This document shows, one piece after another, positions 1-48,385 of a stretch of DNA of 48,385 bases. A program made the translations under genes and the position numbers. Position 1 is the stretch's first letter. Each line of letters begins with the position of its first letter. The stretch lies in contig JAASSR010000006.1 of NCBI GenBank assembly GCA_021767785.1, positions 1-48,385 of the forward strand, written 5' to 3'. The notes under the pieces were generated by a model. The model was not told where the DNA came from and did no database searches. It saw only the letters and a program-made list of their open reading frames with translations. This DNA is from Methanolobus sp. Its GTDB lineage: Archaea; Halobacteriota; Methanosarcinia; Methanosarcinales; Methanosarcinaceae.

Positions 1-1427
1 GTCTTGATGATCAGATTCAGCTGGTCAGATCCTCCCAGAATATCGGCCATGTGCTGAAGATCAAGAAGTGCAGGCATGTCCTGAGGTACAAACGTCTCTG
101 TGTCTGTCTGTATAGGTACCATGGTGTCCACATAAAGTCCACCAAGGCAGAGAAAACCAGCAATGGATAAAATGAGAATGGGATTTTTCATTGAAAATGT
201 GGAAAGAGTCTTCAAAGCCTTTTCAAGGGCATCTGGTTCATGGTTCCCATCTGGTATATTATAAGAAGAAGGTGAAGAGGAAACATTAGAAATAGATTTT
301 TTTCTTAGACCTAATTTCCCAAGTATATCATTTCTGGATACCTTATCAAATCCATAAAGAATAGTCACTCCCAAAAAGAGAGATGAAATAAAGCACATAA
401 CGATTCCAATGATCAGGAGTTTTCCGAAATCCCTGATCATTGGAACAGTGGAAGTGAACAGTGAGAAGAAACCCAAAGCTGTGATGATAAGAGCTATCAG
501 AACCGCAGGTCCAATATGTTTAATAGTATCAATTACAGCTTCTTCCTCTGTATCACCATGTTCAAGTTCTTCCTCTATCCTGTTATGGAACTGAATAGCG
601 TAATCTATACCCAGCCCTATGAGTACAGGGAAAGCCGACATGGAGACCATTGACATTGGAATTCCAAGATAACCCATTGCACCGAACGTAAATATAATTC
701 CTACCAATACTATTGGTAAAGGCAACAGTCTCCATCTTACATGTTTGAACACAAGATATAGCACGATCACCATCAAAAAAACTGATAACGTAAGCAAGAT
801 ACCCATGCTGGTGTTCATTTCCTCATTCATTGCAATACTGAATGCAGGATCACCTGTTACAATAATATTGTAATCTGCAGGGAAATTTGCAAGTTCTATA
901 GAGGTCTCGGTTTCCCGCAGAATTTCCTCCTTGGTGGAATCAGACGCCGTACCCTCAATTATTACTGACATTACAGCATGTGTCTCATCAGGCATCAAAG
1001 CCTCAGGCATGGAAGAATCGATTATTTTATCGATCTGCGCCTGATCATCAGGGATCCTGCTTCTTCCTGTCATTTGATAATTGACTTCTGTTATAACAGT
1101 TGAAGGAGACGTTACATCGACAACACCAGGTATGTTCTGAACAGAGATATATACTCTGTCAAGTGCTTTGAGCAGTTCCTGATCAGTTACATCACTTCCC
1201 TCCACCATCACTACAATAGATTCCGTACCGAACAGGTTCAAATAAAGATGGTCATAATCCTGGTATAACTTTGAGTTCTTATCTACAAAAGTATCCGTAC
1301 CCGAAGCCATTTCTATTAATTGCGCACCCTGAAATGATATGATTATCAGAAGCAGTGCTATCAATATAATAGGTACAGCATTGTCTTCGACGAAGACACC
1401 CAGTTTTTCAAAGATATTTTTTATGAT
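1..1427 (-). CDS. RND-superfamily (MMPL/HAE3-like) exporter, N-terminal part, cut by window edge
   Basis: This is the first 475 or so residues of a membrane transporter of the RND superfamily, probably a proton-driven exporter of hydrophobic compounds; the substrate is unknown. A transmembrane segment at about residues 14-32 is followed by an extracytoplasmic porter domain, then a cluster of hydrophobic helices with the family-typical stretch GLGIDYAIQFHNR, a charged cytoplasmic loop, another helix and the start of a second porter domain. The 3' end lies outside the window. The start is odd. In-frame TAA lies at 1437-1439, a good ribosome binding site (AAGGAG, 1433-1438) follows, and at the expected distance the codon is ATC (1425-1427) and not ATG. 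The first in-frame ATG is beyond the first membrane helix. I place the start at the ATC. Family assignment is firm; the start is inferred. Confidence 0.85.
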   Translation of the reverse strand, partial: MIKNIFEKLGVFVEDNAVPIILIALLLIIISFQGAQLIEMASGTDTFVDKNSKLYQDYDHLYLNLFGTESIVVMVEGSDVTDQELLKALDRVYISVQNIPGVVDVTSPSTVITEVNYQMTGRSRIPDDQAQIDKIIDSSMPEALMPDETHAVMSVIIEGTASDSTKEEILRETETSIELANFPADYNIIVTGDPAFSIAMNEEMNTSMGILLTLSVFLMVIVLYLVFKHVRWRLLPLPIVLVGIIFTFGAMGYLGIPMSMVSMSAFPVLIGLGIDYAIQFHNRIEEELEHGDTEEEAVIDTIKHIGPAVLIALIITALGFFSLFTSTVPMIRDFGKLLIIGIVMCFISSLFLGVTILYGFDKVSRNDILGKLGLRKKSISNVSSSPSSYNIPDGNHEPDALEKALKTLSTFSMKNPILILSIAGFLCLGGLYVDTMVPIQTDTETFVPQDMPALLDLQHMADILGGSDQLNLIIK

Positions 1428-1506
1428 AAGCGCTCCTTACTATTAATTATGATAATAAAAAAACTCTACTATAGTTGTTTTGTTTGGCTCACTAATAGGT
1501 CTCTTG

Positions 1507-1516
1507 TATATATAAG
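1507..1516 (-). promoter_or_regulatory. TATA box of the RND transporter gene
   Basis: On the minus strand this reads CTTATATATA with a purine-containing BRE-like stretch upstream. It lies about 80 bases before the proposed start, predicting a 5' leader of roughly 55 bases that contains the AAGGAG ribosome binding site. The element and its flank recur at 1889-1911. Confidence 0.55.
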
Positions 1517-1598
1517 GATTTTACCCCATAATAAACTGCACAATAGTTAAAAATGAAACTTTCTTTTCTCAGGCATTACAGTTTGTGTAAAAACAGGG

Positions 1599-1630
1599 GA
1601 GGCACCCTAATAAAGGATGCCTCTTTTTTT
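1599..1630. terminator. Hairpin with flanking T-run, possible terminator
   Basis: GAGGCA at 1599-1604 pairs with TGCCTC at 1618-1623 and CC/GG extend the stem. T7 follows on the plus strand (1624-1630). On the minus strand the hairpin is followed by a weaker run of five T after CCCTG. No plus-strand gene ends here, so it may end a minus-strand transcript coming from the small ORF at 1963-2151 and insulate the RND gene, or it may end an unseen small RNA. Confidence 0.45.
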
Positions 1631-1657
1631 GGGGGTTGGATAGGGTGGTACTAACAT

Positions 1658-1672
1658 ACACGTCTGACGTGT
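1658..1672. promoter_or_regulatory. 15-base palindrome, candidate operator
   Basis: ACACGTC, one T, GACGTGT: perfect seven-base arms. It lies about 150 bases upstream of the RND promoter and is GC-richer than its surroundings. A protein-binding site is plausible; the binding protein is unknown, with the TrmB-like regulator at 2336 a neighbour worth considering. Confidence 0.4.
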
Positions 1673-1744
1673 TGTTGATGGTACACAAGATAAGTAACAG
1701 CTTTTTTAGTAGATAAGTCTTTCGATATTTAAGCAAGTTGGTGT

Positions 1745-1794
1745 TATTTTTGATTTGTAAGCTTAAATAAAATCACATTAGACAATCAAAAATA
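1745..1794. repeat. Inverted repeat, 10-base perfect arms
   Basis: TATTTTTGAT (1745-1754) and ATCAAAAATA (1785-1794) are perfect complements separated by 30 bases. The right arm overlaps a second dyad, GACAAT (1781-1786) with ATTGTC (1797-1802). The arms are AT-rich, so chance pairing is possible. Confidence 0.35.
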
Positions 1795-1888
1795 CAATTG
1801 TCCAAAAAATGATTTATATTATAATCTGATACAAATTCTAATGAGATTAATATAATAGATATGAAACAAATATGCGTATATACAACAG

Positions 1889-1911
1889 TATATATAAGGG
1901 TTTTACTCCCA
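1889..1911 (-). promoter_or_regulatory. Second copy of the RND promoter motif
   Basis: The stretch GTATATATAAGG followed by a TTTTAC core and a C-rich end matches 1506-1528 with only about two to three differences over 23 bases. Read on the minus strand both are GGGG-or-GGGA, TAAAA, then a TATA box. No gene begins just downstream of this copy on the minus strand, so it may be a regulator-binding motif, an orphan promoter or a relic of duplication. Confidence 0.35.
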
Positions 1912-1962
1912 AAAAAACATAAAAATAGTGACAATACTTAGAATATTATAAAGAAAAGCAGA

Positions 1963-2151
1963 TCAATACTCTTTAAAAATAGACTTAAAACAAGAGCCTG
2001 CGTTCTTATCTTTCATCAAGGAGTCCAGATCTATCTTGTTCTCATTGATCCAGCCACTGTCCACATTTCTAACAGGTAATTCATCTATATGAGCTTTTAG
2101 CATTTCCACTGAAGAACGTTGACTCCGGGAAATCCTCTTTTCTGATGCCAT
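1963..2151 (-). CDS. Small hypothetical protein (62 aa)
   Basis: I do not recognise this protein. It is soluble-looking, basic at the N-terminus (SEKRISRSQRSS) and mixed charged afterwards, with one cysteine near residue 54 and no membrane segment. It starts with ATG preceded by an AATATTTAAAAAGG stretch that could serve as a promoter for a leaderless or short-leader transcript; there is no strong ribosome binding site. It stands alone between a repeat-rich intergenic region and a divergent TrmB-like regulator. It may be a true small gene or a chance ORF; the ordinary amino-acid composition slightly favours a gene. Confidence 0.4.
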   Translation of the reverse strand: MASEKRISRSQRSSVEMLKAHIDELPVRNVDSGWINENKIDLDSLMKDKNAGSCFKSIFKEY

Positions 2152-2335
2152 AATATGAACCTTTTTAAATATTTCATTACAAATACATGTCTATGTATCG
2201 TCAAGTAAGTCGATGTTTTGATAAGATATAAATATATCCCTTGTATAAACAATAAACTATTTAGACCGGAGAAAACCTGATAATAGTTGTTTTAAAATTT
2301 AATGAGACTTTAATAAAAAAAACGGATTGTAAAAA

Positions 2336-3187
2336 ATGGACAATGAAACAGCATTGAGAGACCTTGGCCTCACAAAATATGAAGCTTCTGCATATTCAAC
2401 CTTACTTCAAGAAGGCATCACAGGTGCACAGGATCTGTCACGAAAATCGAACATTCCTGTAGGAAAGATATACGAAGTTCTTTCCAGTTTAAATAATATG
2501 GGACTTGTTGAGTTCCAGCGCTCAAGACCCCGTAAGTACAAAGCGGTCAAACCCTCCATAGCCCTCAACAATCTATATTCAAAAAAGGAAGAAGAAACAA
2601 AGAACGAACTTGAGAACTTCAAATTAAGAGTAAACGAACTTGAAAAGAACTTCTCTGATATTAGCCAACCGGAACACACAGAAATACAATTCTGGTCGAC
2701 AATGATAGGTGAAGAGGATATAATCAAAAATATTCGCCATATGCTTGATGAAACTGAAAAAGAAATAGTTCATGTTAAACCGGGAAATATAACTGAAATA
2801 TTAAAAAACGAGAAATGTTTTGACATAGAAACAGTTATTCTAACGGTAGTTGATGAGTTCATCAAAGCTGCACAAAAAGGAATTAAGATAAAGACCATCG
2901 TTCCAGAAGCCATATTCATGGTAGCCTTGAAAGAAAGGTTCGAGCAAATTGATGATCCTGTCCTCAAAAAGATGATCAAAGAGAATATCGAAGTAAGAAT
3001 TCTGGAATGTAACTATGATTTCATTCTTATAGATGAATACATAACTCACATACCTATTCCGAATCCGCTTCAACCAAAAAAGATATTCGGAGAACTCAAA
3101 GTATATGACAAAGAATATGCCGGGAAATTGAGAACTAAATTCGAAAAACTATGGAACAAAGGGCAAAAAGTGAGTATGGAACTCTGA
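2336..3187 (+). CDS. TrmB-family transcriptional regulator
   Basis: A DNA-binding regulator of the TrmB type. Residues about 5-75 form a winged helix (LGLTKYEASAYSTLL at the start, VGKIYEVLSSLNNMGLVE as recognition helix and wing), followed by a lysine/glutamate-rich coiled coil at about 80-112 that would mediate dimerisation. The remaining 170 residues resemble the regulatory C-terminal domain found in TrmB-like proteins of methanogens; the ligand cannot be told. Its 283 residues fit the family. It is a single gene; the leader holds AT-rich TATA candidates near 2225 and 2291 but no clear ribosome binding site. The leftward neighbour promoters with repeated motifs are possible targets (inference only). 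Confidence 0.8.
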   Translation: MDNETALRDLGLTKYEASAYSTLLQEGITGAQDLSRKSNIPVGKIYEVLSSLNNMGLVEFQRSRPRKYKAVKPSIALNNLYSKKEEETKNELENFKLRVNELEKNFSDISQPEHTEIQFWSTMIGEEDIIKNIRHMLDETEKEIVHVKPGNITEILKNEKCFDIETVILTVVDEFIKAAQKGIKIKTIVPEAIFMVALKERFEQIDDPVLKKMIKENIEVRILECNYDFILIDEYITHIPIPNPLQPKKIFGELKVYDKEYAGKLRTKFEKLWNKGQKVSMEL

Positions 3188-3319
3188 CCTTTCCGTTTGT
3201 AATAATCAGATTGGGAAGGATATGGACTAAAAAGTAAATTAGTAATAAAATTAACCGGCTACACGTATATAACCGGTTACTCATTAAAATATATTACTTT
3301 TCTCGGCACATTTGACAAA

Positions 3320-5935
3320 TTATTCTGCAGATATGACATCTATCACCATCTCAGAGCCATCACTGTCAACATGCACTGTAGCACCCTCCGGCACATCACC
3401 TGCAATCATTAGCTTGGCAACCTTTGTCTCCACCTCGTTCTGGATCACTCTTTTCAGTGGTCTTGCACCGAAGGTCTCACTATAACCGATCTTTGCAAGA
3501 TAAGCCTTCGCATTTTCCGTGAGGTCAAGATTGATACGTCTGTCCTTTAGTCTTTCAGCAAGTTCTGCTACCTTAAGATCAACGATCCTTACAAGTTCTT
3601 CAGGCGTCAGTGCATGGAAGAGAGCGATCTCATCTATACGATTGAGGAACTCCGGTCTGAAATACTGACCAAGTTCCCTCATAGCACGCATCTGCAATGT
3701 TGTGTACTCAACATCCTGTTCATCCTCATCTGACTTCAGGAGTTCTGTTAGATCACCTGCAAAGATGTTGGAGGTCATGATTATCAGAGTGTTCTTGAAA
3801 TCAACGGTTCTGCCCTTTGAATCTGTCAGACGGCCATCATCAAGGATCTGCAGCATTACGTTGAACACATCAGGATGTGCCTTCTCGATCTCATCGAAAA
3901 GAACAACCGAATATGGTCTCCTGCGAACAGCTTCTGTGAGCTGTCCACCTTCATCGTGTCCCACATAACCGGGAGGTGCACCGATCATCCTTGCAACTGT
4001 ATGCTTTTCCATGTACTCAGACATGTCTATACGCACCATATTGTTCTCATCATCGAACAATTCAGCTGCAAGTGCTTTTACAAGCTCGGTCTTACCTACA
4101 CCGGTAGGACCCAGGAATATGAAACTTCCTATCGGACGTTTGGGGTCCTTGATACCAGCATAATTACGTATAACAGCATCAGCCACTGCCCTAACAGCTT
4201 CTTCCTGACCGATGATACGATTATGCAGGTTCTCCTCAAAATGAACCAGCTTTTCGCGCTGCCCTTCCATGAGCTTTGTTACAGGAATATTGGTCCACTG
4301 ACTGACAACTTCTGCAATATCCTCTTCACCGACCTCTTCATTCAGAAGCATCTCACCCTGCATATCCTGAAGACGTTTTTCTTCTTCAGCATATTCATGT
4401 TGGAGTGGAATGAGGGTTCCGTACTTCAGTCTGGAAGCCAGTTCAAGATTATTATCATTCTCAGCGAGTTCCAGCTGGACCTTGGTATCCTCTATTTCCT
4501 GTTTCAGGGTACCGAGCTTTGAGATAGCTTCTTTCTCACGATCCCATTTTGCCCTCATTGCATCGGATTCTGCCCTGATGTCCGCAAGTTCTTTCTCAAG
4601 GGTTTCAAGACGCTCCTTTGAAGCAGCATCCTTCTCCTTTTTCAGTGCCTCACGCTCGATCTCAAGCTGCATTATCTTACGATCAGCCTCATCGAGCTCT
4701 GCCGGTTTGCTGTCAATTGCAGTTCTCTTCTTTGCAGCAGCTTCATCAACCAGGTCGATCGCCTTATCAGGCAGGAACCTGTCCGCAATATAACGATTAC
4801 TCATGACAGCGGCTGAAACGAGTGCCGAATCCTTAAGACGGACACCATGATGAACCTCATATTTTTCCTTCAGTCCACGAAGGATCGAAATTGTGTCCTC
4901 TACGGTTGGCTGTTCCACGAACACCGGAAGGAATCTGCGCTCCAGTGCAGCATCCTTCTCGATGTACTTGCGATACTCATCAACTGTGGTTGCACCGATA
5001 CAGTGCAGTTCACCACGGGCAAGCATTGGTTTCAGAAGATTTCCTGCATCCATAGCACCTTCGGTAGCACCTGCACCTACAATGGTGTGGATCTCATCAA
5101 TGAAAAGGATGATCTGACCTTCGGAATCAGCTACTTCCTTGAGTACAGCTTTGAGCCTTTCCTCAAACTCACCACGGAACTTCGCACCGGCAACAAGTGA
5201 ACCCATATCAAGTGCGATGATCCTTTTATCCTTCATTGCATCAGGAACATCCTTTTTTGCCACACGCTGCGCAAGGGCTTCAACGATTGCAGTCTTACCG
5301 ACACCTGCTTCACCGATAAGCACAGGGTTGTTCTTTCTGCGACGGGATAGGATCTCAATGGAGTGTCTTATCTCCTGATCCCTTCCAATAACAGGATCGA
5401 GTTTACCCTGAGCTGCAAGTTCTGTGAAATCGATTCCGTACTTCTTAAGAGGTTCCATAGTGTCCTCGGGATTCTCTGATGTGATTCTCCTGTTCCCCCT
5501 TACCTGTTTTATTGTTTCGAGCAGCCTGTCTCGTGTCACTCCTTCACTTGCAAGTATCTTCCCACACTGACTATCCTTCTCAGCGACCATAGCAAGAAGA
5601 ATATGTTCAACGCTCACATACTCGTCCTTCATCTTTCCGGCTTCCTGTGCAGCAGTATCCAGTATACGCCTCATTGTCTGGGTCATGTAGACCTGCTCGC
5701 CGCCGGGCCCCGATACCTGTGGAAGGTTTGCAAGCTGAGTTTCAACTTTCTGCTTCAGGCGGTCCACCGGAACTTCCATATTCTGCAATAAGGTTGTTAC
5801 GAGTCCCCCACTTTGCTCAAGGAGCGCAAGCAACATATGCTCACAATCTATCTGCTGGTTTCTATATCTTGCAGCTATCGTGCTTGAGCCCTGTATGGAC
5901 TCCTGGGCTTTTTGTGTAAAACGGTTAAGATCCAT
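3320..5935 (-). CDS. clpB: ATP-dependent disaggregase ClpB (Hsp104 family)
   Basis: ClpB is a hexameric cytosolic AAA+ chaperone that pulls polypeptides out of aggregates, normally with DnaK. The 871 residues match full-length bacterial ClpB: an N-terminal Clp repeat domain (1-150), first AAA+ module with Walker A GEAGVGKT near 205 and Walker [10 protein letters not shown], a long coiled-coil middle domain (about 405-525), a second AAA+ module with Walker A GPTGVGKT near 605 and ending in the ClpB C-domain. The middle domain distinguishes it from ClpA and ClpC. The ATG follows a GGGGAG site. It has its own promoter and leads a run of stress genes read leftward. The gene is bacterial in type, consistent with transfer into Methanosarcinales. 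Identification is certain. Confidence 0.97.
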
Positions 5936-5967
5936 AATTATTTACTCCCCGGGAAATTGCATCCCCT

Positions 5968-5977
5968 TATATATAAT
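5968..5977 (-). promoter_or_regulatory. TATA box of clpB
   Basis: The minus strand reads TTATATATAA about 35-40 bases upstream of the clpB ATG, so transcription should begin a few bases before the GGGGAG ribosome binding site and leave a very short leader. Confidence 0.55.
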
Positions 5978-6128
5978 TTGCAAATGTTTTATTTAAATCA
6001 CTTTTGACACGTTTTTAAGGGCCATGCCTGAACCCGGATGAATGATAAAATGAATAAATACTGCGATAGCCTCTTGTTATATCTTGTTATAGAGACTACG
6101 CAGGTTATATAACTCACATATGAACTCA

Positions 6129-6590
6129 TCATTCGATGAGTATTTTCTTCTTTTCTTCGATCTGCATCTTCGGAAGTGTTACAGTTAATACACCATCCTC
6201 AAGTTTTGCTTTGGCACCTTCAGTGGTTACTGTTTCCGGTAGCGTCACACTTCTTGAGAATGAACTGTAGGTTCTTTCACGACGCAGGTACCCTTCTTCC
6301 TCTTCTTCTGTACTGGCACTGCGCTTTGCAGATATTGTCAATGTGGTATCACTGACATCGATGTCAACATCACCTTTCTCCACTCCCGGCAGATCAGTGG
6401 TAACAAGGATATCTGAACCCTCGTCCTTTACATCCACAAGTGGCGCAAGTATTCCGGATTCAGACCACCGCTCCCCGAATCTGCTCTCTTTGAACATGTT
6501 GTTCAGCATATCCTGCATCTGTACCATTTCTTCCATAGGATTCCATAATCCTCCTCTTGCAGGCGTTACTTTTGTTAAACCAAATCTCAT
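6129..6590 (-). CDS. hsp20: Small heat-shock protein, Hsp20/alpha-crystallin family
   Basis: A holdase chaperone that binds unfolding proteins and would hand them to ClpB or other refolding machines. The alpha-crystallin domain spans about residues 45-140, with DILVTTDLPGVEKGDVDI at its start and the conserved GVLTVTLPK near the end; the tail ILIE resembles the I-x-I/V anchor used for oligomer contacts. The N-terminal 45 residues contain a short Met/Asn-rich segment around MVQMQDMLNNMF typical of the family in methanogens. The ATG follows the strong site AAAGGAGTGATAGT. It lies between groEL and clpB on the same strand but with spacing of 167 and 193 bases, so it is probably its own transcript. 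Confidence 0.96.
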   Translation of the reverse strand: MRFGLTKVTPARGGLWNPMEEMVQMQDMLNNMFKESRFGERWSESGILAPLVDVKDEGSDILVTTDLPGVEKGDVDIDVSDTTLTISAKRSASTEEEEEGYLRRERTYSSFSRSVTLPETVTTEGAKAKLEDGVLTVTLPKMQIEEKKKILIE

Positions 6591-6757
6591 ACTATCACTC
6601 CTTTTATCTCATGGATTTTGTGTTTTGTACTTTTGTTGTTCGCATAGCTATTCTGTACTCCCTGTGTGAGACACATCGCAAATATCTCATTTTTACCGGT
6701 CTCCCACCTCCGTATTCTGTCTGCTTTTTTGTAATTAAATAAAAGAGATAAGAGCGA

Positions 6758-8380
<1,623 letters not shown>

Positions 8381-8406
8381 TTATTCAGGTGTTACTTGAG
8401 TGTTAT

Positions 8407-8682
8407 TTAATCTTCAACTACTGCCAGAACATCTTTGAAATCGATTATCAGATGAAGTTCACCGTCAACATCGACCTCATCACTCTTGTATCCGCCATAT
8501 ATTACATGATCACCTTTTTTTAACGGAAGTTCTTTTCCATCTTCAAAGGTGCCTGCAGCAACCACTGTGCCTTCTTTTTTCTCTTCCTGTGCGGAATCGG
8601 GAATATAGATACCGCTTTCAGTAACTTCTTCTTTTTCGATAGATTTTATCAACACTCTTTCACCAATTGGCCTGATAATCAT
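8407..8682 (-). CDS. groS: Co-chaperonin GroES
   Basis: GroES is the seven-membered lid of the GroEL chamber. The 91-residue chain has the expected start IRPIGERVLIK, the mobile loop around residues 16-33 (EEVTESGIYIPDSAQEEK), the GTVVAAG strand and the GDHVIYGGYKSDEVDVDG segment, ending LIIDFKDVLAVVED. It is the first gene of a groES-groEL unit. The leader carries TGGAGGA just before the ATG and a clear TATA box lies 70 bases upstream. The intergenic region is shared with a divergent winged-helix regulator gene, a natural candidate for its control. Confidence 0.98.
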   Translation of the reverse strand: MIIRPIGERVLIKSIEKEEVTESGIYIPDSAQEEKKEGTVVAAGTFEDGKELPLKKGDHVIYGGYKSDEVDVDGELHLIIDFKDVLAVVED

Positions 8683-8749
8683 CGTTTGTTTCCTCCAATT
8701 ATCTGACCAGGATTACTCCGGTCAACTGAGCAGTAATATTGTATAACTG

Positions 8750-8759
8750 CTATATAAAA
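8750..8759 (-). promoter_or_regulatory. TATA box of groES-groEL
   Basis: The minus strand reads TTTTATATAG preceded by CCAAAAG, a good BRE-TATA pair. Initiation about 25 bases downstream would give a leader of around 45 bases with the TGGAGGA ribosome binding site. Confidence 0.65.
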
Positions 8760-8782
8760 CTTTTGGAAAATATAGCTTTAAA

Positions 8783-8802
8783 ATCGTTTTTATTGATACG
8801 AT
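8783..8802. promoter_or_regulatory. Inverted repeat between groES and its divergent regulator
   Basis: ATCGT (8783-8787) and ACGAT (8798-8802) are perfect five-base arms separated by ten AT-rich bases. The dyad lies upstream of both TATA boxes (8750-8759 and 8823-8831), where a regulator could act on both genes. The arms are short, so the support is modest. Confidence 0.35.
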
Positions 8803-8822
8803 ATCTACAAAATAGAGTAAAC

Positions 8823-8831
8823 TTTATATAG
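8823..8831 (+). promoter_or_regulatory. TATA box of the divergent regulator gene
   Basis: TTTATATAG is centred about 27 bases before the ATG at 8854, and no ribosome binding site is visible, so the regulator mRNA is predicted to be leaderless. Confidence 0.55.
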
Positions 8832-8853
8832 AACAGATGAAATAGATAAATCC

Positions 8854-9264
8854 ATGCCACAGCAGATAATCCTCATAAACCTGGAAAAGCCCAAGGAGAA
8901 AAAACTCGAAGAAGACATAGACTGGTTCTGTAACAGCTTTGGATTATCATCTGGAAGGGATACTGAAAATATTGCCACACGGATAGTCCAGGATCTGCTG
9001 CTACAGCTTGCCGAAAAAGATGACAAGGTATCCTCAGATGCAATCGCAGAAAATCTGGAAGTTAACCTTTCAAGAGTAAATCATCATATCAGAAATCTTA
9101 TCAAATCCGGCATTATATACAGAGAAAAAAGAGGCCTCTACATTCGCGGCGGAAGTCTCAAGGCCGCAGTACAGGAGATGAAAAAAGATTCTGAACGTAT
9201 TTTTCAGGAGCTTGAAATAATAGCTGAAGAGATAGATGAGCGCATGGGTCTGAAGAACAGATAA
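8854..9264 (+). CDS. Winged-helix DNA-binding protein divergent from groES
   Basis: A 136-residue protein with a helix-turn-helix at about residues 50-100: LLQLAEKDDKVSSDAIAENL, then VNHHIRNLIKSGIIYREKRG as recognition helix and wing. A charged, coiled-coil-like C-terminal helix (about 105-135) could dimerise it. The N-terminal 45 residues (about PQQIILINLEKPKEKK onward) are not a domain I can name. The ATG follows the TATA box at leaderless distance. Because it is transcribed away from groES-groEL across a 170-base spacer containing a dyad, I infer that it may regulate the chaperone genes and itself, in the manner of other archaeal heat-shock repressors. The target is unproven. Confidence 0.7.
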   Translation: MPQQIILINLEKPKEKKLEEDIDWFCNSFGLSSGRDTENIATRIVQDLLLQLAEKDDKVSSDAIAENLEVNLSRVNHHIRNLIKSGIIYREKRGLYIRGGSLKAAVQEMKKDSERIFQELEIIAEEIDERMGLKNR

Positions 9265-9267
9265 GGA

Positions 9268-10098
9268 TCAAAACCTGTCATGCACCCAGAAATCACCGTC
9301 GATGGTGAATTCTTTTTTCCATATGGGCACATCCTCTTTGATGCGCTCAAGAGCTTCGATAAGTGTTTCGAAAAGTTCCTGCCTATGAGCCGCAGCAACA
9401 ACAATATAGACTATATCCTCACCGGCCTTTATTAATCCAGTCCTGTGATGAATGAGAACATCGATTATATCGTCTTTTTCTTTGAGTTCTGCACATATCC
9501 CCTCAATAGCCCTGTCAGCAACACTTTCGTATTTTTCAAATTCTATCGCAGTGGTTTCCACATCATCATTGATCCTCCGGACTATTCCGGTGAACGTTGC
9601 TATTCCTCCCGAAAGATGAATATCAGGATTGGAACGGACCTTCATAATAAGTGAATCAAGGGTAACCCATTCTGGCTGCTCAAGAACAATCTTTACAAGA
9701 GCGTCAATATCCCATTCCGACCTCTCAGGCAGTTTTACAAGAATATCAGATACCTCATCAGAACTTGCAACCTCACCAAGGAAGAACTTCGGAAGACTAC
9801 TGCTCTTTGCACCTTCCAAGATGGCAAAATCCACACCATTATCCGCAAGGGAATCGAGTGCATCTTCCAGAGAAGGATTTCTTTTTACAGTTACAAGCTC
9901 GGTATCTGTGACGGCTGTTATGACATCAGCACCTGAATCGAAATGTTTTCCGGTATCTGTTCCTGCCGGATTAAAACGGTGATGAAGCATCTGTTTTACC
10001 GTACCAACAGAACCATATTCTGAAAGAGCTTCCACAAGACGTGTTACCAGAGTTGTTTTTCCGGAATTCTTATAGCCTGCAACACAAATGACTTTCAT
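9268..10098 (-). CDS. MobB-MoaE fusion, molybdopterin cofactor synthesis
   Basis: Two enzymes of pterin-cofactor synthesis in one chain of 276 residues. Residues 1-135 are a MobB-type GTPase domain with Walker A GYKNSGKT at 8-15, thought to assist attachment of GMP to molybdopterin. From about 143 the protein is MoaE, the large subunit of molybdopterin synthase that adds sulfur to precursor Z: GGIATFTGIVRRIND, HRTGLIKAGEDIV and the catalytic lysine region WKKEF near 260. Methanogens need the cofactor for formylmethanofuran dehydrogenase. No MoaD or MoaA gene is nearby. The gene is convergent with the regulator at 8854, their ends being three bases apart, and divergent from radC. A TATA candidate at about 10123-10132 predicts a short leader. 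Confidence 0.9.
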   Translation of the reverse strand: MKVICVAGYKNSGKTTLVTRLVEALSEYGSVGTVKQMLHHRFNPAGTDTGKHFDSGADVITAVTDTELVTVKRNPSLEDALDSLADNGVDFAILEGAKSSSLPKFFLGEVASSDEVSDILVKLPERSEWDIDALVKIVLEQPEWVTLDSLIMKVRSNPDIHLSGGIATFTGIVRRINDDVETTAIEFEKYESVADRAIEGICAELKEKDDIIDVLIHHRTGLIKAGEDIVYIVVAAAHRQELFETLIEALERIKEDVPIWKKEFTIDGDFWVHDRF

Positions 10099-10243
10099 GC
10101 AGGACGTTATGACAGTTCATTCTATAAGTACACAGCGAAAATGGAGATTTGTACGATTCATAAAAACTATTTTTTAGATATACTTGAATTTATAATAGAA
10201 TCATTACGATTAATTTATATTCTCCTGTTTTGTAGCAATTGCA

Positions 10244-10933
10244 ATGAATGACTACAAGATAAGTATCCATGACATGCCACAGGAGGACAGACCGCGTGAA
10301 AGACTTCTCAAATACGGACCTGAAGCACTCTCCAATGCAGAACTGCTGGCCATTATCCTCAGAACCGGCTCACGCAAAGAGAATGTTGTGAATATGTGCA
10401 GCCGTATCTTTTCGGAATACAATATCAAACAACTGAGTCAGGCAAACATTACAAAGCTCAAAAGTATACACGGAATAGGTAATGCAAAAGCTGCACAGAT
10501 AGCTGCAATCTTTGAACTTGCCCGCAAACTTGAAGGATTCACCGACGAACCTAAAAGAAAGATCAGATCACCTGCAGATGTTTATTCTATCCTTTATCCC
10601 GGAATGCGCGAGCATAAGCGTGAAAGACTTGTGGCACTGCTACTTGATACAAAAAACCAGGTCATCCGCGAAGAATTAATTTCCATTGGCAGCCTGAATG
10701 CCAATATTGTTCATCCAAGAGAGGTTTTCAAAACAGCACTCATGGAATCATGTGCTTCCGTGATAATCTCACATAACCATCCTTCAGGTGACCCTACTCC
10801 TAGCAGAGAAGATATTGCAGTAACCGAGAAACTTGTAGAAGGCGGAAAATTACTTGGCATTGATGTGCTGGACCATGTTGTAATAGGTGAGGGAAAGTAC
10901 GTCAGTCTGAAGGATGAGGGATATGTGAGATAA
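10244..10933 (+). CDS. radC: RadC-family protein (JAB/MPN+ metalloprotein)
   Basis: RadC-like proteins are common in bacteria and present in some methanogens; their cellular role is still uncertain despite the name DNA repair protein. The 229 residues have the UPF0758 layout: an N-terminal helical part with RERLLKYGPEALSNAELLAI, a helix-hairpin-helix at about 70-90 (LKSIHGIGNAKAAQIAA), and a C-terminal JAB/MPN+ domain with the metal motif HNHPSGD starting at residue 177 and a conserved downstream SRED. All metal ligands are present, so it should be intact. A TATA stretch near 10210 is about 30 bases before the ATG and no ribosome binding site is visible, which suggests a leaderless mRNA. Likely of bacterial origin. 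Confidence 0.93.
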   Translation: MNDYKISIHDMPQEDRPRERLLKYGPEALSNAELLAIILRTGSRKENVVNMCSRIFSEYNIKQLSQANITKLKSIHGIGNAKAAQIAAIFELARKLEGFTDEPKRKIRSPADVYSILYPGMREHKRERLVALLLDTKNQVIREELISIGSLNANIVHPREVFKTALMESCASVIISHNHPSGDPTPSREDIAVTEKLVEGGKLLGIDVLDHVVIGEGKYVSLKDEGYVR

Positions 10934-10955
10934 AAACACACCTTTTAGTGCCTGA

Positions 10956-11699
10956 TCACTGGTATCTTTCAGATATTTCAAAATAATAATTAAAAACAGC
11001 CTTGCACCATTTTATGAATTGTTCATCATACCCTATAAGAACATGATCCCTGTCTATTTTACCATCAGGACCCGGTAATGCAAGCATACCGAAACTGTCA
11101 GTGACGTTTATGACAATACGAACCTCATCAAGTGTCCGGATCTCAATATGTTCAAACAATACCTCAGGAAGATCCTCCTTTAAGTTCTCAATTAAATTCC
11201 GGGGATAAATGGCACGGAAAATCACACCTTCCTCCAGCTTTTTTTCTACCTGAGGTATATAGAAACGAGGAAAATCATCGGAAAGATACCACCCATATTC
11301 ATGGATCTGTTCGAACAAGGATGTCATTTTGTTCACCAAAACAAATACACCTTCGATACATTCTGTTCTGGTAAGGGAATCCAGTTCCCTGAGCAGATGA
11401 TGTGGTATCGGGGAAGTATCATGATACCGGAAAAAATCCGACCTTTTTGCAATGGATTCCAGATTGGGTAATGATAACACCACCAGTTTTCCCAGATATG
11501 TAAGTGAATAGTATCCTTCACCGTCTTTTAAAATAAGGTCTTTTCCGGACAGACGATCTAACTGTCTGGAGAGTTCCGGAGATGTGGCATCAATGATTTT
11601 TTTGATCCGGGTGAATTTCAATGATTCTTTTTCCAGTGATTTTAGTATAGCAAGTCTGTTCTCAGATGCCATTTCCACAAAAAGTTCGTGACTTTTCAT
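10956..11699 (-). CDS. FilR1-type (DUF1724) winged-helix transcriptional regulator
   Basis: A regulator of the kind abundant in Methanosarcinales. The N-terminal 75 residues are an ArsR-like winged helix (ENRLAILKSLEKESLKFTRI, SPELSRQLDRLSGKDLI, then the wing GEGYYSLTYLGKLV). Residues about 110-245 match the FilR1 middle/effector region, with IRTLDEVRIVINVTDSFGMLALP and a final GYDEQFIKWCKAVFNYYF; the effector is unknown. Some relatives control methyltransferase genes of methylotrophic methanogenesis. The mRNA looks leaderless: the TATA element at about 11728-11737 is roughly 30 bases upstream. A perfect palindrome sits exactly between TATA and the start codon, a classic place for self-repression. 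Confidence 0.85.
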   Translation of the reverse strand: MKSHELFVEMASENRLAILKSLEKESLKFTRIKKIIDATSPELSRQLDRLSGKDLILKDGEGYYSLTYLGKLVVLSLPNLESIAKRSDFFRYHDTSPIPHHLLRELDSLTRTECIEGVFVLVNKMTSLFEQIHEYGWYLSDDFPRFYIPQVEKKLEEGVIFRAIYPRNLIENLKEDLPEVLFEHIEIRTLDEVRIVINVTDSFGMLALPGPDGKIDRDHVLIGYDEQFIKWCKAVFNYYFEISERYQ

Positions 11700-11708
11700 T
11701 GATAGATC

Positions 11709-11754
11709 GGTAACAATAATGTTACCTGCTTATATCAATGTAACTAAAGTAACA
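11709..11754 (-). promoter_or_regulatory. Candidate autoregulatory operator with repeated GTAAC half-sites
   Basis: GGTAACA (11709-11715) and TGTTACC (11720-11726) form a perfect palindrome with a four-base centre. It lies between the TATA element TTGATATAAG (11728-11737, minus strand) and the start codon of the FilR1-type regulator. Two more half-sites, TGTAAC (11739-11744) and AGTAACA (11748-11754), lie on the other side of the TATA element with nine-base spacing. The promoter is thus flanked on both sides by the same core. Confidence 0.6.
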
Positions 11755-11801
11755 ATCATTCCAGATTTTTTTAAAATACCTGCATGAGGATATGATCTAT
11801 T

Positions 11802-12074
11802 GTGAGAGAGATGATCGGGAATCAATTTGCATTTTCGGCTGCAATAAGTGATTTCAGCTATATAAAGAACCTGAAAACACAATGTGACTGCACCAATGTG
11901 ATGGAGATAAGCGGAGTACTGGAAATAGCAGATATTAATTTTAACGAACCCGGTGTCCTGCATATCTCAGGCAAATTCGGTGATATCGACATTTCTGTCC
12001 ATGATACACAATTAGAGCAACTAGCAGAATTGTTGCTTAAAGGTGATAAGAATGAGAACAAACAGAAAAAGTAA
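11802..12074 (+). CDS. Hypothetical protein (90 aa), unknown family
   Basis: I do not recognise this protein. It has a mixed beta-strand-like pattern (MEISGVLEIADINF, GVLHISGKFGDIDISVHD) with a small CDC motif near residue 29 and an acidic/lysine tail. There is no membrane segment. It starts with GTG at 11802 (an ATG at 11811 is the alternative); an AT-rich TATA candidate near 11766-11778 predicts a leaderless or very short-leader mRNA. Its last bases overlap the next small gene, and the two are likely co-expressed, with a methyltransferase gene following. It is divergent from the FilR1-type regulator and so could be a target of it. Confidence 0.55.
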   Translation: MREMIGNQFAFSAAISDFSYIKNLKTQCDCTNVMEISGVLEIADINFNEPGVLHISGKFGDIDISVHDTQLEQLAELLLKGDKNENKQKK

Positions 12075-12234
12075 CTGGTTCGGATTGCTGGTAATGATCG
12101 TGGGGGTAATATATCTGCTTGCAGACCTGGCAAAGACATACAGCATCGGAATAAGTGGCTGGACAACCTTTTTCCTGCTTTCGGGACTCTGGCTGATGCA
12201 TAGCAACAGGAGAAAAGCGGAACTCAGAGAATGA
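12052..12234 (+). CDS. Small membrane protein (60 aa), unknown
   Basis: A short protein with two hydrophobic segments, at about residues 9-23 (FGLLVMIVGVIYLLA) and 31-49 (ISGWTTFFLLSGLWLM), a basic N-terminus and a basic C-terminal tail, so both ends probably face the cytoplasm. I chose the ATG at 12052 over the upstream in-frame GTG at 12043 because AAAGGTGAT lies at the right distance before the ATG and would be overlapped by the GTG. It overlaps the end of the preceding 90-residue gene in another frame, a sign of translational coupling. Function unknown. Confidence 0.6.
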   Translation: MRTNRKSNWFGLLVMIVGVIYLLADLAKTYSIGISGWTTFFLLSGLWLMHSNRRKAELRE

Positions 12235-12275
12235 GTGAGATCATATTGAAAAAATTTATATTGGAGGTTATATAA

Positions 12276-12845
12276 ATGTTTGATCTAAAAGCCAGGATGT
12301 TCAACAGGAAAGCAGCAAGGACAAGCAGTATGTGGCAAGAAATAATAAGATCCCTTGCTCCTGAAAAGGGAAAGAAGATAGCAGATATCGGTTCAGGAGG
12401 TGGTTATTTTTCCCTCCGATTCTCCAGAGAGGTTGAAAACGAAGGGAAAGTATATGCTGTTGATACGAACAGTGGATTCCTCAACTTTCTGAAAAATATA
12501 TCAAATAAAGAAGGAATTCACAATATAGAAACAGTTCTTGCAGAACAGGGGAGATTACCTTTCATTAATGAAGAACTTGATATGGTATTTCTTCGTAACG
12601 TATACCATCATATACCTGACCGTGTGGACTATTTCAGGAATCTGTTCAAATATCTTAAAAAAGACGGAAAGATTGCTATCATTGATTATGATGGAAAAAG
12701 ATGGTTCAGTTTTCATCATTTTTTTGGACACTATGTTCCTGAAAAAACAATAAAGGAGGAGATGAAAGACGCAGGTTACAGATTGATTGAAGAGTATTCT
12801 TTCCTTCCGGAACAAAGTTTTTTGGTCTTTTCAAACCCGAAATGA
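12276..12845 (+). CDS. Class I SAM-dependent methyltransferase
   Basis: A 189-residue soluble methyltransferase with the Rossmann pattern: motif I IADIGSGGGYFSLRFS near residues 36-51, the acidic end of strand 2 in VYAVDTNSGFL, and motif IV MVFLRNVYHHIPD near 105. The substrate cannot be inferred; the type resembles UbiE-like or arsenite-methyltransferase-like enzymes, but it lacks the cysteines of ArsM. TTGGAGGTT precedes the ATG at 12276. It follows the two small unknown genes by 41 bases on the same strand and may form a unit with them. Confidence 0.85.
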   Translation: MFDLKARMFNRKAARTSSMWQEIIRSLAPEKGKKIADIGSGGGYFSLRFSREVENEGKVYAVDTNSGFLNFLKNISNKEGIHNIETVLAEQGRLPFINEELDMVFLRNVYHHIPDRVDYFRNLFKYLKKDGKIAIIDYDGKRWFSFHHFFGHYVPEKTIKEEMKDAGYRLIEEYSFLPEQSFLVFSNPK

Positions 12846-12884
12846 AATAGTTAGTCTACAAGAGAATCATGAATGAAAGTTAGA

Positions 12885-12903
12885 TTTGAATGATATATTC
12901 AAA
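12885..12903 (+). promoter_or_regulatory. Palindrome just upstream of the mmp11 promoter
   Basis: TTTGAAT (12885-12891), five bases, ATTCAAA (12897-12903): perfect seven-base arms. The TATA candidate ACATTTAAGG (12908-12917) begins four bases later, about 30 bases before the ATG at 12942, so the mRNA looks leaderless and the palindrome covers the BRE/upstream activator position. Confidence 0.45.
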
Positions 12904-12941
12904 CAAAACATTTAAGGTATTGACCGGTAATTAACACCCAA

Positions 12942-13853
12942 ATGAAAGAGATAGAACTTAATGACCCCTATACCACTCCATACAGGGGCATATATGCAAT
13001 ATGCGACAGGAACAACGAATATGCTGAGATAATCGAGCATACTAACTGTTATGGTGGTGCAGCATGGTCCAAGTTCCATTATTCACATTCACCACTAATC
13101 CTGAAAACACGTTCCATCGGAAACATGATACGATACACTGTCAGTATAGGAACATCTCCCCTTGAGCTTAAACCATCAACTGCAGCCGCAGGAATTGAAT
13201 CCGTTATCGTCGAAGGAAATGAGGTTCATATTACCTATTCCGGTCTTGGAGGAGGTGGAGTAGGCGCCACAAAATGCAGAGCATTTGCTCAGGGAGTAAT
13301 ACGCTGCGATTATACAGAATCCGGCGGCGGACGTGCTGCCAAAGGCACAATAACAGTTCCAAAGAGGGAAAGAGTGCTTATAGGTATTGATGATACGGAC
13401 ACTAAAGAAGAAGGTGCAACATGGACACTTACCCATAACGTGGCCAAAGAGCTTGATTGCAGCGAATCGATCTACCTTTCACATTCACTCGTACAGCTGT
13501 TTCCTGTATCTGCAAGGACGCAGAACTGTGTCTCAACAGTTCTCGAATTCGGATGCGTCGATGAGAATGCAAAACAGGAATTACTTGAAAGCGTAAAGGC
13601 AGCACTTCTGAAGTATAGTGTATCCGATGAGACCGGAATGGTGGTACTTTCAGATTTTGAGAGCGGAAAAATAAAGGAGTACGCTAAACAGTGTCGCAGT
13701 GCCGAACTTACAAGAGAATACGCTCTTCAATATGCAAAGGACAGCGGAGTGGACGTCTGGCTTGATGGCAACGGAGTAATAGGAGCGCTGGCAGCACTGG
13801 CATGGTTTGCGCAACCTGACGACTCTGTCCGGCTTGATGCACAACCAGAATGA
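12942..13853 (+). CDS. mmp11: Methanogenesis marker protein 11
   Basis: A protein family found in essentially all methanogens and without an established function. The 303 residues match in length and pattern: an N-terminal half with repeated glycines (GLGGGGVGATKCRAFAQGV near 100-118) and a second half beginning RVLIGIDDTDTKEEGATWTL near 145-165, the stretch that resembles the DDT nucleotide-binding motif of TiaS-like proteins. Cysteines are scattered and no membrane segment is present. It has its own promoter and appears leaderless. The following IorA-like gene begins 7 bases after its stop, so they are likely one transcript. Confidence 0.9.
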   Translation: MKEIELNDPYTTPYRGIYAICDRNNEYAEIIEHTNCYGGAAWSKFHYSHSPLILKTRSIGNMIRYTVSIGTSPLELKPSTAAAGIESVIVEGNEVHITYSGLGGGGVGATKCRAFAQGVIRCDYTESGGGRAAKGTITVPKRERVLIGIDDTDTKEEGATWTLTHNVAKELDCSESIYLSHSLVQLFPVSARTQNCVSTVLEFGCVDENAKQELLESVKAALLKYSVSDETGMVVLSDFESGKIKEYAKQCRSAELTREYALQYAKDSGVDVWLDGNGVIGALAALAWFAQPDDSVRLDAQPE

Positions 13854-13860
13854 CAGAATT

Positions 13861-15402
13861 ATGACTGAGAATAAGGATATAACCGGCCTTGAAGCAATAT
13901 ACCTTGCAGCCACTGACAGCAATGTGAGGTTCATTACTGCCGTAGCCGGTTATCCAATAACTGCTGTTGTGGATTACTTTTTTGAAAAGAAAGAAGTGAA
14001 CAATTATGACATTCACTGGTTCACCAATGAAAAAGCAGCAATGGAAGCTTCGCTTGGTGCCTCGGCTACAGGGAGAAGGTCTCTGGTTCTTGTAAAACAC
14101 GTTGGAATGAACCTGCTTTCAGACCCGCTCATGACAGCAATGATGCATACTATTGGTGCAGGTCTTGTAATACTTGCAGGTGATGACCCCGGAGCTAAAG
14201 CTTCGCAGAACGAACAGGATTCAAGATTCTACGGATCAATTGCCGAAACAGTTGTTTTTGACCCTGCAACTCCGCTGGATGCTTATGACTCCCTGAACAG
14301 GGCCTTTAAAATCTCAGAAGAAGCAAAGGTTCCCGTGATCATGAGGATCACAGACCGACTGGAAAAAAGAGAACAAATCTCCAATAGAATAGGGGTTGCG
14401 GAAAATACAGAGGGCCCTTCAAAGAAACTTAACAGGGACATCTGGAAACTGACAATGCATGGAAAACATCAGCTTTTCCATATTGAATCCGAGCCTGTCC
14501 TTATCAATGAATCTGAAAACACAGAATTAACTCACATGTCCTTTCGCGGTGAAAAGACAGGTATAATATCATCCGGCTATCCCTCAGCGATAATAGATGA
14601 CATATTATCTGAAAGTGCGGTATATTCAGATTATTCACATCTTGCTCTTGGAATCGTATCCCCCTTCCCGTATAAGCTCGTGAAGCGGTTCATAAATAAA
14701 CATGAACGAATACTTATTGTTGAAGAAAGCGAGCCTTTCATAGAATCTCATATAAATACCTGTGACAGAATCCTTGGTAAAAGGACCGGTCACCTTCCAT
14801 TTGGAATAATAGAAAAAGAACATGTGCTATTTGCCTTTGAGAATATCGATAACGATGAAGTTTCGGAGTACACCTACATACAGACAATCGCCAGCAGGGG
14901 TTCAAGACCCATATGTAGTGAATGTCCATTCATACCTTTATACAATGTGCTGCATGACATGGGACCGGTTGCAGGGGATATGGGATGCTCCATACGCACG
15001 GCGCCAGATCCGCTTAATGCAGTAGACACAGGTTTTTCACTTGGAGGAGCGATCTCCACAGCCTGTGGCTTCCAGGGAAAAGGTATAGCAGTTATCGGAG
15101 ACTTCGGACTTGCTCATTCAGGAATTATAGGACTTATTAATGCAGTGAATGAAGAATTTGATATCCTTGTTATCATTCTTCAGAATGAAATAGCTGCAAT
15201 GACCGGCGGACAAAAAACACCAGATCTGAGTGAAATAGTTAAAACACTTGTACCTGATACAACCTTCATTGATATTGATAGAAAGATAAATGAAGATGGT
15301 GTTGAGAAAACATCTGGTCTGCTCAGAGAAGTTATCCGGAAAAAGCAACAGAAAAAAGGAGTTTCTGTTATTTATCTGACAGGTAAATGTATTAAATTCT
15401 GA
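13861..15402 (+). CDS. IorA-like thiamine-pyrophosphate oxidoreductase subunit without ferredoxin domain
   Basis: Related to the alpha subunit of indolepyruvate:ferredoxin oxidoreductase, which decarboxylates aryl pyruvates to aryl-acetyl-CoA. The N-terminal pyrimidine-binding domain shows VAGYPITAVVDYFF and NEKAAMEASLGASATGRRS; the C-terminal TPP domain has GDMGCSIRTAPDPLNAVD, GDFGLAHSG and LQNEIAAMTGGQ, near the GDG-x-N pattern. A normal IorA has over 600 residues and ends in a two-cluster ferredoxin domain; this chain has 513 and stops after the TPP domain. No iorB lies nearby. I chose ATG 13861, since the upstream TTG at 13807 would overlap mmp11. Its coupling to mmp11 makes a methanogen-specific role possible; substrate uncertain. 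Confidence 0.8.
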   Translation: MTENKDITGLEAIYLAATDSNVRFITAVAGYPITAVVDYFFEKKEVNNYDIHWFTNEKAAMEASLGASATGRRSLVLVKHVGMNLLSDPLMTAMMHTIGAGLVILAGDDPGAKASQNEQDSRFYGSIAETVVFDPATPLDAYDSLNRAFKISEEAKVPVIMRITDRLEKREQISNRIGVAENTEGPSKKLNRDIWKLTMHGKHQLFHIESEPVLINESENTELTHMSFRGEKTGIISSGYPSAIIDDILSESAVYSDYSHLALGIVSPFPYKLVKRFINKHERILIVEESEPFIESHINTCDRILGKRTGHLPFGIIEKEHVLFAFENIDNDEVSEYTYIQTIASRGSRPICSECPFIPLYNVLHDMGPVAGDMGCSIRTAPDPLNAVDTGFSLGGAISTACGFQGKGIAVIGDFGLAHSGIIGLINAVNEEFDILVIILQNEIAAMTGGQKTPDLSEIVKTLVPDTTFIDIDRKINEDGVEKTSGLLREVIRKKQQKKGVSVIYLTGKCIKF

Positions 15403-15498
15403 GTGAATTTTATTTTTAATATATATATAATGCAACTTGTTATTTTATTGTTTGGTATTTATAATTTTAAATTTGAAATAGCAAACAAGATACCAAAA

Positions 15499-16479
15499 TC
15501 AATTAGAAAAATTGATATTAATACCAAGAATATCCTTAGAACCTTCATGAATAGCCCGGGCGATCTCGGCACATCCAATTGCAGCACTCCACCGGTCAAG
15601 AACATGAACTTTTAAACCAAGGTGTTTCTCGATCTGCGCTACAACCTCAGGAAGCTCACCTACAGATCCTTCTATAATGATCTCACCTGTGGAAGCATAA
15701 TCCTTCATTAAGATCTGCATACCTGCAATTTCCATAGCAGCAAAAAGTGCTATTCTTTCAATTGCCAGTATTGCCTGTGGATCTCTGCATGATGACGCTT
15801 TAATAAGCTCATGTCGATTTTTAAAAAGAGTATGTTTGAGAACACCTGAATTTACGAACGCTTCGTTAGCGCGCATTCTTCCGGCATCCACATCCCTCAG
15901 AGCCCGGACATCCAGAGGTCCGTGCTGCAATCCGGGCGCAAAGATGCAGGCATCAATGGCTCCGACAATTTTACTGTCCGCAACAGCCAGGGTGACCGTA
16001 TTGGAACTGATATCCGAAAGGATGAAATCATTAAAACCAAGAGAAAAAGCATGATAGGCTATACCCACTTTTTCAGGACTGGTGGAATGTGAAAAGACAT
16101 TGAGACGGGAATCTGTACCACTATTTTCATGGATGCCGGGAATTACCACAGCAGGAATATCTGAGTGCTGCACTGCATCAAAAACACGGCTTCCTCCACC
16201 TGTCTTTTTACCGGCTCCCTCTATACTTTTAATTCCTCTGTTCTTAACCGCCTTTATATCCTCGATATCCCTTATACCATCACCCATTGAATAGGTCACA
16301 GCCATAAGAGATATTTCAGCACTTTGAACTCCGAAAGCATCTTCCATTTTTGAAACAAGAAGGGATTCTGACATCCCGGAGGCTTCTGTTCTTGGAATTT
16401 CAAGTTTCAAAACTCTACCATTGGGAAAAAGTGCAGCAAAACGCATTGCAGTTGTACCGTGATCAATTCCAATGAACAT
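15499..16479 (-). CDS. mmp12: Methanogenesis marker protein 12 (UPF0285)
   Basis: Another methanogen-specific family of unproven function, with an actin/Hsp70-like ATPase fold suggested by FIGIDHGTTAMRFA at the N-terminus, GIHENSGTDSRLNVFSH and the later FNDFILSDISSNTVTLAV segment. The 326-residue length is normal. I start at the ATG at 16479 since GGTGA lies before it; the GTG at 16488 is part of that ribosome binding site. It begins 11 bases after the DUF2103 gene ends on the same strand, and both are placed behind a palindrome-bearing promoter. The 3' flank (15403-15498) is AT-rich and separates it from the convergent IorA-like gene. Confidence 0.9.
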   Translation of the reverse strand: MFIGIDHGTTAMRFAALFPNGRVLKLEIPRTEASGMSESLLVSKMEDAFGVQSAEISLMAVTYSMGDGIRDIEDIKAVKNRGIKSIEGAGKKTGGGSRVFDAVQHSDIPAVVIPGIHENSGTDSRLNVFSHSTSPEKVGIAYHAFSLGFNDFILSDISSNTVTLAVADSKIVGAIDACIFAPGLQHGPLDVRALRDVDAGRMRANEAFVNSGVLKHTLFKNRHELIKASSCRDPQAILAIERIALFAAMEIAGMQILMKDYASTGEIIIEGSVGELPEVVAQIEKHLGLKVHVLDRWSAAIGCAEIARAIHEGSKDILGININFSN

Positions 16480-16490
16480 AATTCTCACCT

Positions 16491-16838
16491 TCAGTTATCG
16501 AGTAATGAAGAATTTATTTCTTCCATGATGCGTTCCCCTTCCTCAAAACTACCAACATTCGTAACTATACGCAGTTCCTGAAAAGAAGTACCGTGTGAAA
16601 GAAGAAGTCGCAGGTTCCCCCTAGCATCGGGTCTTTGTACCCTAGCTGTCAGCATACCCCCGGAGTTTCCTTTACCCTTTACAGTTACCACTGAAGGTAT
16701 CATTTTTTTTATCTCTGGATGCTGACTCACTAAAGATACTATTTTTTTACCATTACGGCCACCGATAATAGTAGTGTGTGAGCCTCCGAGTTTTGATTTA
16801 GGTTTTCTGACTCCGTTTGAGCTAATAGTATCTGTCAT
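16491..16838 (-). CDS. DUF2103-like protein, predicted metal-binding
   Basis: A 115-residue protein resembling the DUF2103 family, described only as predicted metal-binding. It shows KPKSKLGGSHTTIIGGRNG near the N-terminus and LLLSHGTSFQELRIVTNVGS near the C-terminus; the two histidines could be metal ligands but no cysteines are present. It is first in a two-gene unit with methanogenesis marker 12, which suggests a shared pathway. The ATG is about 28 bases from a TATA box (16863-16870) without ribosome binding site, so leaderless translation is expected. The start codon lies inside a perfect inverted repeat. Confidence 0.65.
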   Translation of the reverse strand: MTDTISSNGVRKPKSKLGGSHTTIIGGRNGKKIVSLVSQHPEIKKMIPSVVTVKGKGNSGGMLTARVQRPDARGNLRLLLSHGTSFQELRIVTNVGSFEEGERIMEEINSSLLDN

Positions 16839-16888
16839 TTTAATTGGAATGACAGGAAGTTGTATAAAATATTAATGGTCGAATGACA
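16832..16888 (-). promoter_or_regulatory. Promoter with palindrome over the start codon and three AATGACA half-sites
   Basis: CTGTCATT (16832-16839) and AATGACAG (16848-16855) are perfect eight-base arms with an eight-base centre. They overlap the DUF2103 start codon and the predicted transcription start. TATA is at 16863-16870, and a third half-site AATGACA lies beyond it at 16882-16888. This arrangement fits a repressor that blocks initiation. Confidence 0.6.
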
Positions 16889-17000
16889 ATTGATATCAGA
16901 AGAATATCCAATACTGCCAGAACATGAAAATTATAATTTAATAAGAAAACAGATTTGAAGATAAAAATATGAACTGAAAGAAAAGAACATATTCAGAAGA

Positions 17001-17438
17001 TCATATCTCCTGAATATTGGCCATGTCTATGAGTTTTATACCTGCATCATTGAGGATCTTAATGGCACCATCGATGTCATTTACCCTGAGGATAAGAAGA
17101 GCCTTCTCTGTCTTTGTGACAAAAGCATATGCATAATCAATATTAATACCCTTATCTCCAAGGACATCAGCTATCTTTCCCAGGCCTCCGGGAACATCTT
17201 CCATCTCCACTCCAAGTACACTTGTTTCGGAAACGGTAAATCCGGCATTATGAAGAACTTCATGTGCCTGATCCGGTTTATCCACGACCATACGAATGAT
17301 ACCGAAATCTCCTGCTTCGGCAATTGTGAATGCTCTTATATTGATGCCTGCCTTTCTGAAGTTTGCTGCAATATTAGCAAGACGACCGGGTTTGTTCTCA
17401 GCGAAAAGTGAGATCTGTTTGATGATTTTCTCTTCCAT
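17001..17438 (-). CDS. Tandem ACT-domain protein
   Basis: A 145-residue protein made of two ACT domains, small amino-acid-binding modules: residues 5-70 (QISLFAENKPGRLANIAANF) and 73-143 (ETSVLGVEMEDVPGGLGKIA). Both carry the Pro-Gly-x-Leu turn that lines the ligand site. Such stand-alone double-ACT proteins commonly lie beside phenylacetate-CoA ligase genes in archaea, as here (43 bases downstream of paaK, same strand), and I infer that it senses an aromatic amino acid or its product and tunes that enzyme. It is not the acetolactate synthase small subunit, which is longer and sits with ilvB. GGTGC precedes the ATG. Confidence 0.88.
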   Translation of the reverse strand: MEEKIIKQISLFAENKPGRLANIAANFRKAGINIRAFTIAEAGDFGIIRMVVDKPDQAHEVLHNAGFTVSETSVLGVEMEDVPGGLGKIADVLGDKGINIDYAYAFVTKTEKALLILRVNDIDGAIKILNDAGIKLIDMANIQEI

Positions 17439-17481
17439 TTTAGCACCTGCATTTTTATTAGAAGTTATGTACTGCGAAAGC

Positions 17482-18786
17482 TTATAACTTTCTGTTGTCT
17501 ATCACTTTCTTGGCCTTGCCCATTGATCTGGGGATACTGCCCTTTTCAACAAGTTCCACCTTCACTGCAAGATTGAGCACATTCTTAAGTGCTGCCTGAA
17601 CCTTTTCCTCAAGAGCAATAATGTCATTGACCTTATCACTGAATGCCTCATCGGTCATTTCTATCTGTATCTTCATAACATCAAGCTCATTGACCCTGTC
17701 AACAAGAATAAGGAAATGTTCACCAACTTCTGGTATGGTCATGAGTACGGACTCCACCTGACCCGGGAATACATTGATACCACGCACTATCAGCATGTCA
17801 TCAGCACGTCCGAGAACTCTCATGATACGCGGATGTGTGCGACCGCATTTGCATGGTTCCTTGTTAATGACAGTGATATCACCAATACGGTACCTTATAA
17901 GAGGCAGTGCTTCCTTTGCCAGAGTGGTGATCACAAGTTCTCCACGCTCCCCGTCATTCAGCTGTTCCCCAGTTTCAGGATCAATTACCTCGATCAGAAA
18001 CTGATCTGCCCAGATGTGAATTCCATCCTGGTACTGACATTCCGTACATAACGGACCACTGAGTTCGGAAGTTCCATATATATCATAAGCCTTGATCCCG
18101 GTTGCTTCCTCGATCCTGTCTCTCATTTCTTCGGACCAGGGTTCTGCACCGAATATGCCGGCTTTAAGCTTTGTGTCATTCTGTATACTCAGGTCATTCT
18201 GTTTTGCAACCTCACTCATGAAAAGGAAATAAGAAGGTGTGCATGCAATTACACTGCTGTTTAGGTCCTGCATAAGTTCAAGCTGCTTTTCCGTATTACC
18301 CGAGCTTGTAGGAAGAACGGTTGATCCTACTTCCTCAGCACCATAATGAAGACCAAGGCCACCGGTGAAAAGACCATATCCATAGCTGACCTGGATAACA
18401 TCACCACGTCCCACACCGATCGAAGTCAGTGCCCTTGCAAGGGATGTATTCCATTCATGAATATCATTCTTTGTGTATCCCACTACAGTTGGTTTTCCTG
18501 TTGTACCTGAGGATACATGAAAACGAACCAGCTGCTCATTGGGAACACAGAACATACCTGTGGGATAGGTGTCCCTGAGATCTGACTTATATGTAAAGGG
18601 AAGTTTCTTCAGGTCGTCCAGTGTTCTGATATCTTCCGGTTTTACGCCTGCATCATCGAATCTATTCTTATAGAACTCGGAATGCTGGTAGACATAATTG
18701 ACCAGATTTTTAAGTTTCTTTTCCTGCATCATTTCCAGTTCATCAACTGGCATCCTTTCGATCAATGGGTTCCAGTACTCTATCAT
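17482..18786 (-). CDS. paaK: Phenylacetate-CoA ligase (PaaK-type aryl-CoA ligase)
   Basis: An adenylate-forming enzyme that activates phenylacetate or a related aryl acid with ATP and CoA. The 434 residues match PaaK: the phosphate-binding loop HVSSGTTGKPTVVGYT near 90-105, the GIFGAEPWSE segment near 210, DIYGTSELSGPLCTEC near 237 and the C-terminal subdomain with RADDMLIVRGINVFPGQVE. In methanogens these ligases work with indolepyruvate oxidoreductases to interconvert aryl acids and aromatic amino acids, so the IorA-like gene 2 kb away is of interest. The ATG has AAAGGGGAAA upstream. The gene begins 20 bases after the DHH phosphoesterase gene and may be its transcriptional partner. Confidence 0.93.
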   Translation of the reverse strand: MIEYWNPLIERMPVDELEMMQEKKLKNLVNYVYQHSEFYKNRFDDAGVKPEDIRTLDDLKKLPFTYKSDLRDTYPTGMFCVPNEQLVRFHVSSGTTGKPTVVGYTKNDIHEWNTSLARALTSIGVGRGDVIQVSYGYGLFTGGLGLHYGAEEVGSTVLPTSSGNTEKQLELMQDLNSSVIACTPSYFLFMSEVAKQNDLSIQNDTKLKAGIFGAEPWSEEMRDRIEEATGIKAYDIYGTSELSGPLCTECQYQDGIHIWADQFLIEVIDPETGEQLNDGERGELVITTLAKEALPLIRYRIGDITVINKEPCKCGRTHPRIMRVLGRADDMLIVRGINVFPGQVESVLMTIPEVGEHFLILVDRVNELDVMKIQIEMTDEAFSDKVNDIIALEEKVQAALKNVLNLAVKVELVEKGSIPRSMGKAKKVIDNRKL

Positions 18787-18806
18787 CTAATTTCCCCTTT
18801 CTCAGA

Positions 18807-19802
18807 TTAATCAGAATCTTCTTCCTCACTTAAAGAATCACATATAGAAGGATTGGGTTTTCCCTTAAGAATATCACGTATCCTGTTTTTACATTCACCG
18901 ATGATGGTATCCATATCGGCAATCACATCAATTCCTGCAGCTCCTGCATGACCTCCGCCGGTACCATCATAATTCTGGCTGATATCTTCCATAATCTTTC
19001 CCAGATTCACACCAGCAGCCACAGCTTCACGTTTTGCCCGCCCGCTAACTCTTATATTGCTATCACGTGATGTACCGATCAGAGCTACATCCGCTCCTAC
19101 GTTCAGGAACATAGAAGAAGCAGCCCCACCAAAAGAATTCACATGAGAATTCACTACCAACCAGTCATCAACTCTTTCAATGCTTGCTCTTGTTGCACAC
19201 TTCAGCATTGCAATCCTCATTGATATATCCTGAGGAGTTGAAGCCATCATTTCCAGAACATCGGCATATTCCACACCACTGATGGCGATGATCTCGGATA
19301 CTGTCCTGAATGTATCATGTGTAGCATGTTTAAAATGACCTGTATCCGTTACTATACCTGTTAGAAGGCCAATGGCAGTGCGACGCATAATCGGTGCACC
19401 CATGGACGTGAGTATATTAAAGACCATTTCCGCAGTTGATGTTGCATGCCGATGAAGATAGAACTCGGCGTTCTCAATGAGAGCTGTGGTAGCATGATGG
19501 TCGATCACACAATATTTGCCCAGTTTTATGTCATTGAGCTGTGAACTGGTAGAAGTATCAACTACCAGTGTAATATCATATTCAGAAGGGTCGGGTCTCT
19601 CGACCACATCGATATCGAGTTTGTCAATAATAAGTGAAGCAACCCTGTTGCATCCATCTACAAGACCTATTGTTCCTCCAAGGGCCTCAGAAAGAGCAAA
19701 AGCACTGCTTACAGCATCCGGATCAGCATTTCGGTGGCAAAGATAAAGAATATTATTGTAATCCAGAAGTTTATTGTAAAACTCCGTTTCTTCAACTTGC
19801 AT
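18807..19802 (-). CDS. DHH/DHHA1 phosphoesterase (RecJ/NrnA-like)
   Basis: A soluble metal-dependent phosphoesterase of 331 residues. The DHH domain shows CHRNADPDAVSSA near 22-34, LVVDTSTSS near 86 and the name motif DHHATT near 104; the DHHA1 domain ends with GTGGGHAGAAGID near 285-297. The family includes oligonucleotide exonucleases (NrnA), cyclic-dinucleotide hydrolases and RecJ-like nucleases; the exact substrate is not predictable here. It stands at the downstream end of the exosome superoperon after prefoldin beta (59 bases), which favours an RNA-end or oligoribonucleotide role. GAGGTTTCC precedes the ATG. Confidence 0.9.
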   Translation of the reverse strand: MQVEETEFYNKLLDYNNILYLCHRNADPDAVSSAFALSEALGGTIGLVDGCNRVASLIIDKLDIDVVERPDPSEYDITLVVDTSTSSQLNDIKLGKYCVIDHHATTALIENAEFYLHRHATSTAEMVFNILTSMGAPIMRRTAIGLLTGIVTDTGHFKHATHDTFRTVSEIIAISGVEYADVLEMMASTPQDISMRIAMLKCATRASIERVDDWLVVNSHVNSFGGAASSMFLNVGADVALIGTSRDSNIRVSGRAKREAVAAGVNLGKIMEDISQNYDGTGGGHAGAAGIDVIADMDTIIGECKNRIRDILKGKPNPSICDSLSEEEDSD

Positions 19803-19861
19803 GGAAACCTCTGAACATTAATAACATTGCATGTCATTAACGTCATCAGCATGGAGAAGGC

Positions 19862-20215
19862 TTATTGTGCCTGGTTCCCCATAGATTGTTCGATCTGTTC
19901 CTGAAGTTGTGTAAAACGCTTTGAGATCCGTTCTTCCTGTCTGGTAATAGATTGCAACCTGAGTGAAAGGGTCTCGATCTTTTCGTTAAGTTTTGAAACA
20001 GCCTCTTCTCTGGTGGATTTTATCTGCAGTTCACCTACTGTACGATAGATAGTAACATCTTCCGGAAGTTTATCCAATTCTTCCAGAGCCATTTGTGCTT
20101 CTTTTTGTCTGGATTCGACCTGAGATTTCTGCATGGCAAGAGACTGTGCCTGCTGCTGAACCTGTTGTAACTGGGACAACTGGTTCTGTATCTGTGGGGG
20201 TATTTGCGTACTCAT
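19862..20215 (-). CDS. pfdB: Prefoldin beta subunit
   Basis: Prefoldin is a jellyfish-shaped hexamer (two alpha, four beta) that holds nascent chains and passes them to the thermosome. This 117-residue beta subunit has the N-terminal coiled coil (NQLSQLQQVQQQAQSLA), a central hairpin segment YRTVGELQIKSTREEAVSKL and the C-terminal coil ending near RISKRFTQLQEQIEQSM. Location after Pcc1 in the exosome superoperon is conserved in archaea. The 145 bases before it hold T-rich runs on the minus strand that may partly end transcription, then the strong AGGTGAAA ribosome binding site. Confidence 0.95.
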   Translation of the reverse strand: MSTQIPPQIQNQLSQLQQVQQQAQSLAMQKSQVESRQKEAQMALEELDKLPEDVTIYRTVGELQIKSTREEAVSKLNEKIETLSLRLQSITRQEERISKRFTQLQEQIEQSMGNQAQ

Positions 20216-20360
20216 TTGGTTTCACCTGGAATACCAATAAACTTGAAGGGATTTTAATGTTTCTATGTACATGAGACGCAAATGAGAAAAAGAAACAATG
20301 AAAATAAAGAAAAAATAGTATTTTTCCAGATCTAAAAGAAAACAGTTCAAGGGATGGACA

Positions 20361-20591
20361 TCATTCCAGACAATCTGCTGTTTCTGATGCAACCTGTATC
20401 AGACGTAGCCAGGTATTCAGCGTTGAGCGCATGGCTATAAGATCATCAGACCTTACTTCAAGGAAGAGTGAAGAACCTTCAACCTTCATATCCACAGATG
20501 ATCTATCGGTAATCCTGTCTTCCATTTCAGGGATGAGGGAACGATATACAAGATTTGCAGCCGGTATTTCAAAAACCGATCGGAATCTCAT
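20361..20591 (-). CDS. pcc1: KEOPS complex subunit Pcc1
   Basis: Pcc1 is the small dimerisation subunit of KEOPS, which makes threonylcarbamoyladenosine at position 37 of tRNAs. This 76-residue chain fits: an alpha-beta fold with RFRSVFEIPAANLVYRSLIPE at the front (strand then helix), SSLFLEVRSDDLIAMRSTLN in the middle and the ending WLRLIQVASETAD. The start is the ATG at 20591, which shares ATGA with the stop of the Brix gene; a TTG at 20597 is the less likely alternative. Translational coupling with Brix is probable. Confidence 0.85.
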   Translation of the reverse strand: MRFRSVFEIPAANLVYRSLIPEMEDRITDRSSVDMKVEGSSLFLEVRSDDLIAMRSTLNTWLRLIQVASETADCLE

Positions 20592-21061
20592 AAGCAAGTT
20601 TCATCACCTTCAAAGATCATGTGACTCTTTAACCTGAGGGTGAAAAGAATAGTATTATTCTCCTTAAAATCCATTCTGTCATCATTTATTTCAAGGGACA
20701 GTGGAGAAGCCATTTCATTCTTTAGGTCAGAAAAAAGAAGATCAGACAGAATAGGAACAAGTTCATTGTTACCTGATATCAAAGGAACAACTGACGACTT
20801 AGCAGGATAATCGGAAGGTGAATTCAACACTGACATATAAATTGAAAGAACACAAAAACCCGTTGGATCATAGAAAGCCATGCTTCCCGGGTTTCCATGA
20901 TATTCACCAACCACAATAAGAGGCATGTTATGAGAGAGGGTCAGAACCTCGCCCATACTCATCTTACCACGATTGCAATACTCACAACCAAAAAATGATG
21001 CCAGATACTTACATAAAGTGCGTGTTCCGGCAGAAGGTTTGCGAGAAGAAGTGATGAGCAT
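20588..21061 (-). CDS. Brix-domain ribosomal biogenesis protein
   Basis: An archaeal relative of Imp4/Brix proteins that help assemble ribosomal RNA. The 157-residue chain is essentially one Brix domain, starting MLITSSRKPSAGTRTLCKYLA and containing PLIVVGEYHGNPGSMAFYDP near 70. I start at the ATG at 21061; a longer reading to 21139 would run over the rpoP gene in another frame and gives a non-homologous N-terminus. It lies five bases after rpoP and overlaps pcc1 by four bases, in the order usual for the exosome superoperon. Confidence 0.85.
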   Translation of the reverse strand: MLITSSRKPSAGTRTLCKYLASFFGCEYCNRGKMSMGEVLTLSHNMPLIVVGEYHGNPGSMAFYDPTGFCVLSIYMSVLNSPSDYPAKSSVVPLISGNNELVPILSDLLFSDLKNEMASPLSLEINDDRMDFKENNTILFTLRLKSHMIFEGDETCL

Positions 21062-21066
21062 CGCTT

Positions 21067-21204
21067 CTACTCTGCTTTGATGCGTTTGATAGTTGTCGGA
21101 CGTTCTTTTACAAGAATACGGTGCCCGCAGTAAGGACAACGGATACCTGTATACTCATAATCGATCTCAACATTTCTTTTGCATCTGGTACATTTATAAG
21201 CCAT
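21067..21204 (-). CDS. rpoP: DNA-directed RNA polymerase subunit P (Rpb12-like)
   Basis: A 45-residue gene easy to miss. It encodes the zinc-bearing subunit P, which sits at the edge of archaeal RNA polymerase and helps keep the D/L/N/P assembly platform together. The translated protein begins [15 protein letters not shown] and continues with the second cysteine pair in [13 protein letters not shown], giving the four zinc ligands C5, C8, C23 and C26, then a basic tail. It lies directly between eL43 (7 bases before) and Brix (5 bases after) on the same strand, as in other archaea. Confidence 0.93.
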
Positions 21205-21211
21205 ATTCACC

Positions 21212-21508
21212 TTACTCTTCTGCTGCAGCTTCTTCTTTTGCCTTCTTTACCGAACGTGCGACTGTTCTGCCCACGTTTGTCTGAGGCAGGAATGTGCCAC
21301 CTGCAAAAGTATAGCCACATTTTGTACATTTCCATATACCTGTACCTGTCCTCTTTACATTAGGCCGTGCGCAATTAGGGCACTTATGAGGCATACGCAT
21401 TTTCGCTTCAAGATCCGCTACCATTTTACGGTCTTTCCTACCATATCGTGTACCAAACCTACCAGCAGATCTGGATACACGACCTTTCCTCGTGTACTTT
21501 TTTGCCAT
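21212..21508 (-). CDS. rpl37ae: Large-subunit ribosomal protein eL43 (L37Ae)
   Basis: A zinc-ribbon ribosomal protein of 98 residues (98 is slightly above the usual 90 because of an alanine/glutamate tail). It starts [19 protein letters not shown], the basic rRNA-binding part, and has the four zinc cysteines in [15 protein letters not shown] and [25 protein letters not shown] precedes the ATG. It is 69 bases after rrp42 and is followed immediately by rpoP. It stands in the exosome superoperon. Confidence 0.97.
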
Positions 21509-21577
21509 GAATCATATCTCCTTGAAATGGTGTGAATTTATGATATCCAATTTTGATTTTAAGTTTAGACCCGGGGT

Positions 21578-22360
21578 TCAGATATTCAACAAATGGGTTT
21601 CCCTGAGTTCGGATGCTTTCTTGCATGCGAGTGATACAGCTTTTAACAGTTTTTCATCATTAAGTGCACCATCACCGCTCTTTTGCATTCCTGATATAGA
21701 GCCGTCCTGATTGGAAACGATAGTTAATCGGGAATCGCAGACTGCTTCTTCATCAAGATCCGGATCGACCATCACCTCACCGCCAATGTCTACAAGTGAT
21801 ACGGACACAGGCATGTCCCTTATAGGCATAGGCATATCCTCTCCACGCCCTTCGCGTTCACCCGGAATAGTGGTCGTCATAAGAGCAGCTATTGCAGCAA
21901 GAGAGGCAGCGTCCTGAATGTTTCCTTCATTATTGAGAACATGGATGTCGATGAATACGATCCAAACTTCTTCTCCCTCCGTAATACACAACTTGCTTAA
22001 ATCAATTGCGCCTGATTCACGGATACCTCTGTCAGTAACACGGGCCATTTCAATTGCATCCTCTTTTGGCGGGCCTGCCTCAAAATCAGGAGAAGCTATC
22101 GGATTCAGTTCCATGCTTGTGATGATCACACCCTCACCTTCAGAATCCGGGAATGGAGAACCTACCTGAAGTTTGATACCTACAAGCAGCTCGGTCCCAC
22201 CAAGTTTTATCCATGCAGACCCTTCTGCTTTATCGATAACATTGGTCCTGAGATCAATATCCCTTATTTCATCAAAGGCACGTCCATCAGCACGCTTTCC
22301 TTTAAGCATCAGATTATAGATATAATCTTTTTTAAGTACAGACATTACTTCATTACCCAT
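21578..22360 (-). CDS. rrp42: Exosome subunit Rrp42
   Basis: One of two RNase PH-like subunits of the archaeal exosome ring; Rrp42 itself is catalytically inactive but forms the ring with Rrp41. The 260 residues include KGKRADGRAFDEIRDID near 25-41, GGTELLVGIKLQVGSPFPDS and VFIDIHVLNNEGNIQDAASLAA. I start at the ATG at 22360, since GAGGTGTGATC lies before it; the GTG at 22366 overlaps that site. The gene begins nine bases after rrp41. It ends in a short T-rich flank before eL43. Confidence 0.96.
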   Translation of the reverse strand: MGNEVMSVLKKDYIYNLMLKGKRADGRAFDEIRDIDLRTNVIDKAEGSAWIKLGGTELLVGIKLQVGSPFPDSEGEGVIITSMELNPIASPDFEAGPPKEDAIEMARVTDRGIRESGAIDLSKLCITEGEEVWIVFIDIHVLNNEGNIQDAASLAAIAALMTTTIPGEREGRGEDMPMPIRDMPVSVSLVDIGGEVMVDPDLDEEAVCDSRLTIVSNQDGSISGMQKSGDGALNDEKLLKAVSLACKKASELRETHLLNI

Positions 22361-22369
22361 GATCACACC

Positions 22370-23359
22370 TCAAGCATCATCCTCTTCATCATCAGGATCG
22401 TCCTCATCGATTCTTTTGATAGACTCTTCAGAATCCTCTATCAGATCATCCTCATTGTCTTCCTCTTCATCCTCTGACACCGAATCATCTTCATTTTCAT
22501 CTTCTTCAGCGGATCCATCATCCTGATATTCATCTGATCCTTCATCCTGATCCTCTGTTTCCTCATCTTCTGATGGCTCCAGTGTACTTTCAACAATAGT
22601 GGAAATATCAACATCTTCATCCTCATCGGATATATCGACTTCATCCAGTTTGGTGAATTTGTTCTTGAGGGTCTCTTTTTGAATCTCAAGTATCTGACGG
22701 CATCCTTCTTTACACATTTCAATTGCTTTCTTGAATTCTTCCTGTGTAACATCACCGTCCATCTGCAGCAATGTTATCTCACCATCTGAGGTGAGAGCCA
22801 TAGGAATGTCAGCATCTCCGTAATTATCTTCCGGTTTGTTAAGATCAAGTACTAACTGACCGTCAACTTTTCCCACGGCACAGGCGGAAATCAATCCCTT
22901 CATTGGAATTCCTGCATCTGCAAGTGCCACGGAAGCTGCATTTATAGCTGCAGTACGTGTTCCGGCATCTGCCTGCAGAACCTCTGCAAAAACATCAATT
23001 ACAGCACCGGGATAAAGATGTGTGAGCACTACTGGCTCGAATGCTTCACGGCTTACTTTTGATATCTCAGTACTTCTTCTGCTGGGACCCGGTCTTATAC
23101 GGTCCTCCACAGAGAAGGCCGCCATATTATAACGATATCTTATTAATACTGAATCTGCTTTCTGTAATCTTCTGGGGTGAAGTTCCCTTGGGCCATAAAC
23201 AGCTGCAAGCACCTTGTTCTTACCCCATTCAAGATAACATGAACCATCAGCCCTGGAGAGTACTCCTATCTCCATTTTCATGGGCCTGATCTCATCAATA
23301 CGTCTTCCGTCAAGACGTAATCCATTTTCATCAATGAACTTTTCAGGTTTATCACTCAT
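22370..23359 (-). CDS. rrp41: Exosome catalytic subunit Rrp41 with long acidic tail
   Basis: The catalytic RNase PH-like subunit of the exosome, which degrades RNA 3' to 5' with phosphate or adds A-rich tails with ADP. The core (about 1-245) contains ENGLRLDGRRIDEIRPMKME, DRIRPGPSRRSTEISKV with the phosphate-contact arginines, ADAGTRTAAINAASVALADA and the active-site aspartate segment NYGDADIPMAL. It begins at ATG 23359, supported by TGGAGAATTA; the longer frame to 23383 has no site. The unusual part is the C-terminal 85-residue extension, almost wholly Asp, Glu and Ser, well beyond the roughly 245 residues of typical archaeal Rrp41. It is read with rrp4 and rrp42. Confidence 0.96.
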   Translation of the reverse strand: MSDKPEKFIDENGLRLDGRRIDEIRPMKMEIGVLSRADGSCYLEWGKNKVLAAVYGPRELHPRRLQKADSVLIRYRYNMAAFSVEDRIRPGPSRRSTEISKVSREAFEPVVLTHLYPGAVIDVFAEVLQADAGTRTAAINAASVALADAGIPMKGLISACAVGKVDGQLVLDLNKPEDNYGDADIPMALTSDGEITLLQMDGDVTQEEFKKAIEMCKEGCRQILEIQKETLKNKFTKLDEVDISDEDEDVDISTIVESTLEPSEDEETEDQDEGSDEYQDDGSAEEDENEDDSVSEDEEEDNEDDLIEDSEESIKRIDEDDPDDEEDDA

Positions 23360-23413
23360 ATTAATTCTCCAATGTTCGCACATTCTCCCTGATAAAAAAG
23401 AGCCACATCCGGA

Positions 23414-24190
23414 TCAATTATCGTCATCCAGAAGCGCATCTACTTTTCTGTAGGTATCTTCCTGTATCTCGCTTTCATCTTCCGTATCCTCTGCGAGATC
23501 ATTTTCCAAAACAGTTTCATCCTTCTCAGAAACAACATCTATCCCATTCTCCAAAAACTGGGAAATCCTATCCGTCAATCCGGAAGTGTGAGAATGTTTC
23601 ATAATAAGCTTAATAGCTTCAGTGAGAAGGTCCATTTTACCATCTTTTCCCCTGATCCATATTCTTCCATTCTGTCCCACAAATATGTCACAATCTGTTT
23701 CTTTCTTGAGCATTGAGACCATAGAACCTCCGTGTCCTATGATACGCGGGACCTTTGCAGGAGTAACTTCAATAACACGGCCCACCTTAAGAGCTCTGAG
23801 ACCGCGTTCTTTCATGGTCAGTTCGACCTTCATGGATGAATTTACATCTTTTACACGGAGCAATGCAGAACTACCAAAATCCATCAATTCTGCCATTTTA
23901 TCCTGTTCCACCCTCCTGGGATATTCCGAAACATGAAGTAATCCATCATAAGGAGAACCTATATCGAATATCCAGTTAGAAGGAGTTATTTCTATAACTG
24001 TGCCGATCACATAATCCCTGGGGGATGGAATATATTTTCCGGAGAAAGGAATCACAGATATCTTATTTTTAGCGTTCTTCACACCGTATAAAAGAGAATA
24101 GACTTTTCCGTCCTTCACATAAGTACCGGGACCGGAGTCATTTTTATTATCGGACAGAAACTGTCCCGGAATTACAATTTCACGTTCCAT
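23414..24190 (-). CDS. rrp4: Exosome RNA-binding cap subunit Rrp4
   Basis: Rrp4 forms part of the trimeric cap that threads RNA into the exosome ring. The 258 residues show an N-terminal domain (IVIPGQFLSDNKNDSGPGTY), an S1 domain at about 60-130 (YVIGTVIEITPSNWIFDIGS) and a KH domain at about 135-205 with KVPRIIGHGGSMVSML. The C-terminus adds an acidic tail of about 40 residues. The start ATG follows a GAGG motif and lies nine bases after the SBDS gene. Position between SBDS and rrp41 is the conserved order. Confidence 0.96.
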   Translation of the reverse strand: MEREIVIPGQFLSDNKNDSGPGTYVKDGKVYSLLYGVKNAKNKISVIPFSGKYIPSPRDYVIGTVIEITPSNWIFDIGSPYDGLLHVSEYPRRVEQDKMAELMDFGSSALLRVKDVNSSMKVELTMKERGLRALKVGRVIEVTPAKVPRIIGHGGSMVSMLKKETDCDIFVGQNGRIWIRGKDGKMDLLTEAIKLIMKHSHTSGLTDRISQFLENGIDVVSEKDETVLENDLAEDTEDESEIQEDTYRKVDALLDDDN

Positions 24191-24199
24191 TATGGGGCC

Positions 24200-24892
24200 T
24201 CATAATAATTTAGTTTCTGCATCTCCTTTTGAAAGGCGATTCACAAGGCCGTAGAAATCATTCTGAAGACCTGCAGGCATTTTAACAACTGCAACCCATG
24301 AACCATCATTTTGCCATTCATTCTTAACAAGGTTTGCAAAGTTAGCTATATCCCCGTAAGCCTTCGCTGCATATTCACCAGGGATCTTAACAGCAATCTC
24401 AACTTCCTCGAACCTTATAGGTATGATCGGTCTGATTGCTTTCATTACAATATTAACCTGCTCATCAACACTTTTGGTAGGATCTATATGAACTTTAGCT
24501 TCTTCCATTGCCTTTTCAATCCTTGAAGGCGGATGAGGTGCTCTGGTCTGAGGGTTGATTGCATTCTGGGCAATAATAGTTATAACCTGTCTGGTCTTTT
24601 CTTCGAGGATCTTCTTCCTCTGTTCACTTGTGAGCTGAAGTTCACCGTGCAGGATGATCTGTTTGGCTATCTCCATTACGTTATCAGTCTCAAAAGTATT
24701 CAAAAGGTCAGATTCAGCAACATGGTCACCCTGATTGGCATCGTAAAAGACAGACTCTACGGCTATAATATCTTCCATATTTACATCCTCACCCCTTTTA
24801 AGTGAAAACGCACCTTCAGGTTCGACAAAGACTTCAAAATTATTCTTTCCTTTCTTGAGCCTTGCGATTACAGACTCATCAAGAGATACCAT
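24200..24892 (-). CDS. sdo1: SBDS/Sdo1 ribosome maturation factor
   Basis: The archaeal relative of the Shwachman-Bodian-Diamond protein, involved with an EF-2-like GTPase in maturing the large ribosomal subunit. The 230 residues follow the three-domain plan: N-terminal FYSH domain (VSLDESVIARLKKGKNNFEV and the SEQRKKILEEKTRQ helix region near 100), a helical middle domain with NPQTRAPHPPSRIEKAMEEA near 113-132, and a C-terminal ferredoxin-like domain with IRPIIPIRFEEVEIAVKIPG. ATG with GGGGTGAA before it. It is placed between psmA and rrp4 as in other archaea. Confidence 0.96.
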   Translation of the reverse strand: MVSLDESVIARLKKGKNNFEVFVEPEGAFSLKRGEDVNMEDIIAVESVFYDANQGDHVAESDLLNTFETDNVMEIAKQIILHGELQLTSEQRKKILEEKTRQVITIIAQNAINPQTRAPHPPSRIEKAMEEAKVHIDPTKSVDEQVNIVMKAIRPIIPIRFEEVEIAVKIPGEYAAKAYGDIANFANLVKNEWQNDGSWVAVVKMPAGLQNDFYGLVNRLSKGDAETKLL

Positions 24893-24920
24893 GTTAGTTC
24901 ACCCCATGACATTGTTAGTA

Positions 24921-25700
24921 TTATTCGTTTGAATCTTCCTGCTCTTCTGATTCATCTTCTTTAACTTCATCTTTAAGCTCTTCACTGATCCTTGAAACAA
25001 AAGTTGCAACTTCGTTTTCTTCAAGCTTTCTGAAGTTGCGGTTATCAAGTGTTATAATGCCAAGCTCCAGTGTGGAAGCATCCAGCTTTCCTTCCGTTGA
25101 AGAATAAAGTGCTTTCATACCAAGCATTATGGCTGCATCTATATCCATATCATCACTGAAGTCTGCCTCGAATATTTCCATAAAGGCATTCCTTCCGGCA
25201 CCAATGGCAGTGGCTTTGTATTCAAGCAGTGCACCACTTGGATCACTTTCGAACAGACGCGGTCTGGAATCATCAACACCTGCAATAAGAAGTGCTGTTC
25301 CGTAAGGGCGAACACCACCATATTGAGTATATGTTTGCTTATGGTCACATATCTTCTTGGCAATAACTTCAACGCCTATAGGTTCGTCATATGATACCAT
25401 ATTGATCTGAGCTTCTACCCGTGCCCTGTCCACAAGCGCCCTGGCATCGGCTACCAATCCTGAAGTGGCAACACCTATGTGATCATCGATCTGGAATATC
25501 TTTTCAATCGATTCAGCTTCTATTAACCTGCTTGTTATTCTTTTATCCACAAGCAGTACCACACCGTCTTTTGCTTTTACTCCCGCTGCGGTTGTACCTC
25601 TTTTTACTGCTTCTCTTGCATATTCTACCTGAAAGAGACGTCCGTCGGGACTAAAAACTGTGATGGCACGATCATAGCCCATCTGTGGTGTCATTTGCAT
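24921..25700 (-). CDS. psmA: Proteasome alpha subunit
   Basis: The outer-ring, non-catalytic subunit of the 20S proteasome that gates the chamber and docks PAN. The 259 residues start [18 protein letters not shown] followed by [19 protein letters not shown], the conserved N-terminal gate and helix H0; the [13 protein letters not shown] and [12 protein letters not shown] segments confirm the family. I choose the ATG at 25700, which matches the usual MQM start; the GTG at 25706 overlaps the AGGAGATG site. The C-terminus is a long acidic tail ([13 protein letters not shown]). The gene begins 71 bases after pop5 and has AT-rich TATA candidates in between, so it may have an internal promoter. Confidence 0.97.
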
Positions 25701-25770
25701 CTTCACTTCATCTCCTGAATTATAAATTATTTAAATAGAATATATACGATAATTAACTGAAATATGCTCT

Positions 25771-26145
25771 CTACTCATTTATATGTGACTGTTCTTCGGG
25801 GTTAAATACATCCACACCCTCTAAATACTTTTTTGTCGCACCAAGAACCGTACCTGACACGCCAAGGATATGAAAAGTAACCCTTTTACCCTTTACGCTG
25901 GTAATCGTACTAAGTGCAGCACGGGTTCTTGAAACGTAATCTCTGTTACAACTTACTACACCTTTATGATCTTCAAAGGCAAGAAGCCATATATTGCATT
26001 CGCTGGAACCAAGATCACCAAGCAAACCACCTGATGCAGAGAATATCTCTCTGATCAGTTCATCTCTGCTCACTTGTTCCTCAGCAATGAGTTCGAATGC
26101 AAGATACCTTTTCTTCTCCCTCATAGTAGGTGGAACTATCTTCAT
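25771..26145 (-). CDS. rnp2: RNase P protein Pop5 (Rnp2)
   Basis: A protein cofactor of archaeal RNase P, which pairs with Rpp30 to activate the catalytic RNA that trims tRNA 5' ends. The 124 residues have the Pop5 fold: KKRYLAFELIAEEQVSRDEL at the front, GSSECNIWLLAFEDHKGVVSC in the middle and FHILGVSGTVLGATKKYLEG at the end. It overlaps the Rpp30 gene by four bases (ATGA) and the coupled order Rpp30-Pop5 is the standard one. GGTGAGG lies before the ATG. Confidence 0.93.
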   Translation of the reverse strand: MKIVPPTMREKKRYLAFELIAEEQVSRDELIREIFSASGGLLGDLGSSECNIWLLAFEDHKGVVSCNRDYVSRTRAALSTITSVKGKRVTFHILGVSGTVLGATKKYLEGVDVFNPEEQSHINE

Positions 26146-26879
26146 TTTTCCTCACCACCATTAAAGAGACAATCCTGAGGAGTAGTTACAATTTCAACAC
26201 CTTCGAAAACATACCTGTCAGAAGGACGGTTGTTTTTTATAATACTCTCAGGAATAGAGGAAATTCCTTTAATAGCTTCTTCCCGGGTCATACCAAAAAG
26301 ACCTGCAAGAGCAATTAGTTCCCTGGGAGCGCGCATGTCATAGCAGCATCTGGCATTTGCTGTAAGCACAAAAGGAACATCATATTTACGTATAAGTTTC
26401 AGATCCTTTCTGAAATTTGACAATGCCCTTACCCTTCTGCCACCTCTCTGACAGATAATTTCTCCAAGATCAAATGAAAGCGCAACATTATTATCATGGG
26501 CTGATCTGGCCAGAATATGGTTTATTCCGTTATCTTTCATGGAACCAAAATTTGAAAGTATGTCAACATTGGAATTCTCTACTGCAGCCCTGTTTATACT
26601 TTCACTGCCACCATGGACAACGATAACATCGACCATTTTTCTGTATTTTCCTATAAGGCCGTGAAGTCTGGAAGCTTTGTTCACCTCCAGTTCAATACCG
26701 CTAAATATCTCCAGATCATCAAACATAGCGGGTCTTTCAGGTTCACATGATCCGAAAGGGTTTGTAATGGCAATCCCTCTGAAACCAAAATGTTTCGCAA
26801 GACTGGCTATTTTTTCAACAGTGTCATTGCCTTCAGGAACAGAACAGACATTCAGATCATAGAAAGCCGGTCTAGCCAA
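26142..26879 (-). CDS. rnp3: RNase P protein Rpp30 (Rnp3)
   Basis: The TIM-barrel protein subunit of archaeal RNase P, partner of Pop5. The 245 residues show the family pattern: [53 protein letters not shown] near 75-95 and the histidine-containing NHILARSAHDNNVALSFDLG. I set the start at a TTG (26879), because GGAGG lies six bases before it and the protein then begins [10 protein letters not shown] as in relatives; a TTG at 26894 has no site. The 5' end overlaps the last bases of the preceding RNA-binding gene. Confidence 0.92.
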   Translation of the reverse strand: MARPAFYDLNVCSVPEGNDTVEKIASLAKHFGFRGIAITNPFGSCEPERPAMFDDLEIFSGIELEVNKASRLHGLIGKYRKMVDVIVVHGGSESINRAAVENSNVDILSNFGSMKDNGINHILARSAHDNNVALSFDLGEIICQRGGRRVRALSNFRKDLKLIRKYDVPFVLTANARCCYDMRAPRELIALAGLFGMTREEAIKGISSIPESIIKNNRPSDRYVFEGVEIVTTPQDCLFNGGEEK

Positions 26880-27327
26880 ACAATTCCTCCACAATAAGTC
26901 CCGCTTGAAGACGGTCCCTGGGATAAGTGGCTATTTTTACCTTTACCTTAATGGCATCTGATGACGAGCTAAGAACCAGCTTTCCAAAAAAAGCGGCCTG
27001 CTTATCAAACCTCAGATGGAATAACTGATCATCATCAAGCCTGTCAGGCATTTCACTGCGCAGGACATTAACATCTTCAGGGGACATATTATCCCTGATA
27101 AACCTGGCAAGTCTTACAGAGTCCGATTTGCGAGTGATACTGGAACTTAACATCACAAAGGAATTGCCATAATGCCCCTCTAACTCAGTTACTTCCACAA
27201 GATCTTCAGTAACCACGTTCCGGGATTTATCAAAAGCATTGAGCAAAAAGAATTCCAGAGCAGCTCGTACCCTGGAAAGATCCTCTGTAGAATGCGCGAT
27301 CACACGCAGGTTGATATAATGGATCAC
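26872..27327 (-). CDS. RNA-binding protein of the DUF54/exosome-associated family
   Basis: A 151-residue archaeal protein with an alpha-beta fold and no enzymatic motif, long known as a companion of eL15 and RNase P genes in archaea. Visible segments are [19 protein letters not shown] at the front, [19 protein letters not shown] in the middle and [16 protein letters not shown] near 110. Its exact role is unknown; a tRNA or rRNA contact is plausible from its neighbours. The start is a GTG at 27327 overlapping the stop of eL15 (GTGA) by four bases. Downstream it overlaps Rpp30 by eight bases, a chain of coupled genes. Confidence 0.85.
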
Positions 27328-27914
27328 TTGCCCCGGTTAAGGTTTGACCTTATACTTGGCCTGGTCTTTTCAGTACCTGTACCACGTGACATCATACCTC
27401 TGCCTTTCAGGCCTGCACTGGTCTTTCCACGCTGAGCACGTCCTTTATGGACATTGTCACAGATCCAGTTAAGGTTCCTGTCACTTTTTATCACAGGATG
27501 GCTGGGGTCCACAAGAATAACTTCATACCACTTTGACCTTCCGTCTTCACCAACCCAGTAAGAGTTAAGAACTTCAAGGTTAGGGAATTTTCTTCCGGCA
27601 CGATCTTCGGCAATCCTCTGAATACTCATTCCACCGGTGATCTTGTTCTTACCCATGCGATGTGTACGCCTTCCGCGAACATACCTGGACTTTCTCATTC
27701 CACCCTTACGTACTTTAACACGAGCTACTACGATACCCTGCTTGGCTTTGTATCCCAGGGAACGTGCACGATCAATACGGGTCGGACGCCTGATCTTTGT
27801 AACAGATCCTTCCTTTCTCCATTCCTGGAGCCTCTGCCATCTGAGATCCCTTACATATGTATTGTCCGGATCTTTCCATGCGTCTCTTACGTATGCGTAA
27901 TATGATTTTGACAA
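27324..27914 (-). CDS. rpl15e: Large-subunit ribosomal protein eL15
   Basis: A core ribosomal protein of 196 residues. It begins [18 protein letters not shown] and contains [40 protein letters not shown] and [20 protein letters not shown], all typical. I prefer the TTG at 27914 to the GTG at 27923, because GGTGA is located right before the TTG and would be destroyed if the GTG were used, and the N-terminus then fits relatives. It is the first gene of the superoperon, with a strong promoter and a palindrome upstream. Confidence 0.96.
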
Positions 27915-27954
27915 TTTCTTCACCTTAGTTTCATTTTATAGTTTCACGGTTCAG

Positions 27955-27992
27955 CTTTTTATAGAGCTACATTCCCACGGGACTTATCCCGT
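27955..27992 (-). promoter_or_regulatory. Superoperon promoter with upstream palindrome
   Basis: A TATA box reads CTATAAAAAG on the minus strand (27955-27964). Just upstream (27977-27992) ACGGGA, CTTA, TCCCGT form a perfect palindrome. A second TATA-like stretch at about 27932-27942 lies closer to the gene. The palindrome is at the position of an operator or activator site for the eL15-exosome operon. Confidence 0.5.
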
Positions 27993-28092
27993 CAATGAAA
28001 CAGGACTACTACTTAACGCGATTCAATTTAAAGCTTTGCATCAACAGAAATAATAACAGAGTGATGAATGAAACATAAAATGAAAAAGCAAA

Positions 28093-28854
28093 TCATCGGA
28101 GTTTGCTCAGATCTTCTCCGGAACGAAGGACCCCGGTAGTATTTCCATCGTCATCCTCCAGAACAACATCATACCATCTTATCGGAATTTCCCTGCCATC
28201 CTTTGTAATAACCTTATGTTCCATATACTCAGGCAGTTCAGATTCCTCTTCAAGGGCTTTAGTTAACTGAGAGCGAAGATCATCAGCCTCTTCCTCCGGA
28301 ACAAGGGATTCAATGAAATCATGTCCTATAAGTTCGAATTCACCATATCCCAGGACATCGTTGCCTTTTGTATTGACAAGATGGATCTTCATATCACTGT
28401 CGATAACAAAGATAATAAAGCCTGCAACGTCAATGTAATTCATTGCTTCATTTCTTTCTGCAAGTATCTTGTCCTGGAGATGTTTGATCCTCAAGAGGGA
28501 CCTTACCCTTGTAACAAGTTCAAGGCGATTGACCGGCTTACCAAGGAACTCATCCGCACCAACTTCGATTCCCTTGATACGATCATCTTTTCCGGATAGA
28601 GCAGTAACCATGACCACAGGTAAGAACTGGGTTTCCACTGAAGTCTTTAACACCCTGCAGACCTCATACCCATTCATATCAGGCATCATCACATCAAGCA
28701 GAATTATGTCAGGTTTTTCGGATTTTACCTTGTCCAGTGCCTCCTGTCCGCTATATGCAGGAATTACTTCGTAATCGGACTTCAGATAAAGGCCCATCAA
28801 TTCCACTATGGCCTGTTCATCATCAACAATGAGTACTTTATCCCGATCTGGCAT
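28093..28854 (-). CDS. Response regulator with PAS domain (orphan)
   Basis: A 253-residue signalling protein. Residues 1-125 are a receiver domain with the acidic pair D11-D12, the phosphoacceptor D54 in ILLDVMMPD, a Thr in VVMVTALSG and the lysine in FLGKPVN. After a helical linker (about 125-145) residues 145-250 form a PAS domain (IIFVIDSDMKIHLVNTKGND and EFELIGHDFIESLVPEEEAD). There is no DNA-binding or kinase domain, so output goes through protein contacts. No histidine kinase gene lies within the window. RR-PAS proteins of this build are common in Methanosarcinales. The ATG is near an AT-rich promoter containing a tandem repeat. Confidence 0.92.
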   Translation of the reverse strand: MPDRDKVLIVDDEQAIVELMGLYLKSDYEVIPAYSGQEALDKVKSEKPDIILLDVMMPDMNGYEVCRVLKTSVETQFLPVVMVTALSGKDDRIKGIEVGADEFLGKPVNRLELVTRVRSLLRIKHLQDKILAERNEAMNYIDVAGFIIFVIDSDMKIHLVNTKGNDVLGYGEFELIGHDFIESLVPEEEADDLRSQLTKALEEESELPEYMEHKVITKDGREIPIRWYDVVLEDDDGNTTGVLRSGEDLSKLR

Positions 28855-28923
28855 GAATAATAGGCTCCCTTTTTATACGTAAATTGAATAAATACGTTGC
28901 AATATAAATTTAATGGCAACCTT

Positions 28924-28959
28924 TGTACTTAATTATAGTATTGTACTTTATTATAGTAT
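28924..28959. repeat. Tandem direct repeat of 18 bases upstream of the response regulator
   Basis: Two copies of TGTACTT(A/T)ATTATAGTAT lie head to tail (28924-28941 and 28942-28959) with a single mismatch. They lie 70-105 bases before the response-regulator ATG. On the minus strand each copy carries ATACTATAAT, so they could be doubled TATA/regulator sites, or a strand-slippage duplication in AT-rich DNA. Confidence 0.6.
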
Positions 28960-29114
28960 TTATTGTGTATTTATTGTAAAATTATTATTTTAAATTTTAC
29001 TATTAATTATATAGTTCTATCTACATATATAGTTTAGGCATAGAGAAGGAGACGGAAGACCTTTTCAGAAACAGAAATAAAACTGAATTATTGTCTGAAT
29101 AAAGAATGTGAACA

Positions 29115-29309
29115 TGGGGCTGGTGAGATTCGAACTCACGATCGACGGGTCTCTCCGAACAGCTGTTTAAACAGCATTCAGTTCCTGAGCACATATCAGT
29201 GCTCCAACGGCTCCTCACGAACCAACCCCGTCGGGTTGGTCTCAGCAGACCCGTTGCTCATCATTTATCCGCTGGAGCCCATCGCCATGCCGGACTAGGC
29301 CACAGCCCC
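29115..29309 (-). tRNA. tRNA-Trp (CCA anticodon) with a 121-base intron
   Basis: Read on the minus strand. The acceptor stem is GGGGCTG with CAGCCCC, the D stem GCC/GGC, the anticodon stem ATGGG with CCCGT, and the T arm GTGAG, TTCGAAT, CTCAC. The anticodon CCA (tryptophan) lies at 29274-29276. Exon 1 is 29309-29272 and exon 2 is 29150-29115, giving a mature tRNA of 74 bases without encoded 3' CCA. The splice sites form a textbook bulge-helix-bulge: CTCC pairs with GGAG and the two three-base bulges are AGC and AGA, each cut after the second base. The intron holds a box C/D guide RNA. Transcription runs leftward from a TATA box at 29338-29351. Confidence 0.95.
29151..29271 (-). ncRNA. Box C/D guide sRNA within the tRNA-Trp intron
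   Basis: The intron shows box C ATGATGA (29258-29264), D' CTGA (29242-29245), C' TGAGGA (29212-29217) and D CTGA (29196-29199). The guide before D pairs with GCTCCAGCGG across the exon 1/intron joint, with the fifth base before D opposite C34. The guide before D' (ACGGGTCT) pairs with AGACCCGT in exon 2, with its fifth base opposite C39. This predicts 2'-O-methylation of C34 and position 39, as known for haloarchaeal tRNA-Trp. An eight-base hairpin (ACCAACCC/GGGTTGGT, 29221-29240) separates the two halves, and the palindrome GCTGTTTAAACAGC (29162-29175) lies after box D. No separate gene for this RNA is needed. Confidence 0.9.
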
Positions 29310-29337
29310 ACAAATTCGGGCAGTACCCCCTGAATAC

Positions 29338-29351
29338 ATCTTATATAAGAT
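29338..29351 (-). promoter_or_regulatory. TATA box of tRNA-Trp
   Basis: ATCTTATATAAGAT is a perfect 14-base palindrome with the TATA core in its centre, about 28-42 bases before the tRNA 5' end. It would start transcription a few bases before the tRNA. Confidence 0.55.
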
Positions 29352-29378
29352 ATATTTAGCGGTACTCTTAACCTGTCT

Positions 29379-30455
29379 TTATATATCCTCCCCGCCAACA
29401 CGTGCCAGATCTCCGAACTTACATAGCTCGTCACAGAGTTGCTCGATCTTTGAACGTAATTCCTCCATTGAATGACCTAAGAGCTCAGTAAGGTATATCG
29501 CACCTCCGGCACCTACGCCTTCTTTTACAAATCCCGCTTCATACTGTTGCAGACCTTTGAATGACGATCTACCAAATTCAGGATCTTTTCCCTCATATTT
29601 TGCCCCTACTTCATTGGCCAGTTCTACAAAGTTTGCGGACTTATCATTCATAACATAACTTGTCGTAACTATCTTGATATTATCTGTGGAATAGCCCATA
29701 TGTTTTATAACAGCAAAGATTGATGCCATCTGTGTACCACCGGCAAGTATGACCGGAGTTTCACCCAGACCTGCTGCAATTCCCGCAACCGCAACCATCA
29801 TAGGATCACCGACCGATTCTATGGCCTTCAGAGGATCATCTCGCAGTGAACCAAAAGTAATCCCGGAAGAAGCCATTGCTTCCCTGACAACCTCCTTCTT
29901 AAGGCGCAGAGGATTGGAATCGGCACTACTGCTGACGTTTCCATCATAGCCCAGTGATTGCAACACAGCATTAGCGGTTGTTGTTCCTCCAGGGATGCTT
30001 TCCCCGATCATAACAAGATCATGGTCCTTTGAAAGATTCTCACCGAGTTTGAACGAGTTATTAAAAGCCTCTTCAACATTATTAACTGCAATTGGGTCTC
30101 TTATGTCACCACCTGGTTTTCCACCTATATCGACCAGAGTTACTTTTTTGGCCGGAAGTACTTTCAGACCTGCATTTACAAATATATGTGGTACACCTAT
30201 TAATGAGAGTGCTGCACGGGTTATCAATGCAGGCGTAGGTGTGTCATAGGGAGGGGTCATGGGTAGAATAGGAATATCAATGATAGTTCCCGTTTCAAGA
30301 ACCTCAGCATCCCCTGCAGGAGTATAATCCGTCAGTTTTGCAGTCTTACCCGCAGCCGAAAGACCTTCAATATATGCGGTTTCAGTGTTTCCAAGAACGC
30401 AGACGAACAACGGCTTTTCAGGTAACCGTACTTTATCAGGTGCTAACGTATCCAT
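29379..30455 (-). CDS. cobT: CobT-like nicotinate mononucleotide:benzimidazole phosphoribosyltransferase (UPF0284)
   Basis: An archaeal-type enzyme assumed to activate the lower base of cobamides by making its alpha-ribotide from nicotinate mononucleotide. The 358 residues show VGDPMMVAVAGIAAGLGETP, ILAGGTQMASIFAVIKHMGY and IKIVTTSYVMNDKSANF in the C-terminal half and a TLVDIGGKPGGDIRDPIAV stretch in the middle, as in UPF0284. Methanogen cobamides carry 5-hydroxybenzimidazole, so that base is the likely substrate (inference). I start at the ATG at 30455, with GGATGAT just before it; the ATG at 30464 overlaps that site. The gene stands alone after proS. Confidence 0.88.
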   Translation of the reverse strand: MDTLAPDKVRLPEKPLFVCVLGNTETAYIEGLSAAGKTAKLTDYTPAGDAEVLETGTIIDIPILPMTPPYDTPTPALITRAALSLIGVPHIFVNAGLKVLPAKKVTLVDIGGKPGGDIRDPIAVNNVEEAFNNSFKLGENLSKDHDLVMIGESIPGGTTTANAVLQSLGYDGNVSSSADSNPLRLKKEVVREAMASSGITFGSLRDDPLKAIESVGDPMMVAVAGIAAGLGETPVILAGGTQMASIFAVIKHMGYSTDNIKIVTTSYVMNDKSANFVELANEVGAKYEGKDPEFGRSSFKGLQQYEAGFVKEGVGAGGAIYLTELLGHSMEELRSKIEQLCDELCKFGDLARVGGEDI

Positions 30456-30509
30456 ACCAATCATCCAGATATATTTTACAGGGAGTATATGACCTTTTTC
30501 CAGAAGGGA

Positions 30510-31946
30510 TCAATAGGTCCTGGCAACATATACCTGAGTGCTTGAATCTGAACCGCAGACCGGACATTTACCTGAACAACCTTCAGACTGTTCGTCAGGA
30601 ATACCAAGTATACCCGCGCCGATGTCATCTTCTAGCTTCAAGCCACAATCCTTGTTACCGCACCAGAATATCTTTGCAATACCCACTGGAAGTTTTTCCC
30701 TGATATCTTCAAGGTTTTCACATTCAAAGATTCTTTCTTTCAAATCTGCCCGTGCTTTACTATAAAGATCATCATGGATGGCGTCAAGCAGAGAGAGAAC
30801 TTCATCCGTAGCATTATCAAGTGATACCTGCTCTTTTTCTCCCGTATCACGGCGTACAAGCATTACAGCATTCTTCTTAAGGTCCCTTGGTCCGAGTTCC
30901 AGTCGGACAGGAACTCCGCGCATTTCCCACTTATAGTACTTGGCACCAGGTCTGTTGTCACTGGTATCCATTTTCACACGAACACCTGCCGCTTCAAGAT
31001 CCGCCTTTACCGTCTCACATGCTTCGAGCACATCATCGGATTTTTTGAAGATGATAGGTATAATCACTACCTGTACCGGAGCGACCGCAGGCGGAAGGAC
31101 CAGACCCTTATCATCTCCGTGAATAGATATGAGAGCAGCTATGGAGCGCTCGGAAACCCCGTAACATGTCTGGAATGCGTATATCTGCTCACCTTCAGCA
31201 TCCTCATATGTTATGTCGAAAGTTCTGGCAAAATTGTCACCAAGATGGTGAGCAGTACCAACCTGAAGGGTCTTGCCGTCTGGCATCAGCGCATCTGTAG
31301 CTATCGTATAGTCTGCACCCGGGAACTTATCCCAGTCAGGTCTTCTGGACGCAAGCACAGGGACTGCAAGCTGGCGGTAGAATTCAGTATAGATCCTGAT
31401 AGCTTCATCAACCTGAGCTGCGGCATCCTCCCACGTGGCATGAACTGTGTGTGCTTCCTTAAAGGAAGTTATCTCACGCAGCCTTATGAGAGGACGTGTG
31501 TGCTTTGTTTCGTATCGGAACGTATTGACGATCTGATATAGCTTAAGTGGCATATCCGCATGAGATCTTATCCACAATTTATACATTGGATAGATAGCAG
31601 TTTCACTTGTAGGACGGAGTGCAAGTTTCACATCCAGAGGAGTGGTACCACCATGTGTAACCCAGTAAACCTCATCCTCAAATCCCTTTATGTGTTCAGC
31701 TTCTTTCATGAACTCATTTTCGGGAATCAGAAGAGGGAACATTGTTTCCTGATGATCTTTGTCAAGCAATCCGCGCATGATGTCATAAACATTTCTTCTG
31801 ATATTGAAACCAAAAGGAAACCACACATACAGTCCTTTAACAGGATATCGGACATCCATGACCTCTCCTTTCTGGAGCAGATCATTATACCATTCACTAA
31901 AATTTTTTTTTGAAGGAAGCGCAGCCTCTTTTTCTTGCTCTGCCAT
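30510..31946 (-). CDS. proS: Prolyl-tRNA synthetase, archaeal/eukaryal type
   Basis: Charges tRNA-Pro. The 478 residues match the short archaeal type: class II motif 2 in [17 protein letters not shown], the [18 protein letters not shown] segment, [16 protein letters not shown], motif 3 [17 protein letters not shown], an anticodon-binding domain ([20 protein letters not shown]) and a C-terminal zinc domain with [11 protein letters not shown] and [11 protein letters not shown], ending in a tyrosine as usual. There is no editing insertion. The gene has AAAGGTGAATAAATG at its start. Downstream is the cobT gene on the same strand (54 bases); linkage may be accidental. Confidence 0.97.
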
Positions 31947-32074
31947 TTATTCACCTTTATAAATTTGACTTGATTTTGGCTACATTAACAAGTACATTGC
32001 TTATAGCCGTTTCCTTTCATGATCTGAAAGAAAAAAGTTCTTTTCAATTCAAGTCATTTTTCAGGAATCTGCAA

Positions 32075-32794
32075 TTATATATCTTTTTTAGTGCACAGGA
32101 ACCAGTCGATGCATTTTACATCCTCATCTGATCTTGCAGACCTCTCCTTCGCAGCGGTCCAGGTTACAGGACATGGTACGATTACATCATCTCCGGGCAA
32201 CCATCCTTCGGGAGTGACAACATTTTCACTGTCAGACTTTTGCAGGGCAATTAAAAGACGTTTCACTTCAGCCATGCATCTCCCATTGGTAAAAGGATAA
32301 TAGAGAATAGAACGGACCTTACCTACAGGATCAATAATGAAAACAGCTCTTATTGTCTCTGTAGTGAATTCCTGAGCTGGCAATACACCACCTGACCTTT
32401 CAAACTTCTCCAGAACAGCATCTGTTGTATAATTGGCATTTGGATGGATCATTCCGTATTTACGTGCTATATCCATATTCAGATCTTCTATTACAGGGAA
32501 CATTATGTCTACATTTTTAGATCCTTTGTATTCTACCCTGTCCCTTATAGTTTCAAGCCATGCAATGTGAGAATAGATACTGTCAACAGAAAGACCAAGA
32601 AGTTCCGTATTGAGTTCCCGCAGTTCTTCCTGCATACTTGCACATTTTATAAACTCGGTCGTACAAACCGGAGTAAAATCAGAAGGATGACTGAAGAATA
32701 TTACCCATTTGCCTTTATAATCTTCCGGAAAATTAATCTTTCCCAGAGTCGTCCTGGCTTTAAACGAAGGTGCATCATCACCTATCAACGGCAT
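32075..32794 (-). CDS. Peroxiredoxin, Prx6-like
   Basis: A thiol peroxidase that reduces hydrogen peroxide. The ATG-based chain is 239 residues: peroxidatic Cys44 in DFTPVCTTEF with the conserved Pro and Thr, the VDSIYSHIAWLETI helix, IIDPVGKVRSILYYPFTNGR and a Prx6-type C-terminal domain GWLPGDDVIVPCPV, ending with two further cysteines (DVKCIDWFLC) that may serve as resolving residues. The true start may be further out. No ribosome binding site precedes the ATG at 32794. The frame is open upstream with TYLEENYEALNEAS, and a CTG at 32830 lies seven bases after a GGGGG site. Single gene; TATA candidate near 32893. Confidence 0.93.
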   Translation of the reverse strand: MPLIGDDAPSFKARTTLGKINFPEDYKGKWVIFFSHPSDFTPVCTTEFIKCASMQEELRELNTELLGLSVDSIYSHIAWLETIRDRVEYKGSKNVDIMFPVIEDLNMDIARKYGMIHPNANYTTDAVLEKFERSGGVLPAQEFTTETIRAVFIIDPVGKVRSILYYPFTNGRCMAEVKRLLIALQKSDSENVVTPEGWLPGDDVIVPCPVTWTAAKERSARSDEDVKCIDWFLCTKKDI

Positions 32795-32980
32795 ACTTGC
32801 TTCATTAAGAGCTTCGTAATTTTCTTCCAGATAAGTTCCCCCTGATATAAATAAAGATAATTATGATCTATGATAATAAGCTTCTGCAAATAAATACTTA
32901 AACTTTTTCAAATAAACCACTTAAATATAAATATAAACATAAAATTTGAAAAAGAATAAACAGTTAAAACTATCATTCAT

Positions 32981-33610
32981 TTAACATAAATCAGAATCAC
33001 TTGCGTCAAGCACCATTTCAGAAGAACCTGTATCAAAGACTATCATACCGGTCTCCAGACATTCTGCCTCTTCATGCGAAAGCACGCGGGACTTAGCCTT
33101 TTCCGAAATTATAGCACTGTTTCCAAATGGATCCTCTAATACAACAGTAAGGGACCTTTTCCCGTCCATTGCTTCTTCCAGAGCATGCTGAACTTCAAGT
33201 CCTCTGGAATATTTTTCAGGATCGTCTTTTGACCAGTTTGTAGCAGTGACAACTACATTATATATCCTGTCAATCACACCTTCTATATTAGTGATATACG
33301 ACTCGGAAATAGAACCTGGCTCGACATCGATCCCAAGTTCCGGTATTCTGATAGTCCCTGAAGTAGAACGTACAACCCTGTAATTCAGATCTTCAAGGTT
33401 CTCTAATTTCAGTTCGTACCTCATGGGCTCTTTCTGTGAGAGAATAATAGTATCGGCAAACCTGAAACTACATTTACAGGCCGCAGCTATATACATAACT
33501 TCGCCAAAATAAGGGATATCATCACCCTGCCACCTGACTATCAGATCCTCATGGCAGAGCGGGCACGAAGTTAGTGTTTCGAACTTACGGCAGGATTCCT
33601 CTTCACTCAA
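32981..33610 (-). CDS. ZPR1-type zinc-finger protein
   Basis: A 209-residue archaeal homologue of one ZPR1 half. The zinc site is C16, C19, C45 and C47 (TSCPLCHED and AACKCSFR), followed by the beta-rich domain with VVRSTSGTIRIPELGIDVEP, the typical ZPR1 stretch, and ITNIEGVIDRIYNVVVTA. Eukaryal ZPR1 assists folding of elongation factor 1A; a similar role in archaea is possible. It begins with TTG whose last bases overlap the SepF stop (TTGA), so it is translationally coupled to sepF. A GGTGG lies before it. Confidence 0.88.
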   Translation of the reverse strand: MSEEESCRKFETLTSCPLCHEDLIVRWQGDDIPYFGEVMYIAAACKCSFRFADTIILSQKEPMRYELKLENLEDLNYRVVRSTSGTIRIPELGIDVEPGSISESYITNIEGVIDRIYNVVVTATNWSKDDPEKYSRGLEVQHALEEAMDGKRSLTVVLEDPFGNSAIISEKAKSRVLSHEEAECLETGMIVFDTGSSEMVLDASDSDLC

Positions 33611-33987
33611 TATCTGCCACCGGTAATCTTTGACCTGTCGATCTTTATGCCTGTAGGAGTTACAAGAACCTGGTCATCCTTAATACCGGCAATATCGCCA
33701 TGAACATCCATTACAACTTCTTTGAGATCCTTTAAAGCACGATCAAGAAGTAGCTTATCGACTTTTATGTTGGATATATCGATCATCAATATATTGCCTT
33801 CATATACCTCTTTTTTAAGTGAGGTCAGCTCATTGAGGTTTGTGAGTTCCGCAACCCTGATATAGGTCTCTGCAGGCTCATCATCAATTACCTCTTCGTA
33901 TTTAGTAAGATCAAGTTCGGTATATTCATCCTCAGTGGTTGAGCTTTTGCTGCTGCCACCAAACAGTTTGTTCATGATATTTGCCAT
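33607..33987 (-). CDS. sepF: Archaeal cell-division protein SepF
   Basis: SepF anchors the FtsZ ring to the membrane in archaea lacking FtsA. The 126 residues have the N-terminal amphipathic membrane-targeting helix (MANIMNKLFGG), an acidic linker to about residue 40, and the SepF core (TYIRVAELTNLNELTSLKKE, IDISNIKVDKLLLDRALKDL, GDIAGIKDDQVLVTPTGIKI). GAGGGCGAATT precedes the ATG. It is the first gene of a two-gene unit with ZPR1, an arrangement seen in related archaea. Three ACCGG copies sit upstream of its TATA-like stretch. Confidence 0.94.
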   Translation of the reverse strand: MANIMNKLFGGSSKSSTTEDEYTELDLTKYEEVIDDEPAETYIRVAELTNLNELTSLKKEVYEGNILMIDISNIKVDKLLLDRALKDLKEVVMDVHGDIAGIKDDQVLVTPTGIKIDRSKITGGRY

Positions 33988-34047
33988 AATTCGCCCTCAT
34001 GTATTCAAAAACATTGTTATATTAATGCCACTAATACTTAAAATATT

Positions 34048-34071
34048 ACCGGGATACCGGAATGCCACCGG
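34048..34071. promoter_or_regulatory. Three ACCGG copies upstream of the sepF promoter
   Basis: ACCGG occurs at 34048, 34056 and 34067 (8 and 11 bases apart) in otherwise AT-rich DNA, directly upstream of the TATA-like stretch at 34037-34047 (minus strand TATTTTAAGTA). They could be sites for a regulator of sepF-zpr1. Confidence 0.3.
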
Positions 34072-34189
34072 ACTATTGGATCATTAAGACCATTGGTATG
34101 TACCTGTTGCTGATATGTTGGTACTGTTATTTTACTGATATTTATATTTATATTAAAACTCATCCTATTTTAATGATTTCTTTTAATTG

Positions 34190-34672
34190 TTAGATGTCAA
34201 GATTCCAGAGTTTGTCACCTACATAATGAATGGATTTTACTGCTTTACCCTTATTTCCAACCATGTTTTCACCAGGCATCAAAGCTGTTCCGATAGCCAA
34301 TGGTTTACCGTGGGCCTCCTCTATTATGATCACAGGATCACCTTCCATGATCCCGGAGTCAGCATCAACAATTCCCGGACACATTATATCGGCACCATTG
34401 ACCACAAAACGAACCGCACCTGAATCGACGGTTACTACATTCTTTCTCAGATCCAGTTTAAGGGCACCTTTTACGGTCGGGAAATAGAATCCTTCTATCT
34501 GGAAAAGAAGAGGTTCACCATCAACAAGAATAAGTGACTGGTCATCTATGTTTGCTGTTTCAAATTTGCTTTTTTCAAGTTCTTTAGCCGCTTCTCCAAA
34601 AATTGATTCTATATCGTTTAAAAGTTGATTCTTTGAAGATTTCCTTAGCTGTACCCTGGATTTTATTTTCAA
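34190..34672 (-). CDS. PUA-domain RNA-binding protein
   Basis: A 160-residue protein with an N-terminal helical domain (RVQLRKSSKNQLLNDIESIF) and a C-terminal PUA domain from about residue 80 (VVTVDSGAVRFVVNGADIMC, PGIVDADSGIMEGDPVIIIE, GKPLAIGTALMPGENM). This plan is that of archaeal MCT-1-like or PUA-only proteins that work in translation or RNA modification; no catalytic motif is seen. The start is TTG at 34672, clearly set by AGGTGATTAG before it. It precedes sepF by about 200 bases of AT-rich DNA without visible genes. Confidence 0.86.
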   Translation of the reverse strand: MKIKSRVQLRKSSKNQLLNDIESIFGEAAKELEKSKFETANIDDQSLILVDGEPLLFQIEGFYFPTVKGALKLDLRKNVVTVDSGAVRFVVNGADIMCPGIVDADSGIMEGDPVIIIEEAHGKPLAIGTALMPGENMVGNKGKAVKSIHYVGDKLWNLDI

Positions 34673-34893
34673 CTAATCACCTGTCAGGCAGATAGATATT
34701 ATTGATAGATATCTCATCCTTACTTCACAATTCCAATGTTATTTTGTGTTCTATATGAATACCTTTTATTGTTTTTTATTGCTTATTATATTGATATTTA
34801 TTGTATTGGCAGCAATTCAACCTATAAAAACCATAAAACAAATGTCATATGGTTTTAAAGATTATGCTGAAAATACCACAACACAATTTAGAC

Positions 34894-37485
34894 CTACCTT
34901 ACAATAACGACCGGAACACCACTGACATCAAGGACATCCACAGACCTTCCTGCCGAGACAACTTCCTTTTCTATCTCCACACATTCCGGATCCAGCTCCA
35001 GAACATCACCATTCAGCCTTACAGTGATCTTACCTTTTGCAGCCTCATCAGCGATCTTTTTGGGATTTTCTTCAGCAAGTGCATTGATAATATCCTTTGC
35101 CTGTCCTCTGAATTTAGGACCTATGACACCCATGTTGGGCTTTATGTCCACAGGTACATGCTCAAAGTCAGGTTCACCGTCCATAACCTCAACAGGTGAG
35201 TTTGTGGCGCCCAGTACATCTGTGAGATCCGTAAGATCGCCGTATATCTCTATCTTTTCAAGTGGTGCATTCAATGCCATTCCACGTTCTGATTTATATC
35301 TTCTGACATTGCCTGCGATTTCCTTTATTAATTCACCTGAACTCTCGATATCATCATCGATCAGTGATTCACAAACTTCCGGCCAGGATTGTATGTGTAC
35401 ACTTCCTTCACCGATACGGGAGAACATTTCCTCCGCAAAGAAGGGAGCAAAAGGTGCCAGCAGGCGGGAAAGAGAATCAATTGTTACATATAATGTGTAC
35501 CTGGCCGCATTCTTTCCTTCTTCATCATCGCCATAAAGGCGTGCTTTTACAAGTTCGATATAGTTGTCTGCAAGTACATCCCATGTAAAACCTCTTACAG
35601 CCTTGAAAGCTTCATCGAACTGGTAATTGTCCATTGAATCAGTAACTGAGGCTATGAGCCTGTTGAGGTTACTCAAGAGCCATTTGTCAACGACCTTAAG
35701 CTCTGAAACATCAAGTTCACTGTGTTCGTATTCCTCAAGATGAGACATACTGAACCTGTAAATGCTCCACATCTTGGCAAAGAACCTTGATGCTGAAACT
35801 ACATCTTTCCATCGGAACATTATATCGGAACCCGGAGAACCCCCTATCGCAGCCCACTGTCTGAATGAATCGGCACTGTACTCACTGACGACCTCTTCTG
35901 GAGAAATTACATTACCAAGAGACTTACTCATCTTATGACCGTCCTCACCAAGCACCATACCGTTGATAAGTATGGAATCCCATGGTCTCTTACCCTGGAT
36001 CGCCATTGAACGTAATATTGTGTAGAATGCCCATGTCCTGATGATATCATGACCCTGTGGGCGAAGTTGTGTCGGCAGCCTCATTTCATGATCTGTCAGC
36101 CAGCCGGAAACATGGAGTGCTGTGATAGATGAGTCCATCCATGTATCAAGGACATCCTCTTCAGGCTCGAAGATAGTGCATCCACATTTACAGGCTTCAG
36201 GAGGTTGTTCTGTTGTGGGATCGATAGGCATCCACTCTTCCTTTGCCACCATTGCTTTGCCACATTCCTTACAATACCACACAGGTATCGGGGTTGCAAA
36301 GAGCCTCTGACGGGATATACACCAGTCCCATTCCATTGTATTGTTCCAGTTGTCAAGTCTGACCTTCATATACTCCGGAAGCCACTTGATCTCATTTGCA
36401 GCCTTTGATATTTCGTCATTGTCTATTTTTATGAACCACTGAGGTTCGGAAAGGATCTCAATGGGAGTGTCACACCTCCAGCACATACCCACATTCTGAT
36501 CAAGTGTTTTCTGCTCGAAAAGATAACCTTCTGTTTCAAGATCCTTTATTATCGCTTTCTTGCATTCAGGAATGGTCAGTCCTTTGTATTTACCAGCTAT
36601 GTCTGTCATACGGCCGTTCTTATCAATGGCCTTGCGCAGTGGAAGGCCATGCTCGATCCACCATCTTACATCCTGCTTGTCACCGAAAGTACAGATCATA
36701 ACAACACCTGTACCGAATTCGGGATCAACCTCTTTGTCCCCAATGACCTTTACATCATGACCGAAAAGTGGGACCCTGACAGCAGAACCAAGATGTTCTT
36801 TATAGCGGTCATCATCCGGGTTGATAGCAACAGCAACACATGCTGAAAGTAACTCCGGTCTTGTGGTAGCTATCTCAAGTCCGTCAAAATGCAGATAATT
36901 GAGCTTTGTTTCCCTGGAATCATATTCCACCTCCGCAAAAGCAATGGCAGTTTCACATCTGGGACACCAGTTTACAGGGTGATCAGACTGATACAGACGT
37001 CCCATATCATACATCTTCCTGAAAGACCTCTGGGTTTTGGAGAAGTATTCAGGCTCCATAGTTACAAACTCATTGCTCCAGTCGGTAGAGAAACCAAGAT
37101 CCAGCATTGTCTGTTTCATTTTTTCGATGTTTCCAAGTGTGAGTTCACGACACATCTTCCTGAAATCTTCCCTGGGAACTTCGTTCTTTGTAATACCATG
37201 AATCTCCTCTACCTTCACTTCCGTAGGAAGGCCATGACAGTCCCAGCCCTGCGGGAACATCACATTATATCCACACATACGCTTGTATCTTGCAACAAAA
37301 TCGATATAGCACCAGTTCAGGGAATTACCTATATGGAAGTTTCCGGTAGGATATGGTGGTGGCGTATCTATTATGAACTGGGGTCTGCTGTTGTCTTGCC
37401 AGTCAAAATGATACATGGACATGTTCCATGAATCGCGCCATTTAGGCTCTATAATATGCGGATCATATTCTTTTGGGACGGTCAT
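34894..37485 (-). CDS. valS: Valyl-tRNA synthetase
   Basis: Charges tRNA-Val. The 863 residues are full length: class I HIGH variant [15 protein letters not shown] near 48, a CP1 editing domain with [16 protein letters not shown], zinc-ribbon cysteines (NWCPRCETA and WRCDTPIE), the KMSKS signature in [11 protein letters not shown] near 540 and an anticodon-binding helical domain. The short C-terminus lacks the long coiled coil of bacterial ValS, as expected for archaea. I start at the ATG at 37485, with GGAGAGTCAC just before it; the longer frame to 37521 has no site. It is a single gene. Confidence 0.97.
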
Positions 37486-37874
37486 TGTGACTCTCCGGTA
37501 ATTGTAATTATTAAATGTCAATCAATATCCCGATCAATATAGATCAATGAATGCTCTCAGTTAATGATTGACCGTAGTGATTGTGTTTTTTATCCTAAGT
37601 GCCGTAAGATTATTTAAAGTATCTGGTTAAGACCGAATACATCGAAAAAGTAAAAAAACAAAGGCAACAAAGTGGATTTTTTATCAGGATACGTCCTGGA
37701 TCTTTACTATTCACATAAAGACAAAAAACAAAAACATGAAAGTTAAACTCAGCAGCAACAAAATTATTTTCAAATTAAAGTATCAGGATACCGAAAACAC
37801 TTTATACAAATCTCTTCAATAGTAGCTGGGGAGCAGAGGTAATTTGTTATATGAAATGATCTTGAAGTGATCTG
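37486..37874. other. Divergent promoter region between valS and the oxygen-defence operon
   Basis: No coding sequence is seen. On the plus strand TATA (TTTATACAA, 37801-37809) preceded by BRE-like CCGAAAACAC starts the DsrE-ferritin-superoxide reductase unit with a leader of about 45 bases. An 11-base direct repeat TATCAGGATAC occurs at 37682-37692 and 37781-37791. The valS promoter is not clear; TTTAAATAATC on the minus strand at about 37611-37620 would give a long leader. Confidence 0.5.
37682..37791 (+). promoter_or_regulatory. Paired TATCAGGATAC sites before the oxygen-defence operon
   Basis: The same 11 bases appear at 37682-37692 and 37781-37791. The second copy sits directly upstream of the BRE/TATA element and is itself the dyad GTATC-AG-GATAC. 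Candidate binding site for a redox- or iron-responsive regulator; the protein is unknown. Confidence 0.45.
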
Positions 37875-38225
37875 ATGACAGGGAAAGTAGCTGTGTTTGC
37901 TTTTAACGGAGAGGAAATGTGCTTCATCCATGCTTTAATGAATGCGCTGGATATGAAAGAAAAAGGCTATGATGTAAAATTGATCATAGAAGGTTCTGCA
38001 ACCCGTCTTATAAAAGAAGCTGAAGCCGGGAAAAAACCCTTTACAAACCTCTATACCAGAGCAAAAAAGGCGGGACTGATAGACTGTGTATGCAGAGCCT
38101 GTTCAGCAAAAATGGAAAGCCTGGAAAGTGCAAAACAGCAGGAACTTCCTTTGTGCGATGAAATGTCAGGACATCCCAGCATGGCACGTTACATGGATGA
38201 CGGATACGAGATCATTGTAGTATGA
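37875..38225 (+). CDS. DsrE-like cytoplasmic protein
   Basis: A 116-residue protein with the DsrE/DsrF-like fold: a first strand and helix KVAVFAFNGEEMCFIHALMN, the second strand DVKLIIEGSATRLI near 37-50 and a cysteine-bearing loop DCVCRACSAK near 72-81. The cysteines could carry persulfide or act in redox chemistry; no sulfur gene is nearby, so function is open. GAAGTGATCT precedes the ATG. It is the first gene of a run with ferritin (27 bases) and superoxide reductase, which ties it to oxygen or sulfur stress. Confidence 0.8.
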   Translation: MTGKVAVFAFNGEEMCFIHALMNALDMKEKGYDVKLIIEGSATRLIKEAEAGKKPFTNLYTRAKKAGLIDCVCRACSAKMESLESAKQQELPLCDEMSGHPSMARYMDDGYEIIVV

Positions 38226-38252
38226 GCATTAAGCCTTAAATGGAGATAATGA

Positions 38253-38762
38253 ATGTTAAGTGAAAAGATGACAGAAGCCCTTAACGAGCAGATCAATAAA
38301 GAAATGTATTCTGCATATCTTTATCTGGACATGTCAGCAAATTGTACCCATGAAGGACTGGATGGTTTTGCCAACTGGTTCATGGTACAATATCAGGAAG
38401 AAATGAGCCATGCAATGAAGATATACGATTACATAAATGATCAGGGAGGAAAGGTCGTCCTTGATGCAATCGAGAAGCCACCTGGCACTTTTGGTACTCC
38501 GTTAGAGATGTTCGAGGCAACATTGAAACATGAACAGTTTGTTACCAAATCAATACATGAACTTGTTGATCTGGCAAACGAAGAAAAGGACTATGCAACC
38601 CAGATATTCCTTCAGTGGTTTGTCACGGAACAGATAGAAGAAGAAGCAAATGATAATGAGATGATAGCGAAACTTAAACTTGTGGGAAATGACGGTAACG
38701 GTCTTTTCATGATAGATAAGGAACTTGCAGCAAGGGCATTTACCGAACCTGCGGAAGAATAA
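38253..38762 (+). CDS. ftn: Ferritin (non-heme, bacterial Ftn type)
   Basis: Iron-storage protein that oxidises Fe(II) and keeps the mineral in a 24-subunit shell, lowering free iron during oxygen stress. The 169 residues show the four-helix pattern with iron-site glutamates in NEQINKEMYSAYLYLDMSA and QYQEEMSHAMKIYDYIND, and the second half QWFVTEQIEEEANDNEMIAK. TGGAGATAATGA precedes the ATG. It is the central member of the operon with the DsrE-like and superoxide reductase genes. Confidence 0.95.
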   Translation: MLSEKMTEALNEQINKEMYSAYLYLDMSANCTHEGLDGFANWFMVQYQEEMSHAMKIYDYINDQGGKVVLDAIEKPPGTFGTPLEMFEATLKHEQFVTKSIHELVDLANEEKDYATQIFLQWFVTEQIEEEANDNEMIAKLKLVGNDGNGLFMIDKELAARAFTEPAEE

Positions 38763-38807
38763 TAAAGATTGATCACATAATTCAAAGACAATAGAAGGTG
38801 AAAGAAT

Positions 38808-39158
38808 ATGGATTTTGGGGAATTAATTAAAGGAAGAGAAGAAGAAGGCAAAGAGAAACATGTTCCTGAAATAGAAATTATCAAAGGACATGGAAAAGAG
38901 AACGCAGATTTTGTACGTGTTGTTGTCGGAAAAGAAGTTAAACATCCAAACACAGTTGAACATCATATCGAATGGGTAGAACTCTATGGTACTACAAAAG
39001 AAGGAAAAGTGATCGACTTTGGAAGAATGAACTTTGAACCGGTTCACACTGAGCCTACTGCTTCATTCCACGTAAACAACATTGACGACTTCAAATCATT
39101 CTGCGCCCTTGAATACTGTAATATTCATGGTGTATGGAAGAACTGTATAGAAGTCTGA
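38808..39158 (+). CDS. sor: Superoxide reductase (neelaredoxin type)
   Basis: Reduces superoxide to peroxide without making oxygen, typical of anaerobes. This 116-residue form is the one-iron class, without the N-terminal desulforedoxin domain. The active-site set is visible: E16-K17-H18, H46, H52 in the KHPNTVEHHIEW stretch, and C104 with H107 in EYCNIHG, all ligands of the Fe(His)4Cys site. The lysine K17 that helps catalysis is kept. AAGGTGAAAG precedes the ATG. The peroxide it makes could be handled by the peroxiredoxin encoded 6 kb away. It is read after ferritin. Confidence 0.95.
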   Translation: MDFGELIKGREEEGKEKHVPEIEIIKGHGKENADFVRVVVGKEVKHPNTVEHHIEWVELYGTTKEGKVIDFGRMNFEPVHTEPTASFHVNNIDDFKSFCALEYCNIHGVWKNCIEV

Positions 39159-39185
39159 AGATAGATAAGAAAAATATTCGAATTT

Positions 39186-39377
39186 GTGGCATCGGTTGCC
39201 ACACTCTTTTTATACCTGTTCATTACCATCATTACACAGGACAATACAAATTGTATGATGGCAGAGGTGATGGCAGTGATAGTAAAGCTTGTATCTAAAT
39301 TTGCATTCCTTGCCCTGATTGTCGGGCTTATGTCATATGTAATACTGAATTATATGGTTCCATACATGCATACATAA
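39186..39377 (+). CDS. Small membrane protein (63 aa), unknown
   Basis: Two hydrophobic segments (VATLFLYLFITII near 4-16 and FAFLALIVGLMSYVILNYMV near 39-58) with an uncharged loop. It begins with GTG 27 bases after the superoxide reductase gene; no ribosome binding site is visible and a start at the ATG at 39255, giving a 40-residue one-helix protein, is as likely. I do not recognise it. It could be the last gene of the oxygen-defence unit or a chance ORF. Confidence 0.4.
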   Translation: MASVATLFLYLFITIITQDNTNCMMAEVMAVIVKLVSKFAFLALIVGLMSYVILNYMVPYMHT

Positions 39378-39389
39378 AATCTCAAAATA

Positions 39390-40592
39390 TCAGGGAGAAT
39401 CATAGTAACCTATTTCTTCTTTGCTTAGGTAACATGCAGGATCATCAGCCCATATATTACCATAAACAGACTCTGCACGTACACGGAAATTTCCATTACA
39501 TACATCGAACCACTTACATCTGGCACATCTGTCAGCATTTTCCCTGATCAGAGGTTTACGATCCTTAAGCCCTGCCATAAGCTCATCACTGGTATCTCTC
39601 CATATTTCACTGAACCTGCGATCCCTTATGTTTCCGAAAGAATAATGTCTCCAGAACTGGTCCGGGTGTACGGAACCGTCCCATGAGATACATCCGAAAC
39701 CAATTCCTGACGAATTGCCTCTGTTCATATTAAGGAGATCCAGCACTTCAGCAGCTCTTTCAGGATTTTCCTTCAAAAGCCGCAGATAGATGTAAGGACC
39801 GTCACAGTGATTATCAACGGTAAGAACTTCAACCTTTTTACCTTTATCATGTAGTTCCCTTGTTTTATCTATAAGAAGGTCCACGGTTTTACGACTTTCT
39901 TCAAGAGAGAGATCTTCATTGATCATTGAAGATCCACGGCCTGAATACACAAGATGATAGAAACATATACGAGGAATGTTCTCCTGATCCATCAGATCGA
40001 ATATAGCAGGAATATCATGAACATTATGGCGATTTATAGTAAATCTGAGACCTACCTTGATCCCTTCTTTCTGACAGTTATGCAGACCTTTCAGTGCTCT
40101 GTCAAAAGAGCCCTCGATTCCACGGAATTTATCATTGGTCTCACGCATACCGTCCAGTGATATACCAACATAGGAAAGACCTATATCCTTTAGCTTCCCT
40201 GCCATCTTCTCAGTGATAAGGGTTCCGTTGGTTGATATTACTGCTCTGATGCCTCTGGACCGTGCATAACCTGCCAGTTCAGGAAGATCCTTTCTCATAA
40301 GAGGTTCACCTCCTGAGAATAGAATTACAGGACTACCAAAATCCGCAAGATCATCTATGAGAGCTTTGCCTTCCTCTGTACTCAATTCATTTTTATAATC
40401 AATATCCTTAGAGTGTGCATAACAATGAACACAACGAAGATTGCAGCGCTGAGTTACGTTCCAGACTACAACCGGTTTCTTATCTTTTGAGAACTGTAAC
40501 AGATGGGATGGGAGTTTTTTCGAGTCACGCCCATAACGAAGAGCATCAGAGGGCTCCACAGTTCTACAATAAAGTTTTGAAATACCTATCAT
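39390..40592 (-). CDS. ahbC: Radical SAM enzyme AhbC, 12,18-didecarboxysiroheme deacetylase
   Basis: Part of the siroheme-dependent route to heme b used by methanogens and sulfate reducers: AhbC removes the two acetate side chains of 12,18-didecarboxysiroheme to give Fe-coproporphyrin III. The 400 residues have the radical SAM cluster C50, C54, C57 in RCNLRCVHCYAH, FSGGEPLMRKD near 93-103, and a SPASM-like C-terminus with several cysteines (GFGCISWDG, CARCKWFDVC). The N-terminus MIGISKLYCRTVEPSDALRY is that of AhbC and not AhbD. CGGAGTCCTGATC precedes the ATG. It follows hemD and cobA on the same strand, which supports the pathway call. Confidence 0.88.
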   Translation of the reverse strand: MIGISKLYCRTVEPSDALRYGRDSKKLPSHLLQFSKDKKPVVVWNVTQRCNLRCVHCYAHSKDIDYKNELSTEEGKALIDDLADFGSPVILFSGGEPLMRKDLPELAGYARSRGIRAVISTNGTLITEKMAGKLKDIGLSYVGISLDGMRETNDKFRGIEGSFDRALKGLHNCQKEGIKVGLRFTINRHNVHDIPAIFDLMDQENIPRICFYHLVYSGRGSSMINEDLSLEESRKTVDLLIDKTRELHDKGKKVEVLTVDNHCDGPYIYLRLLKENPERAAEVLDLLNMNRGNSSGIGFGCISWDGSVHPDQFWRHYSFGNIRDRRFSEIWRDTSDELMAGLKDRKPLIRENADRCARCKWFDVCNGNFRVRAESVYGNIWADDPACYLSKEEIGYYDSP

Positions 40593-40743
40593 GATCAGGA
40601 CTCCGGAATAAAAGACTAAAAGAAGATTGTTTCAATATATGCGAACCCCTACAGCTTCATCCTATATTATATCTATGGTGGAAGATTCAATATTCCTGAA
40701 TATAGAAGATCTAATAAATATAAACTAAAAAGACAGGAAACTT

Positions 40744-41541
40744 TTATCCAAGCAATTCCCTGACCTCTTTAAGCATATCTTCAAAAGTGAACTTTTCAGG
40801 AACCACCGAAACCATTACTCCATAATCTTCAAGTGTCTGGGCAGTTGGAGTACCTATAGCCGCAACAACAGAATTGTCCATGATGCTGATAACTTTGTTC
40901 TGTGTTGTCTGGTCACCTGTATGTTCAAAGAAATTGCGCACCATCATAGAACTTGTGAATGCAAATACATCGACTTCACCTGCAAGCACTCTGCTTATGA
41001 ATTTCTCCTGTTCATCACCTTCGGGTTTTGTCAGAGTATATACTTTCGTTTCATGAACTTCAGCACCACAGGCTCTGAGTTCATCTACCAACAGGACAGA
41101 ACCATAGTAACTTCTTGCAGTATCCACAACTTTGCCTTTGATCTCAGGACACAAAAAATGTACAAGTCCTTCTGAGCTGTATACACCCGGCATGCCAAGA
41201 ACATTTATGCCCATCTCTTCCAGCGCCTTACGGGTTGTAGGACCTATGGCAACTACTTTTGTAGAATTCAATGCCCTGATGAATTTGTCATGCTCAGCAT
41301 CCGGAATCTTTTTCAGGGTAAAATCAATACCATTTGCACTTGTAAAGATAACATAATCAGATACACCGGACATAACCCTTTCAACAAAGCCATCGAAGAA
41401 TTCATCCTTCATATCTTCAAATTCTATCATAGGGACGGCAAGGGCCTCAAAGCCCATTGACTCTGCAAGTTCTATTGATTTTTTCAGATAGCGCTTTGGC
41501 CTCATTATCGCAAGTAACGGTCTTTTATTTTGTTCTGTCAC
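40744..41541 (-). CDS. hemD: Uroporphyrinogen-III synthase
   Basis: Closes hydroxymethylbilane to uroporphyrinogen III, the branch point for siroheme, heme, cobamides and F430. The 265 residues show the two-domain HemD plan with YVIFTSANGIDFTL near 70, VVAIGPTTRKALEEMGINV near 102, VDVFAFTSSMMVRNFFE near 190 and AAIGTPTAQTLEDYGV near 228. I start at the GTG at 41541, where AAGGTG lies six bases before it; the GTG at 41550 is within that site. It begins 12 bases after cobA and is followed after about 150 bases by ahbC. Confidence 0.93.
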   Translation of the reverse strand: MTEQNKRPLLAIMRPKRYLKKSIELAESMGFEALAVPMIEFEDMKDEFFDGFVERVMSGVSDYVIFTSANGIDFTLKKIPDAEHDKFIRALNSTKVVAIGPTTRKALEEMGINVLGMPGVYSSEGLVHFLCPEIKGKVVDTARSYYGSVLLVDELRACGAEVHETKVYTLTKPEGDEQEKFISRVLAGEVDVFAFTSSMMVRNFFEHTGDQTTQNKVISIMDNSVVAAIGTPTAQTLEDYGVMVSVVPEKFTFEDMLKEVRELLG

Positions 41542-41553
41542 AGATAACACCTT

Positions 41554-42321
41554 CTATTCAAAATACTCCGCAAATTGTTCGCCCAGTATCTCATGAAGCG
41601 TGACAACATTTCCTACAACAGTAATCGCAGGAGCTTTTACTCCTTTCTCTTTTGCAAGCTCTGCGATATTCTCAAGAACACCTACTGTCACACGTTGATC
41701 CGGTCTGGTTCCTCTTTCGATAAGTGCAACAGGAGTTTTCGGATCCTTACCGTATTTGATTAATTCATTGACGTTCCTTCCAAGCATCTTAACTCCCATG
41801 AATATAACAAGCGTACCATCAAACTTTGAAAGTGTCTCCCAATCAAGGGCGGATTCTTCCTTTGTAGGATCTTCATGGCCTGTTATGAAGGTCACCATTG
41901 AAGAGTGATCCCTGTGGGTCACTGGAATTCCCGCATATGCAGGAACGGCAACTGCTGAAGTAATACCAGGTACTACCTCGAATTCTATACCTTCGGCTTT
42001 CAGTTCCTGGGCTTCTTCACCTCCGCGGCCGAACATATACGGATCACCACCTTTCAGACGAAGGACATTCTTTCCTTCTTTTGCTTTCCTTACAATAAGG
42101 GCATTTATCTCAGCCTGGGTGAGAGTATGATCACCCGCATGTTTGCCAGCATCTATCTTTTCAGCACTCTCAGGAATTGAATCAATAATAGCCTTTCCGG
42201 GAAGCTGATCGTATACGATAACTTCCGTAGTATCAAGTAATCTGCGTGCTTTGAGTGTCAATAGTTCAGGGTCACCCGGACCTGAACCAACCAAATAGAC
42301 TTTACCATATTTCTGGGCCAT
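41554..42321 (-). CDS. cobA: Uroporphyrinogen-III C-methyltransferase (CobA/SUMT)
   Basis: Adds two methyl groups from SAM to uroporphyrinogen III, giving precorrin-2 for cobamide, F430 and siroheme-derived heme. The 255 residues contain YLVGSGPGDPELLTLKARR at the N-terminus, VLRLKGGDPYMFGRGGEEAQ near 82-101, and VVPGITSAVAVPAYAGIPVTH near 116; it lacks the CysG oxidase/chelatase half. It leads the unit cobA-hemD-(ahbC). A TATA element lies at 42371-42380. Confidence 0.96.
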   Translation of the reverse strand: MAQKYGKVYLVGSGPGDPELLTLKARRLLDTTEVIVYDQLPGKAIIDSIPESAEKIDAGKHAGDHTLTQAEINALIVRKAKEGKNVLRLKGGDPYMFGRGGEEAQELKAEGIEFEVVPGITSAVAVPAYAGIPVTHRDHSSMVTFITGHEDPTKEESALDWETLSKFDGTLVIFMGVKMLGRNVNELIKYGKDPKTPVALIERGTRPDQRVTVGVLENIAELAKEKGVKAPAITVVGNVVTLHEILGEQFAEYFE

Positions 42322-42370
42322 ATTATGAGATCCTGTTTGAATTTGTTAGAATGGTAATGAACTTACCAAC

Positions 42371-42380
42371 TTATAAATAT
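42371..42380 (-). promoter_or_regulatory. TATA box of the cobA-hemD unit
   Basis: ATATTTATAA on the minus strand lies about 50-60 bases before the cobA ATG, with a further TATTTATAC at about 42410-42420. The rest of 42322-42592 has no visible gene. Confidence 0.45.
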
Positions 42381-42592
42381 GCATCGTCCCGGCATTCGTG
42401 AAGGACAAGACAAGTATAAATAACATACAAAAGAACGATAGAGGAGTAAAAAGCAAAGCTCCTTATCTATAAGGCATGATTTATGCATGAAAAGTAGCTG
42501 ATCACTGACAAATACAGACCTGATCAATACATGTTAAATAAAAGTCAGTGCTGTACCCGTTAGATACCGCACCTTTTTCCAACCCCAGGGAT

Positions 42593-42991
42593 TTAATTCT
42601 TACTTAAGATATAGAACAGCATTTCCCTGTTCAATTTACCTTCACGCTCGAGCTTGTTCGCTATGGCTTCATCAGACATGCCTTCTGATTTAAGCTCTTT
42701 GATCTTGTCAAGCAATGCCGGAGCTATACTGTAGTATTCGTTTATATCTTTCCTGTGACCCCATACATCGCCTTCAATGAGCTTAATGCCCTGCATTTCC
42801 ATGAACATCTCAATGGATTTTGATACAGTACGTCTGTAAGAACTTGGAATCTGGATAACTTCCACTTTAGGACATGTTTTTACCAGTGAAAAAATATCCT
42901 TATTCGATGGTCTGAATGCAAGATGAATCACCTTTTCGTTTGGATTCAAATGCGGTATTTCTTCTCGCGAACTTACAACTCTTATTTTCAT
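42593..42991 (-). CDS. DUF1699-family protein
   Basis: A 132-residue soluble protein of a family known only from methanogens related to Methanosarcina. It starts MKIRVVSSREEIPHLNPNEK, with the conserved VIHLAFRPSNKDIFSLVKT and VEVIQIPSSYRRTVSKSIEM, and ends in a small helical segment (KELKSEGMSDEAIANKLERE) that resembles a helix-turn-helix tail. No function is established. A very strong site GGAGGTGA precedes the ATG. It is a single gene on the minus strand between hisD and cobA. Confidence 0.8.
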   Translation of the reverse strand: MKIRVVSSREEIPHLNPNEKVIHLAFRPSNKDIFSLVKTCPKVEVIQIPSSYRRTVSKSIEMFMEMQGIKLIEGDVWGHRKDINEYYSIAPALLDKIKELKSEGMSDEAIANKLEREGKLNREMLFYILSKN

Positions 42992-43094
42992 AAGTCTCCC
43001 TCACCTCCAGTTCGTTGAGAACTTATTAAAATAATGTACGTATTCACCTATTAAATAATTACCGATTTAGCACAGAAAAAAATAAAAAGGTCCA

Positions 43095-44375
43095 TCATTC
43101 AAATCTTAATCTTATAGAATCGGCATGCGCCTTCAAACCTTCTTTTTCCGCCAGAGCTATTACAGAGTCTTTTAATGTTTCAAGTCCCTGCTTGCTCATC
43201 CTCTGAATGCTTGAAGATTTCATGAAGTGAGCAAGGTTCAGACCTGAGTAAATCCTCGCATAACCTGCTGTGGGCAACACATGATTGGTACCTGATGCAT
43301 AATCACCAACAGGGACCGGAGCATAATTTCCTGCGAATATAGAACCCGCATGTTCGATTCCCTCAAGAACATAATTTTCATCCTTGACCATTATTTCGAG
43401 ATGTTCCGGAGCAAATTCATTTGAGAACTCTATGCATTCATCTATTGAGTCCGCCACCAACACAGCCGCATTTTTAAGAGAAGTCTCAACGATCTCCTTT
43501 CTTAGAGTCTCCTTTGCCTGTTTTATGACCTCATTCCTTACATCCGACGCCAGCTTTTTAGAAATAGTCACCATAACTGACACAGAATTGGGATCATGTT
43601 CTGCCTGAGCTATCATATCCGAAGCTGCCATCCTAGCATTACAGGAATCATCAGCTATAATAAGAACTTCACTAGGTCCTGCCGGGAAATCGATCTCAGC
43701 CTTGTCCCTTACCTGCATCTTTGCCGCAGTGACAAAAACATTCCCTGGCCCCACGATCTTATCAACTTTCATTACACTTTCAGTACCATAGGCCATGCCG
43801 GCAACTGCCTGAACACCACCTAATTTATACACATGGTCCGCACCGGCCACTTTTGCTGCCGCAAGTGTCAGAGGATTGACTTTTCCATCCTTACCCGGAG
43901 GGGTACACATAACAACATTCTTTACACCTGCAACCTTTGCAGGAATAATTGTCATAAGAGCCGTTGACGGATATGATGCCCTGCCACCTGGTACATAGGC
44001 ACCTACACTTTCAAGAGGCGTGAACTTCTGTCCGAGCTCGATACCCGGTGAAACTTCTATGAACCACATCTTTTTGGGCATCTGGGCTTCATGGAATTTC
44101 CTGATATTGCCGGCAGCGAATTCAAGATGTTCCATAAGTTCAGGATCGATACTATTTGCAGCCTCATCTATCTCTTCTTTTGAAACCTCAATAACTTCGA
44201 TATTCACACCATCGAATTCCTTTGTATATTCACGCAGGGAAGAATCGCCATTATGCTTTACATCCCTGAGAATAGCTGCAACTTTTTCTCCCACATCTGC
44301 AAGATCTCCACCGCCACGTCCAATCAGTTTTTCTCTTTCTTCATCGGTAAGTTCGGATAATTTCCTGTAAAGCAT
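43095..44375 (-). CDS. hisD: Histidinol dehydrogenase
   Basis: Catalyses the last two oxidations of histidine synthesis (histidinol to histidine) with NAD and zinc. The 426 residues contain [20 protein letters not shown] near 120, [17 protein letters not shown] near 210, [17 protein letters not shown] with the zinc region [12 protein letters not shown], and the C-terminal [15 protein letters not shown] and [20 protein letters not shown] start at the ATG at 44375, with GGGGAA in front; the longer frame to 44405 is not needed. No other his gene is nearby, as is common in methanogens. Confidence 0.97.
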
Positions 44376-44498
44376 GATATTTCCCCTGAAGCTGTAAGTT
44401 ATCAATTAATAATGTATTAAGTGACTAATTCTTTCCTGATGCTTATACCTGTTCATCATATATAATGCTTAGAACACACCATCAACAAGAGCAACATC

Positions 44499-46733
44499 CT
44501 ATTTTTCAAAATCACTGAAAGTGCTCTGTTCATTTTCCATTAATGAGTTCATGGTTTGTGAATATACCTTCCCGGGTCTCTCAGATTTAAAATCCAGATG
44601 AAGACCGATCTCCTTAAAAAGCTTTGTTGCGGTCTTCGGTCCAATTAGTTCTGAAACGCTTTCCAGATCAGAGTTTCTTATATCATCTATGGTCTTAATA
44701 CCATTATCATAGAGTTTGCGGGCACGCACACGACCAATGCCGCGTATGCTCACAAGCTCGATAAGTTCAGGTGATGCACCGTAATGTATCCTTTTTTCCA
44801 GCATTGCACACATGTTTGCAGCATCATTGTTAATTTCAGGAGCTATGAGTCCTGCAAGTCTTGACATGGAATGCATCAGCCACTCGGCAATATCTGAGAA
44901 TGCATGCACATCACCTTCACCAACATTGAATTTCTTAGTGATCTGATCAAGTGACCTTTCTTCTATCCAGTCCTTAATCAGAAGAGCTGTCTTGACCTCT
45001 CCAAGGAACCATTCATAATCAATTTCTCTGGATCTGGGTGGTATTTCCGCAAATTCATCACCGTGTGCCATTACAATATCATTTATGACCTCATAATCAT
45101 TGGATCTCATGTATAGTTTTCTCATATCCGGTGTTTTGCAGATAAGATGCAGAAGAGTTAGATCTGTAATATGCCGGGCTTTTTTCAGGCCATCAACAAT
45201 GTAAGCACCGGAAAGAGGGTCGATATAAAGTGTGGATACAAGCCTTCCAAGCACCGTAGGTAAGAGAGTCTCTTTACCTTCGAGCATACTATTGTCTTTA
45301 AGGAAATCCAGACATTCATCCACTACTTCAACAATTCCCCATGTATCATTCTGATGGGCAAAGAATGTAGCTTCGATGAATTCCATCAGACCATCACGAG
45401 TGGTTGCAAAGCCATTAACAATAGTTGAGAGTATATGGGTTCTCAGGGCATTTTCAGATCCTAATTTGGACCAGATATCCTCTGCATCGGCATCAATATA
45501 ATGATCGAACAGCCCTGTCATCTCATCATAAGAACGGGCTATGAGAACCGATTCACCGTAAGGGTCCAGATGTGGCCTGCCCGCCCTTCCAGCCATCTGC
45601 TTGTAATCCAACACAGGTATCGGTTGCATACCATAATTTGGATCATAGCGCCTGTAACTTCTGATTATCACCCTTCTTGCCGGAAGATTCAGACCTGCGG
45701 CAAGTGTCGGAGTGCTGCATATTACCTTTATCTTGTTCTTCCTGAAACCGTCCTCAACAATTCTCCTGTGTGCCGAATTAAGACCTGCATGATGAAAAGC
45801 GGTTCCATTCCTTACGCATTTTGCCAGCTCTCTGGCTGCTTCTGTCTCACCGTTCTCAATGATCTGTTCAACAAGTTCATCAAGTGCATCACGTGTAGGT
45901 TTGTCAAGTGTCTCAGAAACTTTTGTACCGGATCTTTTAGCAAAGTAAACACTGTTCCTGCGGCTGCTCTCAAAGACAAGACACTGTCCTCTGTCCTGCA
46001 AAGTGTCCAGCAGAATATTGACAGCATCATCCTTAGACTGTTCACTGATACGTTTCTGAGAACTATGAAAATTGATATTACCTGCATAATAAACACCTTC
46101 ATGAAGATCTGTCGGTCGCCATTCGCTGAGAACAAGTTTTCCCTTAAGCCAGTCTGCAACTTCGTAGGCATTTCCAACAGTTGCCGATAGTGCAATTATC
46201 TGGCATCCGGGATTCAGTTTCATGAGTTTGGTAAGTGTGACTTCGAGTGTCGGACCCCTGTTTGCGGAATCAAGCAAATGAACCTCATCCACAACTATCG
46301 TGGTAATCTCCTGCATCCACGAGGTCTCATTACGCAACAACGAGTCTGTTTTTTCCGATGTGGCAACAATGATATCATTGGAACCAAGCCATTCATCCCT
46401 GGATTCAAAATCACCTGTGGATATACCGACCTTTAAACCACCACTTTTTATCCTTAATGAGGAGAAGGATCTGAACCTGTCAAATTTTTCGCTTGCAAGT
46501 GCACGCAGAGGAACTATATAGAGTGCTTTCCCACCTTTTGCTATTGCCTTTAGCATGGCAAGCTCGGCAAGTAAAGTCTTTCCTGAAGCAGTGGGAATCG
46601 CTGCAAGGACGTTGTTCCCTTCAAGCAATCCTTTTTCAATGGCTTCTGCCTGTGGCGGATAAAGTTCTTCTATACCGGAATCAAGATATAAGTTAATTAT
46701 TTCTTCCGGCAGGTCCAGGGATCTTAATTTCAT
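44499..46733 (-). CDS. hel308: ATP-dependent DNA helicase Hel308
   Basis: A Ski2-like superfamily 2 helicase that unwinds lagging strands at stalled forks. The 744 residues carry motif [17 protein letters not shown] near 44, Ia [62 protein letters not shown] and [18 protein letters not shown], a winged helix and ratchet domain, and near 650-700 a helix-hairpin-helix ([18 protein letters not shown]). ATG at 46733 with an AT-rich TATA candidate about 30 bases upstream and no ribosome binding site, so probably leaderless. Confidence 0.97.
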
Positions 46734-46908
46734 ATTAACTGAGGTTTAAGAGATAGTAATATTAAATTAAAATTACCCTAACTGTAAATGTCAGGTAAGT
46801 TCATAAAAATTTATGGAATAGACTAATTAGATTTTTAAATATCATAATACAGAATATAAAAATGAATTTTGTGACATATTGAACATGCCACATTAAGTTT
46901 TAAAAAAT

Positions 46909-48207
46909 TCAATCATTGCTCAGATCGCCGGAGAAGTACTTGTCATAGGAAGACATGTCAAAGTGACCGTGTCCGCTGAGATTGAACATAATGGTCTTTT
47001 CCTCGCCGGTTTCCTTGCATTTAAGTGCTTCATCGATAGCACATTTGATGGCATGCGCCGATTCTGGAGCAGGAGCAATACCTTCACTGCGTGCGAACGT
47101 AACTGCCGCTTCGAATATCTCGATCTGGTGATAGGAAATTGCTTCCATAAGGCCATCAGCAACAAGTTTACTGACAATCGGTGATGCACCATGGTATCTG
47201 AGACCTCCTGCATGGATCGCAGGTGGTATGAATTCCGATCCAAGTGTGAACATCTTAAGCAGTGGTGTCATCTTGGCCATATCACCAAAGTCATACTTGA
47301 AATCTCCGGATGTGAGTGTAGGACAGGCAGATGGTTCAACAGCTATGATCCTTGTGTCTGTCTTACCTGCGATATTGTCCCTGATGTAAGGCAGACTTAC
47401 ACCGGCAAGGTTACTTCCGCCACCACAGCATCCTATAACGATGTCAGGATAGTCTTCTGTTTTATCGAACTGTTTCTGTGTCTCAAGACCGACCACAGTC
47501 TGGTGCAGACAGGTATGGTTGAGTACACTGCCAAGCGCATACTTAGTATTGTCATTGAGTGCTGCATCTTCTACTGCTTCACTGATAGCTATACCCAGAC
47601 TACCTGATGTTTCAGGATACATCTCAAGGATCTTTCTTCCGAACTGGGTCTCGTTACTCGGGGACGGGACAACGTTTGCGCCCCAGAGGTTAATCAGTGA
47701 TTTACGGTATGGCTTCTGATAGAAGCTGGAACTCACCATATAGACCTTACATTCGATATCAAAATAGTTACAGCAGAGTGATAACGCACTGCCCCACTGA
47801 CCTGCACCAGTTTCGGTTGTAATCCTTTCTGTGCCTTCCTTCATATTATAGTATGCCTGTGCAATGGCAGTGTTTGGCTTGTGACTGCCTGCAGGACTGA
47901 CACTTTCGTTCTTGTAGTATATCTTTGCAGGTGTCCCAAGTGCTTTCTCAAGCCTGTGTGCCCTGTAAAGAGGTGATGGTCTCCAGAGTGAATATATCTC
48001 CATGATCTCCTCTGGAATATCGATATACCTTTCAGAGCTTGCTTCCTGTTTTATGAGCTCTTTTGCAAATATAGGCTCTAGATCCTTAGGATCCATTGGC
48101 TCATTTGTCGCCGGGTTCAGCGGTGGTTCCACCGGCAGGTCCGCAAGTATGTTATACCACTGAGTTGGCATCTCATTTTCATCAAGTAATATTTTCGTAT
48201 GATCCAT
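46909..48207 (-). CDS. trpB2: Tryptophan synthase beta chain, TrpB2 type
   Basis: A PLP enzyme that joins indole and serine; TrpB2 is the alpha-independent type. The 432 residues contain the Schiff-base lysine K110 in [31 protein letters not shown] near 131, the phosphate loop [12 protein letters not shown] and the C-terminal [14 protein letters not shown]. It has the longer N-terminus (about 80 residues before the first catalytic motif) that marks TrpB2. I start at the ATG at 48207 with GAGGTAT before it; the frame continues to 48381 without support. No trpA lies next to it, consistent with a salvage role. The upstream 178 bases are AT-rich and hold no gene I can see. Confidence 0.96.
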
Positions 48208-48385
48208 AGTTATACCTCTGTAAAAAAGTGAATCAATGATGTATATCTGAGTACATTGGACGAGGTATTTAATAGTTTTGATTTGAAAGAAAATTAAAAA
48301 TAAACTGAAGAAAAGACAAATATGTACCGGGTCTACTTCCTCCTGTAAATTCCGGCCACAACCAGCGCAAACACAGAACATAATA

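What the first reader, a model, noticed from the sequence alone, without database searches (positions are those of the whole stretch)
16491..16888. DUF2103-mmp12 promoter with three AATGACA half-sites and a palindrome over the start codon
Perfect eight-base arms (CTGTCATT/AATGACAG) enclose the predicted transcription start and the start codon, and a third half-site lies beyond the TATA box. This is one of the clearest operator-like structures in the window and controls two proteins of unknown function, one being a methanogen marker.
Basis: partly seen in the sequence, partly recalled or inferred. Interest (0 to 1): 0.6.

Follow-up and report, generated by a model that had tools for sequence, protein, structure and literature searches.

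The report
Conserved methanogen gene promoter, not palindrome
The small palindrome seen at the start of a methane-producing microbe's gene is really there, but relatives show that it is mostly an accident of protein coding; what evolution has kept is a different short promoter tag just upstream of the TATA box, found at this gene and essentially nowhere else in each genome.

Summary
The letters are as described: CTGTCATT-N8-AATGACAG (16832-16855) spans the start codon of a DUF2103 gene, 30 nt downstream of a TATA box, and a third TGTCATT lies at 16882-16888. The operator reading mostly fails. The perfect palindrome occurs once in the genome, and AATGACA is not enriched. In 25 other Methanolobus genomes the left arm is largely kept, while the right arm is simply Met-Thr codons: it breaks wherever residue 2 is Ser or Asn, with no matching change in the left arm (shuffle p=0.38 in the near clade). 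The third half-site occurs in no relative. What is conserved is (A/G)ACCA(C/T)(C/T)A-N4-TTTATA: ACCA and TTTATA are invariant in 26 of 26 genus promoters, and the element recurs with the same spacing upstream of DUF2103 in five other genera of Methanosarcinaceae. Genome-wide it is essentially confined to this promoter (20 of 25 genus hits; hits elsewhere are no commoner than the reversed-pattern control). The TATA-to-ATG distance predicts a near-leaderless DUF2103-mmp12 transcript. Best reading: a conserved archaeal core promoter with a gene-specific upstream element (activator site or extended BRE); the palindrome is a species-level coincidence of a conserved TATA-start spacer with coding sequence. 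Regulator unknown.

The parts
16491..16838 (-). DUF2103 gene (115 aa, PF09876)
15499..16479 (-). methanogenesis marker 12 gene (TIGR03281), 11 nt downstream of DUF2103, probably co-transcribed
   Evidence: same-strand adjacency in every Methanosarcinaceae DUF2103 locus checked
16873..16880 (-). ACCA-type upstream element GACCATTA; consensus (A/G)ACCA(C/T)(C/T)A, 4 nt before TTTATA. Conserved across genera and essentially confined to this promoter
16862..16869 (-). TATA box TTTTATAC (TTTATA at 16868-16863, invariant in 26/26), with the BRE position just upstream
16839..16861 (-). TATA-to-start spacer; clade consensus nACCTGTTGTCATTCCnnTTGAA, conserved in the genus at fixed distance from TATA
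16848..16855 (-). left arm of the palindrome, CTGTCATT; lies in the conserved spacer and is largely conserved as a non-symmetric element
16832..16839 (-). right arm of the palindrome, AATGACAG, i.e. A + ATG ACA G; explained by Met-Thr-Asp codons
16882..16888 (+). third AATGACA half-site; found in no relative

Best explanation
This is the promoter of a DUF2103-mmp12 operon in a Methanolobus species. TBP binds TTTTATAC and TFB binds just upstream of it. Transcription starts within a few bases of the ATG, giving a (near-)leaderless mRNA. An asymmetric element, (A/G)ACCA(C/T)(C/T)A, abuts the TFB site at fixed spacing and is essentially confined to this promoter in each genome. It most likely binds a gene-specific factor (an activator helping TFB/TBP, or the operon's own regulator); less likely it is an unusually long TFB contact. 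The palindrome arises in this species because the conserved TATA-start spacer (TGTCATTCC) faces the Met-Thr codons ATG ACA, and it is not itself the selected operator. Shown here by sequence: the promoter anatomy, its conservation, its single-locus character, and the lack of coupling between the arms. Inferred: the start site, co-transcription, and the bound factor.
For: TATA-anchored profile of 26 genus promoters: ACCA, the A at -5 and TTTATA are all invariant, while columns -70 to -14 carry about 0-0.7 bit. ACCACYAN4TTTATA gives 25 hits in 27 genomes, 20 of them at the DUF2103 promoter. Across 112 family genomes, ACCAYTAN4TTTATA gives 75 hits, 30 of them at DUF2103 (genera g1, g2, g7, g11, g12, g14); the other 45 are fewer than the roughly 75 reversed-pattern control hits (my tally of the table). 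Of the other hits inspected, some lie in coding sequence and the rest precede unrelated reading frames. In g14 the element-to-TATA spacing stays at 4 although the ATG lies about 20 nt further off, as expected of a transcription element. The distance from TTTATA to ATG is 28-31 nt in 26/26. In M. psychrophilus the BRE and TATA box lie about 19-22 nt from mapped starts and about 16% of transcripts are leaderless (PMC5378194). Arm coupling is absent: 98 observed pairs against 97.4 +/- 0.65 shuffled.
Against: No transcription start, binding or expression data exist for this promoter. The factor is not identified. Methanosarcina (g13), g5 and others keep the DUF2103-mmp12 pair without the element, so it is not needed for the function of the operon. 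The TATA-start spacer, including the left arm, is conserved too, so a factor contacting that region cannot be excluded. I did not profile other promoters of the genus as a matched control for how conserved an ordinary core promoter is.
Confidence: 0.6

Rival explanations
1. One reading: the palindrome is an operator for a dimeric repressor (here or in near relatives) that covers the start site and blocks initiation, with a third half-site upstream.
For: Perfect 8-nt arms at the right place. A 6-nt core GTCATT-N8-AATGAC is present in the window and in 11 of 16 near relatives. The left arm is conserved.
Against: The right arm equals the Met-Thr codons and breaks with Ser or Asn without compensation. 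The full set of 8 pairs exists only in this species. The third site is unique. The exact palindrome occurs once in the genome, so there is no regulon. Arms and spacer of this size are expected by chance at this density.
Confidence: 0.12
2. The ACCA element is only an extended, strong TFB-recognition element: a core-promoter feature without a dedicated regulator.
For: It abuts the BRE position at rigid spacing to TATA. No second half, dyad or regulon was found.
Against: If it were generally favoured by TFB it should recur at other strong promoters, but hits elsewhere are not above the reversed-pattern control.
Confidence: 0.2
3. The palindrome acts in RNA: a hairpin (about -12 kcal/mol predicted) hides the start codon, as a thermometer or attenuator.
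For: The 60-nt transcript folds into the 8-bp stem. Start-site switching and RBS-masking hairpins are reported in M. psychrophilus (PMC5378194).
Against: It needs a start at least 17 nt upstream of the ATG, only about 6 nt after the TATA box, or a second upstream promoter. The stem is not conserved and does not covary.
Confidence: 0.04

Closest known systems
Archaeal BRE/TATA core promoter giving a leaderless mRNA
   Same: TATA box, upstream BRE position, and TATA-to-ATG distance of 28-31 nt matching starts at the ATG
   Different: Carries an invariant ACCA element upstream of the BRE position that almost no other gene in the genome has
Archaeal activator sites adjacent to the BRE (for example the GvpE UAS of haloarchaea; from memory, a lead only)
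   Same: Short element directly upstream of the BRE at rigid spacing
   Different: No paired half-site seen, no regulon seen, factor unknown
Operators of dimeric archaeal repressors overlapping the start site (NrpR type; from memory)
   Same: Inverted repeat over the start region in the window species
   Different: Symmetry not conserved, right arm coding, no other genomic copies

Membership tests
Archaeal TATA/BRE leaderless promoter | TATA box at fixed distance upstream of the start codon | tested here: met
   TTTATA invariant, 28-31 nt from ATG in 26/26 genus promoters
Archaeal TATA/BRE leaderless promoter | transcription starts within 10 nt of the start codon | not testable with these tools
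   No start mapping; spacing is consistent with the 19-22 nt rule reported in PMC5378194
Dimeric-repressor operator | dyad symmetry conserved or covarying between species | tested here: not met
   No coupling: 98 against 97.4 +/- 0.65 pairs in the near clade; p=0.08 over all 26, driven by the two clades
Dimeric-repressor operator | additional half-site conserved | tested here: not met
   Third AATGACA matched at most 4 of 7 positions in relatives
Dimeric-repressor operator | recurs at other promoters of the genome | tested here: not met
   Perfect palindrome once in the genome; 7-nt arms twice against one control. Single-target operators exist, so this is only suggestive
Gene-specific upstream activator element | conserved non-coding element at fixed spacing to the core promoter | tested here: met
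   ACCAYYA-N4-TTTATA across six genera
Gene-specific upstream activator element | bound by a transcription factor that raises transcription | not testable with these tools
   Needs EMSA, footprinting or reporter assays

The most novel reading that the evidence does not exclude
A dedicated, so far undescribed transcription factor of Methanosarcinaceae recognises ACCA(C/T)(C/T)A next to the BRE and controls a single target, the DUF2103-mmp12 operon, linking it to methane metabolism; possibly the operon's own product takes part.
Probability: 0.3. Interest if true: 0.5.

Novelty: new member of a known kind. Interest (0 to 1): 0.32.

Why it matters
It replaces an eye-catching but poorly conserved palindrome with an invariant promoter element that can be tested directly. 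If a single-target factor reads it, that would give a handle on two conserved proteins of unknown function, one of them a methanogenesis marker.

Tried and rejected
First pattern RACCAYYA-N3-TTTATA had the wrong spacer and gave nothing; it was corrected to N4. A regulon for the TATA-spacer element (TTTATA-N6-10-TGTCATT): apart from the DUF2103 promoters, hits are at control level, and the recurrent ones inspected lie antisense across the start of a universal-stress-like gene or inside a PAS-like gene. DUF2103 as a DNA-binding autoregulator: no Pfam, PDB or fold match supports it (model pLDDT 77, no Foldseek hit below E=0.001). The ACCA box outside Methanosarcinaceae: not found upstream of haloarchaeal or other DUF2103 genes. 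Literature on DUF2103: none in the library.

Full report
What is there. On the minus strand the DUF2103 gene (16838-16491; PF09876, E=2.8e-36) is followed after 11 nt by methanogenesis marker 12 (16479-15499; TIGR03281, E=3.6e-110). The arms CTGTCATT/AATGACAG are perfect, 8 nt apart, at 16832-16855. The start codon is inside the right arm. A third AATGACA lies at 16882-16888.

Is it more than chance? Only mildly. AATGACA occurs 15 times in the window against 12.8 expected. Perfect 8-nt arms with gaps up to 20 nt give 23 centres against 16.4 +/- 4.2 in shuffles; about 7% of shuffles of this promoter hold one; 12% hold some 7-mer three times, though this named 7-mer never reached three copies in 2000 shuffles. 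The perfect palindrome occurs once in the genome, and the relaxed one twice against one for the reversed control, so there is no regulon.

Conservation of the parts. I compared 26 promoters of the genus. Left arm: TGTCATT or close variants in most, at fixed distance from TATA. Right arm: identical to A-ATG-AC(N) wherever residue 2 is Thr. Where residue 2 is Ser (L005, L013, L017, L018) or Asn (L019-L027) it breaks, and the left arm does not follow. Shuffling right arms among species gives the same number of complementary pairs in the near clade (98 observed, 97.4 +/- 0.65, p=0.38) and p=0.08 over both clades, which differ as clades. The Thr wobble base varies (A, G, T), so the 8-nt perfection belongs to this species alone. 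The third half-site matches at most 4 of 7 positions in any relative. The symmetric operator is therefore not what selection keeps.

What selection keeps. Anchored on TTTATA, the columns upstream of -14 carry about 0-0.7 bit over the 26 promoters, while ACCA at -11 to -8, A at -5 and TTTATA are invariant. The element ACCAC(C/T)A-N4-TTTATA yields 25 hits in 27 genus genomes, 20 of them at this promoter; the window's own copy is the variant GACCATTA. Over 112 family genomes ACCA(C/T)TA-N4-TTTATA has 75 hits, 30 at DUF2103. The 45 others are fewer than the reversed-pattern control (about 75 by my tally), and those inspected lie in coding sequence or before unrelated reading frames. It reaches g14, whose DUF2103 protein is about 50% identical. 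There the ATG lies about 20 nt further downstream but the spacing of the element to TATA is unchanged, as expected of a DNA element of transcription rather than of translation. Methanosarcina (g13), g5, g4, g9 and one part of g7 lack it, and it is degenerate in g10. It was not found outside the family. The naming of g13 as Methanosarcina rests on genome size and my own knowledge of the family, not on a record title.

How it most likely works. TTTATA lies 28-31 nt before the ATG in all 26. In M. psychrophilus the BRE and TATA box lie about 19-22 nt from mapped starts and about 16% of transcripts are leaderless (PMC5378194), so a start at or within a few bases of the ATG is expected (inference). 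mmp12 follows on the same strand, close behind, in every Methanosarcinaceae locus examined, so one operon is likely (inference). The ACCA element sits just upstream of where TFB should bind. Because it is nearly confined to one promoter per genome, a gene-specific factor is favoured over general TFB preference (inference). The TATA-to-start spacer is also conserved in the genus, and its TGTCATT happens to be the reverse complement of the Met-Thr start, which produces the palindrome.

Rivals. A repressor operator used in this species remains possible but has no comparative support. An extended BRE is the main alternative to a dedicated factor. An RNA hairpin is predicted to be stable (-12 kcal/mol) but needs an unexpected upstream start and is not conserved.

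Limits. No expression or binding data. Genomes are one per species, and the contents of sub-clades are not independent. No matched set of other promoters was profiled as a control. The regulator was not sought by profiling. DUF2103 has no known structure relative (the model was built from nine close sequences, pLDDT 77), so autoregulation can be neither supported nor excluded.

Noticed in passing
16491-16838 and L110-L129: In haloarchaea and other euryarchaea DUF2103 is the C-terminal part of a protein of roughly 200-290 aa with an N-terminal CxxC...CxxC zinc-ribbon-like stretch; the window protein lacks that part and has no cysteine, so 'predicted metal-binding' (the Pfam title) may not apply to it.
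   Followed up: partly
15499-17438 and family loci: ACT-domain gene, DUF2103 and mmp12 keep order and strand in nearly all Methanosarcinaceae loci checked, but the haloarchaeal and other outside DUF2103 loci show no mmp12 next to DUF2103, so DUF2103 is not tied to methanogenesis as such.
   Followed up: partly
L051, L053, L055, L058, L068 (g7) and L040, L046, L047 (g10): The ACCA element looks decayed (GTCAGTAATG in part of g7; AACCACGG close to the start codon in g10), apparent losses that could help to date or test its function.
   Followed up: no
16689-16709 and 16728-16748: Imperfect 21-nt direct repeat (81%) inside the DUF2103 coding sequence, probably chance in lysine-rich coding sequence.
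   Followed up: no
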